This document shows positions 1 to 51,963 of a stretch of 51,963 nt of DNA, piece after piece; position 1 is the stretch's first letter; every line of letters starts with the position of its first letter. The position numbers and the translations under genes were made by a program. The DNA is from a bacterium (GTDB lineage Bacteria; Vulcanimicrobiota; Xenobia; Xenobiales; Xenobiaceae), in assembly GCA_017458675.1 (NCBI GenBank), contig JAFTAM010000164.1, positions 1 through 51,963 of the forward strand, in the 5' to 3' direction. The notes under the pieces were generated by a model, which was given only the letters and a program-made list of their open reading frames with translations, was not told where the DNA came from and searched no databases.

Positions 1-720
1 TTCAATAGAAGTAATCTTACCGGTGGAATAGTTTACCGTGTAATCGGTATTGAAGGTATAAGTGGTATTGCCGTCGGCCGATTTAAGCACAACGGAACCG
101 GCCACGATGGGAGCGTGAGCCAAAACGAAGGCCGAATCGGATACGCTGTAGGTCACGGTTTCGTCGTTGACGGCTATGTCCTCAGGAGTATTGCCTGCGT
201 TCTGGTTATTCTGGCCGCCGTTGTTCTGGCTGCCGTGATGAACGCGGATATAGCCCAGAGGAGCGGTCGAGTTGTTTTCGTCTCGGATGGCGGTAATAGT
301 TACACCCTGACCGACCCAGTCGGAAGAGGTAAAGGTCAGCTCGGTGGTCTCGGGCGTCACCTGAGCCTTGGGGAAGAACACCTCGACGATTTCACCATCA
401 GAGCGGACGTGCTCAAATTGTACGTTGGTCAGTTCGCTGATGGTATTCTTTGCGCCGAAGTTGATAGTGTCGCCCTGGACGTCGCCTAAGGGATTGGCCA
501 AAGCTAAAGTGGCCAGGTCGATTTGAGCCAAAGTGGCTTTGATGCTGCGGCTGATGCGCGTCACCGCCTGCTTGATGGTAGTTTTGGGAATGCCGCTCTC
601 GAAGCTGAGAGACTCCATTTCCGTGGTGACGGTTACGTCGCCGCTGAGATAGCCCACAGACTCGCCGTTGACGTAAAGTTCACCGGTTCCGAGGGTGATT
701 GATTCAGCGTTCTTTGACAT
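1..720 (-). CDS. Tail tube-like phage structural protein with C-terminal Ig-like domain (partial)
   Basis: The first 240 codons are present and the C-terminus is cut by the window edge. I translated this frame by hand; the start at 720 has GAGGAT upstream. Residues 1-160 look like a siphophage tail-tube protein (early LGTGELYVNG, then beta-rich sequence), which fits its place after head-completion genes but is not proven. An Asn/Gly/Gln-rich linker (about 165-180) leads into a domain starting near DETVTYS (about 185). That domain matches the C-terminal domain of the capsid protein at 2979-4382: about 40 of 55 residues are identical. Such add-on domains are usually displayed on the virion surface; that role here is inferred. 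Confidence 0.7.
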   Translation of the reverse strand, partial: MSKNAESITLGTGELYVNGESVGYLSGDVTVTTEMESLSFESGIPKTTIKQAVTRISRSIKATLAQIDLATLALANPLGDVQGDTINFGAKNTISELTNVQFEHVRSDGEIVEVFFPKAQVTPETTELTFTSSDWVGQGVTITAIRDENNSTAPLGYIRVHHGSQNNGGQNNQNAGNTPEDIAVNDETVTYSVSDSAFVLAHAPIVAGSVVLKSADGNTTYTFNTDYTVNYSTGKITSIE

Positions 721-730
721 GGTATTATCC

Positions 731-1195
731 TCACTGTCTTAAAGCCGGCCCGTTATAGGCCGCTTCTAAAGTTAAATGCGCGCCGTAGGTGGAATAGCCG
801 TCGTTCTGGCTCAGACCGAACTCGATATCCTCGCCTAAGCGCATAAAAAAACAGCGCCCGTTCAGACGAACAGCGCTGTTGGTCAGTATATGTAAAGCCG
901 GGAGCAGCCCGACGTCGTCTGCAGGGTCCCAGAGCAGCTGCAGCAGCTCCGCCCTGGCTGCGTCGGAGGTCCCTGCCGAAACCGTATAAAGCATAAGGCT
1001 GTAACTCCATTCCAAGCCCAGACGCTGCTTGCTGCTGCCCGCCTTCGCTTTATCCAGAGAGAGAGTCACGGCAGGATGATCTTTGACAGCCACCGGCTGG
1101 ACATCTCCGTATTTTATAAGATTAACGCCCGGCAGCAGCGAAGGCTTCCGAGCGTTAAGAAAGCTCACGATATATTGAGACAAAGCTTCAATCAT
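731..1195 (-). CDS. Phage tail-completion/terminator-like protein (putative)
   Basis: The start is set at 1195, not at an upstream ATG, because GGGAGG lies at correct spacing and the ATG overlaps the stop of the preceding gene as ATGA, indicating translational coupling. The 154-residue product has no motif I recognise with certainty. Its size, its mixed alpha/beta character and its place between the gpG-like gene and the tail-tube gene match the position of tail terminator or head-tail joining proteins. Function is inferred from synteny only. Confidence 0.55.
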   Translation of the reverse strand: MIEALSQYIVSFLNARKPSLLPGVNLIKYGDVQPVAVKDHPAVTLSLDKAKAGSSKQRLGLEWSYSLMLYTVSAGTSDAARAELLQLLWDPADDVGLLPALHILTNSAVRLNGRCFFMRLGEDIEFGLSQNDGYSTYGAHLTLEAAYNGPALRQ

Positions 1196-1830
1196 TTTCC
1201 ACCTCCCAGACACCGCACCAGGTGTTCTCTGACCAGATTTCTGACCCGATCCACCTCGTTGGGAACCATAGGACAGGGCAAAAAAGGCCTTTTAGGAAGC
1301 GTAACCGTGTGAGCGGGAATGAGCGCCTCTTTCCAATAACCGCCCTCATGGTAGGTCAGACCTGCGCCTCGGTAAGAGTGTCCGGTTTTAATGTTCCGCC
1401 CCAGAGCGATGCTGTCAAAATGGCGGCTGTTCTTCTGTCTCAGAAAATAGGTACGGCCGTCGATTACTCCCAGGCGCAGCCACTGCTTATGGGCCGGAAT
1501 GCGGATTCTGGCTCCGAATTGATGCGCCGCTGCGTAAGGCACAAACGAACGGATCGTAACCGTGTTCGGTCCCGATTCCGACGTGAAGCCGGTACGAAGC
1601 TTTGCCGTATCGGTCAGAATTTTACATCGGCGTCCGTAATCGCGCCGGCGGCGCTGGCTCTGAGCCTTGACGGGCTGCCATTTCTGGCCGGGACGTCCTT
1701 CGTCGCGGAAGGCGGCGAAGATCATCCCCTTGAGCAGCGCCGGAAGCTTCTGCCCGGTTATGGAAGAAAAGTCGTCAAAATTGACCGCCTCAGGCAAATG
1801 CGGAAGATTCACGGTAATTTTTACAGCCAT
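1192..1830 (-). CDS. Phage virion morphogenesis protein (Mu gpG / tail-completion family)
   Basis: The 212-residue product contains the block ILTDTAKLRTGF followed by VPYAAAHQFGARI (about 88-125), the characteristic pattern of the phage virion morphogenesis family (Phage_tail_S, Mu gpG-like). An Arg-rich stretch (QSQRRRRDYGRR) precedes it. The start at 1830 has GGAGGG just upstream and overlaps the preceding stop by one base (TGATG). An ATG four codons upstream is less well placed. The protein probably acts at the head-tail connector or in tail completion. It lies in a tightly coupled late operon with overlapping genes on both sides. Confidence 0.75.
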   Translation of the reverse strand: MAVKITVNLPHLPEAVNFDDFSSITGQKLPALLKGMIFAAFRDEGRPGQKWQPVKAQSQRRRRDYGRRCKILTDTAKLRTGFTSESGPNTVTIRSFVPYAAAHQFGARIRIPAHKQWLRLGVIDGRTYFLRQKNSRHFDSIALGRNIKTGHSYRGAGLTYHEGGYWKEALIPAHTVTLPKRPFLPCPMVPNEVDRVRNLVREHLVRCLGGGK

Positions 1831-2372
1831 CAGTCCCTCCAAATATCCACAGGATTGTTGCGCTCCGCTTCAGCAAAGCTGTAAAGCCTCAGAGAATCTA
1901 TCGTAAGTATGGAATGATAATCCTTAACCTGTTCACCGTAACCGATTATATGGCCCTCGTCGTCAAGATACATGATACGAGGATCATCAACATTGAGAGA
2001 TATACATGTATCCAAATCGACTTCTCCGCCGATAATAACAGCCACATTATCCACAATCCCCGCCTCCGGCTCTCCTGAAGCGTTGAGATGTTCAATGTCT
2101 TTGCATAACACGGCTCGATTTCTATTACCAGTATCTAAATCCAGTCCTAGCACAAGATGAGCGTTTCCGAATGGATTGCTAACCCAATCTTTGGTATAAA
2201 CGTCCCCGTGCTTATAAAGAATCGTTTTAGCAGGCAGCTTGCCGTTGACGTCAGTCTGTACGGATACCAGGCGCACCTGCACGTTGGCGGGCTCTCCGTT
2301 GGCGTCGGCATTGACCTTCACTATGGGAGAGTCAATAAGGTTTTTGTACTGGACTTCTTCATTTTCAGGCAT
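1830..2372 (-). CDS. Hypothetical phage structural-region protein
   Basis: This 180-residue acidic protein has no signal peptide or membrane segment, and I do not recognise its family. Asp/Asn/Gly-rich segments (VKVNADANGEPANV, LGLDLDTGNRNR) suggest a beta-rich, possibly metal-binding fold. It sits between a gp36-like head protein and the gpG-like protein and shares the last base of its stop with the next start. A virion or connector role is inferred from position only. Confidence 0.6.
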   Translation of the reverse strand: MPENEEVQYKNLIDSPIVKVNADANGEPANVQVRLVSVQTDVNGKLPAKTILYKHGDVYTKDWVSNPFGNAHLVLGLDLDTGNRNRAVLCKDIEHLNASGEPEAGIVDNVAVIIGGEVDLDTCISLNVDDPRIMYLDDEGHIIGYGEQVKDYHSILTIDSLRLYSFAEAERNNPVDIWRD

Positions 2373-2394
2373 CGCGGTTTGTCCTCAAAACAGG

Positions 2395-2520
2395 AATAGA
2401 TTTTTCGCTGCGCTCAGAATGACAAGAGAGCAGCACTGAATGACAGGAACCGATGTCATCCTGAGCCGCAAGGCGAAGGATCTTTATTCGATAGATTCTT
2501 CGCTGTCGCTCAGAATGACA
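2395..2520. repeat. REP-like palindromic intergenic element plus a truncated copy
   Basis: A complete 67 bp element at 2454-2520 begins TGTCATCCTGAGC and ends with the inverted GCTCAGAATGACA. A partial copy (TTTTTCGCTGCGCTCAGAATGACA) lies at 2401-2424. The complete copy differs from the one at 4464-4530 at only about four of 67 positions. Related, more diverged copies lie in host intergenic DNA (24749-24835, 38514-38591). The element fills the gap between two late phage genes. Confidence 0.85.
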
Positions 2521-2534
2521 GGAAGCTCGGCTGC

Positions 2535-2957
2535 TCAGAAGGGCAGATTGCCTTCCCAGTAGGGCTTATTGCTTATCGGGTCCAGATTAGCCACCCAGAA
2601 GCCTGCCGAGCGCGCGCTGCTTACCGGCTCGCCTTCGTCTGTGCTCAGAGAGAAGTCGCCCTCCGCCAAAGCCTTAAGGAGCCCCTCGGCCCTTTCGCGC
2701 AGAAACTTAGCCTGAACGGGCTCCGCCGCTTCTCCGCCGCCGGAGAAGCTGGCCGCCAGCACAAAGGAAGCGGCCAGGTCGGCAGCGACGGAAGTAATAA
2801 TGGCAGGAACCGGCTCGAAGGGCACGCTGTAAAGCGGAGACAGCTTCAGGTTTATTTCAGCCTCCGCCGCGCCGATGGCCGAAGCCAGCAGCCTAGCGCC
2901 GATATTATCCAAAGCCGGAGCGCGGTCCGTAATATCGTCTTTAATGCAGTATGCCAT
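2535..2957 (-). CDS. gp36-like phage head protein (DUF1320 family)
   Basis: The 140-residue protein opens MAYCIKDDITDRAP and has the helical AEAEINLKLSPLYSVPF segment and the PAIITSVAADLAASFVLA segment expected of the DUF1320/Mu gp36 family. Members lie just after the capsid gene and are thought to form part of the head-completion connector. Here it directly follows the capsid gene (21 bp gap). GAGGAAG precedes the start. The family call rests on pattern recognition rather than alignment. Confidence 0.75.
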   Translation of the reverse strand: MAYCIKDDITDRAPALDNIGARLLASAIGAAEAEINLKLSPLYSVPFEPVPAIITSVAADLAASFVLAASFSGGGEAAEPVQAKFLRERAEGLLKALAEGDFSLSTDEGEPVSSARSAGFWVANLDPISNKPYWEGNLPF

Positions 2958-2978
2958 TTCTTCCTCACCGTATACCCG

Positions 2979-4382
2979 TTAAGAAGCAGCCGTATAGCTG
3001 TAGCTCACCAGAATAGTGCTGTTCTCGGCAAAGCTCATGCTCGTGCCCTGAATCGAGGTAATTTTGCCTTCAGCCAGATTGATAGTGTAATCGGTGTTGA
3101 AAACATAAGTGGTCTGGCCGTCGGCGGACTTTACTGTGAAAGAATCGGCGACAACCGGCGCGTGAGCCAATACGAAAGCGGAGGCTTCCGTGCTGTAGGT
3201 TACGGTTTCGTCGGTCACCTGCGTCGCAGGCGGCGTCTCCTGTTCATTCAGATCGGTGGGAGTGCCCATGCCGTTGTCAAGGTTAATTCCGCCGCCTCCG
3301 CCGTTGTTGTCTTCGCCGTTATTGCTTCCGGCGTTATTGTTTCCGGCGTTGGCGGGGCCGCCAATATTCAGAACGGAAATCCAGTCGGGCCTGAAAATGA
3401 CGGGCAGGCCGTAGATACCGGCAAATACATCCACGCGGGGATTGCTTTCGTTGATGTGGTCCTCAACAGCGGCGAACTTGCCTCCCGTGGCGTTGGCTAT
3501 ACCGCCGTTGTGCAGGCTGGGCGTAGAAGCCCATTCTCCCAAAGGAGTGCCGGGAACGGCTTTGCCTAAAAGAATAATCGTGTTGTCGGGAATGTAGGTC
3601 TGCCAGTGACCTTCCCAATCCAGGAAGCCCTCGTTATAGACGATGCAGTCTTCTAAACCGGGAACCAGCAAAGAGAGCGTCTGGCCTATATTGCGGGAAT
3701 CGAGCTGAAGAACGACGGTGGACTGCTTCACGCGGTCAACAATAGCCTCGTTGTTGATTAAAACGCGGGCCGTGTTCAGATTAATGTAAGCGGTTACGCC
3801 GCCGGAGCCTCGGATGACCTCGGCAGCCATGCTCAGATCGCTGATAGGATTAGAGCCGGCAGCGGTCCAGACGGGGCCAAAGCCGCCGCCTCCCACGGAA
3901 AATTTGTTGAGAACCTGGTAATCGACGACGCGGGTGATACCGTTGTCATTGAGAGTTAAACTGCCCTGCAGAGCCTGCCAGGTGGTCAGCTCGATGCGGG
4001 TATCGCAGCGCAGGTTCAAGTCCATTAAGGCCCTGGTGACGAGCTGCTCGCCCTCGCGTCCCGCTTTAGCGGGATCGGCGCTGTTGATGTTGATTAAATC
4101 CTGTTCGTCAAGGCGAATCATCTCCTTGAAGTAAGCGGGTTCGGCGTGAAGCTTGGACAGGGTGCGGTAGCTGACAATGGGAGGGACGGTCCCAAGAGTA
4201 TGGCAATGAGTCATGCCGGATACGGAACCTAAGAGATTCCAGGAGATTAAGGCCGGCGTTTTGTTGTAGTCGGCAGCATTTAAAGGCAGAATAGTTCTGC
4301 CGATAAAGCGCTTAGGATCGGGTTCAAAAGAACGGATCAGACGGGTGGCCACATCAGAGCTGGGCCAATTGACGTAAGGCAT
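2979..4382 (-). CDS. Phage major capsid protein (lambda gpE-like) with C-terminal Ig-like domain
   Basis: Residues 1-335 have features of the gpE-type major capsid family: an early RFIGRTILPL segment, a long helix region with ELTTWQALQGSL and a later VLINNEAIVDRV block. An Asn/Gly linker (about 345-370, NNNAGSNNGEDNNGGGGG) follows, then a beta-rich domain (about 385-467) shared with the tail protein at 1-720. The linker and extra domain look like a surface display fusion on the capsid. AAAGGAG lies 11 bases before the start. An intrinsic terminator stands between this gene and the protease gene, so the capsid may have extra transcriptional control. Confidence 0.85.
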   Translation of the reverse strand: MPYVNWPSSDVATRLIRSFEPDPKRFIGRTILPLNAADYNKTPALISWNLLGSVSGMTHCHTLGTVPPIVSYRTLSKLHAEPAYFKEMIRLDEQDLININSADPAKAGREGEQLVTRALMDLNLRCDTRIELTTWQALQGSLTLNDNGITRVVDYQVLNKFSVGGGGFGPVWTAAGSNPISDLSMAAEVIRGSGGVTAYINLNTARVLINNEAIVDRVKQSTVVLQLDSRNIGQTLSLLVPGLEDCIVYNEGFLDWEGHWQTYIPDNTIILLGKAVPGTPLGEWASTPSLHNGGIANATGGKFAAVEDHINESNPRVDVFAGIYGLPVIFRPDWISVLNIGGPANAGNNNAGSNNGEDNNGGGGGINLDNGMGTPTDLNEQETPPATQVTDETVTYSTEASAFVLAHAPVVADSFTVKSADGQTTYVFNTDYTINLAEGKITSIQGTSMSFAENSTILVSYSYTAAS

Positions 4383-4401
4383 ATATAATTTGCTCCTTTA
4401 C

Positions 4402-4429
4402 AAAAAAAAATAAGCCCCCGAAGGGACTT
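4402..4429 (-). terminator. Intrinsic terminator upstream of the capsid gene
   Basis: Read leftward, AAGTCCC-TTCG-GGGGCTT forms a 7 bp stem with a stable TTCG tetraloop (one G-T pair) followed by ATTTTTTTTTT. It sits within the late operon, directly before the capsid ribosome binding site. It could set gene dosage, need antitermination, or mark a promoter downstream that I cannot identify. Confidence 0.75.
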
Positions 4430-4463
4430 ATAAAAATTCTTAGCTCAGAATAACAGAAAGTTT

Positions 4464-4530
4464 TGTCATCCTGAGCCGCTAGGCGAAGGATCTTAACTCG
4501 ACAGATTCTTCGCTGTCGCTCAGAATGACA
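4464..4530. repeat. REP-like palindromic intergenic element
   Basis: This 67 bp element starts TGTCATCCTGAGCCGC and ends GCTCAGAATGACA, so its ends are inverted repeats. It is nearly identical to 2454-2520. Short fragments (CTCAGAATAACAG at 4444, CATAATGACAG at 4540) flank it, suggesting nested or decayed copies in the 4383-4582 gap. Confidence 0.85.
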
Positions 4531-4582
4531 GGAAGTTTGTCATAATGACAGCGTGCCAGCGGCTGAGACGGACAGCAAAAGC

Positions 4583-5464
4583 TTATCGCTGAGAATCAGC
4601 CTTCATGCGTTCAAACTGCTTATCCTCATATTCTTGGCGGCGTTCTGCCTCGGAAGAAGGCTTTTTGACCGCCGACAAGGCTTTTTCATGCTGCAGAGCC
4701 CTGCCGCTCTTTAATACGGTCAGCAGCTCGTAATTATCGCTGTGAGAAAGCTTCTGCATAAAGGTCTCTAAACCGTGAACCTGCGCAGGAGTGATATGAC
4801 CGCTTTCGACCAGCTCGCTGAGCTCGGCGCGAATATAGCCGGTTTTTCCTGCTTTAAGCTGTTTCTGCAGCTCGGCGATCTTTTGCTCGTTCTCTGCTAT
4901 CCGTTTGCTTAAATCCAAATTTGCCTGCTGCAGCTTAATATAGCTTTTATCTCTGGCCAGAATGCGGGCGGTGAATTTCTCGTCGACGGCGGCGGGAAAA
5001 GAAGTGATGGAAACTTCTATCAGGCGGCAGTCTCCGCTCTCTTCGTCCAGCTCTACGCCTACCGACAGATAGCGGTAAATGTCGGCCTTAATCTTCTCGA
5101 TGGCGTCAGCGTCTTTAAACTCAAGCAGGCCGTAGAGAACGTCCTCTTTGATAAACAGGCTGATGACGTGACCGACGGTCAGGAACGAAGAAGGTTCATG
5201 GTCGATCTGAATGGGCGGCTGAAAGACCTCGGGAGCGAAGTTCTCAAGGCATTTCTGCAGATGCTCGGGCGTAAAGGTTCTCCCGTTGAAAGTACCGGGC
5301 CAAAGCAGGCGGCATTCTTTGATAAAATGCTTCTCTTCGGCGGCTGGCTTCTCAGCGGGAGCTTCCTCTGCAGTTTCCGCAGCCTCTTCGGTTTCTGCCG
5401 AATCCAAGCCGACCTTTTCCTCTTCCTCAGGCTCCAGTTCCGCAGGAATGATTATTTTTTTCAT
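4583..5464 (-). CDS. Phage capsid maturation protease/scaffold (Mu gpI-like)
   Basis: After an acidic, Glu/Ala-rich N-terminus (1-45), residues 46-170 look like a Mu I-type prohead protease: HFIKECRLLWPGTFNGRTF, then QIDHEPSSFLTVGHV with a conserved His, then RYLSVGVEL and LIEVSITSFPAAV near the expected catalytic Ser segment. Residues about 180-215 form a coiled coil (NLDLSKRIAENEQKIAELQ) typical of a fused scaffold domain. It lies between the Mu F-like gene and the capsid gene, the usual place. GAGAGGT precedes the ATG. Confidence 0.8.
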   Translation of the reverse strand: MKKIIIPAELEPEEEEKVGLDSAETEEAAETAEEAPAEKPAAEEKHFIKECRLLWPGTFNGRTFTPEHLQKCLENFAPEVFQPPIQIDHEPSSFLTVGHVISLFIKEDVLYGLLEFKDADAIEKIKADIYRYLSVGVELDEESGDCRLIEVSITSFPAAVDEKFTARILARDKSYIKLQQANLDLSKRIAENEQKIAELQKQLKAGKTGYIRAELSELVESGHITPAQVHGLETFMQKLSHSDNYELLTVLKSGRALQHEKALSAVKKPSSEAERRQEYEDKQFERMKADSQR

Positions 5465-5474
5465 AGTTTACCTC

Positions 5475-6839
5475 TCATTTTATGGTATAGCCGCCGGGAG
5501 TGAGCCAGCGGGCAGGCGTATCTTTGTCGTAAAGCTGATTGTCAAAACCGTCGGGCCGCTCCAAGGCATCCCAGAGAGGCCGCTGCCGCTTTATCCTGTC
5601 CAGTTCCTCAGGATCATCGGTGATAATCGGTTCCCAGCGGGACCGGCAGTTAAAATAAATCGGCGGGGACTGCGAACGAATGTACTTCAGGCCTTCCTGC
5701 CACAGAAGCCCCAATCCGTCGCGCTTTTGGCACCATTCTGTAGTGGTCTCGGTGTGCACGGCTCGGAAGCGCAGCCCCTTGACAATGGGCGTCTGCTGAT
5801 AAACGGCCATGCGCCCCACATTGACGGCCCAAGTAGTCTCTGTGACGGCGATAATGCGCAGTCGGTTCAGATTGCCGCCGACCGAGCGGAAGATGTCCTC
5901 GGCGATCTCGGCAGGCGGTTTGCCGGCGTTTATGCCCCGCCTCAGCAGTTCCCGCGCTTCCTGACAGGCCTGCGCGGCGTAGGTCTCCCGGAAATAATCA
6001 ATGCGGCGCAGCGCATATCTTATATACCGATGACATTCAAGCTGCGGCTCCGTCCAGTCCTGGCGCTCAGGTATATCGGCCCAGGGCTCAGACTCAGGCA
6101 AGAAATCATCGGAGGCAGAGCGGCTGTCGGTTTCGGCGTCAGGTTCCTTTAAGGGCAGATTGGGATCAAAGCGATTATCGCCGATCTCCATGGCGGGCGC
6201 TTCGTCCCGCGGCGCCGCGGCATCCGGCGGTTCCGCAGGCGGCTCCGGCAGTTCAGCCGGTTCTTCGGACGGCGCTGCATCAGGCTCAGGCTCTCTTGCG
6301 GACGGCGGCTCAGACGGTGAGGCCGGCGCCTCTGACGGTTCCTGTTTTGGGCGTTCCCCGCCTGGCTCAGCTGGCGGCGAGGCCGGCGCCTCGGACGGCT
6401 CCTGTTCCGGACGTTCCTCGTCTGGCTCAGACGACGGTTCGGCCGGTTCTTCGGACGGCCTTTCCTCTTCCGGCGGCTCTTGGCAGAGCTCTTCAATGGT
6501 TTTAATATCATCAGCATTAAAATCAAGCCCTTCTCTTTGGGATATTTCCTTGACCTCTTGAATCGCCGAATTCCAGCCGCTCTTCATGGCGTTGAATAGC
6601 AGCTTGCCTAAGCTTTTGGACAGAACGGCGGCAATCATCGACTTGAGCGCTCCGAAAAGCTTATACAGCGCGCCTGCCGCGAGATATTTCCTAAACAGAG
6701 AAACAAATAAATTCTTAGATTTACGCAGCCAAAAGCTGACGGAAAAAATAAAACCTGCTTCAAGCAGCAGGTTCATTTTCTCAGGTTCTTCGTTTTCAAT
6801 GGGCTTTTGCAGCTCATGTGGTTGTTTGCTCTTGCTCAC
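5475..6839 (-). CDS. Mu F-like minor head protein with Pro/Glu-rich insert
   Basis: The C-terminal half (about 265-435) contains the phage Mu F / SPP1 gp7 minor head domain: AGKPPAEIAEDIFRSVGGN, AVTETTWAVNVGRM, FRAVHTETTTEWCQKRDG and the closing YFNCRSRWEPI. Residues about 115-225 are a low-complexity insert rich in Glu, Pro, Ala and Ser with repeated QEPSEAPASP units. The start is GTG at 6839 and overlaps the portal gene by 26 bp; GGAAGGA lies about 12 bases upstream. The family acts on the inner head near the portal during DNA packaging or ejection. Confidence 0.85.
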   Translation of the reverse strand: MSKSKQPHELQKPIENEEPEKMNLLLEAGFIFSVSFWLRKSKNLFVSLFRKYLAAGALYKLFGALKSMIAAVLSKSLGKLLFNAMKSGWNSAIQEVKEISQREGLDFNADDIKTIEELCQEPPEEERPSEEPAEPSSEPDEERPEQEPSEAPASPPAEPGGERPKQEPSEAPASPSEPPSAREPEPDAAPSEEPAELPEPPAEPPDAAAPRDEAPAMEIGDNRFDPNLPLKEPDAETDSRSASDDFLPESEPWADIPERQDWTEPQLECHRYIRYALRRIDYFRETYAAQACQEARELLRRGINAGKPPAEIAEDIFRSVGGNLNRLRIIAVTETTWAVNVGRMAVYQQTPIVKGLRFRAVHTETTTEWCQKRDGLGLLWQEGLKYIRSQSPPIYFNCRSRWEPIITDDPEELDRIKRQRPLWDALERPDGFDNQLYDKDTPARWLTPGGYTIK

Positions 6840-8055
6840 TTGGCGTCCGTCCTTCCTCTATGGGATCGAAACCTAAGCGGTCGCGCATAATGTTGAGGTC
6901 CTCGCGATCCTGCAGCCCTACCACGCCGGAATTGACCATGTTTGCGAACGCTCCCGACAGCGCGCTCATCTCCTCGGCGTCAATAATTCGAGCCTGAAAA
7001 GCGCCCCAGTTATCTACGATGCCGAAATTAAAGGTTATCAGAGGCCGAATAAGCTGCTCTAAAATCGTTTCGGTCACCGATTTGACAATGTAGTCGAGCC
7101 CCAGCAAAAACAAATTGAAATGAGTTTTACCCAGAGCGTAAGAGCCGATGTCGCCGTTATCCATAAGCAATGACGGCAGCAGCAGACCTCTCATAATCAT
7201 GCGGTTGCAGTGGGTCTGCAGCTCCTCAAAATCCTTGCCGACGCCGCCGGGCGAATAGTGAATATCCAGACGCTGGCCTTCATTCAAAACGACGCCGGAA
7301 CAAACCCGAAGCTGCTGCATCTTGTCAAGCATGTGAGCGGCTTCGGTCTTCTCTTTGCCGTTTTCATCCTTGACCATCTGGCTGCCGTCCTGCACGGTAA
7401 CAACGGACAGAGGGCTGCCGTATCGCTCTAATGTCAAGCCCCAGGCCTGAAGCATTCGGTCCTTCAGGAACCAGTTTTTGTAAATGGCTTTGAGGCGGCT
7501 GCGTCCGTAAGGATTAGAAGCTTCGTGACCAATAAAGTCGCTGGCAAAATGTATAACCTTGTTATACGGAATATGGACCTCTTCGCTCTGATTGACGTGC
7601 TGGATGACCTCTTCGATTAAGCCGTGGCGCAAGCCGTGCTCGGTATTGACTTTAAACCTGACGTCCTCCTGATTCAGAGGAAGCAGACTGTGCAGCCAAA
7701 TCTGCCCTTTGCGGACCTTGGTGACGATTTCCAGCACCGAAAAGCCTGCCCAGATAGCTTCCAGCAGACTTTTGACCGACAGGGCGAAGCTGCCCTGCAT
7801 CAGCTCGAAGTTCCGGCGGATAAAGCTCTGAATATGCGGATAATCCTTATTGGTATATTCGCCGAGCCGGGAAAGACAGGCCAGAGAGACAAACTCCAGG
7901 GCGGCAGCCACGGTCTCGTCGGTCGTTACCATGCGCCGATAAGTAGATATTCCGATCTTGTCAGGCGAATCCAGATAACCGGACAGCTGCTCATAAGACT
8001 GGATGTTCTGTTCCAGAGCCACGCCGGGGGCGGGTATAGACGGAAAACTATTCAT
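6814..8055 (-). CDS. Phage portal protein (DUF935, Mu gp29-like)
   Basis: The 413-residue product has DUF935 portal hallmarks: YRRMVTTDETVAAALEF near the N-terminus, LLEAIWAGFSVLEIV, HSLLPLNQEDVRF, NPYGRSRLKAIYKNW and GSYALGKTHFNLF. Portals form the dodecameric DNA entry ring. I place the start at 8055, where ATG overlaps the terminase stop as ATGA, like neighbouring gene junctions; an in-frame ATG at 8073 has no better ribosome binding site. It lies between the terminase and Mu F-like genes, the standard order. Confidence 0.88.
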   Translation of the reverse strand: MNSFPSIPAPGVALEQNIQSYEQLSGYLDSPDKIGISTYRRMVTTDETVAAALEFVSLACLSRLGEYTNKDYPHIQSFIRRNFELMQGSFALSVKSLLEAIWAGFSVLEIVTKVRKGQIWLHSLLPLNQEDVRFKVNTEHGLRHGLIEEVIQHVNQSEEVHIPYNKVIHFASDFIGHEASNPYGRSRLKAIYKNWFLKDRMLQAWGLTLERYGSPLSVVTVQDGSQMVKDENGKEKTEAAHMLDKMQQLRVCSGVVLNEGQRLDIHYSPGGVGKDFEELQTHCNRMIMRGLLLPSLLMDNGDIGSYALGKTHFNLFLLGLDYIVKSVTETILEQLIRPLITFNFGIVDNWGAFQARIIDAEEMSALSGAFANMVNSGVVGLQDREDLNIMRDRLGFDPIEEGRTPSEQEQTTT

Positions 8056-9404
8056 ACAAACATATTTCCCCATTCGGTGATTTGAGGCGCTAAGGCCGGC
8101 ACGCCGGGAACAAACCTAGACGCATGGCTGCAGGCCAAAGCCAGAGACATGACGCAGTCGTCATGCTTCCCCGGCGGCGCCGCATAGGTGATATTGCCGT
8201 AACTCGTTCTTTTACAGGCGAAGTCCCGCATTTCGTAAAAAAGGACCGGAACCAGGCAGTCCAGAACCGCGCCGACTCTGCGGGCGGGAAGCTGCAGATT
8301 CTGTCTTTCCGTCAGCAGCATGAGGTTTTCGATAATGCGAACCTTGGAAGCGTTCGAGGTTATAAAGGGACTCAGCCGGTAAGGGAAGCCCTTAGTCAGC
8401 TCTTCAATCAAGGGATCGCCTATGCTGTTCTGCTCCGGAATAACGATAAACGGCTGCCAGACGTCCAGGCGCCGCCGGATGCGGCGGATCTGCGTGCTGT
8501 AATCTACCTGCACCAGACGCAGGAAATCGACCAGCCGGAAGGGTTCCTCGGTGATATCGACGACGGTCAGGACCGAAGCGTCCCCTCGGCGGCCCCAGTC
8601 TATACCGGCGGCATAGCGATGCAGCGGCTCAGGGTCCGGCGGCCATTTATCGACGGCGACTAAGGCCGACTCCAGACGCAAGAAGACTTCCGCCTCGTTT
8701 TCGTCGATAAATTCGGCTAGGCAAGTTTCCCGAAAGTCCCGGTCGGTAGTTGTCCGGCGCAGGTCTTCAATAAATCTCTTATTGATAAGCGGATTGCTGG
8801 CGGTAGGAAACTGCCAGGATTCCCAATCCGGCATGAGCGGGTCCTGTCCGTTGCGCCAAAGATTGTAAAACCAATTCTTGCCGCGCGGCGTACTGTTGAC
8901 GGTCGCCAGACCGCCGGCGCCTTTGGGACCGCGGCCGGGACTTATAAGGCGTCCGACCAGCTCGGCGCCCCAGGCGTCTTCACGCAGCAGGGCAGCCTCG
9001 GTGACGGCCAGATAATCGACGCCTCGCCCCACCAATCCTCCGGGCTTTTCTCCCGATTTCAGCTCAATGACGACGTTGCCGGGAAGCTCCAGCGTTTTGG
9101 CGGCCTCATGGAAAACGGCGGCGTCTTTGAGATAGGCGCGAAACTCTGCCCAGGCCTGATTGAGAAGCTTATATGTTGGAGCGACGTACCAGGCCAGAAC
9201 CCTCGGAATCAGTTCATCTCGGCCGGATTCTCCCGCCATCTCCGCACAGTGCTTGAGTAAGTCCATAATCGTGCAGCGGTCCTTGCCCCACCTCTGACCA
9301 CAGCAAAGCACCTTAAAGCGCGCCTTGGACCTATGCACCAACAGCTGCCCCGGATGAGGCTTGTAAGGTATGGTTATCTCTTTGACAGCCGTTTCCTCAG
9401 CCAT
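8052..9404 (-). CDS. terL: Phage terminase large subunit
   Basis: The 450-residue DNA-packaging motor has an ATPase N-terminal half with Walker A-like CGQRWGKD (about 35-42) and Walker B YLAVTE (about 132-137), and an RNase H-like nuclease C-terminal half with AGIDWGRRGDAS (about 270) and HDDCVMSLALA (about 425). GGAAGGA precedes the ATG. Its usual partner, the small subunit, is not next to it but is encoded on the opposite strand at 11127, across a 1.1 kb control region and another gene. This separation is unusual. Confidence 0.93.
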   Translation of the reverse strand: MAEETAVKEITIPYKPHPGQLLVHRSKARFKVLCCGQRWGKDRCTIMDLLKHCAEMAGESGRDELIPRVLAWYVAPTYKLLNQAWAEFRAYLKDAAVFHEAAKTLELPGNVVIELKSGEKPGGLVGRGVDYLAVTEAALLREDAWGAELVGRLISPGRGPKGAGGLATVNSTPRGKNWFYNLWRNGQDPLMPDWESWQFPTASNPLINKRFIEDLRRTTTDRDFRETCLAEFIDENEAEVFLRLESALVAVDKWPPDPEPLHRYAAGIDWGRRGDASVLTVVDITEEPFRLVDFLRLVQVDYSTQIRRIRRRLDVWQPFIVIPEQNSIGDPLIEELTKGFPYRLSPFITSNASKVRIIENLMLLTERQNLQLPARRVGAVLDCLVPVLFYEMRDFACKRTSYGNITYAAPPGKHDDCVMSLALACSHASRFVPGVPALAPQITEWGNMFV

Positions 9405-9439
9405 GGCGTTTCCTTCCGTACAATAATTCCGTCAAGGGC

Positions 9440-9496
9440 AAAAAAAAATAAGATAAGCGAACGACAGCAAAGGGGAAAGCGTCCGTTTATCTTATT
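9440..9496 (-). terminator. Long hairpin with T-run before the terminase gene
   Basis: Arms AATAAGATAAGCGAACG (9447-9463) and CGTCCGTTTATCTTATT (9480-9496) form a near-perfect 17 bp stem. On the minus strand it is followed by a run of nine T, so it reads as an intrinsic terminator between the candidate late promoter (9539-9567) and terL. A second possible stem (CTCGCT/AGCGAG) lies at about 9508-9529. Confidence 0.75.
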
Positions 9497-9538
9497 TTAC
9501 AAACTCGCTCTGCGTCAGGGCACAGCGAGGTCCCCTAT

Positions 9539-9567
9539 GTAATACCATAGATAAATAAGATTGTCAA
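9539..9567 (-). promoter_or_regulatory. Candidate late promoter toward terL
   Basis: On the minus strand, TTGACA (9567-9562) and TATTAC (9544-9539) are separated by 17 bases, a good sigma-70-like arrangement. Transcription would run through the hairpin at 9440-9496 before terL, so late expression may depend on antitermination. That dependence is inferred. Confidence 0.5.
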
Positions 9568-9585
9568 GTGCCCCGTTTTTGTTCG

Positions 9586-9635
9586 CTTTTTTCTGCCCAG
9601 CCCCCGACAGCAATTAAACCCGCGGCAGAAAAAAG
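9586..9635. repeat. Perfect 12 bp inverted repeat
   Basis: CTTTTTTCTGCC (9586-9597) and GGCAGAAAAAAG (9624-9635) are exact reverse complements with a 26-base loop. The element sits just outside the larger nested palindrome. It could be a weak terminator in either direction or a protein-binding dyad. Confidence 0.7.
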
Positions 9636-9703
9636 AGACAATAATTATGTACATCAGAAATCTTGGCGATCTTCAATTCTTGACGCAGTCGGCTGCAGGC
9701 GGT

Positions 9704-9965
9704 TGCTGGTGGTCTGCAGGTGGTCCAAAACGACCACCAGCAGAAAAAAGCCCGATTTTTCGGCGTTTGCAGGGGGTGCAGGTGGTGCAGGTAGTCTATG
9801 CTATGATCATAAAAAAAAAGTATATAATATATTCACTATAAGTGAATAGATATTTTATATATATAAGTAAACTGCGGCGGACCCCCTGCACCACCTGCAG
9901 ACGGGTCAGGAAGCCCGTAATTTCAAGCTTTCTGCCTGCTGGTGGTCCCTCGGCGACCACCAGCA
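9704..9965. repeat. Nested grand palindrome around an AT-rich core
   Basis: Four exact copies of TGCTGGTGGTC or its complement form two hairpins (9704-9714/9732-9742 and 9937-9947/9955-9965). Inside them, TGCAGGTGGTGCAGG (9777-9791) pairs with 9885-9899. At the centre lies ATTCACTATAAGTGAAT (9831-9847) within about 90 bp of almost pure A/T. The three levels share nearly one centre (about 9835-9839) with matching gaps of about 34 and 37 bp. Nothing here looks coding. Candidate roles are replication origin, partition site or regulator-binding site; none is proven. More ACCACC copies continue to about 9985. Confidence 0.85.
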
Positions 9966-10140
9966 GAACCACCTGCACCACCAGCAGAAGGTATTACGGC
10001 CTTGCCTGCCGCAAAGGTTTATCAAACCTTATCAAACGCCAGGTCCTGCGCGCATGAAAGAGCGGTCCGGAAAACTGCCCGAAACCGCCGCAAAGCGATC
10101 CCCGGCGATTCTGCCATAGGTCTGACGTCGATCTTCTTAG

Positions 10141-10239
10141 TTATCAACAGGTTATCAACAGGCTTTTTATCATAAACTGTTTTCATAACGAGATTTTTTA
10201 CTTATGATCAAAAGCTAACTTATTCACAAGTTTTCAACA
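10141..10239 (+). promoter_or_regulatory. Cluster of DnaA-box-like 9-mers
   Basis: Two TTATCAACA copies (10141-10149, 10152-10160), one TTATTCACA (10220-10228) and one TTTTCAACA (10231-10239) all lie in the same orientation. They resemble the TTATNCACA DnaA-box consensus, the first two with one mismatch. Together with the AT-rich palindrome and direct repeats nearby they suggest a phage replication origin. Binding is not shown. Confidence 0.5.
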
Positions 10240-10468
10240 AGGTTCTGATCATAAGCCCTTTGATCAAAGCAAAAACCGCCGATTATGATAAAAAGCGCCT
10301 GATTTTATCATTAGTCACGCAGTACGTGCACGCAGTCTTTTATGCACGCAGTAAACTATTCAATATAATGCCTGTTTTTCAAGGGTTTGCCCGTTTATAG
10401 TCGAACATTCAGAGTATTATTAAAAATAATATTCACACATCTTGTCACTTATTTTTATGATAAAAAGG
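10163..10468. promoter_or_regulatory. Repeated TTATGAT(C/A)AAAA operator-like motif
   Basis: The motif or its complement occurs near 10164 (TTTTTATCATAA), 10202 (TTATGATCAAAA), 10246 (TGATCATAAG), 10258 (CTTTGATCAAAG, a perfect palindrome), 10283 (TTATGATAAAAA), 10303 (TTTTATCATTA) and 10452 (TTTTTATGATAAAAA, palindromic). The last sits just before the ribbon-helix-helix gene, which suggests autoregulation. A TATAAT at 10364-10369 could be that gene's -10 box. Confidence 0.5.
10316..10352 (+). repeat. Three CACGCAGT direct repeats (iteron-like)
   Basis: Exact copies lie at 10316-10323, 10329-10336 and 10345-10352, spaced 13 and 16 bases apart. Short direct repeats beside DnaA-like boxes resemble replication-initiator binding sites. 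CACGCA also recurs near the integrase end (22760-22790), where it may have another meaning. Confidence 0.6.
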
Positions 10469-10480
10469 CGGGTTTAATCA

Positions 10481-11074
10481 ATGGCTGAAGAAGGCAAAAT
10501 CTACTGTCCCCGGTGCGGGCGTCCTATGGTGAAAAGCGGCTTATGTGATTACTTCTGTTATGACAGGACCTGTCCCGGCTATCTGTCGGCTCAGGCTGCG
10601 CTCCGTCAGGCAGGCGTTCAGGACCCTTTTTTCAATGTTGACTTCAAACAGCTTATGAGCAAACCCTGTCCGGAAGAAGCCAAAGGGCACGGCAGCGGCC
10701 GCGCTAAAGCCAAGAAGCCTGTCCGGAAGCCTGCAAGGTCTTCTCTCTACTTTGAGAAAGCCTTTAAAGAGCTTACTCCTCCTGATGCTGAGGAGGCCGA
10801 AAAGCTTAAGTCCGTTTCGCTGCGCATTCCTGCCCGAATGAAAGAGAAACTGAACGCTATTTCGGAAGCTTCCGGCGTGCCTTTCAGCAGTGTGATGCGC
10901 CTTGCCGTCGGCGGCTTCACGGCCCGATGTGAAGAAGCCGTCTGTCTTTGCCCTCGCTGCACCTTCCCGCTTCTTTCTGATGACGAGCCCTGCCCGATCT
11001 GCAGCCGGCAGCCGAACAGCGAGCCGACCGAACCTGACCCTGCTCAGAAATTACCGACGGCCCCCATCGCCTGA
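10481..11074 (+). CDS. Zinc-ribbon / ribbon-helix-helix / zinc-ribbon protein
   Basis: The 197-residue protein has an N-terminal zinc ribbon (YCPRCGRPM, then CDYFCYDRTCPGY, about 8-33) and a basic linker (about 68-88). A ribbon-helix-helix-like segment follows (KSVSLRIPARMKEKLNAISE... FSSVMRLAVGGFTAR, about 108-148), then a second zinc ribbon (CLCPRCTFPL and CPIC, about 152-178). RHH proteins are usually DNA-binding repressors. The gene faces away from terL, with the repeat-rich region upstream and the small terminase gene downstream, so a role in late-gene control or packaging is plausible. I do not know this architecture as a named family. Confidence 0.75.
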   Translation: MAEEGKIYCPRCGRPMVKSGLCDYFCYDRTCPGYLSAQAALRQAGVQDPFFNVDFKQLMSKPCPEEAKGHGSGRAKAKKPVRKPARSSLYFEKAFKELTPPDAEEAEKLKSVSLRIPARMKEKLNAISEASGVPFSSVMRLAVGGFTARCEEAVCLCPRCTFPLLSDDEPCPICSRQPNSEPTEPDPAQKLPTAPIA

Positions 11075-11126
11075 TGGTTCCTAGCGGTCCGCAAATTTTT
11101 TGGGCATTTTGAAAACGAGGTAATAC

Positions 11127-11639
11127 ATGGCTGAAGAAGAGTTTGTCATCCGCATGCCGGGCGCGCCGTCGCCCTCGGAACCGCCTGCCGAGCTGCAGAA
11201 GACCAGAGACGATGTGCTCAACCGCTTAACCGACCAGCAGCTCCGCTTCTGCATGGAGATGGTACGCTGCCCTCAACCCAAGAAGGCTGCGCTCAATGCC
11301 GGCTACGCGCCCAAGTCGGCGGCGCAGTCCGCCTACAACCTGCTGCACTCGGAGCGCTATGCCTATGTGCAGGAAGCCCTGCGCCTGCTGCAGGCCGAAG
11401 CCGACCGTCGGAGCTACGACGACAAAAGAGCGGTCATCCGCGACATTCTGGAAGTCTATGAGCAGGCCCGCATGGAGGGCGACCTGAAAAGTCAGATTAA
11501 GCTCCTCGACATCCGAGCCCGCATTCTGGGCATGTATTCCGGCAGCGTCGAAAGCGGCAGCGTGCCGCGCAAAACCGAGGTAACCCTGCGCTTCGTGCCG
11601 CCGGCGTCGCAGTCCGATCCCCAGGCAACTTTGTTCTGA
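11127..11639 (+). CDS. terS: Phage terminase small subunit
   Basis: The 170-residue protein has the Terminase_2 pattern: LTDQQLRFCMEMV, then KKAALNAGYAPKSAAQSAYNLL (a helix-turn-helix for DNA recognition, about 52-75), then a helical oligomerisation region (RDILEVYEQARMEGDLKSQIKLLDIRARILGMY). It recognises the packaging site and hands DNA to the large subunit. GAGG precedes the ATG. It is transcribed opposite to terL and follows the RHH gene by 52 bp. Confidence 0.88.
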   Translation: MAEEEFVIRMPGAPSPSEPPAELQKTRDDVLNRLTDQQLRFCMEMVRCPQPKKAALNAGYAPKSAAQSAYNLLHSERYAYVQEALRLLQAEADRRSYDDKRAVIRDILEVYEQARMEGDLKSQIKLLDIRARILGMYSGSVESGSVPRKTEVTLRFVPPASQSDPQATLF

Positions 11640-11733
11640 ACCGCTTTCCGTCTCCCCATGCAGGAGGTGCAGGCGGTTTAAATTTAAATTTTGAAACCTC
11701 ACGGCGGGACGCAGGGAAAACAAAAGAAAATCG

Positions 11734-11762
11734 TTGCGGCCGCTGGCCTTTTAAGATATAAT
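11734..11762 (+). promoter_or_regulatory. Promoter of the PanAT-type pair
   Basis: TTGCGG and TATAAT are separated by 17 bases, with GAAAGGAGG before the ATG at 11788. An AT palindrome TTTAAATTTAAA lies about 50 bp upstream. This gives the toxin-antitoxin pair its own promoter, as expected for a prophage moron. Confidence 0.7.
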
Positions 11763-11787
11763 CAGATAGAAGAAAGGAGGCGTAATT

Positions 11788-12222
11788 ATGTATAGAGCCA
11801 GCGACGTTGCAAAATATATTTTATGGCGAAATACAGCTGACGGAACGCCTGCAAGCAATTTACGGCTGCAGAAACTGCTTTACTTCGCTTGGGTCGTTTA
11901 TTATAAGAATTTCCGCAAGCGCTTATTTGAAGACGCTATCTGCGCATGGAAATTCGGCCCGGTAGTTCCCTCTGTATATTATGAGTATTGCCAATACGCA
12001 GGTCTTCCCATTCGAGTATATGAGAAACCTTCTTATGCAGACGATCTTATCATTTTAGACAAGTTAATGGCCAAATACTTTAAACAGACTACAAGCGATT
12101 TAGTTAAGGAAACGCACGCCCCCGGCAAACCATGGGATATAGTTTTTAATAACGGCAGCGGAAATCGACAAATCATAGCATTTTCTCTTATTGAGGATAT
12201 AGAAAGCCGATGCCTCAATTGA
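11788..12222 (+). CDS. Panacea-domain (DUF4065) antitoxin, PanA-like
   Basis: The 144-residue protein has the Panacea/SocA/GepA pattern: DVAKYILWRN at the start, LRLQKLLYFAWVVYYK (about 28-43), AWKFGPVVPSVYYEY (about 54-68) and a helical C-terminus. Panacea proteins are versatile antitoxins that pair with many unrelated toxins, often encoded in prophages. The next gene overlaps this one by 13 bp. Promoter and ribosome binding site are strong. The antitoxin-first order and overlap support a two-gene addiction or anti-phage module. Confidence 0.85.
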   Translation: MYRASDVAKYILWRNTADGTPASNLRLQKLLYFAWVVYYKNFRKRLFEDAICAWKFGPVVPSVYYEYCQYAGLPIRVYEKPSYADDLIILDKLMAKYFKQTTSDLVKETHAPGKPWDIVFNNGSGNRQIIAFSLIEDIESRCLN

Positions 12223-12986
12223 ACGGTGATAAGCAAAGAGAAAAACAGTCGCAGTTAAACGCTCTTCTTTCAGACATGGCCGTTAATGTTACAGAACATG
12301 CGTTATACGATAAATGGCTTGAAAAGTTTAACTCCATTTATTCCGACGATTTCCGACACTGTTATTCGGAATTGTTTACTGTCATTTCAAAATTAGGCAA
12401 AAAAGATACAGAATATATAAACGCGCTAGCAGACAATTTAATCAATATTCAGCAATACTTACAAGACATGGAACCGGAAGAGAAAAAACGCCGAGGCTAT
12501 CACGAAAACCTTAATTCCGGTCTTTGGAAATTAGCCGACCATATAAACCTGGAAATCGGCCGCTACAGCTTTATGGTTAAAAATGAAACAGCTGTCAGCG
12601 ATACGCAAAAACAGATTGAGAGCCTGCAAAATCAGTTGGCCGTCTCAAGGCAAGAGTTAGAAAACGCCCAGAAAAAATTTTCATCCATGCAAATAGACAT
12701 GGTCGCAGTTTTGGGCGTCTTTGCAGCTATAGTCATTGCCTTTTCCGGTTCAATAACCTATTCTGCAGGTTCTCTTTCTGCGTTGGGCAAAGCTTCGTCG
12801 TCGGAGGTGCTTCTCTGCATATCCATGTGCGGCTTTGTTGTAATCAATACTATTTACGTTTTATTGCGCACCGTAGGCATAATTATAGATAAAAATATTT
12901 TTGCGAACAAAACTTATATCGCTGCCATAAATGCGTTTTTGGTCATTTTAATGGCTATTTGTATATTTTTATTAGCGTATAAATAA
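12210..12986 (+). CDS. Membrane protein, predicted toxin of the PanAT-type pair
   Basis: The 258-residue protein has a helical N-terminal region, a coiled coil (about 130-160, QKQIESLQNQLAVSRQEL) and three hydrophobic segments at about 163-183, 199-222 and 237-257. I do not recognise a catalytic motif. Published PanT toxins include small membrane-acting proteins, so membrane depolarisation is a reasonable guess. The toxin role rests on the 13 bp overlap with the Panacea gene, the shared promoter and the terminator after the pair. The region is more AT-rich than the flanking phage genes, fitting recent acquisition. Confidence 0.65.
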   Translation: MPQLNGDKQREKQSQLNALLSDMAVNVTEHALYDKWLEKFNSIYSDDFRHCYSELFTVISKLGKKDTEYINALADNLINIQQYLQDMEPEEKKRRGYHENLNSGLWKLADHINLEIGRYSFMVKNETAVSDTQKQIESLQNQLAVSRQELENAQKKFSSMQIDMVAVLGVFAAIVIAFSGSITYSAGSLSALGKASSSEVLLCISMCGFVVINTIYVLLRTVGIIIDKNIFANKTYIAAINAFLVILMAICIFLLAYK

Positions 12987-13016
12987 AACCCGTCGCTCTG
13001 AGTGCGGCGGGCTTTA
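12985..13016. terminator. Bidirectional terminator between PanAT and the DUF1828/1829 gene
   Basis: CCCGTCGC-TCTGAGT-GCGGCGGG forms a stem flanked by A-rich and T-rich sides, so it can end transcription from both directions. Its sequence, including the TCTGAGT loop, is almost identical to the terminator at 14378-14408. Confidence 0.8.
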
Positions 13017-13040
13017 TAAATCATATTTTAAGTGCTTGTT

Positions 13041-13799
13041 CTATGCAGTGAGCTGATTTAGGTTTTTCGGCAAATTACGCTCGCTCCACTTTATGACGCT
13101 TACGTTATACTTTTCAAACGCGTCTTCAATTCCGCGAGGAATCGTATTTGAATCATTCAAAAACACTATCAGCCTGCTGTCGTTCCGTCTTGACGGCTTA
13201 GTGTCTTCCCAAGCAAACAGTATATTTCCCATGCTGGACTTATTAGGATTATTAAGCGTCCGGCACAGCCGCTCCGGCTTCTTGCTGCTTCTTTGAAACA
13301 AAAAATCATAGTTGTGGGAAAAGCCTGACGTCCCTGTAAACTGTACATTATCTACGTAGTATATCTTATTCTCTCTGAAGAAAGCCTGGATATCCTCAAC
13401 AAAAAACGACGCCGTCCTAACCTTAGCGGTCATAAACATATCGTCAATACGCATCATGGCCTGAACGAAGAAATGTTTCTTTTGAGGAAAATCGCAAATA
13501 TTTCCTTTTGATACAAGCTGTTTTCCCTGCAAATTCACGCCGTATTGAGCTAAAATGCTTTTCAGCAGCGTCTTTCTGGCCGGAGTGAACTGGACCCCGT
13601 TCATCTCTAAGCTGTTTATAATAACGCCGTCATCGGTGAATAATATGTCATTCCCGTCCTGCCTTACATAAATCTGCAGGTAATCATTCGCGCTGTCTAA
13701 ATACGGCGTGGTTATTTCATAGTATTCGCCGTATTGTTCAAACGATATTTCACTTTTTAACCAGTTCGCATAGTTGTCAATTAGCTTCTGAATATCCAT
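13041..13799 (-). CDS. DUF1828/DUF1829 protein
   Basis: The 252-residue protein has an N-terminal DUF1828-like domain (YYEITTPYLDSANDYLQIYV, then DILFTDDGVIINSLEMNG, about 26-70) and a C-terminal DUF1829-like domain (about 120-245). No biochemical activity is established for either that I can cite. It lies 26 bp downstream of the 13826-14272 gene, shares its promoter and ends at a terminator, so the two form a cassette. Such isolated pairs in prophages are often defence or addiction genes. That role is inferred. Confidence 0.75.
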   Translation of the reverse strand: MDIQKLIDNYANWLKSEISFEQYGEYYEITTPYLDSANDYLQIYVRQDGNDILFTDDGVIINSLEMNGVQFTPARKTLLKSILAQYGVNLQGKQLVSKGNICDFPQKKHFFVQAMMRIDDMFMTAKVRTASFFVEDIQAFFRENKIYYVDNVQFTGTSGFSHNYDFLFQRSSKKPERLCRTLNNPNKSSMGNILFAWEDTKPSRRNDSRLIVFLNDSNTIPRGIEDAFEKYNVSVIKWSERNLPKNLNQLTA

Positions 13800-13825
13800 T
13801 TATTCCCTCCTTTCCGGCAAAACAT

Positions 13826-14272
13826 TTAGATTAGTTCAGTCTGCATATGTATATCAGGGCGTTCTATGACGTTAAAGCGCTTCAAAAGAAGCAGCGTGTT
13901 CTCTATGAATTGATTGCTCTGCAGGTCCTCGGCCTTTTCAGCAAAAGAACGACCGTATTCTTCTGAATAGATATGCCAATGCGAACCTATAATAACCGTC
14001 CCGTCAGGGTTGCGGTGCCGACTTGTCGGGTTTATATGCAATTCCATAAGCATAACCCCGGAAACTGTTATTCGCGCGCCTATATAGCATTTTAGCCTAT
14101 TGACAGTTCCCCTGAATATGTCAATCGTAAAATTATCTCTTTTCGTTGTCCCTTCAACCTGGAAACTGGCTTTTTTACCTCTTTCCGGAAATAAAACGAC
14201 TTTTTCCAAAGTGCGCTTCAGCATAGATATCATCATATCCGCTTCTTGCTGCGTTAACTTGGCAGCGGCCAT
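13826..14272 (-). CDS. DUF6978-like protein, partner of the DUF1828/1829 gene
   Basis: The 148-residue protein has a helical start (LTQQEADMMISMLKRTLEK), a beta-rich centre (KASFQVEGTTKRDNFTIDIFRG) and a His-containing segment (MELHINPTSRHRNPDG, then GSHWHIYSEEYG). This resembles proteins annotated DUF6978 that lie beside DUF1828 genes; the name is from memory. The start at 14272 is chosen for GAAGGTG six bases upstream, over an ATG at 14281. It is first in a two-gene cassette with its own promoter. Confidence 0.6.
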   Translation of the reverse strand: MAAAKLTQQEADMMISMLKRTLEKVVLFPERGKKASFQVEGTTKRDNFTIDIFRGTVNRLKCYIGARITVSGVMLMELHINPTSRHRNPDGTVIIGSHWHIYSEEYGRSFAEKAEDLQSNQFIENTLLLLKRFNVIERPDIHMQTELI

Positions 14273-14318
14273 AAAAAGCACCTTCTCAATTTATAAATTC
14301 TTACAGAACACAAATCGG

Positions 14319-14347
14319 ATATTATCACAGCTATTTCAGCTTTTCAA
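14319..14347 (-). promoter_or_regulatory. Promoter of the DUF6978/DUF1828 cassette
   Basis: On the minus strand, TTGAAA (14347-14342) and TAATAT (14324-14319) are 17 bases apart, about 45 bases before the start codon. The promoter sits between the early-operon terminator and the cassette, giving it independent expression. Confidence 0.65.
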
Positions 14348-14377
14348 TATAAAAAAATAAATTTACTAAAATAAATA

Positions 14378-14408
14378 AAAGCCCGGCGCTCTGAGTGCGT
14401 CGGGCTTT
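14378..14408 (-). terminator. Terminator of the early leftward operon
   Basis: AAAGCCCGGCGC-TCTGAGT-GCGTCGGGCTTT forms a 12 bp stem followed on the minus strand by TTTATTTAT. It is nearly identical to 12985-13016, so the two copies flank the DUF6978/DUF1828 cassette as direct repeats. Confidence 0.8.
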
Positions 14409-14419
14409 AAGCCTGTTGT

Positions 14420-14707
14420 TTACCGTGCCGTGGGCGGCAGGTTGTCTACCAGCGAATAGGTCAGACTTTCCAGGAATTGGTCAAAATTGTTGTCGTTAGC
14501 TTCGTAGATCGCGCGGCAGATTTCCTTGAAGGTGTCCTTTATGTATTGCTGCTGCTGAGCGAAGCGCTTGGCCATCATGGCCCGCAGGCTGACGGTATCG
14601 TCGCCGGACAGGGCCTGTACGGCGGAAACGTGCAGCTGCTCTGAGAAGATCACGTTAAGCAGAAGCGAGAGCTCTTTACTCACGATTTGACGGTTTTCGT
14701 TATTCAT
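14420..14707 (-). CDS. Small phage protein of unknown function
   Basis: The 95-residue, mostly helical protein (NENRQIVSKELSLLLNVIF; RAMMAKRFAQQQQYIKDTF) has no family I recognise. The start at 14707 has AAAGGAG at good spacing; the longer frame upstream lacks one. It is the last gene of the early operon, right after the primase-helicase and before a terminator. A replication accessory role is a guess from position. Confidence 0.65.
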   Translation of the reverse strand: MNNENRQIVSKELSLLLNVIFSEQLHVSAVQALSGDDTVSLRAMMAKRFAQQQQYIKDTFKEICRAIYEANDNNFDQFLESLTYSLVDNLPPTAR

Positions 14708-14753
14708 TTCTACTCCTTTGTATAAACAGGTCCCGCGGCAGCGGGCGTATTTT

Positions 14754-17408
14754 TTATTCAAACAGGCTGCCGGTGGAGAAAGTATCGCGGAAAAGATCTT
14801 CTTCATCAGCGACAGCGTTAATATCGGCGGGGCTCATGCCCGGTTTGGACAGACTGTAAAGACTGGTTCCGGCTCGGTCCTTGCCCATGTGAACGATCTG
14901 CAGACCGCCATGGGGAGCGCGGTTCAGGGTGCGCAGCTTGCGGCTGAAGGAGGCTAAGCGGCTTTTCTCGCTCGTCCCGGATATCTGAGTAAGCAACAGC
15001 CCGTTTTCTTCGGCGAAGCTGAACAGCGCTTTTGCATAGACGTTGCGGTAAGGAAGCTTCTTCGACTCCCGCCAGAAGAGCAGGAACTCCTGCCATTCGT
15101 CTTCTTTGTCGGCCACGTAAGCCTTGGCTTGCTTGCGGTTGCAGAGGAAACCGGGAATCTTGGCTGCGCAGAGAATTCCACCGATGACGTCGTACCAGCC
15201 TTCGTAAGAGCCCTGCGGCGCAGGCGGCGGACCTTCCCAGCACCAGGCTTCCTCCACCGTCGGCCGCCCTTTCTCAATCCAGTTGAGCACAAGCACGGTC
15301 AGAGCTTCAAAGATGACCTTCCAGTTCTTCAGGACATACTGCTGAATGTTGGGATGCTTAAAATTGCTCCGAGCCCGCTCCGCAGGGTTTTCGGTCTTGG
15401 CGTCAAGCTCGATTAAAGCCACGCGGCGCATGGTGTCGGGCGAAAGCTTCAGGTTGTTGCCGGTCCCAATCCAGAGCGCGTAATTCTTGCCGTCCGCTTC
15501 CTTGGACTGGCCGAGGATTCGGTTGCGCACCGTTACCGAGGTTAAGCAGTTAGACAGCGCTTCATTGTCGAGCGTGCCGACGATATTGTCGATAAAGATA
15601 TACTGAGGACACGACAGCAGCGAAGCGAACAGCACCTTGTTCCAGGCTTCTGAGTTGAACGAGCCGGCTGCAGGCGGGATAATGGCTCCCGGATTCTCTA
15701 GACCGAGCGAAGACATCAGAATGACTTTGGCCAGCAGACTTTTGCCGGTTCCGGCCGTAGGAGCGATAATCAGAAACATCGGCGAAGGTCCGGAATACAT
15801 CTGCCGAACCAGAGGCTGCAGCATCGCGCCTATGGCGTGAGCTCGGCTGGCTTCGTCGGTGAACGGGAAATCGAAGAGCACCTCATTGAGGTTCCGCACC
15901 GCATTTTCCACATAAGCGGAAACCGGCGAAGGCGGATTCAGCTCGGCTTCGATTTCCGGGATGTAATACACTTTAGTTTCCGGATCGTAGCCCTTCTGCA
16001 TCCGGATATCGCCGCCGCTCGAAAAGATCGGCGCGGTGGTTATCTGAGTAAGCTCGGGCAGATGCCAGCGTGAAGCCGGCAGTCCCAAAAAGGCGGAAGC
16101 CAGATCTTTAGGCACGAACTTTTTATGCTCGCTGCCGTCCTTGCGAATGAAGATAAAGTCCATTTTGGAGATCAGCTCAGCCCGAAGCGAATCCAGGTTA
16201 ATTTCCGACAGGCTGCGCGTCTGCAGGCTAAGACGGTTCATCGCGCCCATCACGTTGAATATGAGCGGCGGATCGTTGAGCTTAACGAAAAGCTCGAGCG
16301 TTTCTTCCAGCGCTGCGTGAGGGTCGACGTTGAAGATTACCTGCGGCCGTTCTTCCGCATCAGCGCGGGGCGGCTCGGCCGAAGCGGACGCCTTGGCGGT
16401 TTTTCCGGCAGAATTTGAGATAATCTCCTTTTTGGGGACGGGCGCAGGTTCGGCGGCTTCAAGTAAACCCAGCTGTCTGTCATCCTGCGCCTCATGAGCG
16501 GCTTTCTTGAGCGTTAAAAACTCATTGAGCGTATGCCCGGATTCCACCCAGTCGGTGAGATCGCCCTTGGGCGGCAAGTCAGGAAGACGAAGAATATACG
16601 CCTTAATTCCCGCTTCAGTGAGGAAACTGTGTATTTCCCGAGCGTGTTTTTCGCCCGGTTCGTCGTTGTCGGGGATAATATAGCAGTCTTTCCCCCGCAG
16701 AGAGTCTACGCAGTTGCTGAACGCTTCTTTCCAGCCGCTGCTGCCGTTGTTATTGGTGACGGCTACATGGCCGAATTTAAGCGCGGTATTGCAGTCCTTT
16801 TCGCCTTCGCAAATCAATACGTCACGCAGCGGCTGAGTCTTCGGACGCGGCGCCGCCAGCAAGTCGAGATTGTAAAGAATGCGCCTGACGCCTTTAAGAC
16901 CGACATAATACTGTCCGGGTTTGTCGGGTATGACAGCCCATTGTCGGAATTGCTTCTGCTTTTTGCCGTTTTCCCCGATTTTCTCGTGTCGGGTTACAAC
17001 GTACAGAACCTTGCCCAGCTCATCCTTATACTTATATTCAGCCGTAGGCATTCCGTAGCCGCCGCCGCAGTAAAAGGACTTAGCGATCTTCGGCTCCGTT
17101 TCCGGAGGCGGCGTCTTCGGCGCCGTCTGGTCCGGCGGATAATATCGCAGTCCCTTGTCTTCGTGCGGAGGCTCAGGCAGGCTGCAGTGATTGTCCTGCA
17201 GCACCTTCCAGAGCCGACCGTTAACGCCGCAGGCCTGGCATTGACACCAGCCGCTTGAAAGCGATACCTTGAAGCTGCTGCGGCTGCCGCCATGTACAGG
17301 GCACTTTGCCCAATACCAGATATTCCCCTGATCGTCGGTGTATTCTTTAACATCGGTCAGGTTTTCGTTTATCCACTTTCTCAGGGCGTTGCCGTCTATA
17401 CTGTACAT
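14754..17408 (-). CDS. Phage bifunctional primase-helicase
   Basis: The 884-residue replication protein has a CHC2-type zinc finger (CPVH at 36-39, CQAC at 57-60) and a TOPRIM domain (LICEGEKDC near 205, IIPDNDEPG near 247). A linker of about 100 residues leads to a helicase/ATPase domain with Walker A APTAGTGKS (near 550) and Walker B YIFIDN (near 600). C-terminal residues about 750-884 are unassigned. It primes and unwinds phage DNA. It is the main replication gene of the early operon; candidate origin sites lie at 9.7-10.4 kb. Confidence 0.88.
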   Translation of the reverse strand: MYSIDGNALRKWINENLTDVKEYTDDQGNIWYWAKCPVHGGSRSSFKVSLSSGWCQCQACGVNGRLWKVLQDNHCSLPEPPHEDKGLRYYPPDQTAPKTPPPETEPKIAKSFYCGGGYGMPTAEYKYKDELGKVLYVVTRHEKIGENGKKQKQFRQWAVIPDKPGQYYVGLKGVRRILYNLDLLAAPRPKTQPLRDVLICEGEKDCNTALKFGHVAVTNNNGSSGWKEAFSNCVDSLRGKDCYIIPDNDEPGEKHAREIHSFLTEAGIKAYILRLPDLPPKGDLTDWVESGHTLNEFLTLKKAAHEAQDDRQLGLLEAAEPAPVPKKEIISNSAGKTAKASASAEPPRADAEERPQVIFNVDPHAALEETLELFVKLNDPPLIFNVMGAMNRLSLQTRSLSEINLDSLRAELISKMDFIFIRKDGSEHKKFVPKDLASAFLGLPASRWHLPELTQITTAPIFSSGGDIRMQKGYDPETKVYYIPEIEAELNPPSPVSAYVENAVRNLNEVLFDFPFTDEASRAHAIGAMLQPLVRQMYSGPSPMFLIIAPTAGTGKSLLAKVILMSSLGLENPGAIIPPAAGSFNSEAWNKVLFASLLSCPQYIFIDNIVGTLDNEALSNCLTSVTVRNRILGQSKEADGKNYALWIGTGNNLKLSPDTMRRVALIELDAKTENPAERARSNFKHPNIQQYVLKNWKVIFEALTVLVLNWIEKGRPTVEEAWCWEGPPPAPQGSYEGWYDVIGGILCAAKIPGFLCNRKQAKAYVADKEDEWQEFLLFWRESKKLPYRNVYAKALFSFAEENGLLLTQISGTSEKSRLASFSRKLRTLNRAPHGGLQIVHMGKDRAGTSLYSLSKPGMSPADINAVADEEDLFRDTFSTGSLFE

Positions 17409-17452
17409 GGTTGGGCCTCAGCGATAAATTTAAAGTCAGCAATTAAGATGTT

Positions 17453-17803
17453 TTAAGCCCGCTTATTCATAAGCCATTCGTCAAGTGCCTTTTTCTTCAG
17501 CCGGACGTTTCTTTCGCCAATCCGCAGCACGCAGTCGGCGGGAAGCTCTCCGGTGCGGATCAGCTTGTAAATAGTCGGACGGGAAACCTGCAGCAGATTG
17601 GCGGCTTCAACGATGGTAAGAATCCCGGCGTCATAGCTGGCCGCCTGGTAGTCGAGCGCTCTGGCTCTGGCCTGCTCGACGATCTTTTTCAGTACGTCGG
17701 AAATCTCAATCAGAGTTACCGCGCCTTTCTTGACGTCGGCAAGCCAGTTTTCCAGCTCTTTAATCTGAACGAGATCGAAGATGTTTACCTCATGCAGCTT
17801 CAT
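17453..17803 (-). CDS. Excisionase-family DNA-binding protein (HTH_17)
   Basis: The 116-residue protein has a C-terminal winged-helix of the excisionase type: GILTIVEAANLLQVSRPTIY, then KLIRTGELPADCVLRIGER and LKKKALDEWLMNK (about 60-115). The N-terminal half is helical. The start at 17803 follows AAAGGAGG and overlaps the preceding stop as ATGA. Such proteins act as recombination directionality factors or small regulators. Its place in the replication operon rather than beside the integrase makes either possible. Confidence 0.8.
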   Translation of the reverse strand: MKLHEVNIFDLVQIKELENWLADVKKGAVTLIEISDVLKKIVEQARARALDYQAASYDAGILTIVEAANLLQVSRPTIYKLIRTGELPADCVLRIGERNVRLKKKALDEWLMNKRA

Positions 17804-18210
17804 CGGCCGCCTCCTTTCGTTTTGGACAGAGAGCTGAAACCGTGTTCCTTCTGAAAATCCCTCAGAAAGCTGTTCAGATACATTAAGAAACAATCGACGG
17901 GAAGCGTATTGCGGACGATCAGCGGGTAGAACTCTTTTAAATCGGCAAACAGTCCGCAATAAGGGAAAAGCAAATCATCCAGCTTCCGGCGAAATTCATA
18001 GAAGGCGTCTAGAGACTTCAGCTTTTTTAAATTCTCAACGTTGACCTCATAATCGAGCATCAGAGAATCGACGGCGGAGACCAGCGATTCGCAGAAGGCG
18101 GCGTCAATGTAGTTTGAATCGGTTCCGAACTGGCCGCTGGCCAGCATCATGCGCAGGCCGTCTTTATGCTCATTTATGATTTCAAAGTTTCTCTTGGTCT
18201 TTTCGTCCAT
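17800..18210 (-). CDS. Hypothetical early phage protein
   Basis: The 136-residue protein is largely helical, with a hydrophobic core segment (FYEFRRKLDDLLFPYCGLFADL) and no recognised motif. AGGAGG precedes the ATG and the stop overlaps the next start as ATGA, so it is translated in series with the excisionase-like gene. Confidence 0.65.
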   Translation of the reverse strand: MDEKTKRNFEIINEHKDGLRMMLASGQFGTDSNYIDAAFCESLVSAVDSLMLDYEVNVENLKKLKSLDAFYEFRRKLDDLLFPYCGLFADLKEFYPLIVRNTLPVDCFLMYLNSFLRDFQKEHGFSSLSKTKGGGR

Positions 18211-18221
18211 TTTGACGCCTC

Positions 18222-18656
18222 CTAATAAACAGGTTCCTCGCGTCTGGCTATGCAGCTGATACAGCGGCGAAGAATAACGTCGGTCTTGTCCGGATGCTGA
18301 GGCAGTATGGCCAAAAGTTTAGACAGCGTCCGAAGGGTTACCTCATCTCCGGCGGCCATGGCTTCCCGCAGCAGCGGCGCGTCTATCTGCGTTTCGGAAA
18401 CGATAAACTGCGATATGAACTGCCGAGCCGCCGGCGGCCGAGTCTGCGAATCGTGCAGCGAACGCCATTTGCTGTAAACTTCGCAGGCAATCCAGCAATC
18501 GCTGAGACGGAGCATCATCTCTTCCCAGCGCTTGCCCGTCTCTTCGTCGAGCCACATCCGGCTTTTAATAGCCGCTTTAATAGTTTCTTCCAGGCTGTAA
18601 GCTACAATGGCGGAAAGGCTTGTTTGAGCCTCGATCTTTTCAGTGGTTATTGTCAT
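18222..18656 (-). CDS. Hypothetical early phage protein
   Basis: The 144-residue helical protein has no family I recognise. It contains a C-terminal pair of Cys (RRCISCIARR) that does not make a full zinc site. AAGGAG lies before the ATG. It follows the HTH genes and precedes two overlapping genes in the early operon. A run of ten T just upstream (about 18668-18677, minus strand) is not preceded by a convincing stem. Confidence 0.6.
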   Translation of the reverse strand: MTITTEKIEAQTSLSAIVAYSLEETIKAAIKSRMWLDEETGKRWEEMMLRLSDCWIACEVYSKWRSLHDSQTRPPAARQFISQFIVSETQIDAPLLREAMAAGDEVTLRTLSKLLAILPQHPDKTDVILRRCISCIARREEPVY

Positions 18657-18689
18657 CTTCTTTTCTCCTTATATGCAAAAAAAAAACGG

Positions 18690-18917
18690 TTAGTTATTAT
18701 TGGAACGACTGTCTGCAGAAAGAGGTTCTTTCTCCAGATCCTTTGTCGAGCAATTAAGAGCCTTGGCCAGTTGACAAACAACACGCCATTGAGGATAAGT
18801 AAGGCCACGCTCCATGCGACCGATAGCGCAGGCGCTGACGCCGATCAGTTCGCCTAATTGCTTCTGCGTTAAGCCCGCTCGCATTCGCATGGCTTTAAGG
18901 CCCATGTATTCATACAT
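18690..18917 (-). CDS. Small HTH (Xre-type) regulator
   Basis: The 75-residue protein is nearly all helix-turn-helix: GLKAMRMRAGLTQKQLGELI, then GVSACAIGRMERGLTYPQW. The start at 18917 follows GAGGAGG and overlaps the end of the preceding HTH gene by 8 bp. It probably controls early phage transcription with its neighbour. Single-domain size fits a Cro-type protein. Confidence 0.8.
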   Translation of the reverse strand: MYEYMGLKAMRMRAGLTQKQLGELIGVSACAIGRMERGLTYPQWRVVCQLAKALNCSTKDLEKEPLSADSRSNNN

Positions 18918-19242
18918 CTTCTTCCTCCTCGTATGTAAAAAACGGACAGCTTCCGCTGTTAGGGCACTCACTGCAGGACGAAGGTCTTTCATCCACTGCA
19001 AAGGGACATTGGTCGGGGACGTTGTGATCAAAAGGGGGTGTTGAAAAGTCAGAATCAAAATCTATCGGCTGAAGCAGGTCGCCAGGCTGCACTTGGAGAG
19101 CACGGGCTAACCGATAAAGGGTAGAAATAGATAAACTTTTCTTATTATGCTCATATTCACAAATCAAAGATCTTGAAACGCCGGACAACTCTGACAGTTT
19201 AGTGATTGACAAGTCGCGATTAAGGCGAATTTTACGTAACAA
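18910..19242 (-). CDS. Cro-like HTH regulator with Cys-rich C-terminus, TTG start
   Basis: The 110-residue first gene of the leftward early operon has an Xre helix-turn-helix (DLSITKLSELSGVSRSLICE, about 9-55). Its C-terminal tail holds four Cys (CPFAVDERPSSCSECPNSGSC), a possible metal site. The start is TTG at 19242, five bases after GGGAGG. An ATG at 19247 abuts the Shine-Dalgarno sequence and is out of frame. It is transcribed from a strong promoter divergent from the CI-like gene, so it is the likely Cro counterpart. Confidence 0.8.
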   Translation of the reverse strand: MLRKIRLNRDLSITKLSELSGVSRSLICEYEHNKKSLSISTLYRLARALQVQPGDLLQPIDFDSDFSTPPFDHNVPDQCPFAVDERPSSCSECPNSGSCPFFTYEEEEDV

Positions 19243-19265
19243 AGCATCCTCCCAAAAATTTAATA

Positions 19266-19414
19266 ATAGCGAAATATTTTCGTTGGTGGTGATCTTCCGT
19301 CGGCATTATAGATCGCCAAAAGCGAATTGTCAAGATGTTTTTGTTTTTTGTTCTCTAATAGCGATATGCAAATATAAAAGAATAAATTCACCATTAAAGA
19401 AAAAAAATCGCTAT
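19266..19414. promoter_or_regulatory. Operator-like ATAGCGAT repeats in the CI/Cro switch region
   Basis: The motif appears at 19266-19273 (ATAGCGAA), 19358-19365 (ATAGCGAT) and 19407-19414 (complement ATCGCTAT), with a weaker AAAGCGAA at 19319-19326 inside the spacer of the leftward promoter. The first lies in an imperfect palindrome, TAGCGAAATATTTTCGTTG. They are the best candidate binding sites for the CI-like and Cro-like proteins. Confidence 0.55.
19305..19333 (-). promoter_or_regulatory. Leftward early promoter (PR-like)
   Basis: On the minus strand, TTGACA (19333-19328) and TATAAT (19310-19305) are both perfect and separated by 17 bases. It drives the operon beginning at 19242. An operator-like half site lies in its spacer. 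Confidence 0.85.
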
Positions 19415-19434
19415 AAGGGAAAGGAGTGAATGAA

Positions 19435-19854
19435 ATGGATATTAGCAAAAACATTAAGACCGCACGCCAAGATATCAAACTGACTCAATCTTCTCTTGCT
19501 TCTATGATAGGCTCCAGTAAATCCGCAATGTCAGAATATGAATCTGGAATAAAAGTACCGTCATTATCTGTAATAGAAGAAATTGCTAAAGTAACTAAGA
19601 AACCCGTTTATTGGTTTTTTATGACCGCCGTTGAACAAAAGCAATGGGAAATAAAAGACAAGATCGCCAACATGACTCCCGAAGAACAAGAAAAATGGCT
19701 GATAAAAGAAAAAATCATTGATGACGACAATTTCATAAGTTTTGTGCAAAAAATTATGAACAATGAAAAAATAGTTCAATTTGCGAACGAAGAAGAAGAA
19801 GATCAGTTGTTTGTCTTAGAAATCCTCAAAATAACTAAGCAATTTTACCGATAA
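19435..19854 (+). CDS. CI-like HTH repressor
   Basis: The 139-residue protein has an N-terminal Xre helix-turn-helix (IKLTQSSLASMIGSSKSAMSEYE, about 14-36) and an acidic, helical C-terminus with no LexA-type peptidase signature. The start at 19435 follows AAGGAG by eight bases; a GTG at 19426 is inside the Shine-Dalgarno region. It faces the Cro-like gene and probably maintains lysogeny. Lacking a self-cleavage domain, it may need another protein for induction. No antirepressor is obvious nearby. Confidence 0.8.
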   Translation: MDISKNIKTARQDIKLTQSSLASMIGSSKSAMSEYESGIKVPSLSVIEEIAKVTKKPVYWFFMTAVEQKQWEIKDKIANMTPEEQEKWLIKEKIIDDDNFISFVQKIMNNEKIVQFANEEEEDQLFVLEILKITKQFYR

Positions 19855-19878
19855 TTTATTCTCAAGACCTAATTTATT

Positions 19879-19911
19879 AAAGCCCGTACAATAATTCAGC
19901 ACGGGCTTTTT
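19879..19911 (+). terminator. Terminator after the CI-like gene
   Basis: AAAGCCCGT (19879-19887) pairs with ACGGGCTTT (19901-19909), followed by TTTTTCT. It ends transcription of the repressor gene 25 bp after its stop. Confidence 0.8.
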
Positions 19912-19991
19912 CTCTGCTCTCAGCCAAGTATTTTTCGGCGCCGTATTTTACAAAAAGCGCGAAAAATAAAGCTTTATTTGTTAAATAAGTA

Positions 19992-20020
19992 TTGACGTAA
20001 AGGGCTATTTATGGTATAAT
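19992..20020 (+). promoter_or_regulatory. Promoter of the DUF4160/DUF2442 pair
   Basis: TTGACG and TATAAT are separated by 17 bases, followed by AAAGGAGG and the start at 20045. This is one of the strongest promoters in the window. Confidence 0.85.
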
Positions 20021-20044
20021 TCTATTCAGAAAGGAGGTGATACA

Positions 20045-20260
20045 ATGGCTATACACTTCAAGAACGGTGTAATCGGTAAGATTTACAAAGACCACAATCC
20101 CCCGCATATACACTTATATAAAGCGGGACTTGAGCAAAGAGTAAACCTTACCAACGGGCAAACCTTAGAGCCCAAACAAAAAGAGTTCAAGGAAGCACTT
20201 CACGAAATCACTACAAATCAAGAATACTTCCTCAAACTCTGGGAGCAGAAAAATAAATAA
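20045..20260 (+). CDS. DUF4160 protein, possible toxin of a small two-gene module
   Basis: The 71-residue protein has the DUF4160 signature NPPHIHLY near residue 20 and a helical C-terminus. DUF4160 genes are commonly paired with DUF2442 genes, and the pair has been suggested as a toxin-antitoxin system. The partner follows by 63 bp. Promoter, Shine-Dalgarno and terminator make it a self-contained cassette beside the lysogeny module. Confidence 0.75.
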   Translation: MAIHFKNGVIGKIYKDHNPPHIHLYKAGLEQRVNLTNGQTLEPKQKEFKEALHEITTNQEYFLKLWEQKNK

Positions 20261-20323
20261 TCTGTTCTAAAAAAAGAGCCTCTTGCCTCACGGTGAGAGG
20301 CTCGCTGAAAGGATACAATAAAT

Positions 20324-20674
20324 ATGAACAAAAATCAACCCATTACCGCTATTAAATTTTTGGACGACTTTACCGCCAAAATTACCTTTGCAAATCAGCG
20401 ATCTAAGGTTATCGACTGGAGAAAAAATATTCAGCTCAGGGATTATAAAAACTTCTTCAGCGTGCCGGAAAATTGGCGTTCCGCAAAAATAGACGATTTA
20501 GGTTTTGTTACCTGGTTCGATCCTGACGAACTGGACGGACCCGAAGATCCTAACGACGTCGGCGCAGGAACCATGATTCCGCTTTTCGATTTCCAGGTCT
20601 TCCACCTTAACCGCCGCCGCTTTGACCGTCCCATCCGACACCGTCGACGCTCAGAGCGCAGACGCCGCAGGTAA
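20324..20674 (+). CDS. DUF2442 protein with Arg-rich tail
   Basis: Residues 1-75 match DUF2442: ITAIKFLDDFTAKITFANQ, then a basic middle and LGFVTWFDPDELD. The C-terminal 20 residues (RRRFDRPIRHRRRSERRRRR) are almost all Arg, an uncommon extension that could bind nucleic acid. It is the second gene of the DUF4160/DUF2442 cassette and would be the antitoxin in a toxin-antitoxin reading. AAAGG precedes the ATG, and a strong terminator follows eight bases after the stop. Confidence 0.72.
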   Translation: MNKNQPITAIKFLDDFTAKITFANQRSKVIDWRKNIQLRDYKNFFSVPENWRSAKIDDLGFVTWFDPDELDGPEDPNDVGAGTMIPLFDFQVFHLNRRRFDRPIRHRRRSERRRRR

Positions 20675-20681
20675 TTAACAG

Positions 20682-20714
20682 AGCCCGCTTCCGTTCATCG
20701 GCGCGGGCTTTTTT
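20682..20714 (+). terminator. Terminator of the DUF4160/DUF2442 cassette
   Basis: AGCCCGC (20682-20688) pairs with GCGGGCT (20703-20709), followed by TTTTTTATTT. The T-run reaches the stop codon of the opposing gene at 20713. Confidence 0.85.
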
Positions 20715-20949
20715 ATTTCAGGTTGTTTTTAATATCATCCAGCAGCGACCACCACCGGTGCATCAGCAGCACCGGCGTTTTATCCTTCAGCTCGTCGGCC
20801 GCAAAAGCCGCCTCGGCGTCGACGGTGCGCCCATAAGCTTTCTTCAAACGCCAAAGGGCTTTGATATCTTCATCGGTCAAAAGTTCGTTTATCAAATTCA
20901 AAAGCTCTTTATCAACGATTACGGGAAAACCGTACGATTTCTCAGACAT
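20713..20949 (-). CDS. Small acidic phage protein of unknown function
   Basis: The 78-residue helical protein begins MSEKSYGFPVIVDKELLNLI and has a C-terminal WWSLLDDIKNNL helix. GGAGG precedes the ATG at 20949; the longer frame upstream is not supported. A strong terminator with its own upstream promoter lies just before it, so it may depend on readthrough from a leader RNA. I do not recognise the family. Confidence 0.6.
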   Translation of the reverse strand: MSEKSYGFPVIVDKELLNLINELLTDEDIKALWRLKKAYGRTVDAEAAFAADELKDKTPVLLMHRWWSLLDDIKNNLK

Positions 20950-20970
20950 GGCAAACCTCCAAATTCTGGC

Positions 20971-21059
20971 AAAAAAAAAGACAGCAGCGTGCGGTGAAAA
21001 CGCTGCTGTCTGAATCAATTTCTAAGTATTAGGAGAAAGAAATTGAACAATATCGTTGT
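20971..21059 (-). ncRNA. Candidate ~89 nt small RNA or attenuated leader
   Basis: A promoter (21094-21066) would start a transcript near 21059 that ends at a strong terminator: GACAGCAGCGT/ACGCTGCTGTC (20980-20990/21000-21010) and nine T. Upstream of it, TCAATTTCT and AGAAATTGA (21046-21038/21023-21015) form a 9 bp stem whose loop holds UUCUCCUAAU, able to pair with AGGAG Shine-Dalgarno sequences. No open frame of useful size lies inside. It could act in trans on mRNA starts or attenuate the 78-residue gene downstream. Confidence 0.5.
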
Positions 21060-21065
21060 ATGAGT

Positions 21066-21094
21066 ATTATACACAAAATTATCACAAATGGCAA
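21066..21094 (-). promoter_or_regulatory. Promoter of the candidate small RNA
   Basis: On the minus strand, TTGCCA (21094-21089) and TATAAT (21071-21066) are separated by exactly 17 bases. It lies right after the terminator of the integrase-SSB operon. Confidence 0.7.
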
Positions 21095-21095
21095 G

Positions 21096-21135
21096 AAAGA
21101 AAAACGGACTGCAAAGCTCAAGGCTTCACAGTCCG
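21096..21135 (-). terminator. Terminator after the SSB gene
   Basis: CGGACTG (21105-21111) pairs with CAGTCCG (21129-21135), with inner AAGC/GCTT pairing. On the minus strand TTTTTCTTTCTT follows. It ends the int-ssb transcript about 90 bp past the SSB stop. The 21136-21222 stretch has no recognisable gene. Confidence 0.7.
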
Positions 21136-21222
21136 CAGGAACATCCTTAACAGAACCTACAACTCACTACTGAAGGCAATTTCAGCGGCAGGCTGTAAGC
21201 TCCTTCTGCAGATCAATAACCC

Positions 21223-21579
21223 TCAGTCGGGATCAAAAGGACAGTCGGAAAGGTCAACTTCCTTCTGTTCGATTATACGAACATCCTTTGCCTTGATGTA
21301 AGCCATTTTATTGCGCCGGCCTTTCTCGTCCTCGACATTGTCGATCTGCAGCGAACCGGCAACAATAACAAAAGCGCCGCTCCTCGCTTTGAGCTTGTCG
21401 GCGACGTCCTTAATATTGAAGGCGACGACGGTTATATAATCGCTGATAGGATTGCCGAGGGAGTCCTTCTGATTCTTTCTCTCACAGCACAGAACGAACT
21501 TATACATCGTCCATTTTCGACTGCCGGACAAGATCCGACAGCTCTCGGCGACCGTACCGCCTATAACGCAGGTATTCAT
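21223..21579 (-). CDS. ssb: Phage single-stranded DNA-binding protein
   Basis: The 118-residue protein has the OB-fold pattern of bacterial SSBs: MNTCVIGGTVAES at the start, YKFVLCCER, YITVVAFNIKDVADKL and FVIVAGSLQIDN. The short C-terminal tail ends DLSDCPFDPD, resembling the acidic SSB tip that recruits partner proteins but with residues after the PF. The start at 21579 gives better spacing to AAAGGA than the ATG six bases upstream. It follows the integrase gene by 44 bp and probably shares its transcript. Confidence 0.85.
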   Translation of the reverse strand: MNTCVIGGTVAESCRILSGSRKWTMYKFVLCCERKNQKDSLGNPISDYITVVAFNIKDVADKLKARSGAFVIVAGSLQIDNVEDEKGRRNKMAYIKAKDVRIIEQKEVDLSDCPFDPD

Positions 21580-21623
21580 AAACATATCCTTTCCGCCTCC
21601 GTCGGCGAAAAGGCCGGCAGCGG

Positions 21624-22700
21624 CTAAATATTATCCAGTGCGTTTAAGATTCTATCGACGGAATTTTTTGAGGTATGGCAGTAAACGTTTAAAGTCATCG
21701 AGGCGTTGGCGTGCCCGAGACGGTCGGCCACCGCCTTGGGATCGCCGATTCTCGACATCAGAAAGGTGGCATGAGTATGGCGCAGGTCGTAAACCCGCAG
21801 ATGCTTTTCTATTCCCGCCTCTTTTAAAAGGACTTGCAGCATTTTATATAAAGCGCCGGAGCGTATTATTTTTCCGTGTATAGACGGAAAAACCAAATTT
21901 AAAGGATTAAAAACCAGGTTCGCCTTCTGCCATTGCTGCAGCTCCCGCAGCTCGGCCATAAGGTCGGCAGGCATACCTATTTCCCGCAGGCTCTTTTTGG
22001 TTTTGGCTGTATTTACGCGGATTTCTCCTTCGTATGCTGTCTGTTCGATTTTGACGGTTCCCTTCTTGAAGTTTACCTTATCCCAAGTCAGCCCGGTATA
22101 TTCCTCCGGCCTGGCTCCGCTCAAAACCGCAAAGGCGAAAACCGTATATCTTTTGTCGATTCTGCAGGCATCCAAAAACCTTTTGATCTCTTCCTGCTCC
22201 AAAAATTGAAAATCTTTTCGCTCTTTTTTTATCGGCGACAAGCTGTTCATCGGGTTCTTCGGTATCAGCTCCATGCGCACGGCAAAATTTAAAATGACCT
22301 TCAGCACCCGCCAGAATAAAGCCTTTGAATTGGCGGACAGCCCAGCCGGCAGCCGTTTTAATAACTGAGAGAGCGTAAAAGGTTTGATCTCGGTTATGAG
22401 AACGCCGCCGATGATACCGGAGGCAATATCAAGATTATGACTATAACCCCTTTGCGTTATCTTTGAAAGCTCTGTAAAATGATAATCGGCCTTATATATA
22501 GCCACAAGATCGTTGAAATTATAATTCTGCGGAGTTAAGCTCCCTTCGCTCAGCCGACGCTTATAATCATTCTCGTATTTTTCGGCATCGCGTTTTAAGC
22601 CTGTGATCGTTTTCGTGTGAAAAAGCCTCTTGCCGTCGGCTCCTCGCCCTAAAAATATTCTCACCTGCCATTTATTTTTGGCACGCTTGCTGATAGCCAT
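21624..22700 (-). CDS. int: Tyrosine integrase
   Basis: The 358-residue protein has an N-terminal arm-binding segment (KRAKNKWQVRIFLGRG), a core-binding domain (about 55-140) and a catalytic domain. Catalytic residues are visible: Arg in LSGARPEEYTGL, the HxxR-type box in YDLRHTHATFL, GH in DRLGHANASMT and the nucleophile Tyr in LNVYCH. It integrates and excises the prophage. The start at 22700 follows AAAGGGG; an upstream in-frame ATG at 22751 has no ribosome binding site. It is the last prophage gene before host DNA. Confidence 0.92.
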   Translation of the reverse strand: MAISKRAKNKWQVRIFLGRGADGKRLFHTKTITGLKRDAEKYENDYKRRLSEGSLTPQNYNFNDLVAIYKADYHFTELSKITQRGYSHNLDIASGIIGGVLITEIKPFTLSQLLKRLPAGLSANSKALFWRVLKVILNFAVRMELIPKNPMNSLSPIKKERKDFQFLEQEEIKRFLDACRIDKRYTVFAFAVLSGARPEEYTGLTWDKVNFKKGTVKIEQTAYEGEIRVNTAKTKKSLREIGMPADLMAELRELQQWQKANLVFNPLNLVFPSIHGKIIRSGALYKMLQVLLKEAGIEKHLRVYDLRHTHATFLMSRIGDPKAVADRLGHANASMTLNVYCHTSKNSVDRILNALDNI

Positions 22701-22835
22701 ATAAAAATAACCCCTTTGCTGTTGATGCGTGCCTACTATAGCAAAATTCATTTTACTTGTAAACAGTCACGCAAAAAACACGCAAAGGGGCTGTATAGAT
22801 AAATAAAAGCGCGGAATTTTCGAGGTTTAACAGCG
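22701..22835. other. Prophage end / candidate attachment-site region
   Basis: Between the integrase start and the host phosphoesterase stop there is no gene. Two direct CACGCAAA copies (about 22770-22790) and inverted TGCGTG nearby are candidate integrase arm sites. TTAACAGCGTTAA beside the host stop codon could be a small host terminator stem or part of the core. No tRNA is present, so the phage has not used a tRNA site at this end. The core cannot be defined without the other junction. Confidence 0.4.
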
Positions 22836-23960
22836 TTAAGCGAGGACTATATCTATAACAACATATTCGCAGTGGCGTTCGGTACGAAGAGGATAGCCCC
22901 AACCCACCGCGCCTGACGAGACTATCACCGTACAGCCGCCCTCCTGAAAGCGACCGTAATTCAATTGTCCGAACAGACGCAGAATTCTGCCCATCGGCCA
23001 AATTTGCCCGGCATGGGTATGGCCGGAGACCTGCAGATCCACGCCGGCTGCAGCGTTCTCTTTACTGTCGGCGGGCTGATGATCGGCCACGATAATAAAT
23101 TTATTTCGATCCGCTCCCTGCAGCAGCTCGCCGATTGGGGGACGAGCGCCTCCGGAGAAACGGCTCTGCCAAATATCCTCGCGGCCCGCCAGAATTATAC
23201 CGTCATTGACGTTCACCGCTTCATTCTGCAGAATTTTAATGCCATTTTTAACAATATTCTCTCTGAGTTCGGCCTCGCTGAAGGTTTTATACCGGGAATA
23301 GGTCTGGCGATCGTGGTTGCCGTAAACATAATAAACGCCGTATTTGCTGGCTAAAGAGCCTAAAATTGCAAAGATCTCTTCCATCCTCGCTTTGGAAGTC
23401 GATTCATCGACAATATCGCCGCCCAGAACGACAATATCCGGCTGCAGAGCGTTGAGCTCGGCCAGCTTAGATTTAAAGACCTCAGGCTTCTGCACGGTGG
23501 CATAATGGAGATCCGACAGAAAAAGCAGACGGCAGGGGCCGGTATTTTTAGAAGTATTTACAGTATAGCAAGTCTGATGGATGCGCCCCATATTGAAAAA
23601 GCCGTAGCTCAAAATAGAACCGGCCAGCGCCAGGGGCAAAAGACCGCAGGAATACAGCTTTTTCAAAAAAGAGCCGAATCTGCCGTTTTTAAAACCCTCG
23701 CCCGCCAGCTTATCCGTAAGCAGGGCCGCAATATCGCAGAAGAGCCAGACAAAAAGAATGTGGAGTAAAATTATCGCGCTGACTCTGAATATGCGTCCGC
23801 ATAAAAGCGCGACAGCCAGAGCCGCCAGAAAATTCAGAGTCTTGACCCAGCTCTTTTCCCGGCTCAGACCGTAAAAACTCAGCAGACGCTTAATGACAAA
23901 ATAAGCGTAACCGCCCAGCAGAGCGGCTAACATCCAGGGGACGACAAAAAACCAAAGCAT
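22836..23960 (-). CDS. Membrane-anchored metallophosphoesterase
   Basis: The 374-residue protein has about four hydrophobic segments in its first 130 residues (LWFFVVPWMLAALLGGYAYF; AALAVALLCG; IILLHILFVWLF; LLPLALAGSILSY), then a calcineurin-like domain. All metal-binding motifs are visible: LSDLHY, VLGGDIVD, YVYGNHDR, ADHQP and VSGHTHAG. This matches the YkuE/UDP-diacylglucosamine-type branch, whose substrates are often lipid-linked or cyclic phosphates. The start at 23960 sits four bases after the lipM-like stop. The prophage ends just past its stop. Confidence 0.85.
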   Translation of the reverse strand: MLWFFVVPWMLAALLGGYAYFVIKRLLSFYGLSREKSWVKTLNFLAALAVALLCGRIFRVSAIILLHILFVWLFCDIAALLTDKLAGEGFKNGRFGSFLKKLYSCGLLPLALAGSILSYGFFNMGRIHQTCYTVNTSKNTGPCRLLFLSDLHYATVQKPEVFKSKLAELNALQPDIVVLGGDIVDESTSKARMEEIFAILGSLASKYGVYYVYGNHDRQTYSRYKTFSEAELRENIVKNGIKILQNEAVNVNDGIILAGREDIWQSRFSGGARPPIGELLQGADRNKFIIVADHQPADSKENAAAGVDLQVSGHTHAGQIWPMGRILRLFGQLNYGRFQEGGCTVIVSSGAVGWGYPLRTERHCEYVVIDIVLA

Positions 23961-23964
23961 AGTT

Positions 23965-24672
23965 TCACATATATTTGAGCCAAAGCTCAGGCGCGCCAAC
24001 GGCCGCCTGCCGCCACTCGGCCGCGATATCTTCGGCTTGCAGATCGGCAAAGCCGAGAGTATTTAAGTCCATTTCCGCCTGAGCGCCGGGAATAACTTTC
24101 TGCAGCAGCTCTTCATTGTATCTGCGCACCAGAGAGCCGTGCTGCAGCAGCCTCCCCTCTCTGCGGACCTGAGCGCTGCCCACCAGCTTGCGCCCGTAAG
24201 CGGTAACTTCGCCGGGAGCGGTAACCGCCAGGCAGGAAGGGTGAGAAGCTCCGCCGGGGATATGGCCGCTTTCGGCCACGCCCACCGGCAGGCCCAGCAT
24301 TTTCAGACACAAGGCCAGCATTGAAGCCAGCGAAGCAAAAGCCTCGCTCACGCTCAGAGCGCCGAAATCGGGAAGAATTACCGCATAGGTAATTTCATCG
24401 GGCATATGCAGCAGCGCTCTTCCACCGGTAGGACGGCGCGTAACCTCGACATTCAGCGACTCGCAAAGCCGATAATCGACCCAGCCGTCTTTCTGGTTGC
24501 GCCCCAGGCTCAGCGTCGGTCTCAGCCAGGAATACAGGCGCAGCGTCGGCTTGCCGCAGCCGGCCAGGAGTTCCAAATCGCGCTCCATATTAGCTTTGCC
24601 GCTCAGAGGTCCGTCTAAGATATAATCCCACTCCGCTCCCCCGTACATCTGCCAGAATTTTTCACTAATCAA
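23965..24672 (-). CDS. lipM: Octanoyltransferase / lipoate-protein ligase family (LipM-like)
   Basis: The 235-residue protein matches the LipM branch: TLSLGRNQ, the RRPTGGRALLH box with the catalytic-site Gly and Arg residues, a Cys in HPSCLAVTAPGE at the LipM catalytic Cys position, then YGRKLVGSAQ and LLQHGSL. LipM moves octanoate from acyl carrier protein to GcvH, the first step of lipoyl synthesis. The gcvH gene lies about 5 kb upstream on the same strand, which fits well. It is somewhat shorter than Bacillus LipM at the C-terminus. A lipoate ligase role is the alternative. Confidence 0.75.
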   Translation of the reverse strand: MISEKFWQMYGGAEWDYILDGPLSGKANMERDLELLAGCGKPTLRLYSWLRPTLSLGRNQKDGWVDYRLCESLNVEVTRRPTGGRALLHMPDEITYAVILPDFGALSVSEAFASLASMLALCLKMLGLPVGVAESGHIPGGASHPSCLAVTAPGEVTAYGRKLVGSAQVRREGRLLQHGSLVRRYNEELLQKVIPGAQAEMDLNTLGFADLQAEDIAAEWRQAAVGAPELWLKYM

Positions 24673-24748
24673 ACTAATGTCCGCCTCATTATTTTTTCAA
24701 GTATTATATTACTGTCGCCCTAAGCTGATAAAAGACAGGGCGTTTTAC

Positions 24749-24835
24749 TGTCCTGAGCCGATAATTGCGCCGCAGACGAAGTATTTAACTGTTCTGCCGG
24801 AAGGCTATAGATTCTTCGCTTCGCCCAGAATGACA
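24749..24835. repeat. Diverged REP-like intergenic element
   Basis: TGTCCTGAGCC at the left and CCCAGAATGACA at the right, with ATAGATTCTTCGCT between them, match the 67 bp element seen twice in the prophage, with about 20 extra or changed bases. It fills the gap between the glycosylase and lipM-like genes. The remaining 24673-24748 sequence shows no gene. Confidence 0.7.
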
Positions 24836-24894
24836 TTACAGAGAATGCAGCGCTCGCAAGTATACCCTTGGGAAATGCCGCCGCCCGCATTAAA

Positions 24895-25398
24895 TCAACT
24901 CTTCAGAACTCCGCCCAGAGCGCCGCGCCATTCGTTGATCAGCCTTTCTAAACTGTAAGCGGCGTTAGCCGGACTGGTAGAAGGCAGCTTTATTGCCTCC
25001 CGACCGGCAGATTCGCGCAGATATCTGCAGTAAAGCTCATAGGATTTGCCGCCGTTGCAGGCGATCAGCTTAATGTCGGCGCTTCGCAGAATGGGCGATA
25101 TATCGTTGGGGACGACCTCTTTAATGCTGGAATCGGACGAGCCGCAGATACTGCAGGAGGCTATGACGTCCCAGACTGCAACGCCGCCGCTCAGCAGCAT
25201 TTCCTTCTTTTCCTCAGCGGTCTGCGGCGTATGCGGCCAGCCGGTCAAAGCCGCCGCGACCTGCCAGAAGCGGTTGCGGGGATGGCCGTAAAAAAATGCG
25301 CTCTGCCGCGATAAGACCGAAGGAAAGGAGCCTAAAATCAAAACTCTTGAGCTTCCGTCATAAACGGGAGCGATATTATGTATCTGCCTCAAGGCCAT
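24895..25398 (-). CDS. DNA-deoxyinosine glycosylase (UDG superfamily, HDG type)
   Basis: The 167-residue protein begins with the family pattern VLILGSFPSVLSRQSAFFYG and GHPRNRFWQVAAALTG, and ends with LPSTSPANA. The GSFPS motif and FYGHPRNRFW block are diagnostic of the hypoxanthine/uracil-DNA glycosylase branch, which removes deaminated bases. It starts three bases after the cysteine desulfidase-like stop, so the two are cotranscribed, though their functions are unrelated. Confidence 0.85.
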   Translation of the reverse strand: MALRQIHNIAPVYDGSSRVLILGSFPSVLSRQSAFFYGHPRNRFWQVAAALTGWPHTPQTAEEKKEMLLSGGVAVWDVIASCSICGSSDSSIKEVVPNDISPILRSADIKLIACNGGKSYELYCRYLRESAGREAIKLPSTSPANAAYSLERLINEWRGALGGVLKS

Positions 25399-25401
25399 AA
25401 T

Positions 25402-26673
25402 TTAAGAATTTATCAGTATATTTATCAGCTCTTTGTCGGTCTGGCGCATGCCTACCCGGCCGATATAGCCCACGCAGCTGATGGTGTCGCCCACTTTATC
25501 CTGAATGATGCCGGTATGCGCGGAATAGGAACTTCCGTTTAAGGCCATGTAATGGGCCATGACCGCCGCGTCCAGACAGGTGGCGATCTTGGCGGCGCAG
25601 CTTACCTTGGCGCCGTCGCAGATGATGCCGGGGATATTGGCCATAGTGTTGTCTATGGTGGCGGCAATGGTATCGGCGCCGCTGCCGTTTAAATAGGTAA
25701 GAGCCGCTCCGGCCGAGCATGAGGCGGAAACTACGCCGCAGAAGGCCGAAAGGTGGCCGATAAACTTTTTCTGATAGATGGTCAGCAGGTTGGCAAAGAC
25801 CAGGGCTCTATACATTTTCTGACGAGGCAGGCTGTTTTCCCGGGCATAGACAATGACGGGAACCGAACAGGCGATGCCCTGATTGCCGCTGCCCGAATTT
25901 ATGACCACCGGCATATTGCAGCCGCCCATGCGCGCTTCCGAAGCCGCCGCCGTATAGGCTTTCATGCGCGCCAGGACGCTTTCCGGGTAAGATTTTTTGA
26001 TGACCTGCCCCAGATGCACTCCGTAGTCGCCGGACAAGCCTTCATAAGCGATGTCCATATTATCGCGCACCTGGCGTTCGATCAGATATTCGACGTCCTT
26101 TAAATCGACGGTGTCGGCAAATTCCTTGATATCGTTCAAATTCAGCAGCGAACGGTCGGCGCCGCTGTAATTTTCCGTATCTTTCTTGCTGAAAATTACC
26201 TGACCGTCTTTGACGGTTTTTACAATATTGATATGAGTATGGCGGATTTCCAGCTCGGCGCTGTGCTCCTTGCCGTAAGCCTTGACGATAATATGCAGAG
26301 GAATGCTCGACTCCAGGTATTCAACCTTACAGCTGTCCTTTTCCACCTCGCGCCGCATAGCCTGACGGTCTTCGTCGGAGACATTGTGCAGAACGTCCAT
26401 CTCCGCCGCCGCTTCGCCGCCGAAAACTCCCAGCCAGACCGCGGCCGAAATTCCGACCATTCCGCCGGAATTGGGAATGGTGACGCAGCGCACGTTTTTC
26501 AGCATATTGCCGCTGCAGAGAGCTTCAAGACGCTCGGGCGTCTCACCCATTATCTCCCTGATTTTGGCTCCGGCATAGGCCAGGGCTATGGGCTCGGTGC
26601 AGCCCATAGCCTCCACCAGCTCTTCCTTCAGAATCTTTAAATATTCATTATAAATTTTTTCATCGACAGCCAT
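25402..26673 (-). CDS. L-cysteine desulfidase-like protein (UPF0597, CyuA/YhaM family)
   Basis: The 423-residue protein has the family's VEAMGCTEPIALAYAGA start, CSGNMLKNV, IPNSGGMVGISAAV, MPVVINSGSGNQGI, FCGVVSASCSAGAA and a conserved C-terminal ISCVGYIGRVGM. Several Cys could hold an iron-sulfur cluster, as proposed for cysteine desulfidases and the related anaerobic serine dehydratases. The reaction would release sulfide, ammonia and pyruvate. It lies 75 bp after gcvPB, so it may belong to an amino-acid catabolism operon with the glycine cleavage genes. GAGG precedes the ATG. Confidence 0.8.
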   Translation of the reverse strand: MAVDEKIYNEYLKILKEELVEAMGCTEPIALAYAGAKIREIMGETPERLEALCSGNMLKNVRCVTIPNSGGMVGISAAVWLGVFGGEAAAEMDVLHNVSDEDRQAMRREVEKDSCKVEYLESSIPLHIIVKAYGKEHSAELEIRHTHINIVKTVKDGQVIFSKKDTENYSGADRSLLNLNDIKEFADTVDLKDVEYLIERQVRDNMDIAYEGLSGDYGVHLGQVIKKSYPESVLARMKAYTAAASEARMGGCNMPVVINSGSGNQGIACSVPVIVYARENSLPRQKMYRALVFANLLTIYQKKFIGHLSAFCGVVSASCSAGAALTYLNGSGADTIAATIDNTMANIPGIICDGAKVSCAAKIATCLDAAVMAHYMALNGSSYSAHTGIIQDKVGDTISCVGYIGRVGMRQTDKELINILINS

Positions 26674-26748
26674 GCAAACCTCACTGACCTAAGAAAAAGA
26701 TTTATATATTTACAGCTCTTCCGGAAGAACCGGCCCGCCGAAGTTATT

Positions 26749-28188
26749 TTACTGCGGCCACTGCAAAACCGGCTTTCTGGCCGCCTTGGTTTCGTCAAGG
26801 CGCGTCACCGGCAAAGTCTCTGGCGCCTTAGCCAGGCTTTCGCTGCTCTCGTTTTCGGCGATATCCAGCATGGCCTCGATAAAGGCGTCCATCGTCTCCA
26901 GGCTTTCTGTCTCGGTAGGCTCAATCATCAGAGCTTCTTCGACTATCAGCGGGAAGTAAATGGTCGGAGCATGGAAACCGCGGTCCAAAAGGCCCTTAGC
27001 CACGTCCAGAGCGTGGATATGCTTTTCCTTCTTCAGACGATCGGCCGAAAGCACAAATTCATGCATGCACATGCGATCATAAGGAAGATGATAAGCCTCC
27101 TTCAGACGCACCCGCATGTAATTGGCGGCCATGACCGCCGCCTGACTGGCCCTCTTTAAGCCTGCGCCGCCCAGAGTCCTGATATAGGCCAAAGCTTTGA
27201 CGATAACCAGGAAGTTGCCCCAGAACATTTTAACCCGGCCGATGGTTTTCTCGGCCCGCTGCAGACGGTAAGAGCCGTCTTCAGCCTTTACGGCCCTGGG
27301 ACCGGGCAGATACGCGGCCAGCCTGCCCTTGGCGCCGACCGGACCGCTGCCGGGCCCGCCGCCGCCGTGAGGCGTGGAAAAGGTCTTGTGCAGGTTGATG
27401 TGCACCAGATCAAAGCCCATGTCGCCGGGACGGGCAATGCCCATAAGAGCGTTCATATTGGCCCCGTCGTAATACATCAGGGCTCCGGCCTCGTGGATAA
27501 TCCGGCAGATCTCCGAAATGTGGGCTTCAAAAAGTCCCAGCGTACTGGGATTGGTCAGCATCAGACAGGCGGTATGCTCGTTGACAGCCTCTTTTAAGGC
27601 CTTCAGATCGACAGATCCGTCTGCGTCGGAGGGGATCGTCACTACTTTAAAGCCGGCCAGCGCCGCCGAAGCGGGGTTAGTGCCGTGCGAGGAGTCGGGA
27701 ACAATAATTATGTTTCTGTCCTCACCCAAATCATGGAAATAGCGGCTGACCGTAAAGAGAGAGGTCACTTCTCCGTGAGCGCCGGCGGCCGGCTGCAGCG
27801 ATATAGCGTCCATGCCGGTAATTTCCGCCAGGGCGTTCTGCAGCTCATGCATTACCTCCAGAGAACCCTGAGCGTCTTTATCTTCGCTCAAAGGATGGAT
27901 ATCGGTAAAGCCGGGCAGAGAGGCGGCCTTTTCGTTGCGGCGGGGATTGTACTTCATCGTGCAGGAGCCCAGCGGATAGAAATGGGTATCCACGGAATAG
28001 TTCTTCTGCGACAGATTGACGAAGTGACGCATTACGTCGCATTCGGAAAGCTCAGGCAGCGGCGGGGCTTCGCCGCGGCGCATATCTTCGGGTATCAGCT
28101 CCGCAATATTTGCCTCCGGACAATCGCTCTCGGGAGGCATAACTCCCAGGCGGCCGGGACGGGATTTTTCAAATACGGTCTTTTCCAT
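26749..28188 (-). CDS. gcvPB: Glycine dehydrogenase (decarboxylating) subunit 2
   Basis: The 479-residue beta subunit of the split P-protein carries the pyridoxal phosphate Lys in NLHKTFSTPHGGGGPG. Other family blocks are FYPLGSCTMKYNPR, DSSHGTNPASAALAGF and YDGANMNALMGI. With GcvPA it decarboxylates glycine and passes aminomethyl to lipoyl-GcvH. Its start overlaps the gcvPA stop by one base (TAATG). The split form is usual in Firmicutes, Synergistota and Thermotogota. Confidence 0.95.
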   Translation of the reverse strand: MEKTVFEKSRPGRLGVMPPESDCPEANIAELIPEDMRRGEAPPLPELSECDVMRHFVNLSQKNYSVDTHFYPLGSCTMKYNPRRNEKAASLPGFTDIHPLSEDKDAQGSLEVMHELQNALAEITGMDAISLQPAAGAHGEVTSLFTVSRYFHDLGEDRNIIIVPDSSHGTNPASAALAGFKVVTIPSDADGSVDLKALKEAVNEHTACLMLTNPSTLGLFEAHISEICRIIHEAGALMYYDGANMNALMGIARPGDMGFDLVHINLHKTFSTPHGGGGPGSGPVGAKGRLAAYLPGPRAVKAEDGSYRLQRAEKTIGRVKMFWGNFLVIVKALAYIRTLGGAGLKRASQAAVMAANYMRVRLKEAYHLPYDRMCMHEFVLSADRLKKEKHIHALDVAKGLLDRGFHAPTIYFPLIVEEALMIEPTETESLETMDAFIEAMLDIAENESSESLAKAPETLPVTRLDETKAARKPVLQWPQ

Positions 28189-29534
28189 TACTGCCTCTCC
28201 TTAAAAGCCTGCCAGGCCTCGGCCCAAGCGTCGATCTGCGCCTTTTTGCAGAGCTCTGTGCAGCATAAAAGCATACAGTCCTCCAGGCCCGAATATACGC
28301 CGTCCAGGACATAACCGCCCTGAATCGAGCGCTCCGCCAAAAAGCGGTTGAACTCTTCAGCCACGCCCTTAGGGAAGCGCGCCGCAAATTCGTTCATATG
28401 CGGTCCGGCAAAAACTAACTCCAAGCCCTCGGCCTCGGCTATCCGACTGCGGAAATAAGCTGCGTTCCTCATTCCTGCTTCGGCGGATCTTCTCAGTCCC
28501 TCAGGACCTACGGCGCACAGATAAACCGTGGCCGCTAAGGCGCAAAGCGCTTCGTTGGAGCAGATGTTGGAAGAGGCCTTTTCGCGGCGGATATGCTGTT
28601 CGCGGGCCTGCAGAGTCAGACAGAAGCCGCGCTTGCCGTCATGGTCTTCGGTCATGCCCACCAGGCGGCCGGGGATGCGGCGCATGAGCTTCTGAGTGCA
28701 GGCCAGGAAGCCCACATAAGGACCGCCGTAAGCCACGGGATTGCCAAAAGGCTGGGCGTCGCCGCAGCAGATGTCGGCGCCGTACGCGCCGGGAGCCTTG
28801 AGCAGCGCCAGATTGACGGGATCGTTAACGGCCACGGCCGCCAGAGCGCCGCCTTCGTGAGCTTTGCGGCAGAGCTCGGGACCGTCCTCAATTATGCCCA
28901 TAAAGTTAGGATTCTGCACCAGAACCGCCGCCGTATCCGAGGCGATCTCCGGAAGTTCCGTTCTGCCCGTTTGCGCGCTGAGAGGCGCGTATTCCAGCTT
29001 AATATCGCTTCCGGCCAAATAGGTTTCCATAACTTCGCGAATCTGAGGATGAACGCCCATAGAGACCAGAACCTTCTTTTTTCCGGTCTGTCCGACCGCC
29101 ATCAAAACTGCGTCGACAGCAGCTGTGCCGCCGTCGTAAACGGAAGCGTTGGCGACGTCCATGCCGGTCAGACGGCAGATTAAGGACTGGAATTCAAAGA
29201 TGGTCTGCAGAGTGCCCTGACTGGCCTCGGCCTGGTAAGGAGTATAAGCCGTCAGGAATTCTGAGCGGGATATAACGGTTTCCACAATCGAAGGAATAAA
29301 ATGGCGGTAAGCGCCCGCTCCCAAAAACGAGCCGCCCTCAAAACGCCTATTGGCTTCGGAAAGCTTGCGGAAATAATCGAGCAGATCGCTCTCGCTGAGA
29401 GCCTCCGGCAGCTCCAGCTCCCGATTCAGACGCAGCTCTTCGGGAATAGCCGCATAAGCCGCTTCCTCAAAAGAAACGCCTACGGCCTCCGACATTTTTC
29501 TGACGTCGGCGTCAGTATGAGGAATATAGCTCAT
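28188..29534 (-). CDS. gcvPA: Glycine dehydrogenase (decarboxylating) subunit 1
   Basis: The 448-residue alpha subunit starts MSYIPHTDADVRKM and shows FLGAGAYRHFIPSIV, TAYTPYQAEASQGTLQ, NASVYDGGTAA and CLTLQAREQHIRREKA blocks typical of GcvPA. It overlaps gcvH as ATGA and gcvPB by one base, so the three genes are translationally coupled. Confidence 0.95.
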   Translation of the reverse strand: MSYIPHTDADVRKMSEAVGVSFEEAAYAAIPEELRLNRELELPEALSESDLLDYFRKLSEANRRFEGGSFLGAGAYRHFIPSIVETVISRSEFLTAYTPYQAEASQGTLQTIFEFQSLICRLTGMDVANASVYDGGTAAVDAVLMAVGQTGKKKVLVSMGVHPQIREVMETYLAGSDIKLEYAPLSAQTGRTELPEIASDTAAVLVQNPNFMGIIEDGPELCRKAHEGGALAAVAVNDPVNLALLKAPGAYGADICCGDAQPFGNPVAYGGPYVGFLACTQKLMRRIPGRLVGMTEDHDGKRGFCLTLQAREQHIRREKASSNICSNEALCALAATVYLCAVGPEGLRRSAEAGMRNAAYFRSRIAEAEGLELVFAGPHMNEFAARFPKGVAEEFNRFLAERSIQGGYVLDGVYSGLEDCMLLCCTELCKKAQIDAWAEAWQAFKERQ

Positions 29535-29932
29535 CCCTCCTCCTCGGTAACCGCTTTATAAGCGGCGGCATCCAAAAGGGTGTCAATTTCCGCGGGATCG
29601 GCAACCTTAATGCGGATAATCCAGCCCTCTCCGTAAGCGTCCTTGTTAATGACTTCCGGGGTAAAGCTGTCGCCGTCTTCGCATAAAACCTCATTGACAG
29701 CTATGACTTCGCCGCTAAGGGGCGAATAGACGTCGGAAACGGTCTTTACCGACTCGACGACGCCGAAGGTATCGTCCTTAGTCAGCTTGCGGCCGATTTC
29801 GGGGACCTCCACATAGACGATATCGCCAAGCTGATCCTGAGCGAAATCGGTAATGCCTATTTCGGCAATGCCGCCGTCCAAGAGGCGCACCCATTCATGT
29901 TCTTTGGTATATTTAAGTTCTTCGGGAATCAT
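29531..29932 (-). CDS. gcvH: Glycine cleavage system H protein
   Basis: The 133-residue carrier protein has the lipoylated Lys in VVESVKTVSDVYSP (about residue 63) and the family start YTKEHEWVR. It shuttles the aminomethyl group between P, T and L proteins. The octanoyl/lipoyl donor enzyme is probably the LipM-like protein in the same gene cluster. It follows gcvT by 51 bp. Confidence 0.96.
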   Translation of the reverse strand: MIPEELKYTKEHEWVRLLDGGIAEIGITDFAQDQLGDIVYVEVPEIGRKLTKDDTFGVVESVKTVSDVYSPLSGEVIAVNEVLCEDGDSFTPEVINKDAYGEGWIIRIKVADPAEIDTLLDAAAYKAVTEEEG

Positions 29933-29983
29933 AAAGGCTCTCCTTAAAAGTCTGTATTGCTGTAAAAAAGTTGTTTGCTATGC

Positions 29984-31096
29984 TTAGCGGCGAACGCTGC
30001 CCTTCACAAAGGGCGGACGCTGCACCAGCGCCTTTTCCTGACGGCTGCGCACCGCAATTGTCAGCTCGGTACCCGGTTTGCGGCAGGAAGCTTTAACCAG
30101 AGCCAGGCAGACGCCGCGTCCCAAAGAGGGCGAGAAAGTTCCGCTGGTTACGGTTCCGACATTATTTCCTTCCGGGTCGTTGACGGCATAGCCGCTCCTG
30201 GGAATAGCTCTGCCCTGCAGCGCTAAACCGACAATCGCCGTTTCCGCGCCGGCCTCTTTGACCTTTTTAAGCGCGTCCCGGCCGATGAAATCGCCGCCGT
30301 CCAGCTTAACAACCCAACCCAGCGAAGTATTGATGGGGTTGGTATCGTCGGTTATTTCATGACCATACAGAGAATAAACGGCCTCCAGGCGCAGAGTATC
30401 GCGGGCGCCCAGACCAATGGGGAGACATCCGCCCTCCTCGCGCAGAGCCTTCCAGACCTCGGCGGCCTGCTCATTGGCAATATAAATCTCAAAGCCGTCC
30501 TCGCCGGTATAGCCGGTACGGGAAATAACCGCGGGCTTGCCCTTGAAGTCTCCGCAGAGCACATGATAGTAGCGGAGAGATTCGAGATCGGCTTTGGTAA
30601 ATTTCTGCAGAATTTCCTGAGATTTAGGCCCCTGAATTGCCACCAGAGCGGTTTCGGCGGAAATATTCTTTACCGTGACCGCGCCCTTTTTATGCTCCTC
30701 CACCCAGGCGTAATCCTTATCGCAGTTGGAGGCGTTGACGATCAGCCAAAAATGATAATCGCCCGGCCCCTTATCGGGGAAGCGGTAAACAAGAAGATCG
30801 TCTATAATGCCGCCGTTTTCCCGGCACATACAGGAATAGAGACACTGGCCCTCCGCCAGATTGCTCACTTCGTTGGTAACTAAATAATTAACAAATTCCA
30901 GGGCGTCGGGTCCGTACACGTCTATCTCGCCCATATGAGAAAGATCAAAAATACCCGCCTCGGAGCGAACCGTCAAATGCTCGTTTTTAATGCCGGAATA
31001 CTCTATAGGCATTTCCCAGCCGGCGAATTCGACGATTTTAGCGCCCTCCTGAACATGAACCTCATAAAGAGGAGTCCGCAAAAGTTCGTTATTCAC
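29984..31096 (-). CDS. gcvT: Glycine cleavage system T protein (aminomethyltransferase)
   Basis: The 370-residue protein shows LRTPLYEVHVQEGAKIVEFAG, FDLSHMGEIDVYG, the folate-site Asp region NGGIIDDLLVYR, SRTGYTGEDGFEIY and LGARDTLRLEA. It releases ammonia and makes methylene-tetrahydrofolate. The start is GTG, preceded by AAAGGAG; the nearby ATG is out of frame. It is first in the gcvT-H-PA-PB operon. Confidence 0.95.
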   Translation of the reverse strand: MNNELLRTPLYEVHVQEGAKIVEFAGWEMPIEYSGIKNEHLTVRSEAGIFDLSHMGEIDVYGPDALEFVNYLVTNEVSNLAEGQCLYSCMCRENGGIIDDLLVYRFPDKGPGDYHFWLIVNASNCDKDYAWVEEHKKGAVTVKNISAETALVAIQGPKSQEILQKFTKADLESLRYYHVLCGDFKGKPAVISRTGYTGEDGFEIYIANEQAAEVWKALREEGGCLPIGLGARDTLRLEAVYSLYGHEITDDTNPINTSLGWVVKLDGGDFIGRDALKKVKEAGAETAIVGLALQGRAIPRSGYAVNDPEGNNVGTVTSGTFSPSLGRGVCLALVKASCRKPGTELTIAVRSRQEKALVQRPPFVKGSVRR

Positions 31097-31480
31097 ATGC
31101 AGCTCCTTTGTGGAGACTAAAATTATTAGGGGCCTCGCAAAACGAGACCGCAGTCTTTGGAAGATTCGTTATATGCCTAATAAAAACCTACAAAAAGGCA
31201 CTAAACAGACCGTGGCGAGACAAAAACTTTAATACGGACAAAAGCTCTTTTCGATACAGTTATTACTTCTGCGCGAAAGCTAAACCCCGCCGGCTGAGCG
31301 CAGCCGCGGGGGGGGCGCAGCCGTTCGCTCAAGGGGGCGCCGAGGCTGCAGATGAAGCGCAGCCGCAGAGCGGGGAGCTAAAGCAAACCGCCGCGAAAAA
31401 AGCGCTCCGAATCAATATACGGCGCTATTTGCGTTTTAAGCTCACAGTTAAAAGCACAGTATAATGCGAAGCGCTTCCGC
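31097..31480. other. Intergenic region upstream of gcvT with GC-rich imperfect repeats
   Basis: No convincing gene is present; a 118-codon plus-strand frame has biased, repeat-derived composition. About 31285-31400 is very GC-rich, with a run of eight G and repeated GCGCAGCCG. On the minus strand GGTCTCG/CGAGGCC can form a hairpin about 40 bases before gcvT. I see none of the conserved blocks of a glycine riboswitch. Confidence 0.5.
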
Positions 31481-32476
31481 TCAATGCGAAGCCATATCCC
31501 TTATGCAGCGGAAAGCCCGCTCCTTATCAACGGCGACCTGAGCTCTGAAGTCCTTTTCAGAGGCGAACGTCTGCTCTCCGCGCAGCATGGCGCACAGTTC
31601 CGCCTTTATTTCCCAGCCGTAAAGCTCATCCTCTTGAAAATAGCCGGGCTCGGTCAGCAGACAGACCTCCAGCACCTCTCGGCCGTTGTCAAAGGTGGGG
31701 CGGTTTCCCCAATAGGCCATGCCGGGAATGGCGCGCAGATTTTTGGACGGACTGACGCCGGCCGGCGGGAAAAGATCACAGCGGGCGGCAAAGACGCCTT
31801 TGGGAGGGCAGAGCTTTTCCGGGAGGATTTCTATATTGGCGGTGGGGATGCCCAGAGTGCGCCCCACCTTGCGCCCGTGAACTACCGTTCCCTGCCAGGA
31901 ACAGTATCTGCCCAGCAGCATAGGGACCTCCTCCATTCTGCCCCGGCTTATCAGAGCGCGGATGCGGCTGGAAGAAATACTGCCGCCCTCATAGCGTACG
32001 GGCTCGATGATTTTTACCGCAAAACCCAGTCTCGGCCCCAACTCCGAGAGCATCTGCGCATTGCCCCGGCCTCCGGCGCCAAAGCGGTGATCGGCTCCGG
32101 CCAGGACAACCGAGGCCCGCAGCTTGTCGGCCAAAATGGAATTTATAAAGTCCTCGGCGGCAAGAGCGGCTAACTCCGGGGTAAAATCGGCGTAAATACA
32201 GGTGAAGCCCATATCCGTCAGCATCCGCGCCTTTTCCTCAAAGCTGCAGAGCAGCTTTTCCTTATGCTCGGGAGCGATCAGCGCGCTGGGATGACTGCTC
32301 AGGGTAAAAACCAAAGGACGGACGCCGGCAGAGGCGGCCTCGCGCAGCGTCTCGCGCAGAAGCGCCAGGTGCCCGAGGTGCAAACCATCAAAAAACCCCA
32401 GAGCTACAGCGCCGGGGCCTTCAGCTTGATAATTCTGCCAGAAAATCGCCGCCGACGGCGGTTCGTTAATGTTCAT
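31481..32476 (-). CDS. ribF: Bifunctional riboflavin kinase / FAD synthetase
   Basis: The 331-residue protein has both domains: the N-terminal adenylyltransferase with GFFDGLHLGH and SISSSRIRALI, and the C-terminal flavokinase with GRTLGIPTANI, KGVFAA and a catalytic Glu in GREVLEVCLL. It converts riboflavin to FMN and FAD. The ATG overlaps the SPOR gene stop (ATGA). Downstream, the opposing gcv leader region begins directly. Confidence 0.95.
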   Translation of the reverse strand: MNINEPPSAAIFWQNYQAEGPGAVALGFFDGLHLGHLALLRETLREAASAGVRPLVFTLSSHPSALIAPEHKEKLLCSFEEKARMLTDMGFTCIYADFTPELAALAAEDFINSILADKLRASVVLAGADHRFGAGGRGNAQMLSELGPRLGFAVKIIEPVRYEGGSISSSRIRALISRGRMEEVPMLLGRYCSWQGTVVHGRKVGRTLGIPTANIEILPEKLCPPKGVFAARCDLFPPAGVSPSKNLRAIPGMAYWGNRPTFDNGREVLEVCLLTEPGYFQEDELYGWEIKAELCAMLRGEQTFASEKDFRAQVAVDKERAFRCIRDMASH

Positions 32477-33144
32477 TCGCCTATATAAGTATCAAAACCG
32501 ATACTGTTGAGATAATCTTTCTTGTCTTCAGCTTCGCGGACCGTGGCAAAGGATTCGCTGACTACTCTGTAAACATTGCCCTTTTCAACGGGGATCACCA
32601 CGATGCGGCACTTTACGCCCTCTTTTTCAGCCTTTTCCAACTCGGCCTGAGCATTCTCCTCTATCTCAAAACTGCCGAAAATAAGTTCGCAGCCCTGAGG
32701 CTCGGGGGCAGGCTCCTCCGCTTTGGCTTCCGGAGCGGCTTCAGCGGCAGGCGCTTCAGACGGCGGCGCAGCCGCGGCCGAAACTTCGGCGGGCGCCTGA
32801 GAGGGCGAAGCGGGCGCGGCAGGCGCTTCCGAAGTTTTTGCGCCGCCTTCTTCCGGCTGAGCAGCGGCTACAGGCGTCAAGACATCACCGGCGGAATCGT
32901 CTGTATTCAGAGAATCGTCTACGCCGTCGATCTCCTTCTGCTGTTCGGAGGCATCGTGCTTCCAGGGCGTGGCCGAAGACTTCTCTATAGACGTCTCTAT
33001 CGAAACCTTGTCTTCTGACAGATATTTTTCTATAGCCTGCTGCCCCAGCCAGCAGCCTAAGACAATAAACGCCCAGATCGCTATCAGATAAGTAAGTATC
33101 ATGCGCGGCCAGTACGAACCGCCGCCCTGCTGATGCGCTGCCAT
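32473..33144 (-). CDS. Membrane-anchored SPOR-domain protein
   Basis: The 223-residue protein has one N-terminal membrane segment (MILTYLIAIWAFIVLGCWLG, about 15-35) and an Ala/Pro/Glu-rich linker (about 95-150). A C-terminal SPOR-like domain follows (FGSFEIEENAQAELEKAEKEG, then VYRVVSESFATVREAE, about 155-222). SPOR domains bind denuded septal peptidoglycan, so a cell-division or envelope role is likely. It overlaps ribF and follows the 691-residue protein by 45 bp. Confidence 0.8.
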   Translation of the reverse strand: MAAHQQGGGSYWPRMILTYLIAIWAFIVLGCWLGQQAIEKYLSEDKVSIETSIEKSSATPWKHDASEQQKEIDGVDDSLNTDDSAGDVLTPVAAAQPEEGGAKTSEAPAAPASPSQAPAEVSAAAAPPSEAPAAEAAPEAKAEEPAPEPQGCELIFGSFEIEENAQAELEKAEKEGVKCRIVVIPVEKGNVYRVVSESFATVREAEDKKDYLNSIGFDTYIGE

Positions 33145-33189
33145 AAAAAACGAATCCTCCGCCCCGCCTCTGTATCTGAAAAGAATAAA

Positions 33190-35265
33190 CTAGATTAACG
33201 CCGCTTCCACTCGGGCCAGCTTGCCGGGAATATCCTTGCGCCAGACGGAATCATCGGCGGCCTTAATATCTAAAATACAGACTATAACGCTGTTGTCATG
33301 CAGAGGATAGGCAGCTAAAAGCTGAGTATCGGTTTCTACGCTCAGGCACTGCCAGACGCCCAATCCCAGATCGTTGGAGAGGTAATCGTTGACCCTTCCG
33401 CACATGCGGCTGACCGCCAGAGCCAAATCGTCGCAGTTCGCCGTGGTGGCGTCGACAACTACGTCCTCCTGAACGATTATAGCGTCAAAGACGTTGTCAA
33501 TTACCGTAAGACCGAGCAGAGACTTGTTCAAGTTATCGTTCTTGGCCGGCTTGCCGAAGAATTTTAAGGAGCCCACGCTGCCGCTGTGTATCATCAGCGA
33601 CATGTTGTCGGCATTGGGGTAGATATTGAATTCGCCGTTTTTGTAGGCCGCGCAGATGCGGACAATATTTCCCATAGAGGCTTCCGAAGCGGAGTCGTTA
33701 AGCGAAGCTGTCAGCTCAGGCAGAAGAGCGGCCGCGTCTTCGAAGTTGTCCAGGCTGTCCATGCTTCCCAAAAGCGGCATGCCGTCGTCGCCGACGATCA
33801 TGGCCGAGCAGCCCTCTTCGGAGGAGATCTTGCCCAAAAGCTCCTCCATGGCGTCGGTCTCTTCCATATCGATCATGTAATTGCGCAGCTTCTCGGCGCA
33901 GCCGATAATAATATCGGAAATTTCCGGCATGAAGGTCTGAGCCTCGCCTAATACCTCGATTTCCTCTTCGGCAGCGTCATCCGCGGAATCGGCCTTCTTT
34001 TTGTCCTTAGCTTTGCCGGATAACGCAGAATTGATATCCGCAAAAAGCTTCTCCTCGAGATCGACAGCCGAGCCGTCGGGAGTCTGAAGGAAATATTCGC
34101 CTACAATACTGCCGACGTCCACGCAGGTGAGCTTGTCAAAATCTTTGAGGAAGCGCACAATCATGCGCTTATCCGATTCGGCAGTAACCTTCTTGACGGC
34201 GGCTTCCAGATTATCAAGTTCGTCCACCACCGAAAGATTGCCTTCGCAGGTCTCCGTAAGGCGCAGAGTTTCGGCGTTTACTTTAGAGGGAGATACCGCG
34301 AATACATAATCGGGATGGAAGAACTTGGCCCTGGACATAATCCTGAATACCGAGTCGGCATTGAGACCGCTTTCAGAAACCGTGAGCATCAGCAGCAGGC
34401 CCTTATAGTTGGCGAAAATATCGCAGAAATTGTAATCGGCCTCATAGCGGAACAGAATATGCTCGGGCTTAACGCCGCAGGCCTTCAGAGCCGCGCCGAC
34501 AAAATAGACCAGCCACATATTGTGGACGGCCAGCTTGGCGCCGCCTTCGCTTATGGAAAGAGACTGCACGATCTGTTCGTCGGAAATGGCTTTGCCGCAG
34601 TGGAAGCAGCGGAAACCGCGCTTGGCCGCTTCGTCCAGCGCCGCCAGACTGGAGACGCAGCTCACTTTCTGACCGGTCTTTTTGCAGTAAATCTCAAATT
34701 CGCGGCAGATAATGCCCAGCTCGTCCATCTTCTGCACGTCTTCGCCCACTTCAAAGACCGAGCGTCCCTGAGCGGCCTCGGGCAGAGACACAGATTTTTT
34801 ATTGGCGATAACGCTGAGCAGATCTCTGACGCCTGCATTTTTCATGCATTCCGCCGCTCTGCACTCCCACTCCTCCATGCGCAGAGATTTGGAATCCTCG
34901 CGCAGTAAATTGAAGTAAGGAGAAACCATGCAGTAATCCTCGCACCTGATATCAGGCTCCGCTCTGAGGATGGCCTCTACGGCTTTCTGCAGCAGTCCGC
35001 CCTGCTGATCGTCGCCGTAGGTTTCGCCTATAATCATGGCGTTTTCTTCTTTTATGAAATTGTAGAACACAATTATGCCGTCGGCGGTCATAAATACGTC
35101 GCTGTGAGGAAGTCCGCCGTCGTATTCTCTGCCCAGAAGCTCAAAAAGTCTGGTTCTGCCGCCGGAAATAATCGGCGAAGCCACATGGCTGACGGCGCCG
35201 GCAATAATGCCTTTGATTCTTTCTATATTATCAAACTCAGTAAGCTTTTTACGTATAAACTGCAT
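33190..35265 (-). CDS. Large cytoplasmic protein of unknown function with roadblock-like C-terminal repeats
   Basis: The 691-residue acidic protein has no signal peptide. I recognise no family with confidence. Visible parts are a C-x2-C pair (FRCFHCGKAI, about 219) and a segment reminiscent of a nuclease-like fold without full catalytic residues (HILFRYEADYNFCDIF... LLLMLTVSES, about 265-295). A charged low-complexity stretch follows (KAKDKKKADSADDAAEEE, about 415-432). Two C-terminal segments (about 480-560 and 590-680) have the rhythm of roadblock/LC7 domains (SAMIVGDDGMPLLGSM; DAIIVQEDVVVDAT). Such domains often bind small GTPases. GAGGAG precedes the ATG; it leads the operon with the SPOR gene and ribF. 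Confidence 0.6.
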   Translation of the reverse strand: MQFIRKKLTEFDNIERIKGIIAGAVSHVASPIISGGRTRLFELLGREYDGGLPHSDVFMTADGIIVFYNFIKEENAMIIGETYGDDQQGGLLQKAVEAILRAEPDIRCEDYCMVSPYFNLLREDSKSLRMEEWECRAAECMKNAGVRDLLSVIANKKSVSLPEAAQGRSVFEVGEDVQKMDELGIICREFEIYCKKTGQKVSCVSSLAALDEAAKRGFRCFHCGKAISDEQIVQSLSISEGGAKLAVHNMWLVYFVGAALKACGVKPEHILFRYEADYNFCDIFANYKGLLLMLTVSESGLNADSVFRIMSRAKFFHPDYVFAVSPSKVNAETLRLTETCEGNLSVVDELDNLEAAVKKVTAESDKRMIVRFLKDFDKLTCVDVGSIVGEYFLQTPDGSAVDLEEKLFADINSALSGKAKDKKKADSADDAAEEEIEVLGEAQTFMPEISDIIIGCAEKLRNYMIDMEETDAMEELLGKISSEEGCSAMIVGDDGMPLLGSMDSLDNFEDAAALLPELTASLNDSASEASMGNIVRICAAYKNGEFNIYPNADNMSLMIHSGSVGSLKFFGKPAKNDNLNKSLLGLTVIDNVFDAIIVQEDVVVDATTANCDDLALAVSRMCGRVNDYLSNDLGLGVWQCLSVETDTQLLAAYPLHDNSVIVCILDIKAADDSVWRKDIPGKLARVEAALI

Positions 35266-35438
35266 ATTTCAACAACTCCTCAAAAATGCGAAGCATCTCC
35301 TGACAGCGGCCGAGCCGCCTTCGGCAAAAAAATATCATGTATCTTTTGCATTGTCTGCGAAAATATCCTTTTTAATTAAAGATATTTGCCTTTTGATGAA
35401 AATTTGTCAATAAATATTGAAAGCTATTCAAAAAAGCA

Positions 35439-35467
35439 TTGACAACCATCCTTTTGTGATATAGAAT
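35439..35467 (+). promoter_or_regulatory. Promoter of the HigA/ImmA-type gene
   Basis: TTGACA and TAGAAT are separated by 17 bases, about 70 bases before the start. A further TATAAT lies at about 35509. The 35266-35537 interval otherwise holds no gene; a HigB-type toxin gene is absent. Confidence 0.65.
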
Positions 35468-35537
35468 TCAAAAAAAATACATTTCTATTTTGGAAATTTT
35501 ATATTCTGTATAATATTTCAAAAAGGAGCTAGTTTAT

Positions 35538-36620
35538 ATGGATAATTCAATTGTCAAACATCCAGGCGAAATCTTATATTCCGAAATATCCGAATTGGGA
35601 ATGAAGCAAAAAGAACTTGCTATACGGACAGGAGTTTCGGAAAAACACATATCTATGATTATCAACGGCACAAAGAGTATATCAAATTCTTTTGCCCGTA
35701 AATTAGATATAGCGCTTAATTCTGAAAACGGAACGTGGGCAAAAAAACAAGCAGACTATGATGAATATACTTCTATGCTGGAAGAGAGAAATCACATAAC
35801 CGAAACTGAATTATCTATATTAAAATCTCTTAAAGACGTAGTTGAATATCTTCTTAAAACCGGTATTATGAGAAATCATTGCGGCGAATCTGAAAAAATT
35901 CTCCAGCTCAGAAAAATTCTTTGCGTAAATAATCTGTCAGTTATTCCGCAGATTAGTTATAATGCCGCTTATCGCGCACAAATCACAAAAACTACAAAAA
36001 ATATTGACCCTTATATATTATTTGCATGGCAGAGAATATGTGAAATTCATGCAGAAAACATAATTATTAATCATCCTTTTAATCCGAAAAAATTGCTTAA
36101 AAGCACCCCTGAAATAAAAAGCAAAATGTTTATAGACGATCCGAATTGCATGATCCGCGAACTTAAATTAATTTTTGCAAAATGCGGTATAGCTTTTGAG
36201 GTAGTGCATCATTTCCGAGGCGCGCCGGTACAGGGGTTCATTAAACGAACAATTAATGAAAAAGTAATTCTTTGCTTAACTATTCGAGGAAAAAGGGCCG
36301 ACAAATTTTGGTTCAGCCTGTTTCATGAAATCGGACACCTTCTTAACGGCGATCTCAATAACAGGTTTATTGATTTTGATTCTGTTAAAAGTGAAATTGA
36401 AGAAAACGCAGATGCTTTTGCAAGAGACGCTTTGATAGACCCAAAATTATATAAAGAATTTATCTTATCGGGCGATTATCATAATCTTGATAAAATAAAT
36501 TCTTTTTCACTGTCCGCAGGCGTTCAGCCTTGGATAACTATAGGCCGCCTGCATAACGACGAATGGCTTGACTGGGATATCTATGCCAATATAGCTCCGA
36601 GTTATCAATGGGCAGATTAA
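35538..36620 (+). CDS. HigA-like HTH protein fused to an ImmA/IrrE-type metallopeptidase domain
   Basis: Residues about 8-60 are an Xre/HigA helix-turn-helix (KHPGEILYSEISELGMKQKE; TGVSEKHISMIINGTKSIS). The C-terminal half holds the ImmA/IrrE peptidase signature FHEIGHLLNG (His263, Glu264, His267) and a downstream Glu in EIEENADAFARD. Such proteins act as antitoxins or as regulators that cleave a repressor. No toxin gene of the HigB type precedes it. The gene is AT-rich (many AAA/ATA codons) and unlike the flanking host genes, which points to transfer. AAAGGAG precedes the ATG. Confidence 0.85.
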   Translation: MDNSIVKHPGEILYSEISELGMKQKELAIRTGVSEKHISMIINGTKSISNSFARKLDIALNSENGTWAKKQADYDEYTSMLEERNHITETELSILKSLKDVVEYLLKTGIMRNHCGESEKILQLRKILCVNNLSVIPQISYNAAYRAQITKTTKNIDPYILFAWQRICEIHAENIIINHPFNPKKLLKSTPEIKSKMFIDDPNCMIRELKLIFAKCGIAFEVVHHFRGAPVQGFIKRTINEKVILCLTIRGKRADKFWFSLFHEIGHLLNGDLNNRFIDFDSVKSEIEENADAFARDALIDPKLYKEFILSGDYHNLDKINSFSLSAGVQPWITIGRLHNDEWLDWDIYANIAPSYQWAD

Positions 36621-36656
36621 AATAACATTTGAAAGGAGTAATTTTTCTTTTTTCAC

Positions 36657-36724
36657 AAAAAAAATGCACTGAATGCTGCAACATTCAGTGCAATTAATCC
36701 GAACATCTCTATTCGAACTTCTAC
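36657..36724 (-). ncRNA. Candidate ~68 nt antisense small RNA
   Basis: A minus-strand promoter (36759-36731) would start a transcript near 36724. It ends at an 11 bp perfect stem TGCACTGAATG/CATTCAGTGCA followed by eight T (36692-36657). The 5' end folds as GAACTT-GTAG-AAGTTC. Its first ~27 bases are the complement of a sequence repeated at 36827-36854 in the leader of the DUF4417 gene, so it could pair with that mRNA. No coding frame fits. The dyad would also work poorly as a plus-strand terminator because no T-run follows. Confidence 0.6.
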
Positions 36725-36854
36725 AAGTTCATTATAGTAGATATTCGGCGAACCGTCAATATAACTTGACAGCATCGTAAAGCTGCCGTTCATTTATATT
36801 GACAGCTTCATTAATCAATAAATGTTTCCGAATATCTTATTTGAACTTCTACAA
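36698..36854 (+). repeat. Pair of 28-29 bp direct repeats in the DUF4417 leader region
   Basis: TCCGAACATCTCTATT-CGAACTTCTACAA (36698-36726) and TCCGAATATCTTATT-TGAACTTCTACAA (36827-36854) differ at three positions plus one gap. The left copy is inside the candidate small RNA (opposite strand). The right copy is in the presumed 5' untranslated region of the DUF4417 gene. Two TTGACAGC copies lie between them. Confidence 0.75.
36731..36759 (-). promoter_or_regulatory. Promoter of the candidate antisense RNA
   Basis: On the minus strand, TTGACG (36759-36754) and TATAAT (36736-36731) are separated by 17 bases. Six bases away on the plus strand lies TTGACA (36766-36771), making a GTCAA-TATAAC-TTGAC dyad that could be a shared operator or a divergent promoter pair. 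The plus-strand -10 box is not clear. Confidence 0.7.
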
Positions 36855-36866
36855 CCCATATTAAAG

Positions 36867-36931
36867 ATACCTCGGAAACATTCTGTCCAGGGAATTACGT
36901 CCCTAAGAATGCCTCTGGAGGTATTTTTATT
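36867..36931 (+). promoter_or_regulatory. Folded mRNA leader that sequesters the DUF4417 ribosome binding site
   Basis: Three nested stems are visible: ATACCTC/GAGGTAT (36867-36873/36918-36924), CATTCT/AGAATG (36879-36884/36906-36911) and AGGGA/TCCCT (36889-36893/36900-36904) with an ATTACG loop. The outer right arm contains the Shine-Dalgarno GGAGG (36917-36921) for the ATG at 36932 and is followed by TTTTTATT. The element can therefore block translation or act as an attenuator. It matches no riboswitch class I know. Confidence 0.6.
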
Positions 36932-37657
36932 ATGTATTTATTAAAAGCTATCAGAAAATTCATTAAAGACGTATGGTGGCGGCCTTACATGGTCGAAGGC
37001 GCTGACTTTTCAGCCAACGACATTCCAGTCTGCCCTACTACCGCTTCTGAGGTTCCGACGGACCTTATTACCTATAAAGAAGCCAAAGATATCTATAAAA
37101 AAGAGATACGTAAGGGAAACAAAAATTTTCACCATTCTGCTTTCGTATGTTTCTATGAAGACGATATCAATTTTGACTCTATTACCGGCATTTGGTTTTA
37201 CAGCAGCAAAGCTTTAAAAATCCTAAAGCATTTTGAGGGAATTATTACTCCTGATTTTTCCACCTACCAGGATTTTCCTTATCCGCTTAAACTATGGAAT
37301 ACCTACCGAATGAGAGCCTTCGGCTTTTGGTTTGGGACAATATGCGGAGGCAAAGTCATAAACAACGTCCGCTGGGGAACCGCAGAAACATACGGCTATT
37401 GTTTTGATGGAATTCCTCAAAACAGCGTCGTTGCAATAGGAACAGTGGGAGGCAGTCCGCGCAGGCTCAATGACCGCGCCCGCTTTGAAGACGGCCTGAA
37501 AGAAATGATGACAAGACTTTCTCCGCACACAATCATCGTTTACGGGTCTGCTGCTTATAAGTGTTTTCAAGAGCTTAAAGAACAGGGAATTCAAATCTTT
37601 GCTTATCCCGGCAGAACAACCAAAGTGTTCGCAGAGAGGAGAAAGCAAAATGAGTAA
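36932..37657 (+). CDS. DUF4417 protein
   Basis: The 241-residue protein has the DUF4417 pattern: IITPDFSTYQDFPYPLKLWN, RAFGFWFGTICGGKVINNVR, SVVAIGTVGG and a C-terminal IIVYGSAAYKCFQELKEQGI. DUF4417 genes are scattered through phages and mobile islands, and their activity is not known to me. The N-terminal 90 residues are less conserved. Its ribosome binding site is inside a hairpin, and the next gene overlaps its end by 8 bp, so it is the head of a coupled three-gene unit. Confidence 0.8.
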   Translation: MYLLKAIRKFIKDVWWRPYMVEGADFSANDIPVCPTTASEVPTDLITYKEAKDIYKKEIRKGNKNFHHSAFVCFYEDDINFDSITGIWFYSSKALKILKHFEGIITPDFSTYQDFPYPLKLWNTYRMRAFGFWFGTICGGKVINNVRWGTAETYGYCFDGIPQNSVVAIGTVGGSPRRLNDRARFEDGLKEMMTRLSPHTIIVYGSAAYKCFQELKEQGIQIFAYPGRTTKVFAERRKQNE

Positions 37658-38141
37658 AGGATACAGCGGTCTATTTCATGGAACTATAGGAAGCGCTGCT
37701 ATGGGCAGCGCTGACTATATGAATCCAACTGATAATTTCAGTCAAAATATAAAAAGAAGAAAAGACATTGATGCTAACGGCTTTTATGATATAATTGCAC
37801 ATGGTAAACCTACTTATATTCAAATATATCATAATGGGCAAAAGATCATAATTGATCACAGAATTACCGCAAGTCTATTAAAACACAATAAGCAATATCA
37901 AGGTCAGGGAATACGATTGCTATCTTGCAGTACAGGCCAATTAAATAACGGATTTGCACAAAATTTAGCAAACAAGTTAAATAGACCTGTTAAAGCGCCA
38001 ACTGACATTTTATGGGCATTACCAAACGGCGTATATTATGTAACTGCCGGGAAATTTATGAATGGAAACTATATAGAAGATTTCAGATATCCTGGAAAAT
38101 TTAAGACATTTTATCCACAAAGGGGAAAAATCAATGCATAG
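37650..38141 (+). CDS. Free-standing caspase-like (clan CD) peptidase domain, polymorphic-toxin type
   Basis: The 163-residue protein has the two clan CD signatures, each after a hydrophobic strand: FYDIIAHG (His51) and IRLLSCSTG (Cys93). It continues with GFAQNLANKLNRPVKAPTDILWA. This arrangement is familiar from C-terminal toxin domains of Rhs/WapA-type proteins and resembles CHAT/C80 folds. Here there is no delivery region and no signal peptide, so it would act inside the cell or be a relic. The start at 37650 follows GAGGAG and overlaps DUF4417 by 8 bp. A zinc-ribbon protein overlaps its end by 8 bp. Confidence 0.7.
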   Translation: MSKGYSGLFHGTIGSAAMGSADYMNPTDNFSQNIKRRKDIDANGFYDIIAHGKPTYIQIYHNGQKIIIDHRITASLLKHNKQYQGQGIRLLSCSTGQLNNGFAQNLANKLNRPVKAPTDILWALPNGVYYVTAGKFMNGNYIEDFRYPGKFKTFYPQRGKINA

Positions 38142-38487
38142 ATTTTGCGAAGAGTGCGGCGCGGGAATGGAATGGTTCAGACGCGGCGGCTGCTGCGGCT
38201 GGGAATGCAAAAGCTGCGGCTGGAATGTGGCGACTTCATGGTTTGATCCTATAGAAATGGACCAAACTGCTTACAGCATCTCCCTTGAACCGTCAGAAAA
38301 TCCCGCTGTAAGCAAGCTGAAGCTGACAGCCGAAATAGCCGGCGTCAACTGGCTGGAAGCCAAAAAGCTCATTGAAAACGCCCCTGCCGAACTGTTTCGC
38401 GGCCCGGCCCCGCAGATTAAAGAAATCAGGGACAAGCTCGAAGCCGCCGGCATGAAATATAAAATCGAGCCGGAATTTCCGTATTAA
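38134..38487 (+). CDS. Zinc-ribbon protein with ribosomal L7/L12 C-terminal-like domain
   Basis: The 117-residue protein has an N-terminal zinc ribbon (CEEC at 5-8, CKSC at 25-28) and a C-terminal domain (about 60-112) whose spacing matches the L7/L12 C-terminal domain: LKLTAEIAGVNWLEAKKLIE, then NAPAEL and IKEIRDKLEAAGMKYKI. That fold binds GTPase factors in the ribosome; in isolated proteins it serves as a protein-binding module. Overlap with the caspase-like gene suggests a partner, perhaps an inhibitor. Function is inferred from context only. Confidence 0.7.
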   Translation: MHRFCEECGAGMEWFRRGGCCGWECKSCGWNVATSWFDPIEMDQTAYSISLEPSENPAVSKLKLTAEIAGVNWLEAKKLIENAPAELFRGPAPQIKEIRDKLEAAGMKYKIEPEFPY

Positions 38488-38513
38488 AGTCCGGTCTGCG
38501 TATTGACGTTCCC

Positions 38514-38620
38514 TGTCATTACGAGGCCCAGCGAAGGTTCCGGCGGCCTTATGCAGGTTTTAAGATCCTTCGCCGGCATCTCAGGATGACATGAAAGACC
38601 GGCTCAGGATGACAATAAGG
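38514..38620. repeat. REP-like intergenic elements
   Basis: TGTCATTACGAGG (38514) to CTCAGGATGACA (38591), with a central AAGATCCTTCGCCGG, is a diverged inverted form of the prophage elements. A further fragment, GGCTCAGGATGACA, ends near 38614. The 38488-38720 gap has no gene; its right part is GC-rich with GCGCAGCC repeats also seen upstream of gcvT. Confidence 0.7.
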
Positions 38621-38720
38621 ACAAGCTCGGAATAACATTAAGAGGCGCAGCCGTCCGTCAAAATATGACCGCCTGCGCAGCTCTTTATGCCGCGGCCTGT
38701 CTTGGCTGCGCCCGCCGCAT

Positions 38721-40163
38721 TCATTGGGCAGAAATAAATCTCTGTTTCGGACTCTTCGGCTTTTCCGGTACAGTGAGCTGTAATTTGCCGGCTGTCAGAA
38801 GCGGCTGAATGATTGCCGACATTGTATAGTATTGGGACTTGCCCGTAAAGTCAACAAGCTCTTTTCTGCTCCTCGGCGTTTTGCAGAAGAGCAATATCGC
38901 CGCAGACAAGTCAGTTTTGTCTATTTCATCGGATGAAAAATAAATATTATTCCTCAGCGTTACCTCGAAGTCGCCTCTTTTTATATCGAACCTAGGTTTC
39001 GGCAGTCCGGCTTTCTCCATTTCACGAATAACGGTCGAGATACCGGAATATCGGTTTTCCGTTACGTTAAGCAATTCCAGCATGTTTGCCAGCGCCGCAT
39101 TCCTTGTTTCAGGCCTTCCTTTTCCCAGCTGCTTCAGTGAGCCGCCCCCGTAAAGGCCGCCGCGATTGCGTATTACCAAACGATCTCTGTACATTTCCAG
39201 AGAAACCGGCGTATTTTCCGTGTACATACTGTAATCTCTGTGAACAAGCGCATTCAGAATGACTTCACGAACCGCTTTAATCGGATATTCAGGTCTATCG
39301 TTTCTTCTGCCCTCGCCGTCAACGACCGTTTTTGTTCTGCTGTTTTTTCTGATAAACTCTACAGCTTCTTCAAGCATATCCGGAATAGCGCCTGCGATTC
39401 TTGCGTTATCGAGAAAACGGACGTCGTCCTCGGCCGTATCGCCGATCTGCGTACCCGGTACGGCAACCGCGGTTATACACAGCTGCGGAAAAAATGTCTG
39501 AGGATACCTGGAAAAAGTCATGACGCCGGCCAGCGTCGGCTTACCCTCGTAAATCACCCCCATCAGTTCCAGGATATTTTCATCCGATACATTCTCGGAC
39601 AAATTTTTCCTCTCGGTTTTAACCGCTTTGAGATATCCGGCCAGTCTTTCCTGATCAAACAGACTGAGCTTTACACGGTCTACCGTTCGTAATTCATCCC
39701 TAATCCGCCTCCGAAACGCCTCGAAGCTGTAAATTTCATATTCGCTCATAAGCTCGTCTGCATCGCCGACACGAATATACGAACCTTTCAGCCTTCCGGC
39801 GCCCCTGTAAAAAACCGGCCTCAATGAGCGGTCTGCGCCGGGGATCTCAGCTGCCGCGATCATCTTGCCATCGATTTCACATACGGTAATTAATGCTCTT
39901 ACCTTCGGTTCCATCTGATCGCAGGCTTCCATAATCTTCTTCTGAACATCCTCGGCGTTATACACGCCGACAATTTCAAAATCAGGTTTATCGGCTGCGC
40001 CAAAAATTATAATCCCGCCGTCGTCCTGATTTGAGAAGGAAGAAAGAGTATCGTATATCTTTCCGGGGAAACCGCCATGCGCAGCCTTCAGCTCTACAGT
40101 TTGTTTTTCCGTCTTTTGCCTATGAATTTCATTGATCAAACTTCTCAGTTCTTCCGCCTGCAT
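38721..40163 (-). CDS. AlbA_2-domain / HATPase regulator
   Basis: The 480-residue protein begins with an AlbA_2 (Schlafen-like) domain (QTVELKAAHGGFPGKIYDTL; SSFSNQDDGGIIIFGA, about 15-130). It continues with the HATPase-like segment (PIKAVREVILNALVHRDYSM; VIRNRGGLYGG; RNAALANMLELL, about 285-380) and a winged-helix-like C-terminus (TPRSRKELVDFTGKSQYYTMS). Such proteins are putative transcription regulators or stress/defence ATPases. It has its own promoter and upstream repeats suited to autoregulation. Position beside the accessory island allows either a host or an island origin. Confidence 0.85.
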   Translation of the reverse strand: MQAEELRSLINEIHRQKTEKQTVELKAAHGGFPGKIYDTLSSFSNQDDGGIIIFGAADKPDFEIVGVYNAEDVQKKIMEACDQMEPKVRALITVCEIDGKMIAAAEIPGADRSLRPVFYRGAGRLKGSYIRVGDADELMSEYEIYSFEAFRRRIRDELRTVDRVKLSLFDQERLAGYLKAVKTERKNLSENVSDENILELMGVIYEGKPTLAGVMTFSRYPQTFFPQLCITAVAVPGTQIGDTAEDDVRFLDNARIAGAIPDMLEEAVEFIRKNSRTKTVVDGEGRRNDRPEYPIKAVREVILNALVHRDYSMYTENTPVSLEMYRDRLVIRNRGGLYGGGSLKQLGKGRPETRNAALANMLELLNVTENRYSGISTVIREMEKAGLPKPRFDIKRGDFEVTLRNNIYFSSDEIDKTDLSAAILLFCKTPRSRKELVDFTGKSQYYTMSAIIQPLLTAGKLQLTVPEKPKSPKQRFISAQ

Positions 40164-40191
40164 CTTGGGTTCCTTCTTTGAATGTTTCCAA

Positions 40192-40300
40192 ATAATAGCT
40201 ATAGATCAGCATAGTTGTCAAGTGAACTTAATGAATTGCAACTATTACCTTCAGTTTAGCAACTTTATTATTAAACTTTGCAAGTAGTTTGCAAGTTTCA
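40192..40300 (-). promoter_or_regulatory. Promoter and operator-like repeats for the AlbA_2 regulator
   Basis: On the minus strand, TTGACA (40221-40216) and TATTAT (40197-40192) are 18 bases apart. Upstream, four related motifs (ATTGCAACT, TTAGCAACTTT, TTTGCAAGT and TTTGCAAGTTT, read on the plus strand, 40235-40300) recur at intervals of about 13-20 bases. They resemble a multi-site operator. Confidence 0.55.
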
Positions 40301-40618
40301 ATCCTGAAACCTTTATGTTCACTGGATATTATCTGCAAGCTGCAGCTAAGCCGGCGCAGCTCGGCAGACCCTCCTTAGCCTTCGCCGAGGGCGGCGGAGG
40401 CTAAGGATGACAATACGCCCCGTACTTTTCAGCGCAGCAAAGAATCTTTTTCCACGCCGCGGGCCGCCGACGCCACTAATATTTAAAATATAAGGCTCCG
40501 CCATCTTTAATATTTTGCGCTTTTGTGCTACATTAAGATATATATGCTCAATAACTGAAAAAGCTTAAGGGCTGACTTAACTGTTAAGTTTTTTTTAATA
40601 ACATAAGGAGAAGTTGGG
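40301..40618. other. Intergenic region with hairpins before the stalk-domain gene
   Basis: TCCTTAGCC (40372-40380) and GGCTAAGGA (40399-40407) form a long GC-rich hairpin followed by TGACAA, like a REP remnant. ACTTAACTGTTAAGT (about 40575-40589) is a perfect dyad followed by eight T, a terminator or leader attenuator 30 bases before the next start. No gene is seen. Confidence 0.55.
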
Positions 40619-41890
40619 ATGCTGAAGTCATCAGTCAGACGAAGCAGATACAAAGACGGCGCCGGAAGCGCGCTGTTTCTGCTGGCGCTGCTATTAACGG
40701 TAATCATAGCTCCGGCTTATGCGTTTACCGGTCCCCCCGCCGCTATCTTTGTCAACGGCCTAAGGGTCGACACCGTGCCTATTACTAAAAACGGCACCAC
40801 CTATCTGCCCATTCAGGTTATGGCGCAGGCCCTCCAGGCAGAAATAATCTGGGACGCCAAGCTCAACAGCGTAACCGTCAACGGCAAACTGGCGCCGGCC
40901 TCGGTAGTAAACGATTCCGGCCGCATTTATCTGCCGGCGGAATCCTTCATCAACGCTCTGGGCGGAACCGTCAGCTTCGACGGCCGCAATAACAGAATTT
41001 TAATCAACACCAGCGGAACGAACGCCGGCGCCGTCGCCATGCAGACGAATACGCAGACTGCGGCAGACGCCAAGTCTTCGAGTCTGAACATCACTCCCGC
41101 CGCGCCCGTAAAACCTTCCGCTCCGACCGCCGCCGTAACTCCTACGGCCAACGTCTATACGCCTCCGGTTTCGCAGAGCAGGTATTACGACAATTCCAGC
41201 AAGCAGTTCAAAACCGTTCCGACAGGAAACGGCGCTGCGAGTACCTCGACGCCGCTGCCCAGGACCAACGCTCCGACCGCCGCCGTCTATGCGCCTCCCT
41301 CGGCGGCGCAGCCTGTTGTCAGCGCCCGCAGCGGCGGAGTACAGCCCGGCTATCCCGTGGCCTACACTCCCAACCAGGCCCAGACCGATAAGTTCGTCCG
41401 CCACGTCGACGGCAACAACTATCTGCCCTCCAATCTGCAGGCCGGCCCCGTCCAGGGAATCGACCCCAACCTCATGACCGGCGGAAGCGCAGGACTGCCT
41501 TCAAATTCCCAGCGCAGCGCCAACGGCAGCGTATATATCCCCAAGCACGCCCAGAATTCCGTTTTCCAAGTGACGGTAACCAACCTGGAAACGATCTCCG
41601 TACTCAAGGATTTTTACAGGCCCAGAGAAGGCTACAAATACGTTATAGCTTATCTGTCGCAGCAAAACGTCTCTCAGCAGGTTCAGGTTTACACCGGCCG
41701 CTTCTCTTTATTAGATCAGAAATCGGCTTCTTACGATTATATAGAAGGATTAAGCAACTTCTGGCTAGTAATTCTCAGACCTTACGGCGTAAACTTCGGA
41801 TACCTTGTATTCGAGATTCCGGCAGACTCGAAACCGGTCAGTCTGGTGCTTCACTCTCTGAACCAGGCCCCGCTGGCAGTCAACCTGTAA
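40619..41890 (+). CDS. Secreted protein with copper-amine-oxidase-type N-terminal domain
   Basis: The 423-residue protein has a signal peptide (hydrophobic ALFLLALLLTVIIAPAYA, about 18-35) and a stalk domain (IFVNGLRVDTVPITKNGTTY; LPAESFINALGGTVSFDG, about 42-130). A low-complexity Thr/Ala/Pro/Tyr-rich linker with repeated PTAAV and PTANVY units follows (about 145-300). The C-terminal domain (FQVTVTNLETIS... YLVFEIPADSKPVSLVLHSL, about 318-420) resembles DUF4352-type beta-sandwiches. It is probably anchored in or shed from the envelope. AAGGAG precedes the ATG. Stalk domains of this kind are common in Firmicutes and Synergistota. Confidence 0.8.
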   Translation: MLKSSVRRSRYKDGAGSALFLLALLLTVIIAPAYAFTGPPAAIFVNGLRVDTVPITKNGTTYLPIQVMAQALQAEIIWDAKLNSVTVNGKLAPASVVNDSGRIYLPAESFINALGGTVSFDGRNNRILINTSGTNAGAVAMQTNTQTAADAKSSSLNITPAAPVKPSAPTAAVTPTANVYTPPVSQSRYYDNSSKQFKTVPTGNGAASTSTPLPRTNAPTAAVYAPPSAAQPVVSARSGGVQPGYPVAYTPNQAQTDKFVRHVDGNNYLPSNLQAGPVQGIDPNLMTGGSAGLPSNSQRSANGSVYIPKHAQNSVFQVTVTNLETISVLKDFYRPREGYKYVIAYLSQQNVSQQVQVYTGRFSLLDQKSASYDYIEGLSNFWLVILRPYGVNFGYLVFEIPADSKPVSLVLHSLNQAPLAVNL

Positions 41891-41961
41891 AGTTTGCTTC
41901 GATATAACTTAGTTTTATTCTGGTTTCAGATATGAATCTGAAGATAAGGAGCTGCGCGAGT

Positions 41962-43272
41962 ATGGTATCCAAAACGCGCTTATATTATACGGCTTTAATT
42001 GCGGCGGTATTCGCTGTGACGGCATTAATATGCAGTACCGTCACCGTCAGGGCGGCCGCGCCGACAGAAATTATTTTCTGGCACGCCATGGGCAGAAGCC
42101 GCGGCAAGGTTCTCAACGAGCTTGTCGATAAATTCAATCAGAAAAATCCCGACGTCGTGGTCAAAGCACAGTACATCCAGTCTGCCAACCAGCAGTACGG
42201 CAACGACTACAACGCGCTGTACGCCAAGATCCTGGAAAGCATAGCCAAGAACAGCCCGCCCGACGTCGCCCAGGTCTATGAAAACTGGACTACCCAGTAC
42301 GTAGGCATAGACGCTTTGGTTCCGGTAGAGGACGTAATGCCCGCCGAAGACAAGAACAGCAACCAGGACCTGGTTCCCATCTTCCTGGAGTCCAACAAGT
42401 TTAAGTCTCCCACCGGCGAGTCCAAGCTCTATACTCTGCCCTTCAACAAATCTATTTACGTACTTTATTACAACAAGAAGCTTTTCAATCAGCTCAAAAT
42501 CGCTCCCCCCAACAATTGGAACGAGCTGCGCGCCGCCGCCAAGACCATCTACGCCAAAACGGGTCTGCCCGGCTTAGCCTTCCAGCCCAGCGTCGATATA
42601 TTCGGCCATTACCTCTATTCCTACGGCGGAGAATTCATTAAAGACAATAAGGCCGCCTTCGGAAACAAGCTGGGCGTAGACGACCTGAATTACTGGAACA
42701 ATCTGGTACACAACGATATGTCCGCCAAGCCTACCTTTGACGCCGCCAAGGAGTTCTCTTCCGGCAAGGCCGGCATGTATATCGAAACCACCTCCAAGAT
42801 AGGCGGATTCACCAAGTCCAAAGCCGAAGGTCTCGATTTCGGCGTAATGCCCATACCCAAAGGCACGGTGCGCTCCTGTCAGTTCGCCGGCACCAACCTG
42901 GCCATCTTCAAGAGCAGCTCTCCCGAAAAGCAGAAAGCCGCCTATAAGTTCATCAAGTTCATGTGCAGCCCGGATATCACCACCGAGCTGGCCATTAAGA
43001 CCGGTTATCTGCCGGTCCGCCAGTCGGCCATTAAGTCCGCCGCCTATCAGGCCTATCTCAAGCAGTATCCCGAATACAGAGTGGGCGTAGACTCCCTGAA
43101 AATCGCTCAGGTTCAGCCCCGCGTTCCCGTCTGGGAGTCCATCCGCAGTATTTTGGACGACGCCATGTTTAAGTCGCTGGGACGCAAATACGATCCCGAG
43201 ACCGCCATTCAGGAAGCCGTCGATACCTCCGACAAGCTCCTCTACTACTCGGTAGGCGTAGGCATGGAATAA
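41962..43272 (+). CDS. ABC transporter solute-binding protein (sugar/glycerol-phosphate type)
   Basis: The 436-residue protein has a signal peptide (YYTALIAAVFAVTALI, cleaved near VRAAA) and a family 1 solute-binding fold: IIFWHAMGRSRGKVLNELVD, PDVAQVYENWTTQYV, LPFNKSIYVLYYNKKLF and IKFMCSPDITTELAIKTGYLPV. Relatives bind sugars or glycerol-3-phosphate (UgpB). The start at 41962 is chosen because AAGGAG lies ten bases upstream; the ATG at 41932 has none. There is no lipobox and no permease or ATPase gene follows, so the transporter partners are elsewhere. Confidence 0.88.
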   Translation: MVSKTRLYYTALIAAVFAVTALICSTVTVRAAAPTEIIFWHAMGRSRGKVLNELVDKFNQKNPDVVVKAQYIQSANQQYGNDYNALYAKILESIAKNSPPDVAQVYENWTTQYVGIDALVPVEDVMPAEDKNSNQDLVPIFLESNKFKSPTGESKLYTLPFNKSIYVLYYNKKLFNQLKIAPPNNWNELRAAAKTIYAKTGLPGLAFQPSVDIFGHYLYSYGGEFIKDNKAAFGNKLGVDDLNYWNNLVHNDMSAKPTFDAAKEFSSGKAGMYIETTSKIGGFTKSKAEGLDFGVMPIPKGTVRSCQFAGTNLAIFKSSSPEKQKAAYKFIKFMCSPDITTELAIKTGYLPVRQSAIKSAAYQAYLKQYPEYRVGVDSLKIAQVQPRVPVWESIRSILDDAMFKSLGRKYDPETAIQEAVDTSDKLLYYSVGVGME

Positions 43273-43308
43273 TAGCATACCGACGCGGCGCAGTCCCGCG
43301 CGCTTCAG

Positions 43309-43377
43309 AAAATCTTCCTCTGTTATTTGAATAAGCGGCTTTTAAGTCCTTATTATAATACGGAGGAAGATTTTTTT
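43309..43377 (+). terminator. Terminator after the solute-binding protein gene
   Basis: AAAATCTTCCTC (43309-43320) and GAGGAAGATTTT (43363-43374) are exact reverse complements, followed by TTTATA. The loop is 42 bases long, unusual for a terminator, and contains a TATAAT at 43354-43359. Confidence 0.6.
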
Positions 43378-43429
43378 ATAACTAAAATCAGTATAAGCAA
43401 ATTAGGCCGAAAATATCAGAGGTACTTTT

Positions 43430-44935
43430 TTGCAGAAAAAGATACTGCTGCCAAAACTAAAGTTCATATACTCATTTAGTGTTTTGTGTATGATCTTATG
43501 CCTGTATATTATCGCAGGCAATACGCAGGCAGGCTGGCTGTACGCCGTTATTGCGCTGCTTATCGGCCTGCTGTGCGCCAATCTGGCAATATCCTATATG
43601 CTGCTTTCACGTCTGGAATTTCAGTTTCACCATCCGGAACTTATACCTACCGGACAAACGGCAAGAATAGCGGTCACCGTTAAAAATAACTCTAATTTTT
43701 ATTTAAATCATTACTGCTTCGAAATTACCGCCGATGAAAACTTCGATATCGTCGAGCCTTTGCCTGAAAAAGGTGACCAAAATATAATGCTCGTCAAAGC
43801 CTTCGACAGCTCCGAAGCCGATTCAGCTCCTGCGTGCGAATTTATTAAATTTCACATCCGCAGTCTCGCCCCCCATGAAGAGAGAACCTTTTCCTATGCT
43901 ATGAGAGCTAAACGGCGCGGCTGTCACACAATCAAATTTCAGACGCGCTCAGTCAATTTTCCCATCAGTATTATCGCCGCCGCAAAACGGGATTCATTTG
44001 ATAAGCCTATAAAGGTTTATCCGGCCCCCATAAACGCGGCAGTCCGCAAAAATCTCAATTCACATGCGGAAAACCGCCGAGTCGTAAGATTGAAAAGTAC
44101 AGACGGAGACATTCGCGGTCTGCACGAATACAGCGAAGGAGAAGACATAAGATTCATACACTGGCTGACCAGCGCCCGCATCGGCAGGCCTATGATTAAA
44201 GAGTTCCAGGAGATTCGGGGATTTCAGAACATTTTAATTATCCCCATCGCCGATTATTCTCTTTTAAAACAGCTCTACCCAAAAATATTTTCCCGCTGGC
44301 AGAAGCGTTCAGAAAAGGAAAGCATATTTGCCTCATTGCTCCGCTTCTTTTTTTTCTATATAAACTTTAAGAGCAAAAAAGATTTAGAGGAAAGCTTATC
44401 ATCCCATTTCGGCTTTGAAGAACTGCTGTGCTGTCTGATAACCGCAGCCGAGAAATGCCGCGGCAGAAACGATCGCTTTTCAGTTGTTCTTCAAAACAGT
44501 AAAAATAAGCTGCAGACTTTAAGCGACCTTAAAGCCCTTAAAAGCAAAGCCTCGGAATGGTCCGTTCTCAACAGCGATTTCTGCCTTAAAGATGAAGAAC
44601 AAAAACAGCGTTTTTATCATTCCTTGGAACATATGCTTAAAAAAAGACATTTCAGCCGTATAATGGTATTAAGCCTTTCTCAGGAAGCGCTGCCTGTTCC
44701 CTGTCTGAAAAAGTACAAAAACAAAACCTCTTACCTGCTGTTTTCACCGTTTTATCTTGACGAAACGAATTCAGCCGGCCGCTTAAAATATGCCGGCGCT
44801 TTGCCGAAACGGAAGCTGAAACGAGAATTTTACGACGCATTTTCTCAAAAGTTTTCTATTCTGCAAACCTTGAGCAAGACCGCCGTGCTGATCACTCCCA
44901 ATTCTTCACCGCAGGACACGGAGAAGCTTCTATGA
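43430..44935 (+). CDS. DUF58 membrane protein, copy 1 (TTG start)
   Basis: The 501-residue protein has two N-terminal membrane segments (about 12-30 and 36-58), a beta-rich region, and the DUF58 core GDIRGLHEYSEGEDIRFIHW (about 222-241) followed by ARIGRPMIKEFQE. DUF58 proteins usually lie between a MoxR ATPase and a transglutaminase-like membrane protein in envelope-related operons. Here the transglutaminase gene follows with an ATGA overlap, but no MoxR gene is in the window. TTG is the start: AGAGGT is well placed and the paralog at 47969 has the same arrangement. Confidence 0.85.
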   Translation: MQKKILLPKLKFIYSFSVLCMILCLYIIAGNTQAGWLYAVIALLIGLLCANLAISYMLLSRLEFQFHHPELIPTGQTARIAVTVKNNSNFYLNHYCFEITADENFDIVEPLPEKGDQNIMLVKAFDSSEADSAPACEFIKFHIRSLAPHEERTFSYAMRAKRRGCHTIKFQTRSVNFPISIIAAAKRDSFDKPIKVYPAPINAAVRKNLNSHAENRRVVRLKSTDGDIRGLHEYSEGEDIRFIHWLTSARIGRPMIKEFQEIRGFQNILIIPIADYSLLKQLYPKIFSRWQKRSEKESIFASLLRFFFFYINFKSKKDLEESLSSHFGFEELLCCLITAAEKCRGRNDRFSVVLQNSKNKLQTLSDLKALKSKASEWSVLNSDFCLKDEEQKQRFYHSLEHMLKKRHFSRIMVLSLSQEALPVPCLKKYKNKTSYLLFSPFYLDETNSAGRLKYAGALPKRKLKREFYDAFSQKFSILQTLSKTAVLITPNSSPQDTEKLL

Positions 44936-47658
44936 AACAGACAAGCGCGCCGCCCTCTCCTTCAAAACTCAGTGAATGGGGAAAATATACGGGCCGCTTT
45001 TACAAAGAAAGTCCCAAAAGCTCTGCCAAAGCAAGCTTTATAAGAGCTTTTTTTAAACCTTTTCAGTATACCTGGGGAGTCCTGACCGGCAGTTTCCCCA
45101 ATGCTGAAAGTTCCTTAGGCCTGAGAATCAGCGTATATTTATGTGAACTGACGTCCTTAGCGGCAGTATTATACTTTATAAACAAAGACAGTTTTACAGC
45201 CTATGCCGGTTTACTAACCTGCAGCAATCTGCTGGCCTTCCTGTTCCTGCTGCGCCGTTCAAACAGCTGCTTTATCAAGCTCTTCATATTCTTCTGTTTG
45301 TTTGCCGCATGTCTGTCATTTGAATACCTGCCGTTTACCTGTGACCTGCTGCTTCCTCCCTGCGAGGGCGAAGGAGTAATCGCTATACTCTTATCCGGAT
45401 TGCTGCTCTGCCACAGCATCTATACTCCCAGACGCTGTGACCTAGATTTTTCCTTAATCGTTAGTTTGCTGCTTTTCAGCTGCGCTGCTGACATGTCAGC
45501 CTCCCTTAAGTTTATATACCCTCTGGCAGCCTACTTTGTCTTAATTGTCTCAGCCCTGTACTTCCGTTCTCTGTCCCGGACAGAGGAAAACTCTGTTACG
45601 CTTGATTCCAAAAGCAAAAAACCTGCTCTCTTAATGCGCATAGCGCAAAGCGTCTGCCGCTCAGCCGTTTACCTGTTTTTTTTAATCTGCTTAATCGGCA
45701 TAATATTCATATGCCTGCCGCGCTTTGAGAATCTGGATCATTACAAGCCGCAGCATAGCGCCGATCTGAATAATAATGAAGATAATAATTATAAAGATAA
45801 TAATTATGCAAATGACAGTCAGAACAGCGGCGGAAAAGAGCGCTTAAGCCGCAGAAATAAGACCGACAGCTTTATTTACTTTGCTGAGAGCGAAGATCTC
45901 CATGAAGTATCATCCGGGTCCGGCTCTGACCGCCTGATTATGAAAGTCAAGGCCAGCCGGCAAACCTATTACCGCGGCAGAGCCTTCAGCCGCTATGACG
46001 GCCATAAATGGAGCCCGGGCAAAAACGAACTGACGGAATGCAGTTCTGACACACCTATAAAGATCGATTACGACCCGGACAATCCCTACTTTGATAATCC
46101 TCTGGTGCAGATATATTATATTGAAGCCGATATATACCATACGCTCTTCTCCGCCTTTCAGCCCTGCAAAGTCTTCTTCTCCGGCGGTAATTTTAATATT
46201 GACAATGACCGTATTATGAAAGCCCAGGATATTATAAAAGCAGGCTCCGTTTATACCGTTCACAGCATACCTTCCTATACAAAACCCTATGACCGTGCCG
46301 CTGCAAAAACACCGTTTGTTAACTTCACCGGTCTGCCGTACGAGCGGAAAGCTCTGCAGTATCTGAAAAACCGTCCTGAAGCCGAAAGCATAGACGTTGA
46401 TACCGGTGAAAAAGCTTTAAAGCATGCAGCTTCAATCCAACAGCTTGACGTTGGCATATTGCTGAATAACTATTCAAAAACGCATGACGGTTCCGAGCCT
46501 GAAAACGGTAATAAAACTGCATCAGCTTTAAAGGCTGACACGCGTTTTCATTACATGCCTGACATAGTACGCCTTGAAGATGAGACTGCGGATAAAGAGT
46601 TCAGCGAGTACCTGCAGCTTCCGCCGCAGATATCTCCGCGCATAAAAGCTCTGGCTGAGCATCTCACCTCCCATTTATCCAGCCAATATATGAAGGCGCT
46701 GTCTATAAACCATTTTTTAAGGTCTAATTATATCTACCAGAATCCCCCGCCGCCCTGTCCGAGCGACCGGGAACCCGTAGATTATTTTTTATTTGAATCA
46801 GGCAAAGGCAACTGCCGCCAATTTGCCAGCGCTATGACCGTTCTTTGCCGGGCGGCCGGCCTGCCCGCCCGCTTTATAACCGGCTTTGCTCCCGGCAGCT
46901 ATAACCCCGTTACCATGACCTATGAGGTTAGAGATCGGGACGCGCATGCCTGGACTGAGGCAATGATCCCCTGCGTCGGCTGGGTCGCCTATGAAACCAC
47001 TTCGCCGTATGAGAGCGAAAGCGGCTCCGAAACACATTCTGAAAATCCCGTAATTAACTCTGAGGAAAAAAGCAGCATAAACTCTGACTTAAGACAGTAC
47101 CTGCTGCGCCTCATTCCTGACAAAATCAAAACAGCGGCGGCAAAACTCATCAGTTGGCTTGAGCTGATAACTCTGTATAAACTGCTATTATCCGCCTCCG
47201 CTTTTGTTTTATATATATCCTATTTATACGGCTTACAGATAAGAAACAACATTATTGCCATGAAGCAGAGCATTTCTTACGCCAAAACTTTCCATGGCAG
47301 CGTATTGCAAAAGCTCGCCGCCTTAATAAAAAGCTGGCGCGTACACGCTGCCGTCTTAAATACGCAGGGAAAAGACGCCGTTTCCTGCTACAAGCTAATG
47401 CTGTCTATTCTGCAGCAGCTGAATATAAAAAAGAGTCCGTCTCAAACTCCCCGTGAGTTCGCCGAACTTGTAAAATCAGAACGGCTGAATGACTCGGTGC
47501 AGGCCCTGACCGAACTTTACGGAAGGGCCTACTACGGCGCCGGCCCCCTGAACGACGCCCCGGAATTCAAAGCGGCCGTCGATGAATACGCTGACTCGGC
47601 CTGCGAAGAACTGCAGACGGTCATACTGGAAACGAAGCCGCCTGAATCTGAAAAGTGA
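44932..47658 (+). CDS. TgpA-like membrane transglutaminase, copy 1
   Basis: The 908-residue protein has about six N-terminal membrane segments (about 70-275), an Asn/Asp-rich linker (NNEDNNYKDNNYANDSQNSGG), an extracytoplasmic transglutaminase-like domain, a further membrane segment (about 745-765) and a C-terminal DUF4129-like tail (KSPSQTPREFAELVKSER). Catalytic residues are Cys628 (GKGNCRQFAS), His672 (DAHAWTEA) and Glu688 (AYETTSP), where many transglutaminase-like enzymes have Asp. It probably processes or crosslinks an envelope substrate. It overlaps the DUF58 gene by four bases. Confidence 0.85.
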   Translation: MKQTSAPPSPSKLSEWGKYTGRFYKESPKSSAKASFIRAFFKPFQYTWGVLTGSFPNAESSLGLRISVYLCELTSLAAVLYFINKDSFTAYAGLLTCSNLLAFLFLLRRSNSCFIKLFIFFCLFAACLSFEYLPFTCDLLLPPCEGEGVIAILLSGLLLCHSIYTPRRCDLDFSLIVSLLLFSCAADMSASLKFIYPLAAYFVLIVSALYFRSLSRTEENSVTLDSKSKKPALLMRIAQSVCRSAVYLFFLICLIGIIFICLPRFENLDHYKPQHSADLNNNEDNNYKDNNYANDSQNSGGKERLSRRNKTDSFIYFAESEDLHEVSSGSGSDRLIMKVKASRQTYYRGRAFSRYDGHKWSPGKNELTECSSDTPIKIDYDPDNPYFDNPLVQIYYIEADIYHTLFSAFQPCKVFFSGGNFNIDNDRIMKAQDIIKAGSVYTVHSIPSYTKPYDRAAAKTPFVNFTGLPYERKALQYLKNRPEAESIDVDTGEKALKHAASIQQLDVGILLNNYSKTHDGSEPENGNKTASALKADTRFHYMPDIVRLEDETADKEFSEYLQLPPQISPRIKALAEHLTSHLSSQYMKALSINHFLRSNYIYQNPPPPCPSDREPVDYFLFESGKGNCRQFASAMTVLCRAAGLPARFITGFAPGSYNPVTMTYEVRDRDAHAWTEAMIPCVGWVAYETTSPYESESGSETHSENPVINSEEKSSINSDLRQYLLRLIPDKIKTAAAKLISWLELITLYKLLLSASAFVLYISYLYGLQIRNNIIAMKQSISYAKTFHGSVLQKLAALIKSWRVHAAVLNTQGKDAVSCYKLMLSILQQLNIKKSPSQTPREFAELVKSERLNDSVQALTELYGRAYYGAGPLNDAPEFKAAVDEYADSACEELQTVILETKPPESEK

Positions 47659-47968
47659 AGTATCTCTAAGACGGACAGGCCGCCGCCTCACCGATAAGCT
47701 CAAATTTTTCCTGTCAAAAATTAAACTTTTATCCTTGTAAAGAAAGCTGACAGGATATATTATATACAAGTGAATATCAGCTCAAGTCTTGCATATCTGT
47801 CAAACTGAAATCAGAAAGTTGCCCGAGGGCTTAATTGAGACTGAAGCAAAAATGGCTTTCTGTACAGAACCTGTCCGCCAGGCAGAAAAGACAAGAGTAA
47901 GTTTAGAGAAAATATTCCTATTTAAATCAGTTTTGTAATACTATACCGAAAATATCAGAGGTAATTTT
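47659..47968 (+). promoter_or_regulatory. Intergenic region between the duplicated pairs, with candidate promoter
   Basis: TTGTAA (47735-47740) and TATTAT (47758-47763) are 17 bases apart, about 200 bases before the second DUF58 gene. Just before both DUF58 starts lies the identical CCGAAAATATCAGAGGTA, so the duplication includes the translation start region. No gene is seen in the interval. Confidence 0.5.
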
Positions 47969-49483
47969 TTGCAGAAAAAACTGCTGCTGTCACCGCCGGA
48001 GCTCAGCGACACCGCGATTGCTGTGCTTGTAGTACTAATCCTGTGCTTTATCGCCGGAGCCTTCCAGTCAGGCTGGCTTTACGCCGTTGTTGCCTTCCTG
48101 ACAGCTCTGCTGTGCATAAATTTGATCGCGTCCTGCATAATTCTTTCAAGCCTTGAATTCCAAATTTGCCATGAAATGCTTATTAAAACCGGTCAAACTG
48201 CAGAAATTACCGTCTCACTTAAAAACAGTTCAAAACATTACTTATATCATTACTGCTTTGCAATATCCGCCGACGAAAACTTTGATATCGTAAGACCCTT
48301 GCCGCAGATAGGCGACCAAGACGAAATACTCGTCAAAGCCTCAGACAGCGCCGAGGCCGATTCCGACCCTCCTTGCCAATTTGTAAAATTTCACCTCCAC
48401 AGACTCGCTCCAAATGAAGAAAGAACTTTTTCTTACGCTGTTAAGGCTAAAAAACGCGGCTGTCACCAGATTAAGTTTCAGACTCGCTCAGTCAATTTTC
48501 CCCTCGGCCTTTTTGCCGTTTTTAAGCAGGATGAATTTCAGAAGCCTATATGGGTCTATCCTGCGCCTATTAAAACATCATTCCAAAAACATCCTAAATC
48601 CGAGTTGGGGAACCTCAGAACCGTGAAATTGAGAAGCGCAGACGGAGACCTGCGCGGGCTTCGCGAATACAGCGAAGGCGAAGATATAAGATACATACAC
48701 TGGATGACCAGCGCCCGGTTCGGCAAGCCTATAATTAAAGAGTTCCAAGAGGTTCGGAGTTCTCAGAATATTTTAATCATTCCCATCGCCGATTATTCTC
48801 TTTTAAAGCAGCTCTATCCCAAACAGTTTTCCCGCTGGGAGAGACGCTCAGAAAAGGAAAACATATTCGTCTTGCTGACAAAGCTTTTATTATCGATATA
48901 TATCAATTTTGAAAGTATAGAAGACATAGAGAAAAGTCTGTCTTCTCACTTCGGCTTTGAAGAACTAATGTGCTGTCTGATAACCGCCGCCGAGAAATAC
49001 AGCGGCGGCAAAGACAGCTTTACGGTTGTGTTTCAAAACAGTGAAAATAAACTGCAGACTTTAAGCAATCTGGAGAAGCTGAAACACAAAGCGGCCGAAT
49101 GGTCTATGCTCAGCAGCGATTTCTGTTTTGAAAATGAAGAACAAAAACAGAGCTTTTATCACTCTTTAGAACTTATGCTGAAAAGAAGGAGCTACAGCCG
49201 CATTATAGTTTTAAGCCTTTCTCAGGAAGCGCTGCCAGTTCCCTGTCTGAAAAAATATAAAAGCAAAACCTCCTACCTGCTGTTTACGCCTTTATATTTT
49301 GACGCTGACGGACCCAATGCCGGCGGCAGCTTAGAATTTGCCGGCAGTTTGCCTGAGCTGCGGCAGAATCGAACAATTTACGGCGCCTTTACTCAAAAGC
49401 TCTCAGAACTGAAGGCGTTAAGCAAGACCGCCGAACTGATAACTCCCGACTCTTCACCACAAAATACAGCGAAGCTATTATGA
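47969..49483 (+). CDS. DUF58 membrane protein, copy 2 (TTG start)
   Basis: The 504-residue paralog of 43430-44935 is similar along its whole length: MQKKLLLS..., two membrane segments, GDLRGLREYSEGEDIRYIHW, ARFGKPIIKEFQE and an identical QNILIIPIADYSLLKQLYPK block. Differences are spread throughout, so the duplication is not recent. The TTG start and AGAGGT site are conserved. It overlaps the next gene as ATGA. Confidence 0.85.
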   Translation: MQKKLLLSPPELSDTAIAVLVVLILCFIAGAFQSGWLYAVVAFLTALLCINLIASCIILSSLEFQICHEMLIKTGQTAEITVSLKNSSKHYLYHYCFAISADENFDIVRPLPQIGDQDEILVKASDSAEADSDPPCQFVKFHLHRLAPNEERTFSYAVKAKKRGCHQIKFQTRSVNFPLGLFAVFKQDEFQKPIWVYPAPIKTSFQKHPKSELGNLRTVKLRSADGDLRGLREYSEGEDIRYIHWMTSARFGKPIIKEFQEVRSSQNILIIPIADYSLLKQLYPKQFSRWERRSEKENIFVLLTKLLLSIYINFESIEDIEKSLSSHFGFEELMCCLITAAEKYSGGKDSFTVVFQNSENKLQTLSNLEKLKHKAAEWSMLSSDFCFENEEQKQSFYHSLELMLKRRSYSRIIVLSLSQEALPVPCLKKYKSKTSYLLFTPLYFDADGPNAGGSLEFAGSLPELRQNRTIYGAFTQKLSELKALSKTAELITPDSSPQNTAKLL

Positions 49484-51963
49484 AAAATACAAGCGCGCAG
49501 CCGCAGTCTTCAAAGCACAGTGAATGGCAGGAATATACAGGATGCGATTACGGCCGGAGCTCCGACAACTCGCCGAAAGAGAGCCGCATAAAGGTATATG
49601 CCGAAAAAATTAAGCGTCTCTGGAAAATCCTGAACGGCAGATTTCCTAATGTAGAAAATTCCTTAGGCTTAAGATTTTCCGTCTATCTATGCGCGCTGGT
49701 CTCCTTAACTTCCGTCTGTTATTTTACTGGGCTTTACAACGCCGGCATCGCTGCTCTTTTTCTCACACTAGGCAATCTGATCGCCTTCTGGAACCGCAGG
49801 TCAACCGTATACGGCAGCAAACTCATCATGATCGCAATCGTGCTGTCCGTTATCGCGGTTATGTCCCACGACAATCCTATCAGTCTCTGGGAAAGCGCAG
49901 ATGCAATACCCAGACTGCTGATCGGAGCGCTGATCTTACAAAGCTTCGATACCCCCAGACGCCGCGACCTGGACTGTTCCCTGCTTCTGAGCCTGGCGTT
50001 CCTGAGCGGCACAGCCGTCATAACGGCGTCGTATAAGTTTGTGCTGCCTCTGGCGGCTTACTTCATATTTATGACGTCAGCCCTGTACTTCAGATCCCTG
50101 TCGGTAACAGAGGAATGCTCTGTCCCGCTTTATGCCAAAAGCAAAAAACCCAGTCCGTATAGGATCCTGAAGTATATTTTCCGCTTTTCAGCCGCCTTAT
50201 TGCTGCTTTTTTGCATATTGAACCTATTCTTCACAGCTATGCCGCGCTTTGAAAACCTGAGCAGCTTCTTCAACCTTCACCTTAGCAGAAAAGCGGCCCA
50301 AAACAGCGCCAAAGACGAACAAAAAAAACAGAGCAGCGCAGTCTTCTTTGCCGAAAAAGACGATCTCTATGAAAATCCGCCTGCGCCCAGCTCTAAGCGC
50401 CTGGTCATGAAAGTCAGAACAAACCGGCCGGCATATTACCGGGGCGCAGCCTGCAGCCACTATGACGGCCATTCCTGGCGCCAGGACAAAACCGAGCAAA
50501 AGCTAAGGCGCTCCGACGTACCTTTGAGTATCGATGCCGCTTCGGACAATCCCTACCGTAAACATCCTCTGGTGCAGATCTTTTATATCGAAGCCGATAT
50601 AGCCGATCAGATAAGCGCCGCCTTTCAGCCCAGCAGCGTCTCCTTCCCCCACGGTGATTTTTATATCGATAAAGACAGTATTCTGCACTCCCCTCATATT
50701 ATCAAAGCAGGCTCTGTATATACCGTTTACAGCGTGCCTTCCTATACGGAACCTTATACACAGGAAGCTGAAGAAACGCCTTATATGAACTGCAAGAGTC
50801 TGCCGCATGAGCAGAAGGCTCTGCAATATCTGAAAAGCCGTCCCGACGCCGAAAGTCTTGAAGAAACCGCCAAAGGCTTAACCGCAGGCAAACAGTCAGA
50901 GGATAAACTCACAGATCTGTCAGAAGCTTCCGAATCTGAAAAAGGGCAAAAAAAGGTTATTAGAATTACTATCAAGTTGAACAAACCATATACCTGCTTC
51001 CCGTTCCGTTGGACTAAAAATCCCGAACGCTCAGAAGAGCTGAACAGCAAGTATAAGGAATACCTGCAACTTCCGCCGGAAATATCCCCGCGCATTAAAA
51101 CCCTGGCCGAATTTCTTACGTCCTTTGACGGCAGCGACTACATTAAAGCTCTGGCCATAAGCCATTTTTTAAGAGCCAATTATACTTATCAGAGTCCTCC
51201 GCCGCCATGCCCCCGCGATCGGGAACCCATTGATTATTTCTTATTTACCTCCGGCAAAGGCAACTGCCGTCAATTTGCCGGCGCTATGACCGTTCTTTGC
51301 CGAGCGGCCGGTCTTCCCGCCCGCTATATCAACGGTTTTGTTCCAGGCGCCTACAACCCCTTCAGCATGGCCTACGAGATCAGAGAGCGGGACGCTCACG
51401 CCTGGACAGAGGTGATGATCCCATCGGCGGGCTGGACAACCTATGAGGCCACCGCGCCGAATACAGACGAAAACGACTCCGAAGCGTCTTCTGAAGATAA
51501 TTCCGACATGGAACAAAACCGCAGCTCAGCTAAGGACATCATAAAATACCTGCGCCAGTTTATCCCCGACAGCGTCAAATCGGCATATGTAAAGTTTCTC
51601 TATTTCCTTGAGTCCATTGTTAAATATATACTGCCCTTAGCTGCCGCAGCTATTCTCTTGTATGCCTCATATTCAGCCGGCAAATGGCTGAAAAACAATT
51701 TCAGCGCCCTGAAGCTGAGCTTTTCTCTTGCCCATAAACTCCGGGGCGGCTTCCGGCAAAAACTCGCCCTCTTCATAAAGAGCTGGCTTATTCATTCCGC
51801 CGTGTCAAACGCAAAAAGCAAGGACGCCGTCTCCTGCTACCGGCTCATGCTGTCTATGCTGCGGAAATTAAATATAATCAAGAGTCCTTCTCATACTCCC
51901 CGGGAATTCGCCGAATCTTTAAAAGACGACCGGCTGAAAGACTCGGTGCAGACTCTGACCGAA
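49480..51963 (+). CDS. TgpA-like membrane transglutaminase, copy 2 (partial)
   Basis: I translated 828 codons without a stop; the C-terminus is beyond the window. It parallels copy 1: N-terminal membrane segments, transglutaminase domain with Cys596 (GKGNCRQFAG), His640 (DAHAWTEV) and Glu656 (TYEATAP), a late membrane segment and the SPSHTPREFAESLK tail. The linker after the membrane part is shorter than in copy 1. A Lys/Ser-rich insert (about 465-515, SEASESEKGQKKVIRITIK) is unique. Both copies keep the catalytic residues, so both may be active. Confidence 0.85.
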   Translation, partial: MKNTSAQPQSSKHSEWQEYTGCDYGRSSDNSPKESRIKVYAEKIKRLWKILNGRFPNVENSLGLRFSVYLCALVSLTSVCYFTGLYNAGIAALFLTLGNLIAFWNRRSTVYGSKLIMIAIVLSVIAVMSHDNPISLWESADAIPRLLIGALILQSFDTPRRRDLDCSLLLSLAFLSGTAVITASYKFVLPLAAYFIFMTSALYFRSLSVTEECSVPLYAKSKKPSPYRILKYIFRFSAALLLLFCILNLFFTAMPRFENLSSFFNLHLSRKAAQNSAKDEQKKQSSAVFFAEKDDLYENPPAPSSKRLVMKVRTNRPAYYRGAACSHYDGHSWRQDKTEQKLRRSDVPLSIDAASDNPYRKHPLVQIFYIEADIADQISAAFQPSSVSFPHGDFYIDKDSILHSPHIIKAGSVYTVYSVPSYTEPYTQEAEETPYMNCKSLPHEQKALQYLKSRPDAESLEETAKGLTAGKQSEDKLTDLSEASESEKGQKKVIRITIKLNKPYTCFPFRWTKNPERSEELNSKYKEYLQLPPEISPRIKTLAEFLTSFDGSDYIKALAISHFLRANYTYQSPPPPCPRDREPIDYFLFTSGKGNCRQFAGAMTVLCRAAGLPARYINGFVPGAYNPFSMAYEIRERDAHAWTEVMIPSAGWTTYEATAPNTDENDSEASSEDNSDMEQNRSSAKDIIKYLRQFIPDSVKSAYVKFLYFLESIVKYILPLAAAAILLYASYSAGKWLKNNFSALKLSFSLAHKLRGGFRQKLALFIKSWLIHSAVSNAKSKDAVSCYRLMLSMLRKLNIIKSPSHTPREFAESLKDDRLKDSVQTLTE

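Follow-up and report, generated by a model that had tools for sequence, protein, structure and literature searches.

The noncoding array at 9694-9986, taken together with the segment 10136-10260, is very probably the replication origin of a temperate phage, at which the primase-helicase of the phage itself would dock. The array lies in a prophage within the window, which is the whole stretch of DNA analysed here (51,963 nucleotides). This reading is based on the homology of the phage helicase to RepA of plasmid pWTY27, the layout shared by the two arrays, the linkage of similar arrays to helicase genes, the change of the repeat unit together with the helicase C-terminus, and the occurrence of such arrays in plasmids without an annotated terminase. 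It also draws on the least stable core of the window, on tandem DnaA boxes present only here and at the host oriC, and on the binding of downstream repeats by Cch2 and SaPI Rep.

The gene content of the region indicates a temperate phage. An integrase (21624-22751), repressor-like and excisionase-like genes, a primase-helicase, terS, terL and head genes were annotated (Table 1). A Mu F-like head gene is present as well as terL and terS, and the open reading frames suggest portal and capsid genes. The left end of the contig truncates the prophage. The array occupies a noncoding stretch between terL and the Zn-ribbon/ribbon-helix-helix (RHH)-like gene and is 4.8 kb away from the helicase gene, with the RHH, terS and accessory genes in between. 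This distance counts against the origin reading. The separation is most simply put down, as a guess, to an insertion or an inversion, because in some viral relatives the array lies between the helicase and putative terminase or portal genes. Between terS and the helicase gene, an accessory block (11788-14281) encodes a SocA/Panacea protein, a probable membrane protein, a DUF1828/DUF1829 protein and a DUF6978 protein, which are possibly defence or toxin-antitoxin genes.

Table 1. Features of the putative origin region and of the prophage genes discussed in the text (> and <, unit orientation).
Feature	Positions	Strand	Description	Basis
Left outer cluster	9694-9742		Units 9694 >, 9704 >, 9715 >, 9733 <; spacing 10, 11, 18; holds the left hairpin	Unit list
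Left inner triple	9768-9795	+	Units 9768, 9777, 9786; 9-bp-spaced, directed at the core	Unit list
AT-rich core	9796-9880		Probable DNA unwinding element	Stability calculation
Central palindrome	9830-9848		TATTCAC-TATAA-GTGAATA; ATTCAC-TATAA-GTGAAT at 9831-9847	Sequence
Right inner pair	9881-9899	-	Units 9881, 9890; 9-bp-spaced, directed at the core	Unit list
Right outer cluster	9937-9986		Units 9937 >, 9956 <, 9968 <, 9977 <; spacing 19, 12, 9; mirrors the left outer cluster	Unit list
Tandem host-type DnaA boxes	10141-10160	+	TTATCAACA twice, 11 bp apart	Genome pattern search
Second pair of DnaA-box-like sites	10220-10239	+	TTATTCACA, TTTTCAACA, 11 bp apart (10220/10231)	
Terminase large subunit (terL)	8052-9404	-	Left boundary of the noncoding region	
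Zn-ribbon/ribbon-helix-helix-like protein	10481-11074	+	Weak domain hits; not needed by the explanation	
Terminase small subunit (terS)	11127-11639	+		
Primase-helicase, 884 aa	14754-17408	-	Zn-ribbon/Toprim N-terminus, P-loop helicase C-terminal half; homologue of pWTY27 RepA	

A unit scan of the 52-kb window found 13 copies of TGCAGGTGGT (TGC(A/T)GGTGGT), each with at most one mismatch and all within 9694-9986. Nine of the 13 are exact copies of TGCWGGTGGT, and the window outside the array contains no exact copy. The units are ordered >>>< >>> [AT core] << ><<<, with distances (bp) of >-10->-11->-18-<-35->-9->-9->-95-<-9-<-47->-19-<-12-<-9-<. In 300 bp, 42 repeated 9-mers were counted, whereas 2000 dinucleotide shuffles yielded 0.76 on average and never more than 10. 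The ungapped base-by-base dyad symmetry (57 matches) was within chance, as the shuffle maxima averaged 53.6 and reached 62. The array is beyond chance, whereas a strict single base-level centre is not, and the symmetry is one of units. The array is single-copy in its own genome, which excludes a dispersed repeat or REP element, and no second array of this kind was found in the window, where the contig truncates the prophage on the left.

The first-pass annotation had described three nested palindromes with one shared centre and identical 11-mers forming hairpins at both ends, an order that it considered unlikely by chance. The 9-mer counts bear out the last point for the array of units, and the 11-mers were also confirmed (TGCTGGTGGTC at 9704-9714 and 9937-9947; GACCACCAGCA at 9732-9742 and 9955-9965). 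Hairpins are present at both ends but are not identical, since the better left hairpin is 9713-9725/9732-9744 and the loop lengths therefore differ. The inner inverted repeat exists at 9777-9796/9880-9899 (20 nt, 90%), with an alternative register at 9764-9786/9881-9903 (23 nt, 87%). The centres lie at 9833.5-9839.5. The pieces of the three palindromes exist, but they are not separate levels; all are copies of one unit, arranged as a mirrored array.

The helicase of the window is 27% identical to RepA of the Streptomyces plasmid pWTY27 over 450 aa (E 9e-44), and tblastn also matched. In S. lividans, replication of pWTY27 requires repA, repB and a 300-bp noncoding array (PMC3583192). RepA bound the iteron/inverted-repeat DNA next to its own gene in EMSA, the DNase I footprint covered the long inverted repeat, and bidirectional replication was inferred by the authors (PMC3583192). 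The layout of the pWTY27 array is >-11->-16-<-40->-9->-72-<-9-<-40->-16-<-11-<, and that of L140, a plasmid related to pWTY27, is >-11->-10->-17-<-49->-9->-79-<-9-<-50->-18-<-10-<-11-<. The unit sequences of both plasmids differ from that of the window. Between the window and L140, 12 of 12 units match in order, orientation and spacing, and none of 20,000 shuffles was as good. The window and pWTY27 match in 9 of 10 units, which was equalled by 2 of 20,000 shuffles. These comparisons allowed a tolerance of 3 bp for short gaps and 20 bp for long gaps and skipped one extra unit of the window; the gaps and orientations of the window were shuffled.

The link between the array and the helicase came to light only when the helicase replaced TerL and the RHH protein as the query. 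Of 39 loci that encode helicase homologues in viral contigs, phages, plasmids and relatives, 19 have five or more units in mixed orientation, and these arrays begin between -320 and +140 bp relative to the helicase stop; the 39 include near-duplicates (e.g. L123/L131 and L127/L129), so that this is not a count of independent cases, and the array detector was picked after the first examples had been seen. None of 40 simulated loci had an array of at least five units anywhere. The arrays at the 19 loci mostly have their own unit sequence. At the 3' end of the helicase in a viral contig (L106) and in a genome of the same family (L023), for example, mirrored 9-bp-spaced arrays are built of wholly different units. 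One archaeal plasmid carries a weaker array of four units. About half of the helicase homologues have no array nearby, including those of a large Caulobacter phage, of small Psychrobacter plasmids, and of L121, which matches most of the length of the window helicase; this counts against the origin reading. A second strong mixed-orientation 9-mer array (ATCTTGAAC, 11 copies) was observed in L125 at 15243-15547, far from the helicase.

Closely related elements showed that the unit sequence changes together with the C-terminus of the helicase. The helicases of L123 and L124 are >99% identical for approximately 830 residues and then 78% and 55% identical (last ~145-180 aa), and their arrays lie at the same place with the units GGTGCCACTA and GGGGGGACTA, respectively. 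Between L023 and L024, nearly every unit is changed from AGGTTCCGC to AGGTCCTGC, although the helicase domains are ~95-100% identical. Sites that differ make up 30 of 108 within the units, 19 of 166 between them and 35 of 479 upstream. In the protein, the differences are concentrated at the C-terminal end. The array of these two elements lies within the helicase coding sequence, at its 3' end (L023, 17878-18155; L024, 6826-7101), and encodes a repetitive C-terminal tail, so part of the protein change in this pair is the array itself translated. Because the array adjoins or overlaps the C-terminus in both pairs, exchange of one short segment could change both; such an exchange would still yield a matched cassette but not two independent events, and this possibility counts against the origin reading. 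Compensating changes of the arms, which the first-pass annotation had proposed to look for, were found in an unexpected form, with nearly all units changing together between related elements. These sequence comparisons fit a C-terminal helicase domain that reads the unit sequence. The C-terminal domain of Cch2 has been shown biochemically to bind repeats downstream of its own gene, and the same is stated there for SaPI Rep (PMC7581432).

The position of the array between terL and terS could also suggest a packaging (pac/cos) site, with the small terminase binding the repeats and the large terminase cutting in or near the core. In some viral relatives, too, the array stands ahead of putative terminase- or portal-like genes. 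However, the same grammar is found beside the helicase in Streptomyces plasmids that have no annotated terminase in the regions covered, the units co-vary with the helicase C-terminus, and the array of pWTY27 is required for replication and bound by RepA (PMC3583192). We consider a packaging site improbable.

The first-pass annotation had also offered a partition/centromere site or a looped switch, and had suggested that the same symmetry be sought between terL and the RHH/terS genes of related prophages. No close phage relatives were found with the 10481 product or TerL as single queries against viral contigs, or with TerL against genome contigs, and this counts against the origin reading; within the same phylum only distant TerL relatives were found. 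Upstream of TerL in 58 viral relatives there was no clear counterpart of the repeats, with few high scores. A hairpin pattern scan gave no match in viral contigs; its 10 matches in bacterial genomes were rejected as unrelated coding-DNA palindromes or terminator-like sites without an array. The symmetry was present at the helicase 3' end of relatives instead, so the terL/RHH locus was the wrong place to look for a refutation.

An operator or centromere array for the RHH protein, in the manner of omega/parS, is less probable again. RHH proteins can bind short-repeat arrays, and a gene 0.5 kb from the array has a weak RHH domain. Against this, the genes examined include no ParA, the arrays of pWTY27 and other elements have no such protein at that place, and the partner that the array tracks is the helicase. 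In L022, which encodes the sole relative of the 10481 product (25% identical), the RHH gene is not accompanied by such an array. The centromere proposal thus gives way to the observation that Streptomyces plasmids have the same array grammar beside the helicase and that the array follows the helicase family. The L022 protein (4389-5018) is a distant Zn-ribbon/RHH relative with the same Cys-rich ends, encoded ahead of methyltransferase and probable terminase genes; together, the two proteins possibly represent a phage protein family without a Pfam model above its cut-off. AlphaFold modelled the 10481 product (pLDDT 47) and the helicase (pLDDT 32) too poorly for interpretation, and a DNA-binding C-terminus of the helicase could not be confirmed in this way.

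Nearest-neighbour energies showed that the least stable 50 bp (9821-9870) and 80 bp (9792-9871) of the window both fall on the core. The segment 14301-14381, just beyond the helicase 3' end, is also very AT-rich and has no repeats. An invertible promoter, with arms flanking the AT-rich segment, was rejected as unnecessary given 13 units in a conserved origin grammar. To the right of the array, the tandem pattern TTATCAACA-N1-4-TTATCAAC occurs at 10141, and in the 3.28-Mb genome it has exactly one other site, the host rnpA-dnaA intergenic region (oriC), which contains three TTATCAACA boxes. A second mixed-orientation repeat family, TTATGATAAAA/TGATCATAAG, lies at 10162-10296 and 10456 in steps of ~40 bp, interleaved with the DnaA-like boxes, and includes perfectly complementary 14-nt arms (10162-10175/10283-10296). 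These repeats are possibly repressor operators or part of the origin. Three copies of CACGCAGT were observed in ~40 bp beside the possible origin (10311-10353).

The rarity of the DnaA-box pair, common only to this site and oriC, and the non-adjacent helicase gene would agree with an origin at which host DnaA or another phage protein is the initiator, with the array as a copy-control or handcuffing site. This is lower still in probability, because RepA of pWTY27 binds its array directly and the grammar goes with the helicase family. Least probable is a structured RNA or an antitermination/attenuator switch for the terL operon. In its favour are a very strong predicted fold (z -10 for RNA, -8.7 for DNA, both far below shuffles) and an inverted repeat with a T9 run behind it on the side of terL (~9498-9440). 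However, such a low folding energy is expected of any inverted array, no Rfam family was matched, an RNA would give no reason for direct repeats in 9-bp tandem, and homologous arrays elsewhere lack a comparable downstream gene. The Rfam and tRNA searches gave no matches. The inverted repeat itself (9440-9498, 19-nt arms, then T9 on the minus strand) lies immediately upstream of terL and resembles a terminator before the late operon, possibly with antitermination control.

We favour a theta origin that replicates bidirectionally and to which the phage helicase would bind. An origin was among the functions listed in the first-pass annotation, and it has strong support from the homologous arrays linked to helicases, of which one was shown by experiment to be an origin, and from the host-type DnaA boxes. 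Each arm starts on the inside with two or three units spaced by 9 bp; beyond a gap of ~35-47 bp follow one reversed unit and then three units 9-12 bp apart. Each arm would dock the phage primase-helicase, probably as one hexamer, with the C-terminal domain recognising the unit sequence. Two hexamers facing each other over the AT-rich core could melt it and start two forks, and host DnaA at the box pairs on the right may aid opening or couple firing to the host. We infer the binding, the hexamer number, the role of DnaA and the bidirectionality in this phage from its relatives.

We tentatively suggest, with rather less confidence than for the origin itself, that tailed phages, the phage satellites P4 and PICI, bacterial plasmids and perhaps archaeal ones may have one origin format in common. 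This format would be a fixed-spacing half-site, single or as a mirrored pair, with one hexamer per half-site. Order and spacing would be conserved, while the unit sequence would be free to change in step with the C-terminal domain by which a self-loading helicase reads it, and specificity would be switched by exchange of a cassette of C-terminus plus array. If this is true, origins could even separate from the helicase gene, as in the window. The analysis names a likely origin for a prophage that is not characterised in other respects, and the conserved spacing can serve as a rule for finding such origins by grammar instead of sequence. The natural pairs L123/L124 and L023/L024, with near-identical helicase cores and different C-termini and units, make the origin-recognition code directly testable.

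Among known systems, the site is nearest to the pWTY27-type helicase/iteron origins. It shares with pWTY27 a homologous helicase, the unit order and spacing, an inner inverted pair around the core (inside the footprinted IR2 in pWTY27) and outer reversed units. The unit of pWTY27 is GTGGGAAC, its array adjoins repA, its core is not AT-rich, and it has a separate primase/polymerase, RepB, whereas the Toprim primase of the window is fused to the helicase. The site departs from this type in two tested features, the distance to the helicase gene and the fused primase; adjacency of the array to the helicase gene is a feature of pWTY27 that is not established as family-defining.

In PICI/SaPI elements, as in the window, two sets of iterons flank an AT-rich region, and the iterons are read by the Rep helicase (PMC6092414). 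Their ori lies immediately 3' of rep, unlike the displaced array of the window, and they are satellites without their own virion genes, whereas the window holds a prophage with its own terL, terS and Mu F-like head gene. The pri-rep-ori organisation of PICIs was said to occur in no other known bacterial replicon (PMC6092414); theta plasmids have the layout too, and so does the present prophage, which carries terminase genes of its own. Cch2 of SCC, a helicase of the self-loading type, uses its C-terminal domain to bind repeats that lie downstream of the gene, as is proposed for the initiator of the window; the excerpted text describes just three short direct repeats there and no mirrored array (PMC7581432). 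The P4 ori resembles one arm of the window, with six type I repeats at 10, 11, 22, 43, 10 bp (>>><>>) against 10, 11, 18, 35, 9 (>>><>>>), a match that 6 of 360 rearrangements equal. P4 has a single arm and a separate crr, against one such array in the window, where the prophage is cut on the left; hhalign with a small, 5-sequence profile detected no homology between P4 alpha and the window helicase (probability 0.2). Origins of the P1/RK2/F type consist mostly of direct repeats, and their initiators are small Rep proteins, not helicases. Repeats, an AT-rich element and DnaA boxes are common to these iteron plasmid origins and the window (PMC5043065), but the array of the window is mirrored and not a one-sided set of direct repeats. 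The site is of a known kind, that of the pWTY27, PICI/SaPI and P4 origins, and what is unusual in the window is its location 4.8 kb from the helicase gene.

What the first reader, a model, noticed from the sequence alone, without database searches (positions are those of the whole stretch)
36657..36854. Predicted antisense RNA whose target repeat lies in the neighbouring mRNA leader
Seen: TTGACG-17-TATAAT on the minus strand, about 68 nt, then a perfect 11 bp stem and eight T. The RNA covers one copy of a 28 bp direct repeat; the other copy lies in the leader of the rightward DUF4417 gene, so the RNA can pair with that leader with few mismatches. Known parallel: type I toxin systems where an antisense RNA acts through direct repeats. 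The present arrangement is different and may be new.
Basis: partly seen in the sequence, partly recalled or inferred. Interest (0 to 1): 0.72.

Follow-up and report, generated by a model that had tools for sequence, protein, structure and literature searches.

The report
Antisense RNA gating a toxin operon
A small antisense RNA, predicted from sequence and strongly supported by evolution, appears to flip the start of a neighbouring mRNA into a closed shape and so keep a mobile bacterial toxin operon silent; the trick is known from plasmid copy control, but its use on this family of toxin operons has not been reported in the literature I could search.

Summary
In detail: a minus-strand promoter (36759-36731), a ~68-nt RNA with an intrinsic terminator, and a repeat shared with the DUF4417 leader (36698-36726 and 36827-36854; 26 of 29 columns identical). 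It is one case of a recurrent device. Eighteen DUF4417 loci, including one on a viral contig, have this RNA plus a leader copy. The repeat differs between loci but is kept within each. Differences between the two copies are almost all G·U-compatible (32 pairing-keeping against 2 pairing-breaking transitions). Cognate pairing beats all 20,000 permutations. In every leader examined the target is one arm of a hairpin whose other arm can instead pair with the ribosome-binding site or start codon. Bound antisense RNA should therefore switch translation off. A simpler form has a single unit with classic cis-antisense; in the window the unit appears duplicated. The controlled operon is DUF4417, a gene with constant N-terminus 'MSKGxSGLFxGTxG' and variable toxin-like C-termini (Ntox50, deaminase, JAB, PBECR1), and a candidate immunity gene, usually downstream of an XRE/HigA-ImmA or Fic gene, here on an AT-rich island. 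The mechanism resembles RepA_N plasmid repA control. Transcription, repression and toxicity are untested.

The parts
36657..36724 (-). predicted antisense RNA, about 68 nt: 5' tail and hairpin (antisense domain, roughly 36692-36724), then an intrinsic terminator
   Evidence: covariance model R1, built from 15 loci including this one, gives 60.7 bits here
36731..36759 (-). promoter TTGACG-17-TATAAT of the antisense RNA, lying in the right arm of the unit-1 palindrome
   Evidence: near-consensus promoters with 17-nt spacing at the same place in most of the other loci with this RNA
36657..36692 (-). terminator stem-loop (36692-36665) and T8
36698..36726 (+). repeat copy 1 (DNA of the antisense domain)
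36827..36854 (+). repeat copy 2, antisense target in the DUF4417 leader
36824..36879 (+). ON hairpin H1: 36824-36838 (largely inside the target) with 36864-36879; minimum-energy fold of the leader for transcript ends 36880 to 36930
36863..36928 (+). OFF hairpin: 3' arm of H1 (36863-36876) with 36914-36928, covering the SD GGAGG 36917-36921
36932..37657 (+). DUF4417 protein, 241 aa, first gene controlled by the leader; predicted alpha/beta, TIM-barrel-like, no confident relative of known structure
37650..38141 (+). polymorphic-toxin-like gene, MSKGYSGLFHGTIG N-terminus, ATGAGTAA overlap with the DUF4417 stop (translational coupling likely)
38134..38487 (+). candidate immunity gene, weak L7/L12 C-terminal-like similarity; a similar gene follows the same toxin type in L062
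35538..36620 (+). HigA-type XRE + ImmA/IrrE gene directly upstream; no plus-strand promoter at the scan threshold between it and DUF4417, so read-through is likely

Best explanation
A cis-encoded antisense RNA acts as the lock of a translational (in some relatives probably also transcriptional) switch in the leader of a DUF4417-toxin operon. When the leader is transcribed, hairpin H1 forms first and sequesters the anti-RBS arm, so translation is ON. The short antisense RNA, presumably constitutive, pairs with the 5' arm of H1 (28-29 nt), H1 cannot form, and its 3' arm pairs with the Shine-Dalgarno/start region instead, so translation is OFF. RNase III cleavage of the duplex may add to this. 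Because the toxin start codon overlaps the DUF4417 stop, silencing DUF4417 should also silence the toxin. In the window the ancestral unit (palindrome carrying the antisense promoter in its right arm) appears to have been duplicated: unit 1 makes the RNA, and unit 2, whose promoter has decayed, is the target switch. Shown: anatomy, co-variation, pairing polarity, alternative folds. Inferred: transcription, sign of regulation, RNase III, toxicity, trigger.
For: (1) The same RNA (65-76 nt, tail-hairpin-terminator, minus strand) precedes DUF4417 in the window and 16 of the fetched loci by automatic scan and in L011, L073, L080 and L112. (2) Repeat pairs: sequences differ between loci but are kept within them. 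Over 15 non-redundant loci, 32 pairing-keeping against 2 pairing-breaking transitions and 5 transversions, p 7e-8. Summed cognate duplex energy -688 against -385 +/- 32 kcal/mol for permuted partners, none of 20,000 as low. (3) Two genomes with two modules each show specific pairing: -48/-50 cognate against -21 cross, and -37/-51 against -15/-11 kcal/mol. (4) All 16 leaders examined form two mutually exclusive folds. The anti-RBS arm pairs with its own RBS better than with shuffled RBS in 14 of 15 (p<=0.03, most <=0.01), by different sequences: AAAGAUACCUC/GGAGGUAUUUUU in the window, AUAACCUUCUC/GAGGAGGUUAU in L011, UUCUGAGACAU/AUGUCUCAGAA over the start codon in L020. (5) In the window H1 is the best fold for transcript ends 36880-36930 and OFF wins only once the whole RBS is out; cofolding with the RNA gives the OFF hairpin. 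(6) Single-unit loci have the same anti-RBS arm, e.g. GCAUAAUAGC/GCUAUUAUGC in L062.
Against: No transcript data. In the window OFF is about 11 kcal/mol better than RBS-open at equilibrium, so ON relies on kinetic trapping. L031 fails the arm:RBS test; L032, L057 and L080 keep the RNA but have no leader repeat. Transcription-associated mutation would bias differences in the same direction as pairing selection, though 16:1 is much larger than the modest biases I know of. The mRNA start is unknown: if the mRNA begins upstream of unit 1, the RNA could also pair perfectly there.
Confidence: 0.77

Rival explanations
1. The repeats are operators: each unit is a palindrome bound by the upstream XRE/HigA-ImmA protein, and the apparent RNA is incidental.
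For: Unit 1 is palindromic around the antisense promoter (CCGAA..TTCGG, fold -16.3 kcal/mol); an XRE gene lies next door in many loci.
Against: DNA operators predict no strand bias, but differences are 32:2 in favour of RNA pairing. Terminators and promoters of the RNA are conserved. The upstream gene can be a Fic-type protein without an evident DNA-binding domain (L020, L042, L062, L112). It does not explain the RBS-complementary arm.
Confidence: 0.1
2. Type I toxin-antitoxin: DUF4417 or the downstream protein poisons its own cell and the RNA is the antitoxin, as in SymE/SymR or TisB/IstR. (Compatible with the switch mechanism; it concerns what the switch is for.)
For: Divergent antisense RNA, structured leader, mobile-island context, toxin-like downstream gene, HigA-like neighbour.
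Against: DUF4417 is a 240-aa phage-associated domain, not a small hydrophobic peptide, and lacks known toxin similarity; the toxin-like gene has its own candidate immunity gene.
Confidence: 0.3
3. RNA-guided or structural role: the RNA is a partner of the DUF4417 protein rather than a regulator.
For: Frequent linkage to DUF4417; DUF4417 function is unknown.
Against: The 5' domain matches its own leader; 12 of 38 DUF4417 loci without the RNA carry instead a promoter at the start codon, so the protein does not need the RNA.
Confidence: 0.04
4. Chance promoter, terminator and decayed duplication without function.
For: Simple scans are barely above chance here.
Against: Conserved in many loci with co-variation and low divergence.
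Confidence: 0.03

Closest known systems
RepA_N plasmid repA leader control (pSK1, pSK41, pSA564 RNA1), PMC8129170
   Same: A 5'UTR with two mutually exclusive structures; OFF sequesters the RBS (and acts as a terminator); a short antisense RNA shifts it to OFF. The single-unit DUF4417 loci are anatomically very close, and in L073 the OFF stem is followed by T7.
   Different: The target is a DUF4417-toxin operon, not a replication initiator; in the window the antisense gene and its target are separate (duplicated) units, so pairing is imperfect.
IstR-1/tisB and TimR/timP type I toxin-antitoxin (PMC4147584, PMC11295053)
   Same: A divergently encoded RNA pairs with a stretch in the leader of the neighbouring gene (21 nt for IstR-1); conformational control of translation.
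   Different: Targets are 29-38 aa membrane peptides; IstR-1 acts at a standby site and TimR on a pseudoknot, not by freeing an anti-RBS arm.
par of pAD1 (Fst/RNA II), PMC7472228
   Same: An antisense RNA acting through DNA direct repeats (DRa, DRb); SD sequestration; poorly conserved repeats give specificity between paralogues.
   Different: Convergent RNAs with a shared bidirectional terminator; repeats overlap the SD/start; the toxin is a 33-aa peptide.
Polymorphic toxin systems (PMC3482391)
   Same: Constant N-terminus, exchangeable C-terminal toxin domains, adjacent candidate immunity genes.
   Different: Very short N-terminal motif, DUF4417 as upstream partner, delivery route unknown; antisense control not reported in the papers found.

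Membership tests
Type I toxin-antitoxin | non-coding RNA pairs with the mRNA of its partner gene | tested here: met
   by co-variation and cognate pairing, not by experiment
Type I toxin-antitoxin | partner protein is toxic to its own cell | not testable with these tools
   needs expression in a laboratory host
Type I toxin-antitoxin | toxin is a small, usually hydrophobic peptide (exceptions SymE, RalR) | tested here: not met
   241-aa DUF4417; the typical feature is absent, exceptions exist
RepA_N-type antisense leader switch | two mutually exclusive leader folds, OFF sequestering the RBS | tested here: met
   (predicted folds)
RepA_N-type antisense leader switch | antisense RNA complementary to the ON-hairpin 5' arm | tested here: met
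RepA_N-type antisense leader switch | controls a RepA_N replication initiator | tested here: not met
   DUF4417 and toxin operon instead; works like it, is not a member
par/Fst direct-repeat systems | convergent RNAs sharing a bidirectional terminator; Fst peptide | tested here: not met
   divergent RNA with its own terminator; no Fst-like gene seen at the locus
Polymorphic toxin system | constant N-terminus with variable toxin C-termini | tested here: met
   23 proteins with the MSK..SGLF N-terminus; Ntox50 E 5e-24, YwqJ deaminase 1e-5, RadC/JAB 1e-4, PBECR1 2e-4 among downstream proteins
Polymorphic toxin system | cognate immunity gene downstream | tested here: inconclusive
   a small gene follows in most loci and tracks the toxin type in several; neutralisation untested
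Polymorphic toxin system | secretion or delivery apparatus | not tested
   no delivery domain recognised
Any Rfam RNA family | match above the curated threshold | tested here: not met

The most novel reading that the evidence does not exclude
A widespread, undescribed class of mobile polymorphic-toxin modules (regulator XRE-ImmA or Fic, antisense RNA switch, DUF4417, exchangeable toxin, immunity) in which an unstable antisense RNA holds the toxin operon shut and loss of the RNA, for example when a phage or stress stops transcription, releases it. The RNA gene arose by duplication of a cis-antisense unit, giving module-specific, mutually orthogonal locks.
Probability: 0.3. Interest if true: 0.82.

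Novelty: new variant of a known kind. Interest (0 to 1): 0.66.

Why it matters
It links two fields not joined in the papers found: antisense-RNA leader switches (plasmid copy control, type I toxin-antitoxin) and polymorphic toxin modules. It gives DUF4417, so far only a name, an operon context and a regulator. A set of naturally diverged RNA-leader pairs that stay specific within one cell would make ready orthogonal RNA switches and a clean test of how duplication turns a cis-antisense unit into a separate regulator.

Tried and rejected
Rfam at gathering and relaxed thresholds: no family. DNA search of 58 relatives: no orthologous leader, only short chance matches L003 and L004. Exact-pattern and single-protein scans of viral contigs: nothing; the profile scan gave one locus, L112. 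Covariance-model search of 391 genomes of a related Clostridia class: few extra copies (L080; L081 doubtful), so the RNA is sparse. DUF4417 fold against PDB: best E 0.014, no usable homology. Toxin model: pLDDT 40, not interpreted. Class-wide DUF4417 loci: mostly distant subfamily, several with single-unit switches. A blanket leader:RBS test over 75 loci (25 at p<=0.05, about 4 expected) is weaker than the arm-specific test because the search stretch is long. Literature on DUF4417: three papers, none on RNA.

Full report
OBSERVATION. The minus strand carries TTGACG-17-TATAAT (36759-36731) and, beyond the predicted start near 36724, a terminator stem (36692-36665) followed by T8. The RNA of about 68 nt folds into a 5' hairpin and the terminator. 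The antisense domain corresponds to 36698-36726; its second copy is at 36827-36854 in the leader of the DUF4417 gene (36932-37657). The copies match in 26 of 29 columns. Shuffles never reach this similarity (48 against at most 34 in 2000); among 521 same-geometry placements elsewhere in the window the maximum is 53 and the mean 18.3. Promoter and terminator scans alone would not prove an RNA, since similar numbers occur in shuffles. Conservation decides the matter.

RELATIVES. A genome scan gave 57 DUF4417 loci, mostly rumen and gut Clostridia. An automatic search for a minus-strand promoter followed by a terminator found the same kind of RNA upstream of the gene in the window and 16 of these loci; L011, L073, L080 and L112 (IMG/VR contig) add to these. 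All have a 5' tail, a small hairpin and a terminator. A covariance model built from 15 of them scores 51-84 bits on its members in that search and 60.7 on the window. No Rfam family matches.

PAIRING. In 18 loci (the window, L007, L008, L009, L011, L015, L018, L020, L025, L031, L039, L041, L042, L043, L045, L053, L073, L112) the antisense domain has a partner in the leader. The sequence of the pair changes from locus to locus (...CGAACTTCTACAA in the window...CGAACCTAAGCAATTC in L007...CGTAGTCTGGT in L015...CGAATCTGAACA in L043) but hardly within one. In 15 non-redundant loci the differences between copies are 15 C>T and 17 A>G (copy 1 to leader), which turn pairs into G·U, against 2 T>C and no G>A, which would break them, plus 5 transversions (p 7e-8). 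This also fixes the polarity: copy 1 is read as minus-strand RNA, copy 2 as plus-strand mRNA. Summed cognate pairing is -688 kcal/mol against -385 +/- 32 for permuted partners (none of 20,000). Genomes with two modules show orthogonality: G065 -48.1 and -50.2 cognate, -20.9 and -21.0 crossed; the window's genome -37.0 and -51.4 cognate, -14.9 and -11.0 crossed. Transcription-associated mutation could bias the differences in the same direction, but hardly 16:1. L032, L057 and L080 keep the RNA without a leader copy.

SWITCH. In all 16 leaders examined the target copy is the 5' arm of a hairpin (H1) whose 3' arm can instead pair with the RBS or start codon. The arm:RBS pairing beats shuffled RBS in 14 of 15 leaders (L031 fails), and is made by different sequences in different loci. 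In the window: H1 36824-36838 / 36864-36879; OFF 36863-36876 / 36914-36928, covering the SD. Folding successive lengths of the leader gives H1 as the best structure from transcript end 36880 to 36930, and OFF only after the whole RBS has emerged; with the RNA present the leader folds OFF. Equilibrium alone favours OFF by about 11 kcal/mol, so ON is a kinetic trap that the antisense RNA must prevent: the logic of an attenuator. In L073 the OFF stem is followed by T7 next to the start codon and could also terminate transcription. A subset (L015, L018, L020, L031, L032, L039, L042) adds an H-type pseudoknot just before the SD, with compensatory changes in L020 and L042.

ORIGIN. Other DUF4417 loci have one unit: a palindrome with the antisense promoter in its right arm, the RNA complementary to the left arm, and the right arm complementary to the RBS or start (L062, L036, L017, L006, L097, L095; read partly by eye). 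The window type reads as a duplication of this unit: unit 1 (about 36699-36748) kept the promoter; unit 2 (36824-36879) kept the switch. No plus-strand promoter at the scan threshold lies between the upstream gene and DUF4417, so read-through from the HigA-ImmA gene is likely.

WHAT IS CONTROLLED. The next gene starts inside the DUF4417 stop codon (ATGAGTAA). Across loci it has a constant N-terminus MSKGxSGLFxGTxG and unrelated C-termini: Ntox50 (E 5e-24), YwqJ-like deaminase (1e-5), RadC/JAB (1e-4), PBECR1 (2e-4), followed by a small gene that tracks the toxin type in several loci: the layout of a polymorphic toxin system (PMC3482391). The window's genome holds a second module (L062: Fic, antisense RNA, DUF4417, the same toxin and immunity type). 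Upstream lies XRE/ImmA, fused or split, or a Fic gene. The window locus is 33-42% GC amid about 53%, an acquired island. DUF4417 has a confident but unmatched alpha/beta model and is otherwise known as a phage-enriched domain fused to ParB-CTPase folds (PMC12704722).

COMPARISON. The mechanism is that of the RepA_N plasmid repA leaders, where an antisense RNA shifts an ON/OFF 5'UTR to an OFF form that hides the RBS (PMC8129170). Divergent antisense RNAs acting on leaders are known from tisB/IstR-1 and timP/TimR, and direct-repeat pairing from par of pAD1. This is therefore a new variant of a known kind: a new RNA family, a new target class, and a duplicated layout. Type I toxin-antitoxin membership stays open because self-toxicity is untested.

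LIMITS. Everything is inferred from sequence. Existence of the RNA, sign and size of regulation, toxicity, immunity and the inducing signal need the experiments listed.

Noticed in passing
L010, L012, L013, L014, L016, L019, L023, L026, L027, L035, L049, L051 at the DUF4417 start: DUF4417 loci without the antisense RNA often (12 of 38, against 2 of 37 with it) carry TTGAAA-like, 17-nt spacer, TATAAT-like, overlapping the SD/start codon itself; a transcript from it would lack the start. Possibly an alternative control, or a promoter for the toxin gene only.
   Followed up: partly
L015:4930-5003, and the same place in L018, L020, L031, L032, L039, L042: Conserved H-type pseudoknot CAGGGYA/URCCCUG with GGCAC/GUGCC just before the SD, with compensatory changes.
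   Followed up: partly
L062 (window's own genome, contig C127): Second DUF4417 module: Fic gene, single-unit antisense switch, DUF4417, same toxin and immunity type as the window.
   Followed up: yes
35000-38500: AT-rich island (33-42% GC) in about 53% GC surroundings.
   Followed up: partly
37650-38141: Toxin-like protein with conserved FYDIIAHG and IRLLSC motifs, reminiscent of His-Cys peptidases; no Pfam match and no usable model.
   Followed up: partly
36755-36803: Inverted repeat GTCAATATAACTTGACAGCA / TGCCGTTCATTTATATTGAC between the two units, role unknown.
   Followed up: no
38721-40163 minus: Schlafen/AlbA_2 plus HATPase_c_4 protein next to the module, with similarity to PADLOC pAgo models.
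   Followed up: no
35538-36620: HigA-ImmA fusion matching PADLOC PD-Lambda-2_B (E 2e-23) without an adjacent HigB toxin.
   Followed up: no
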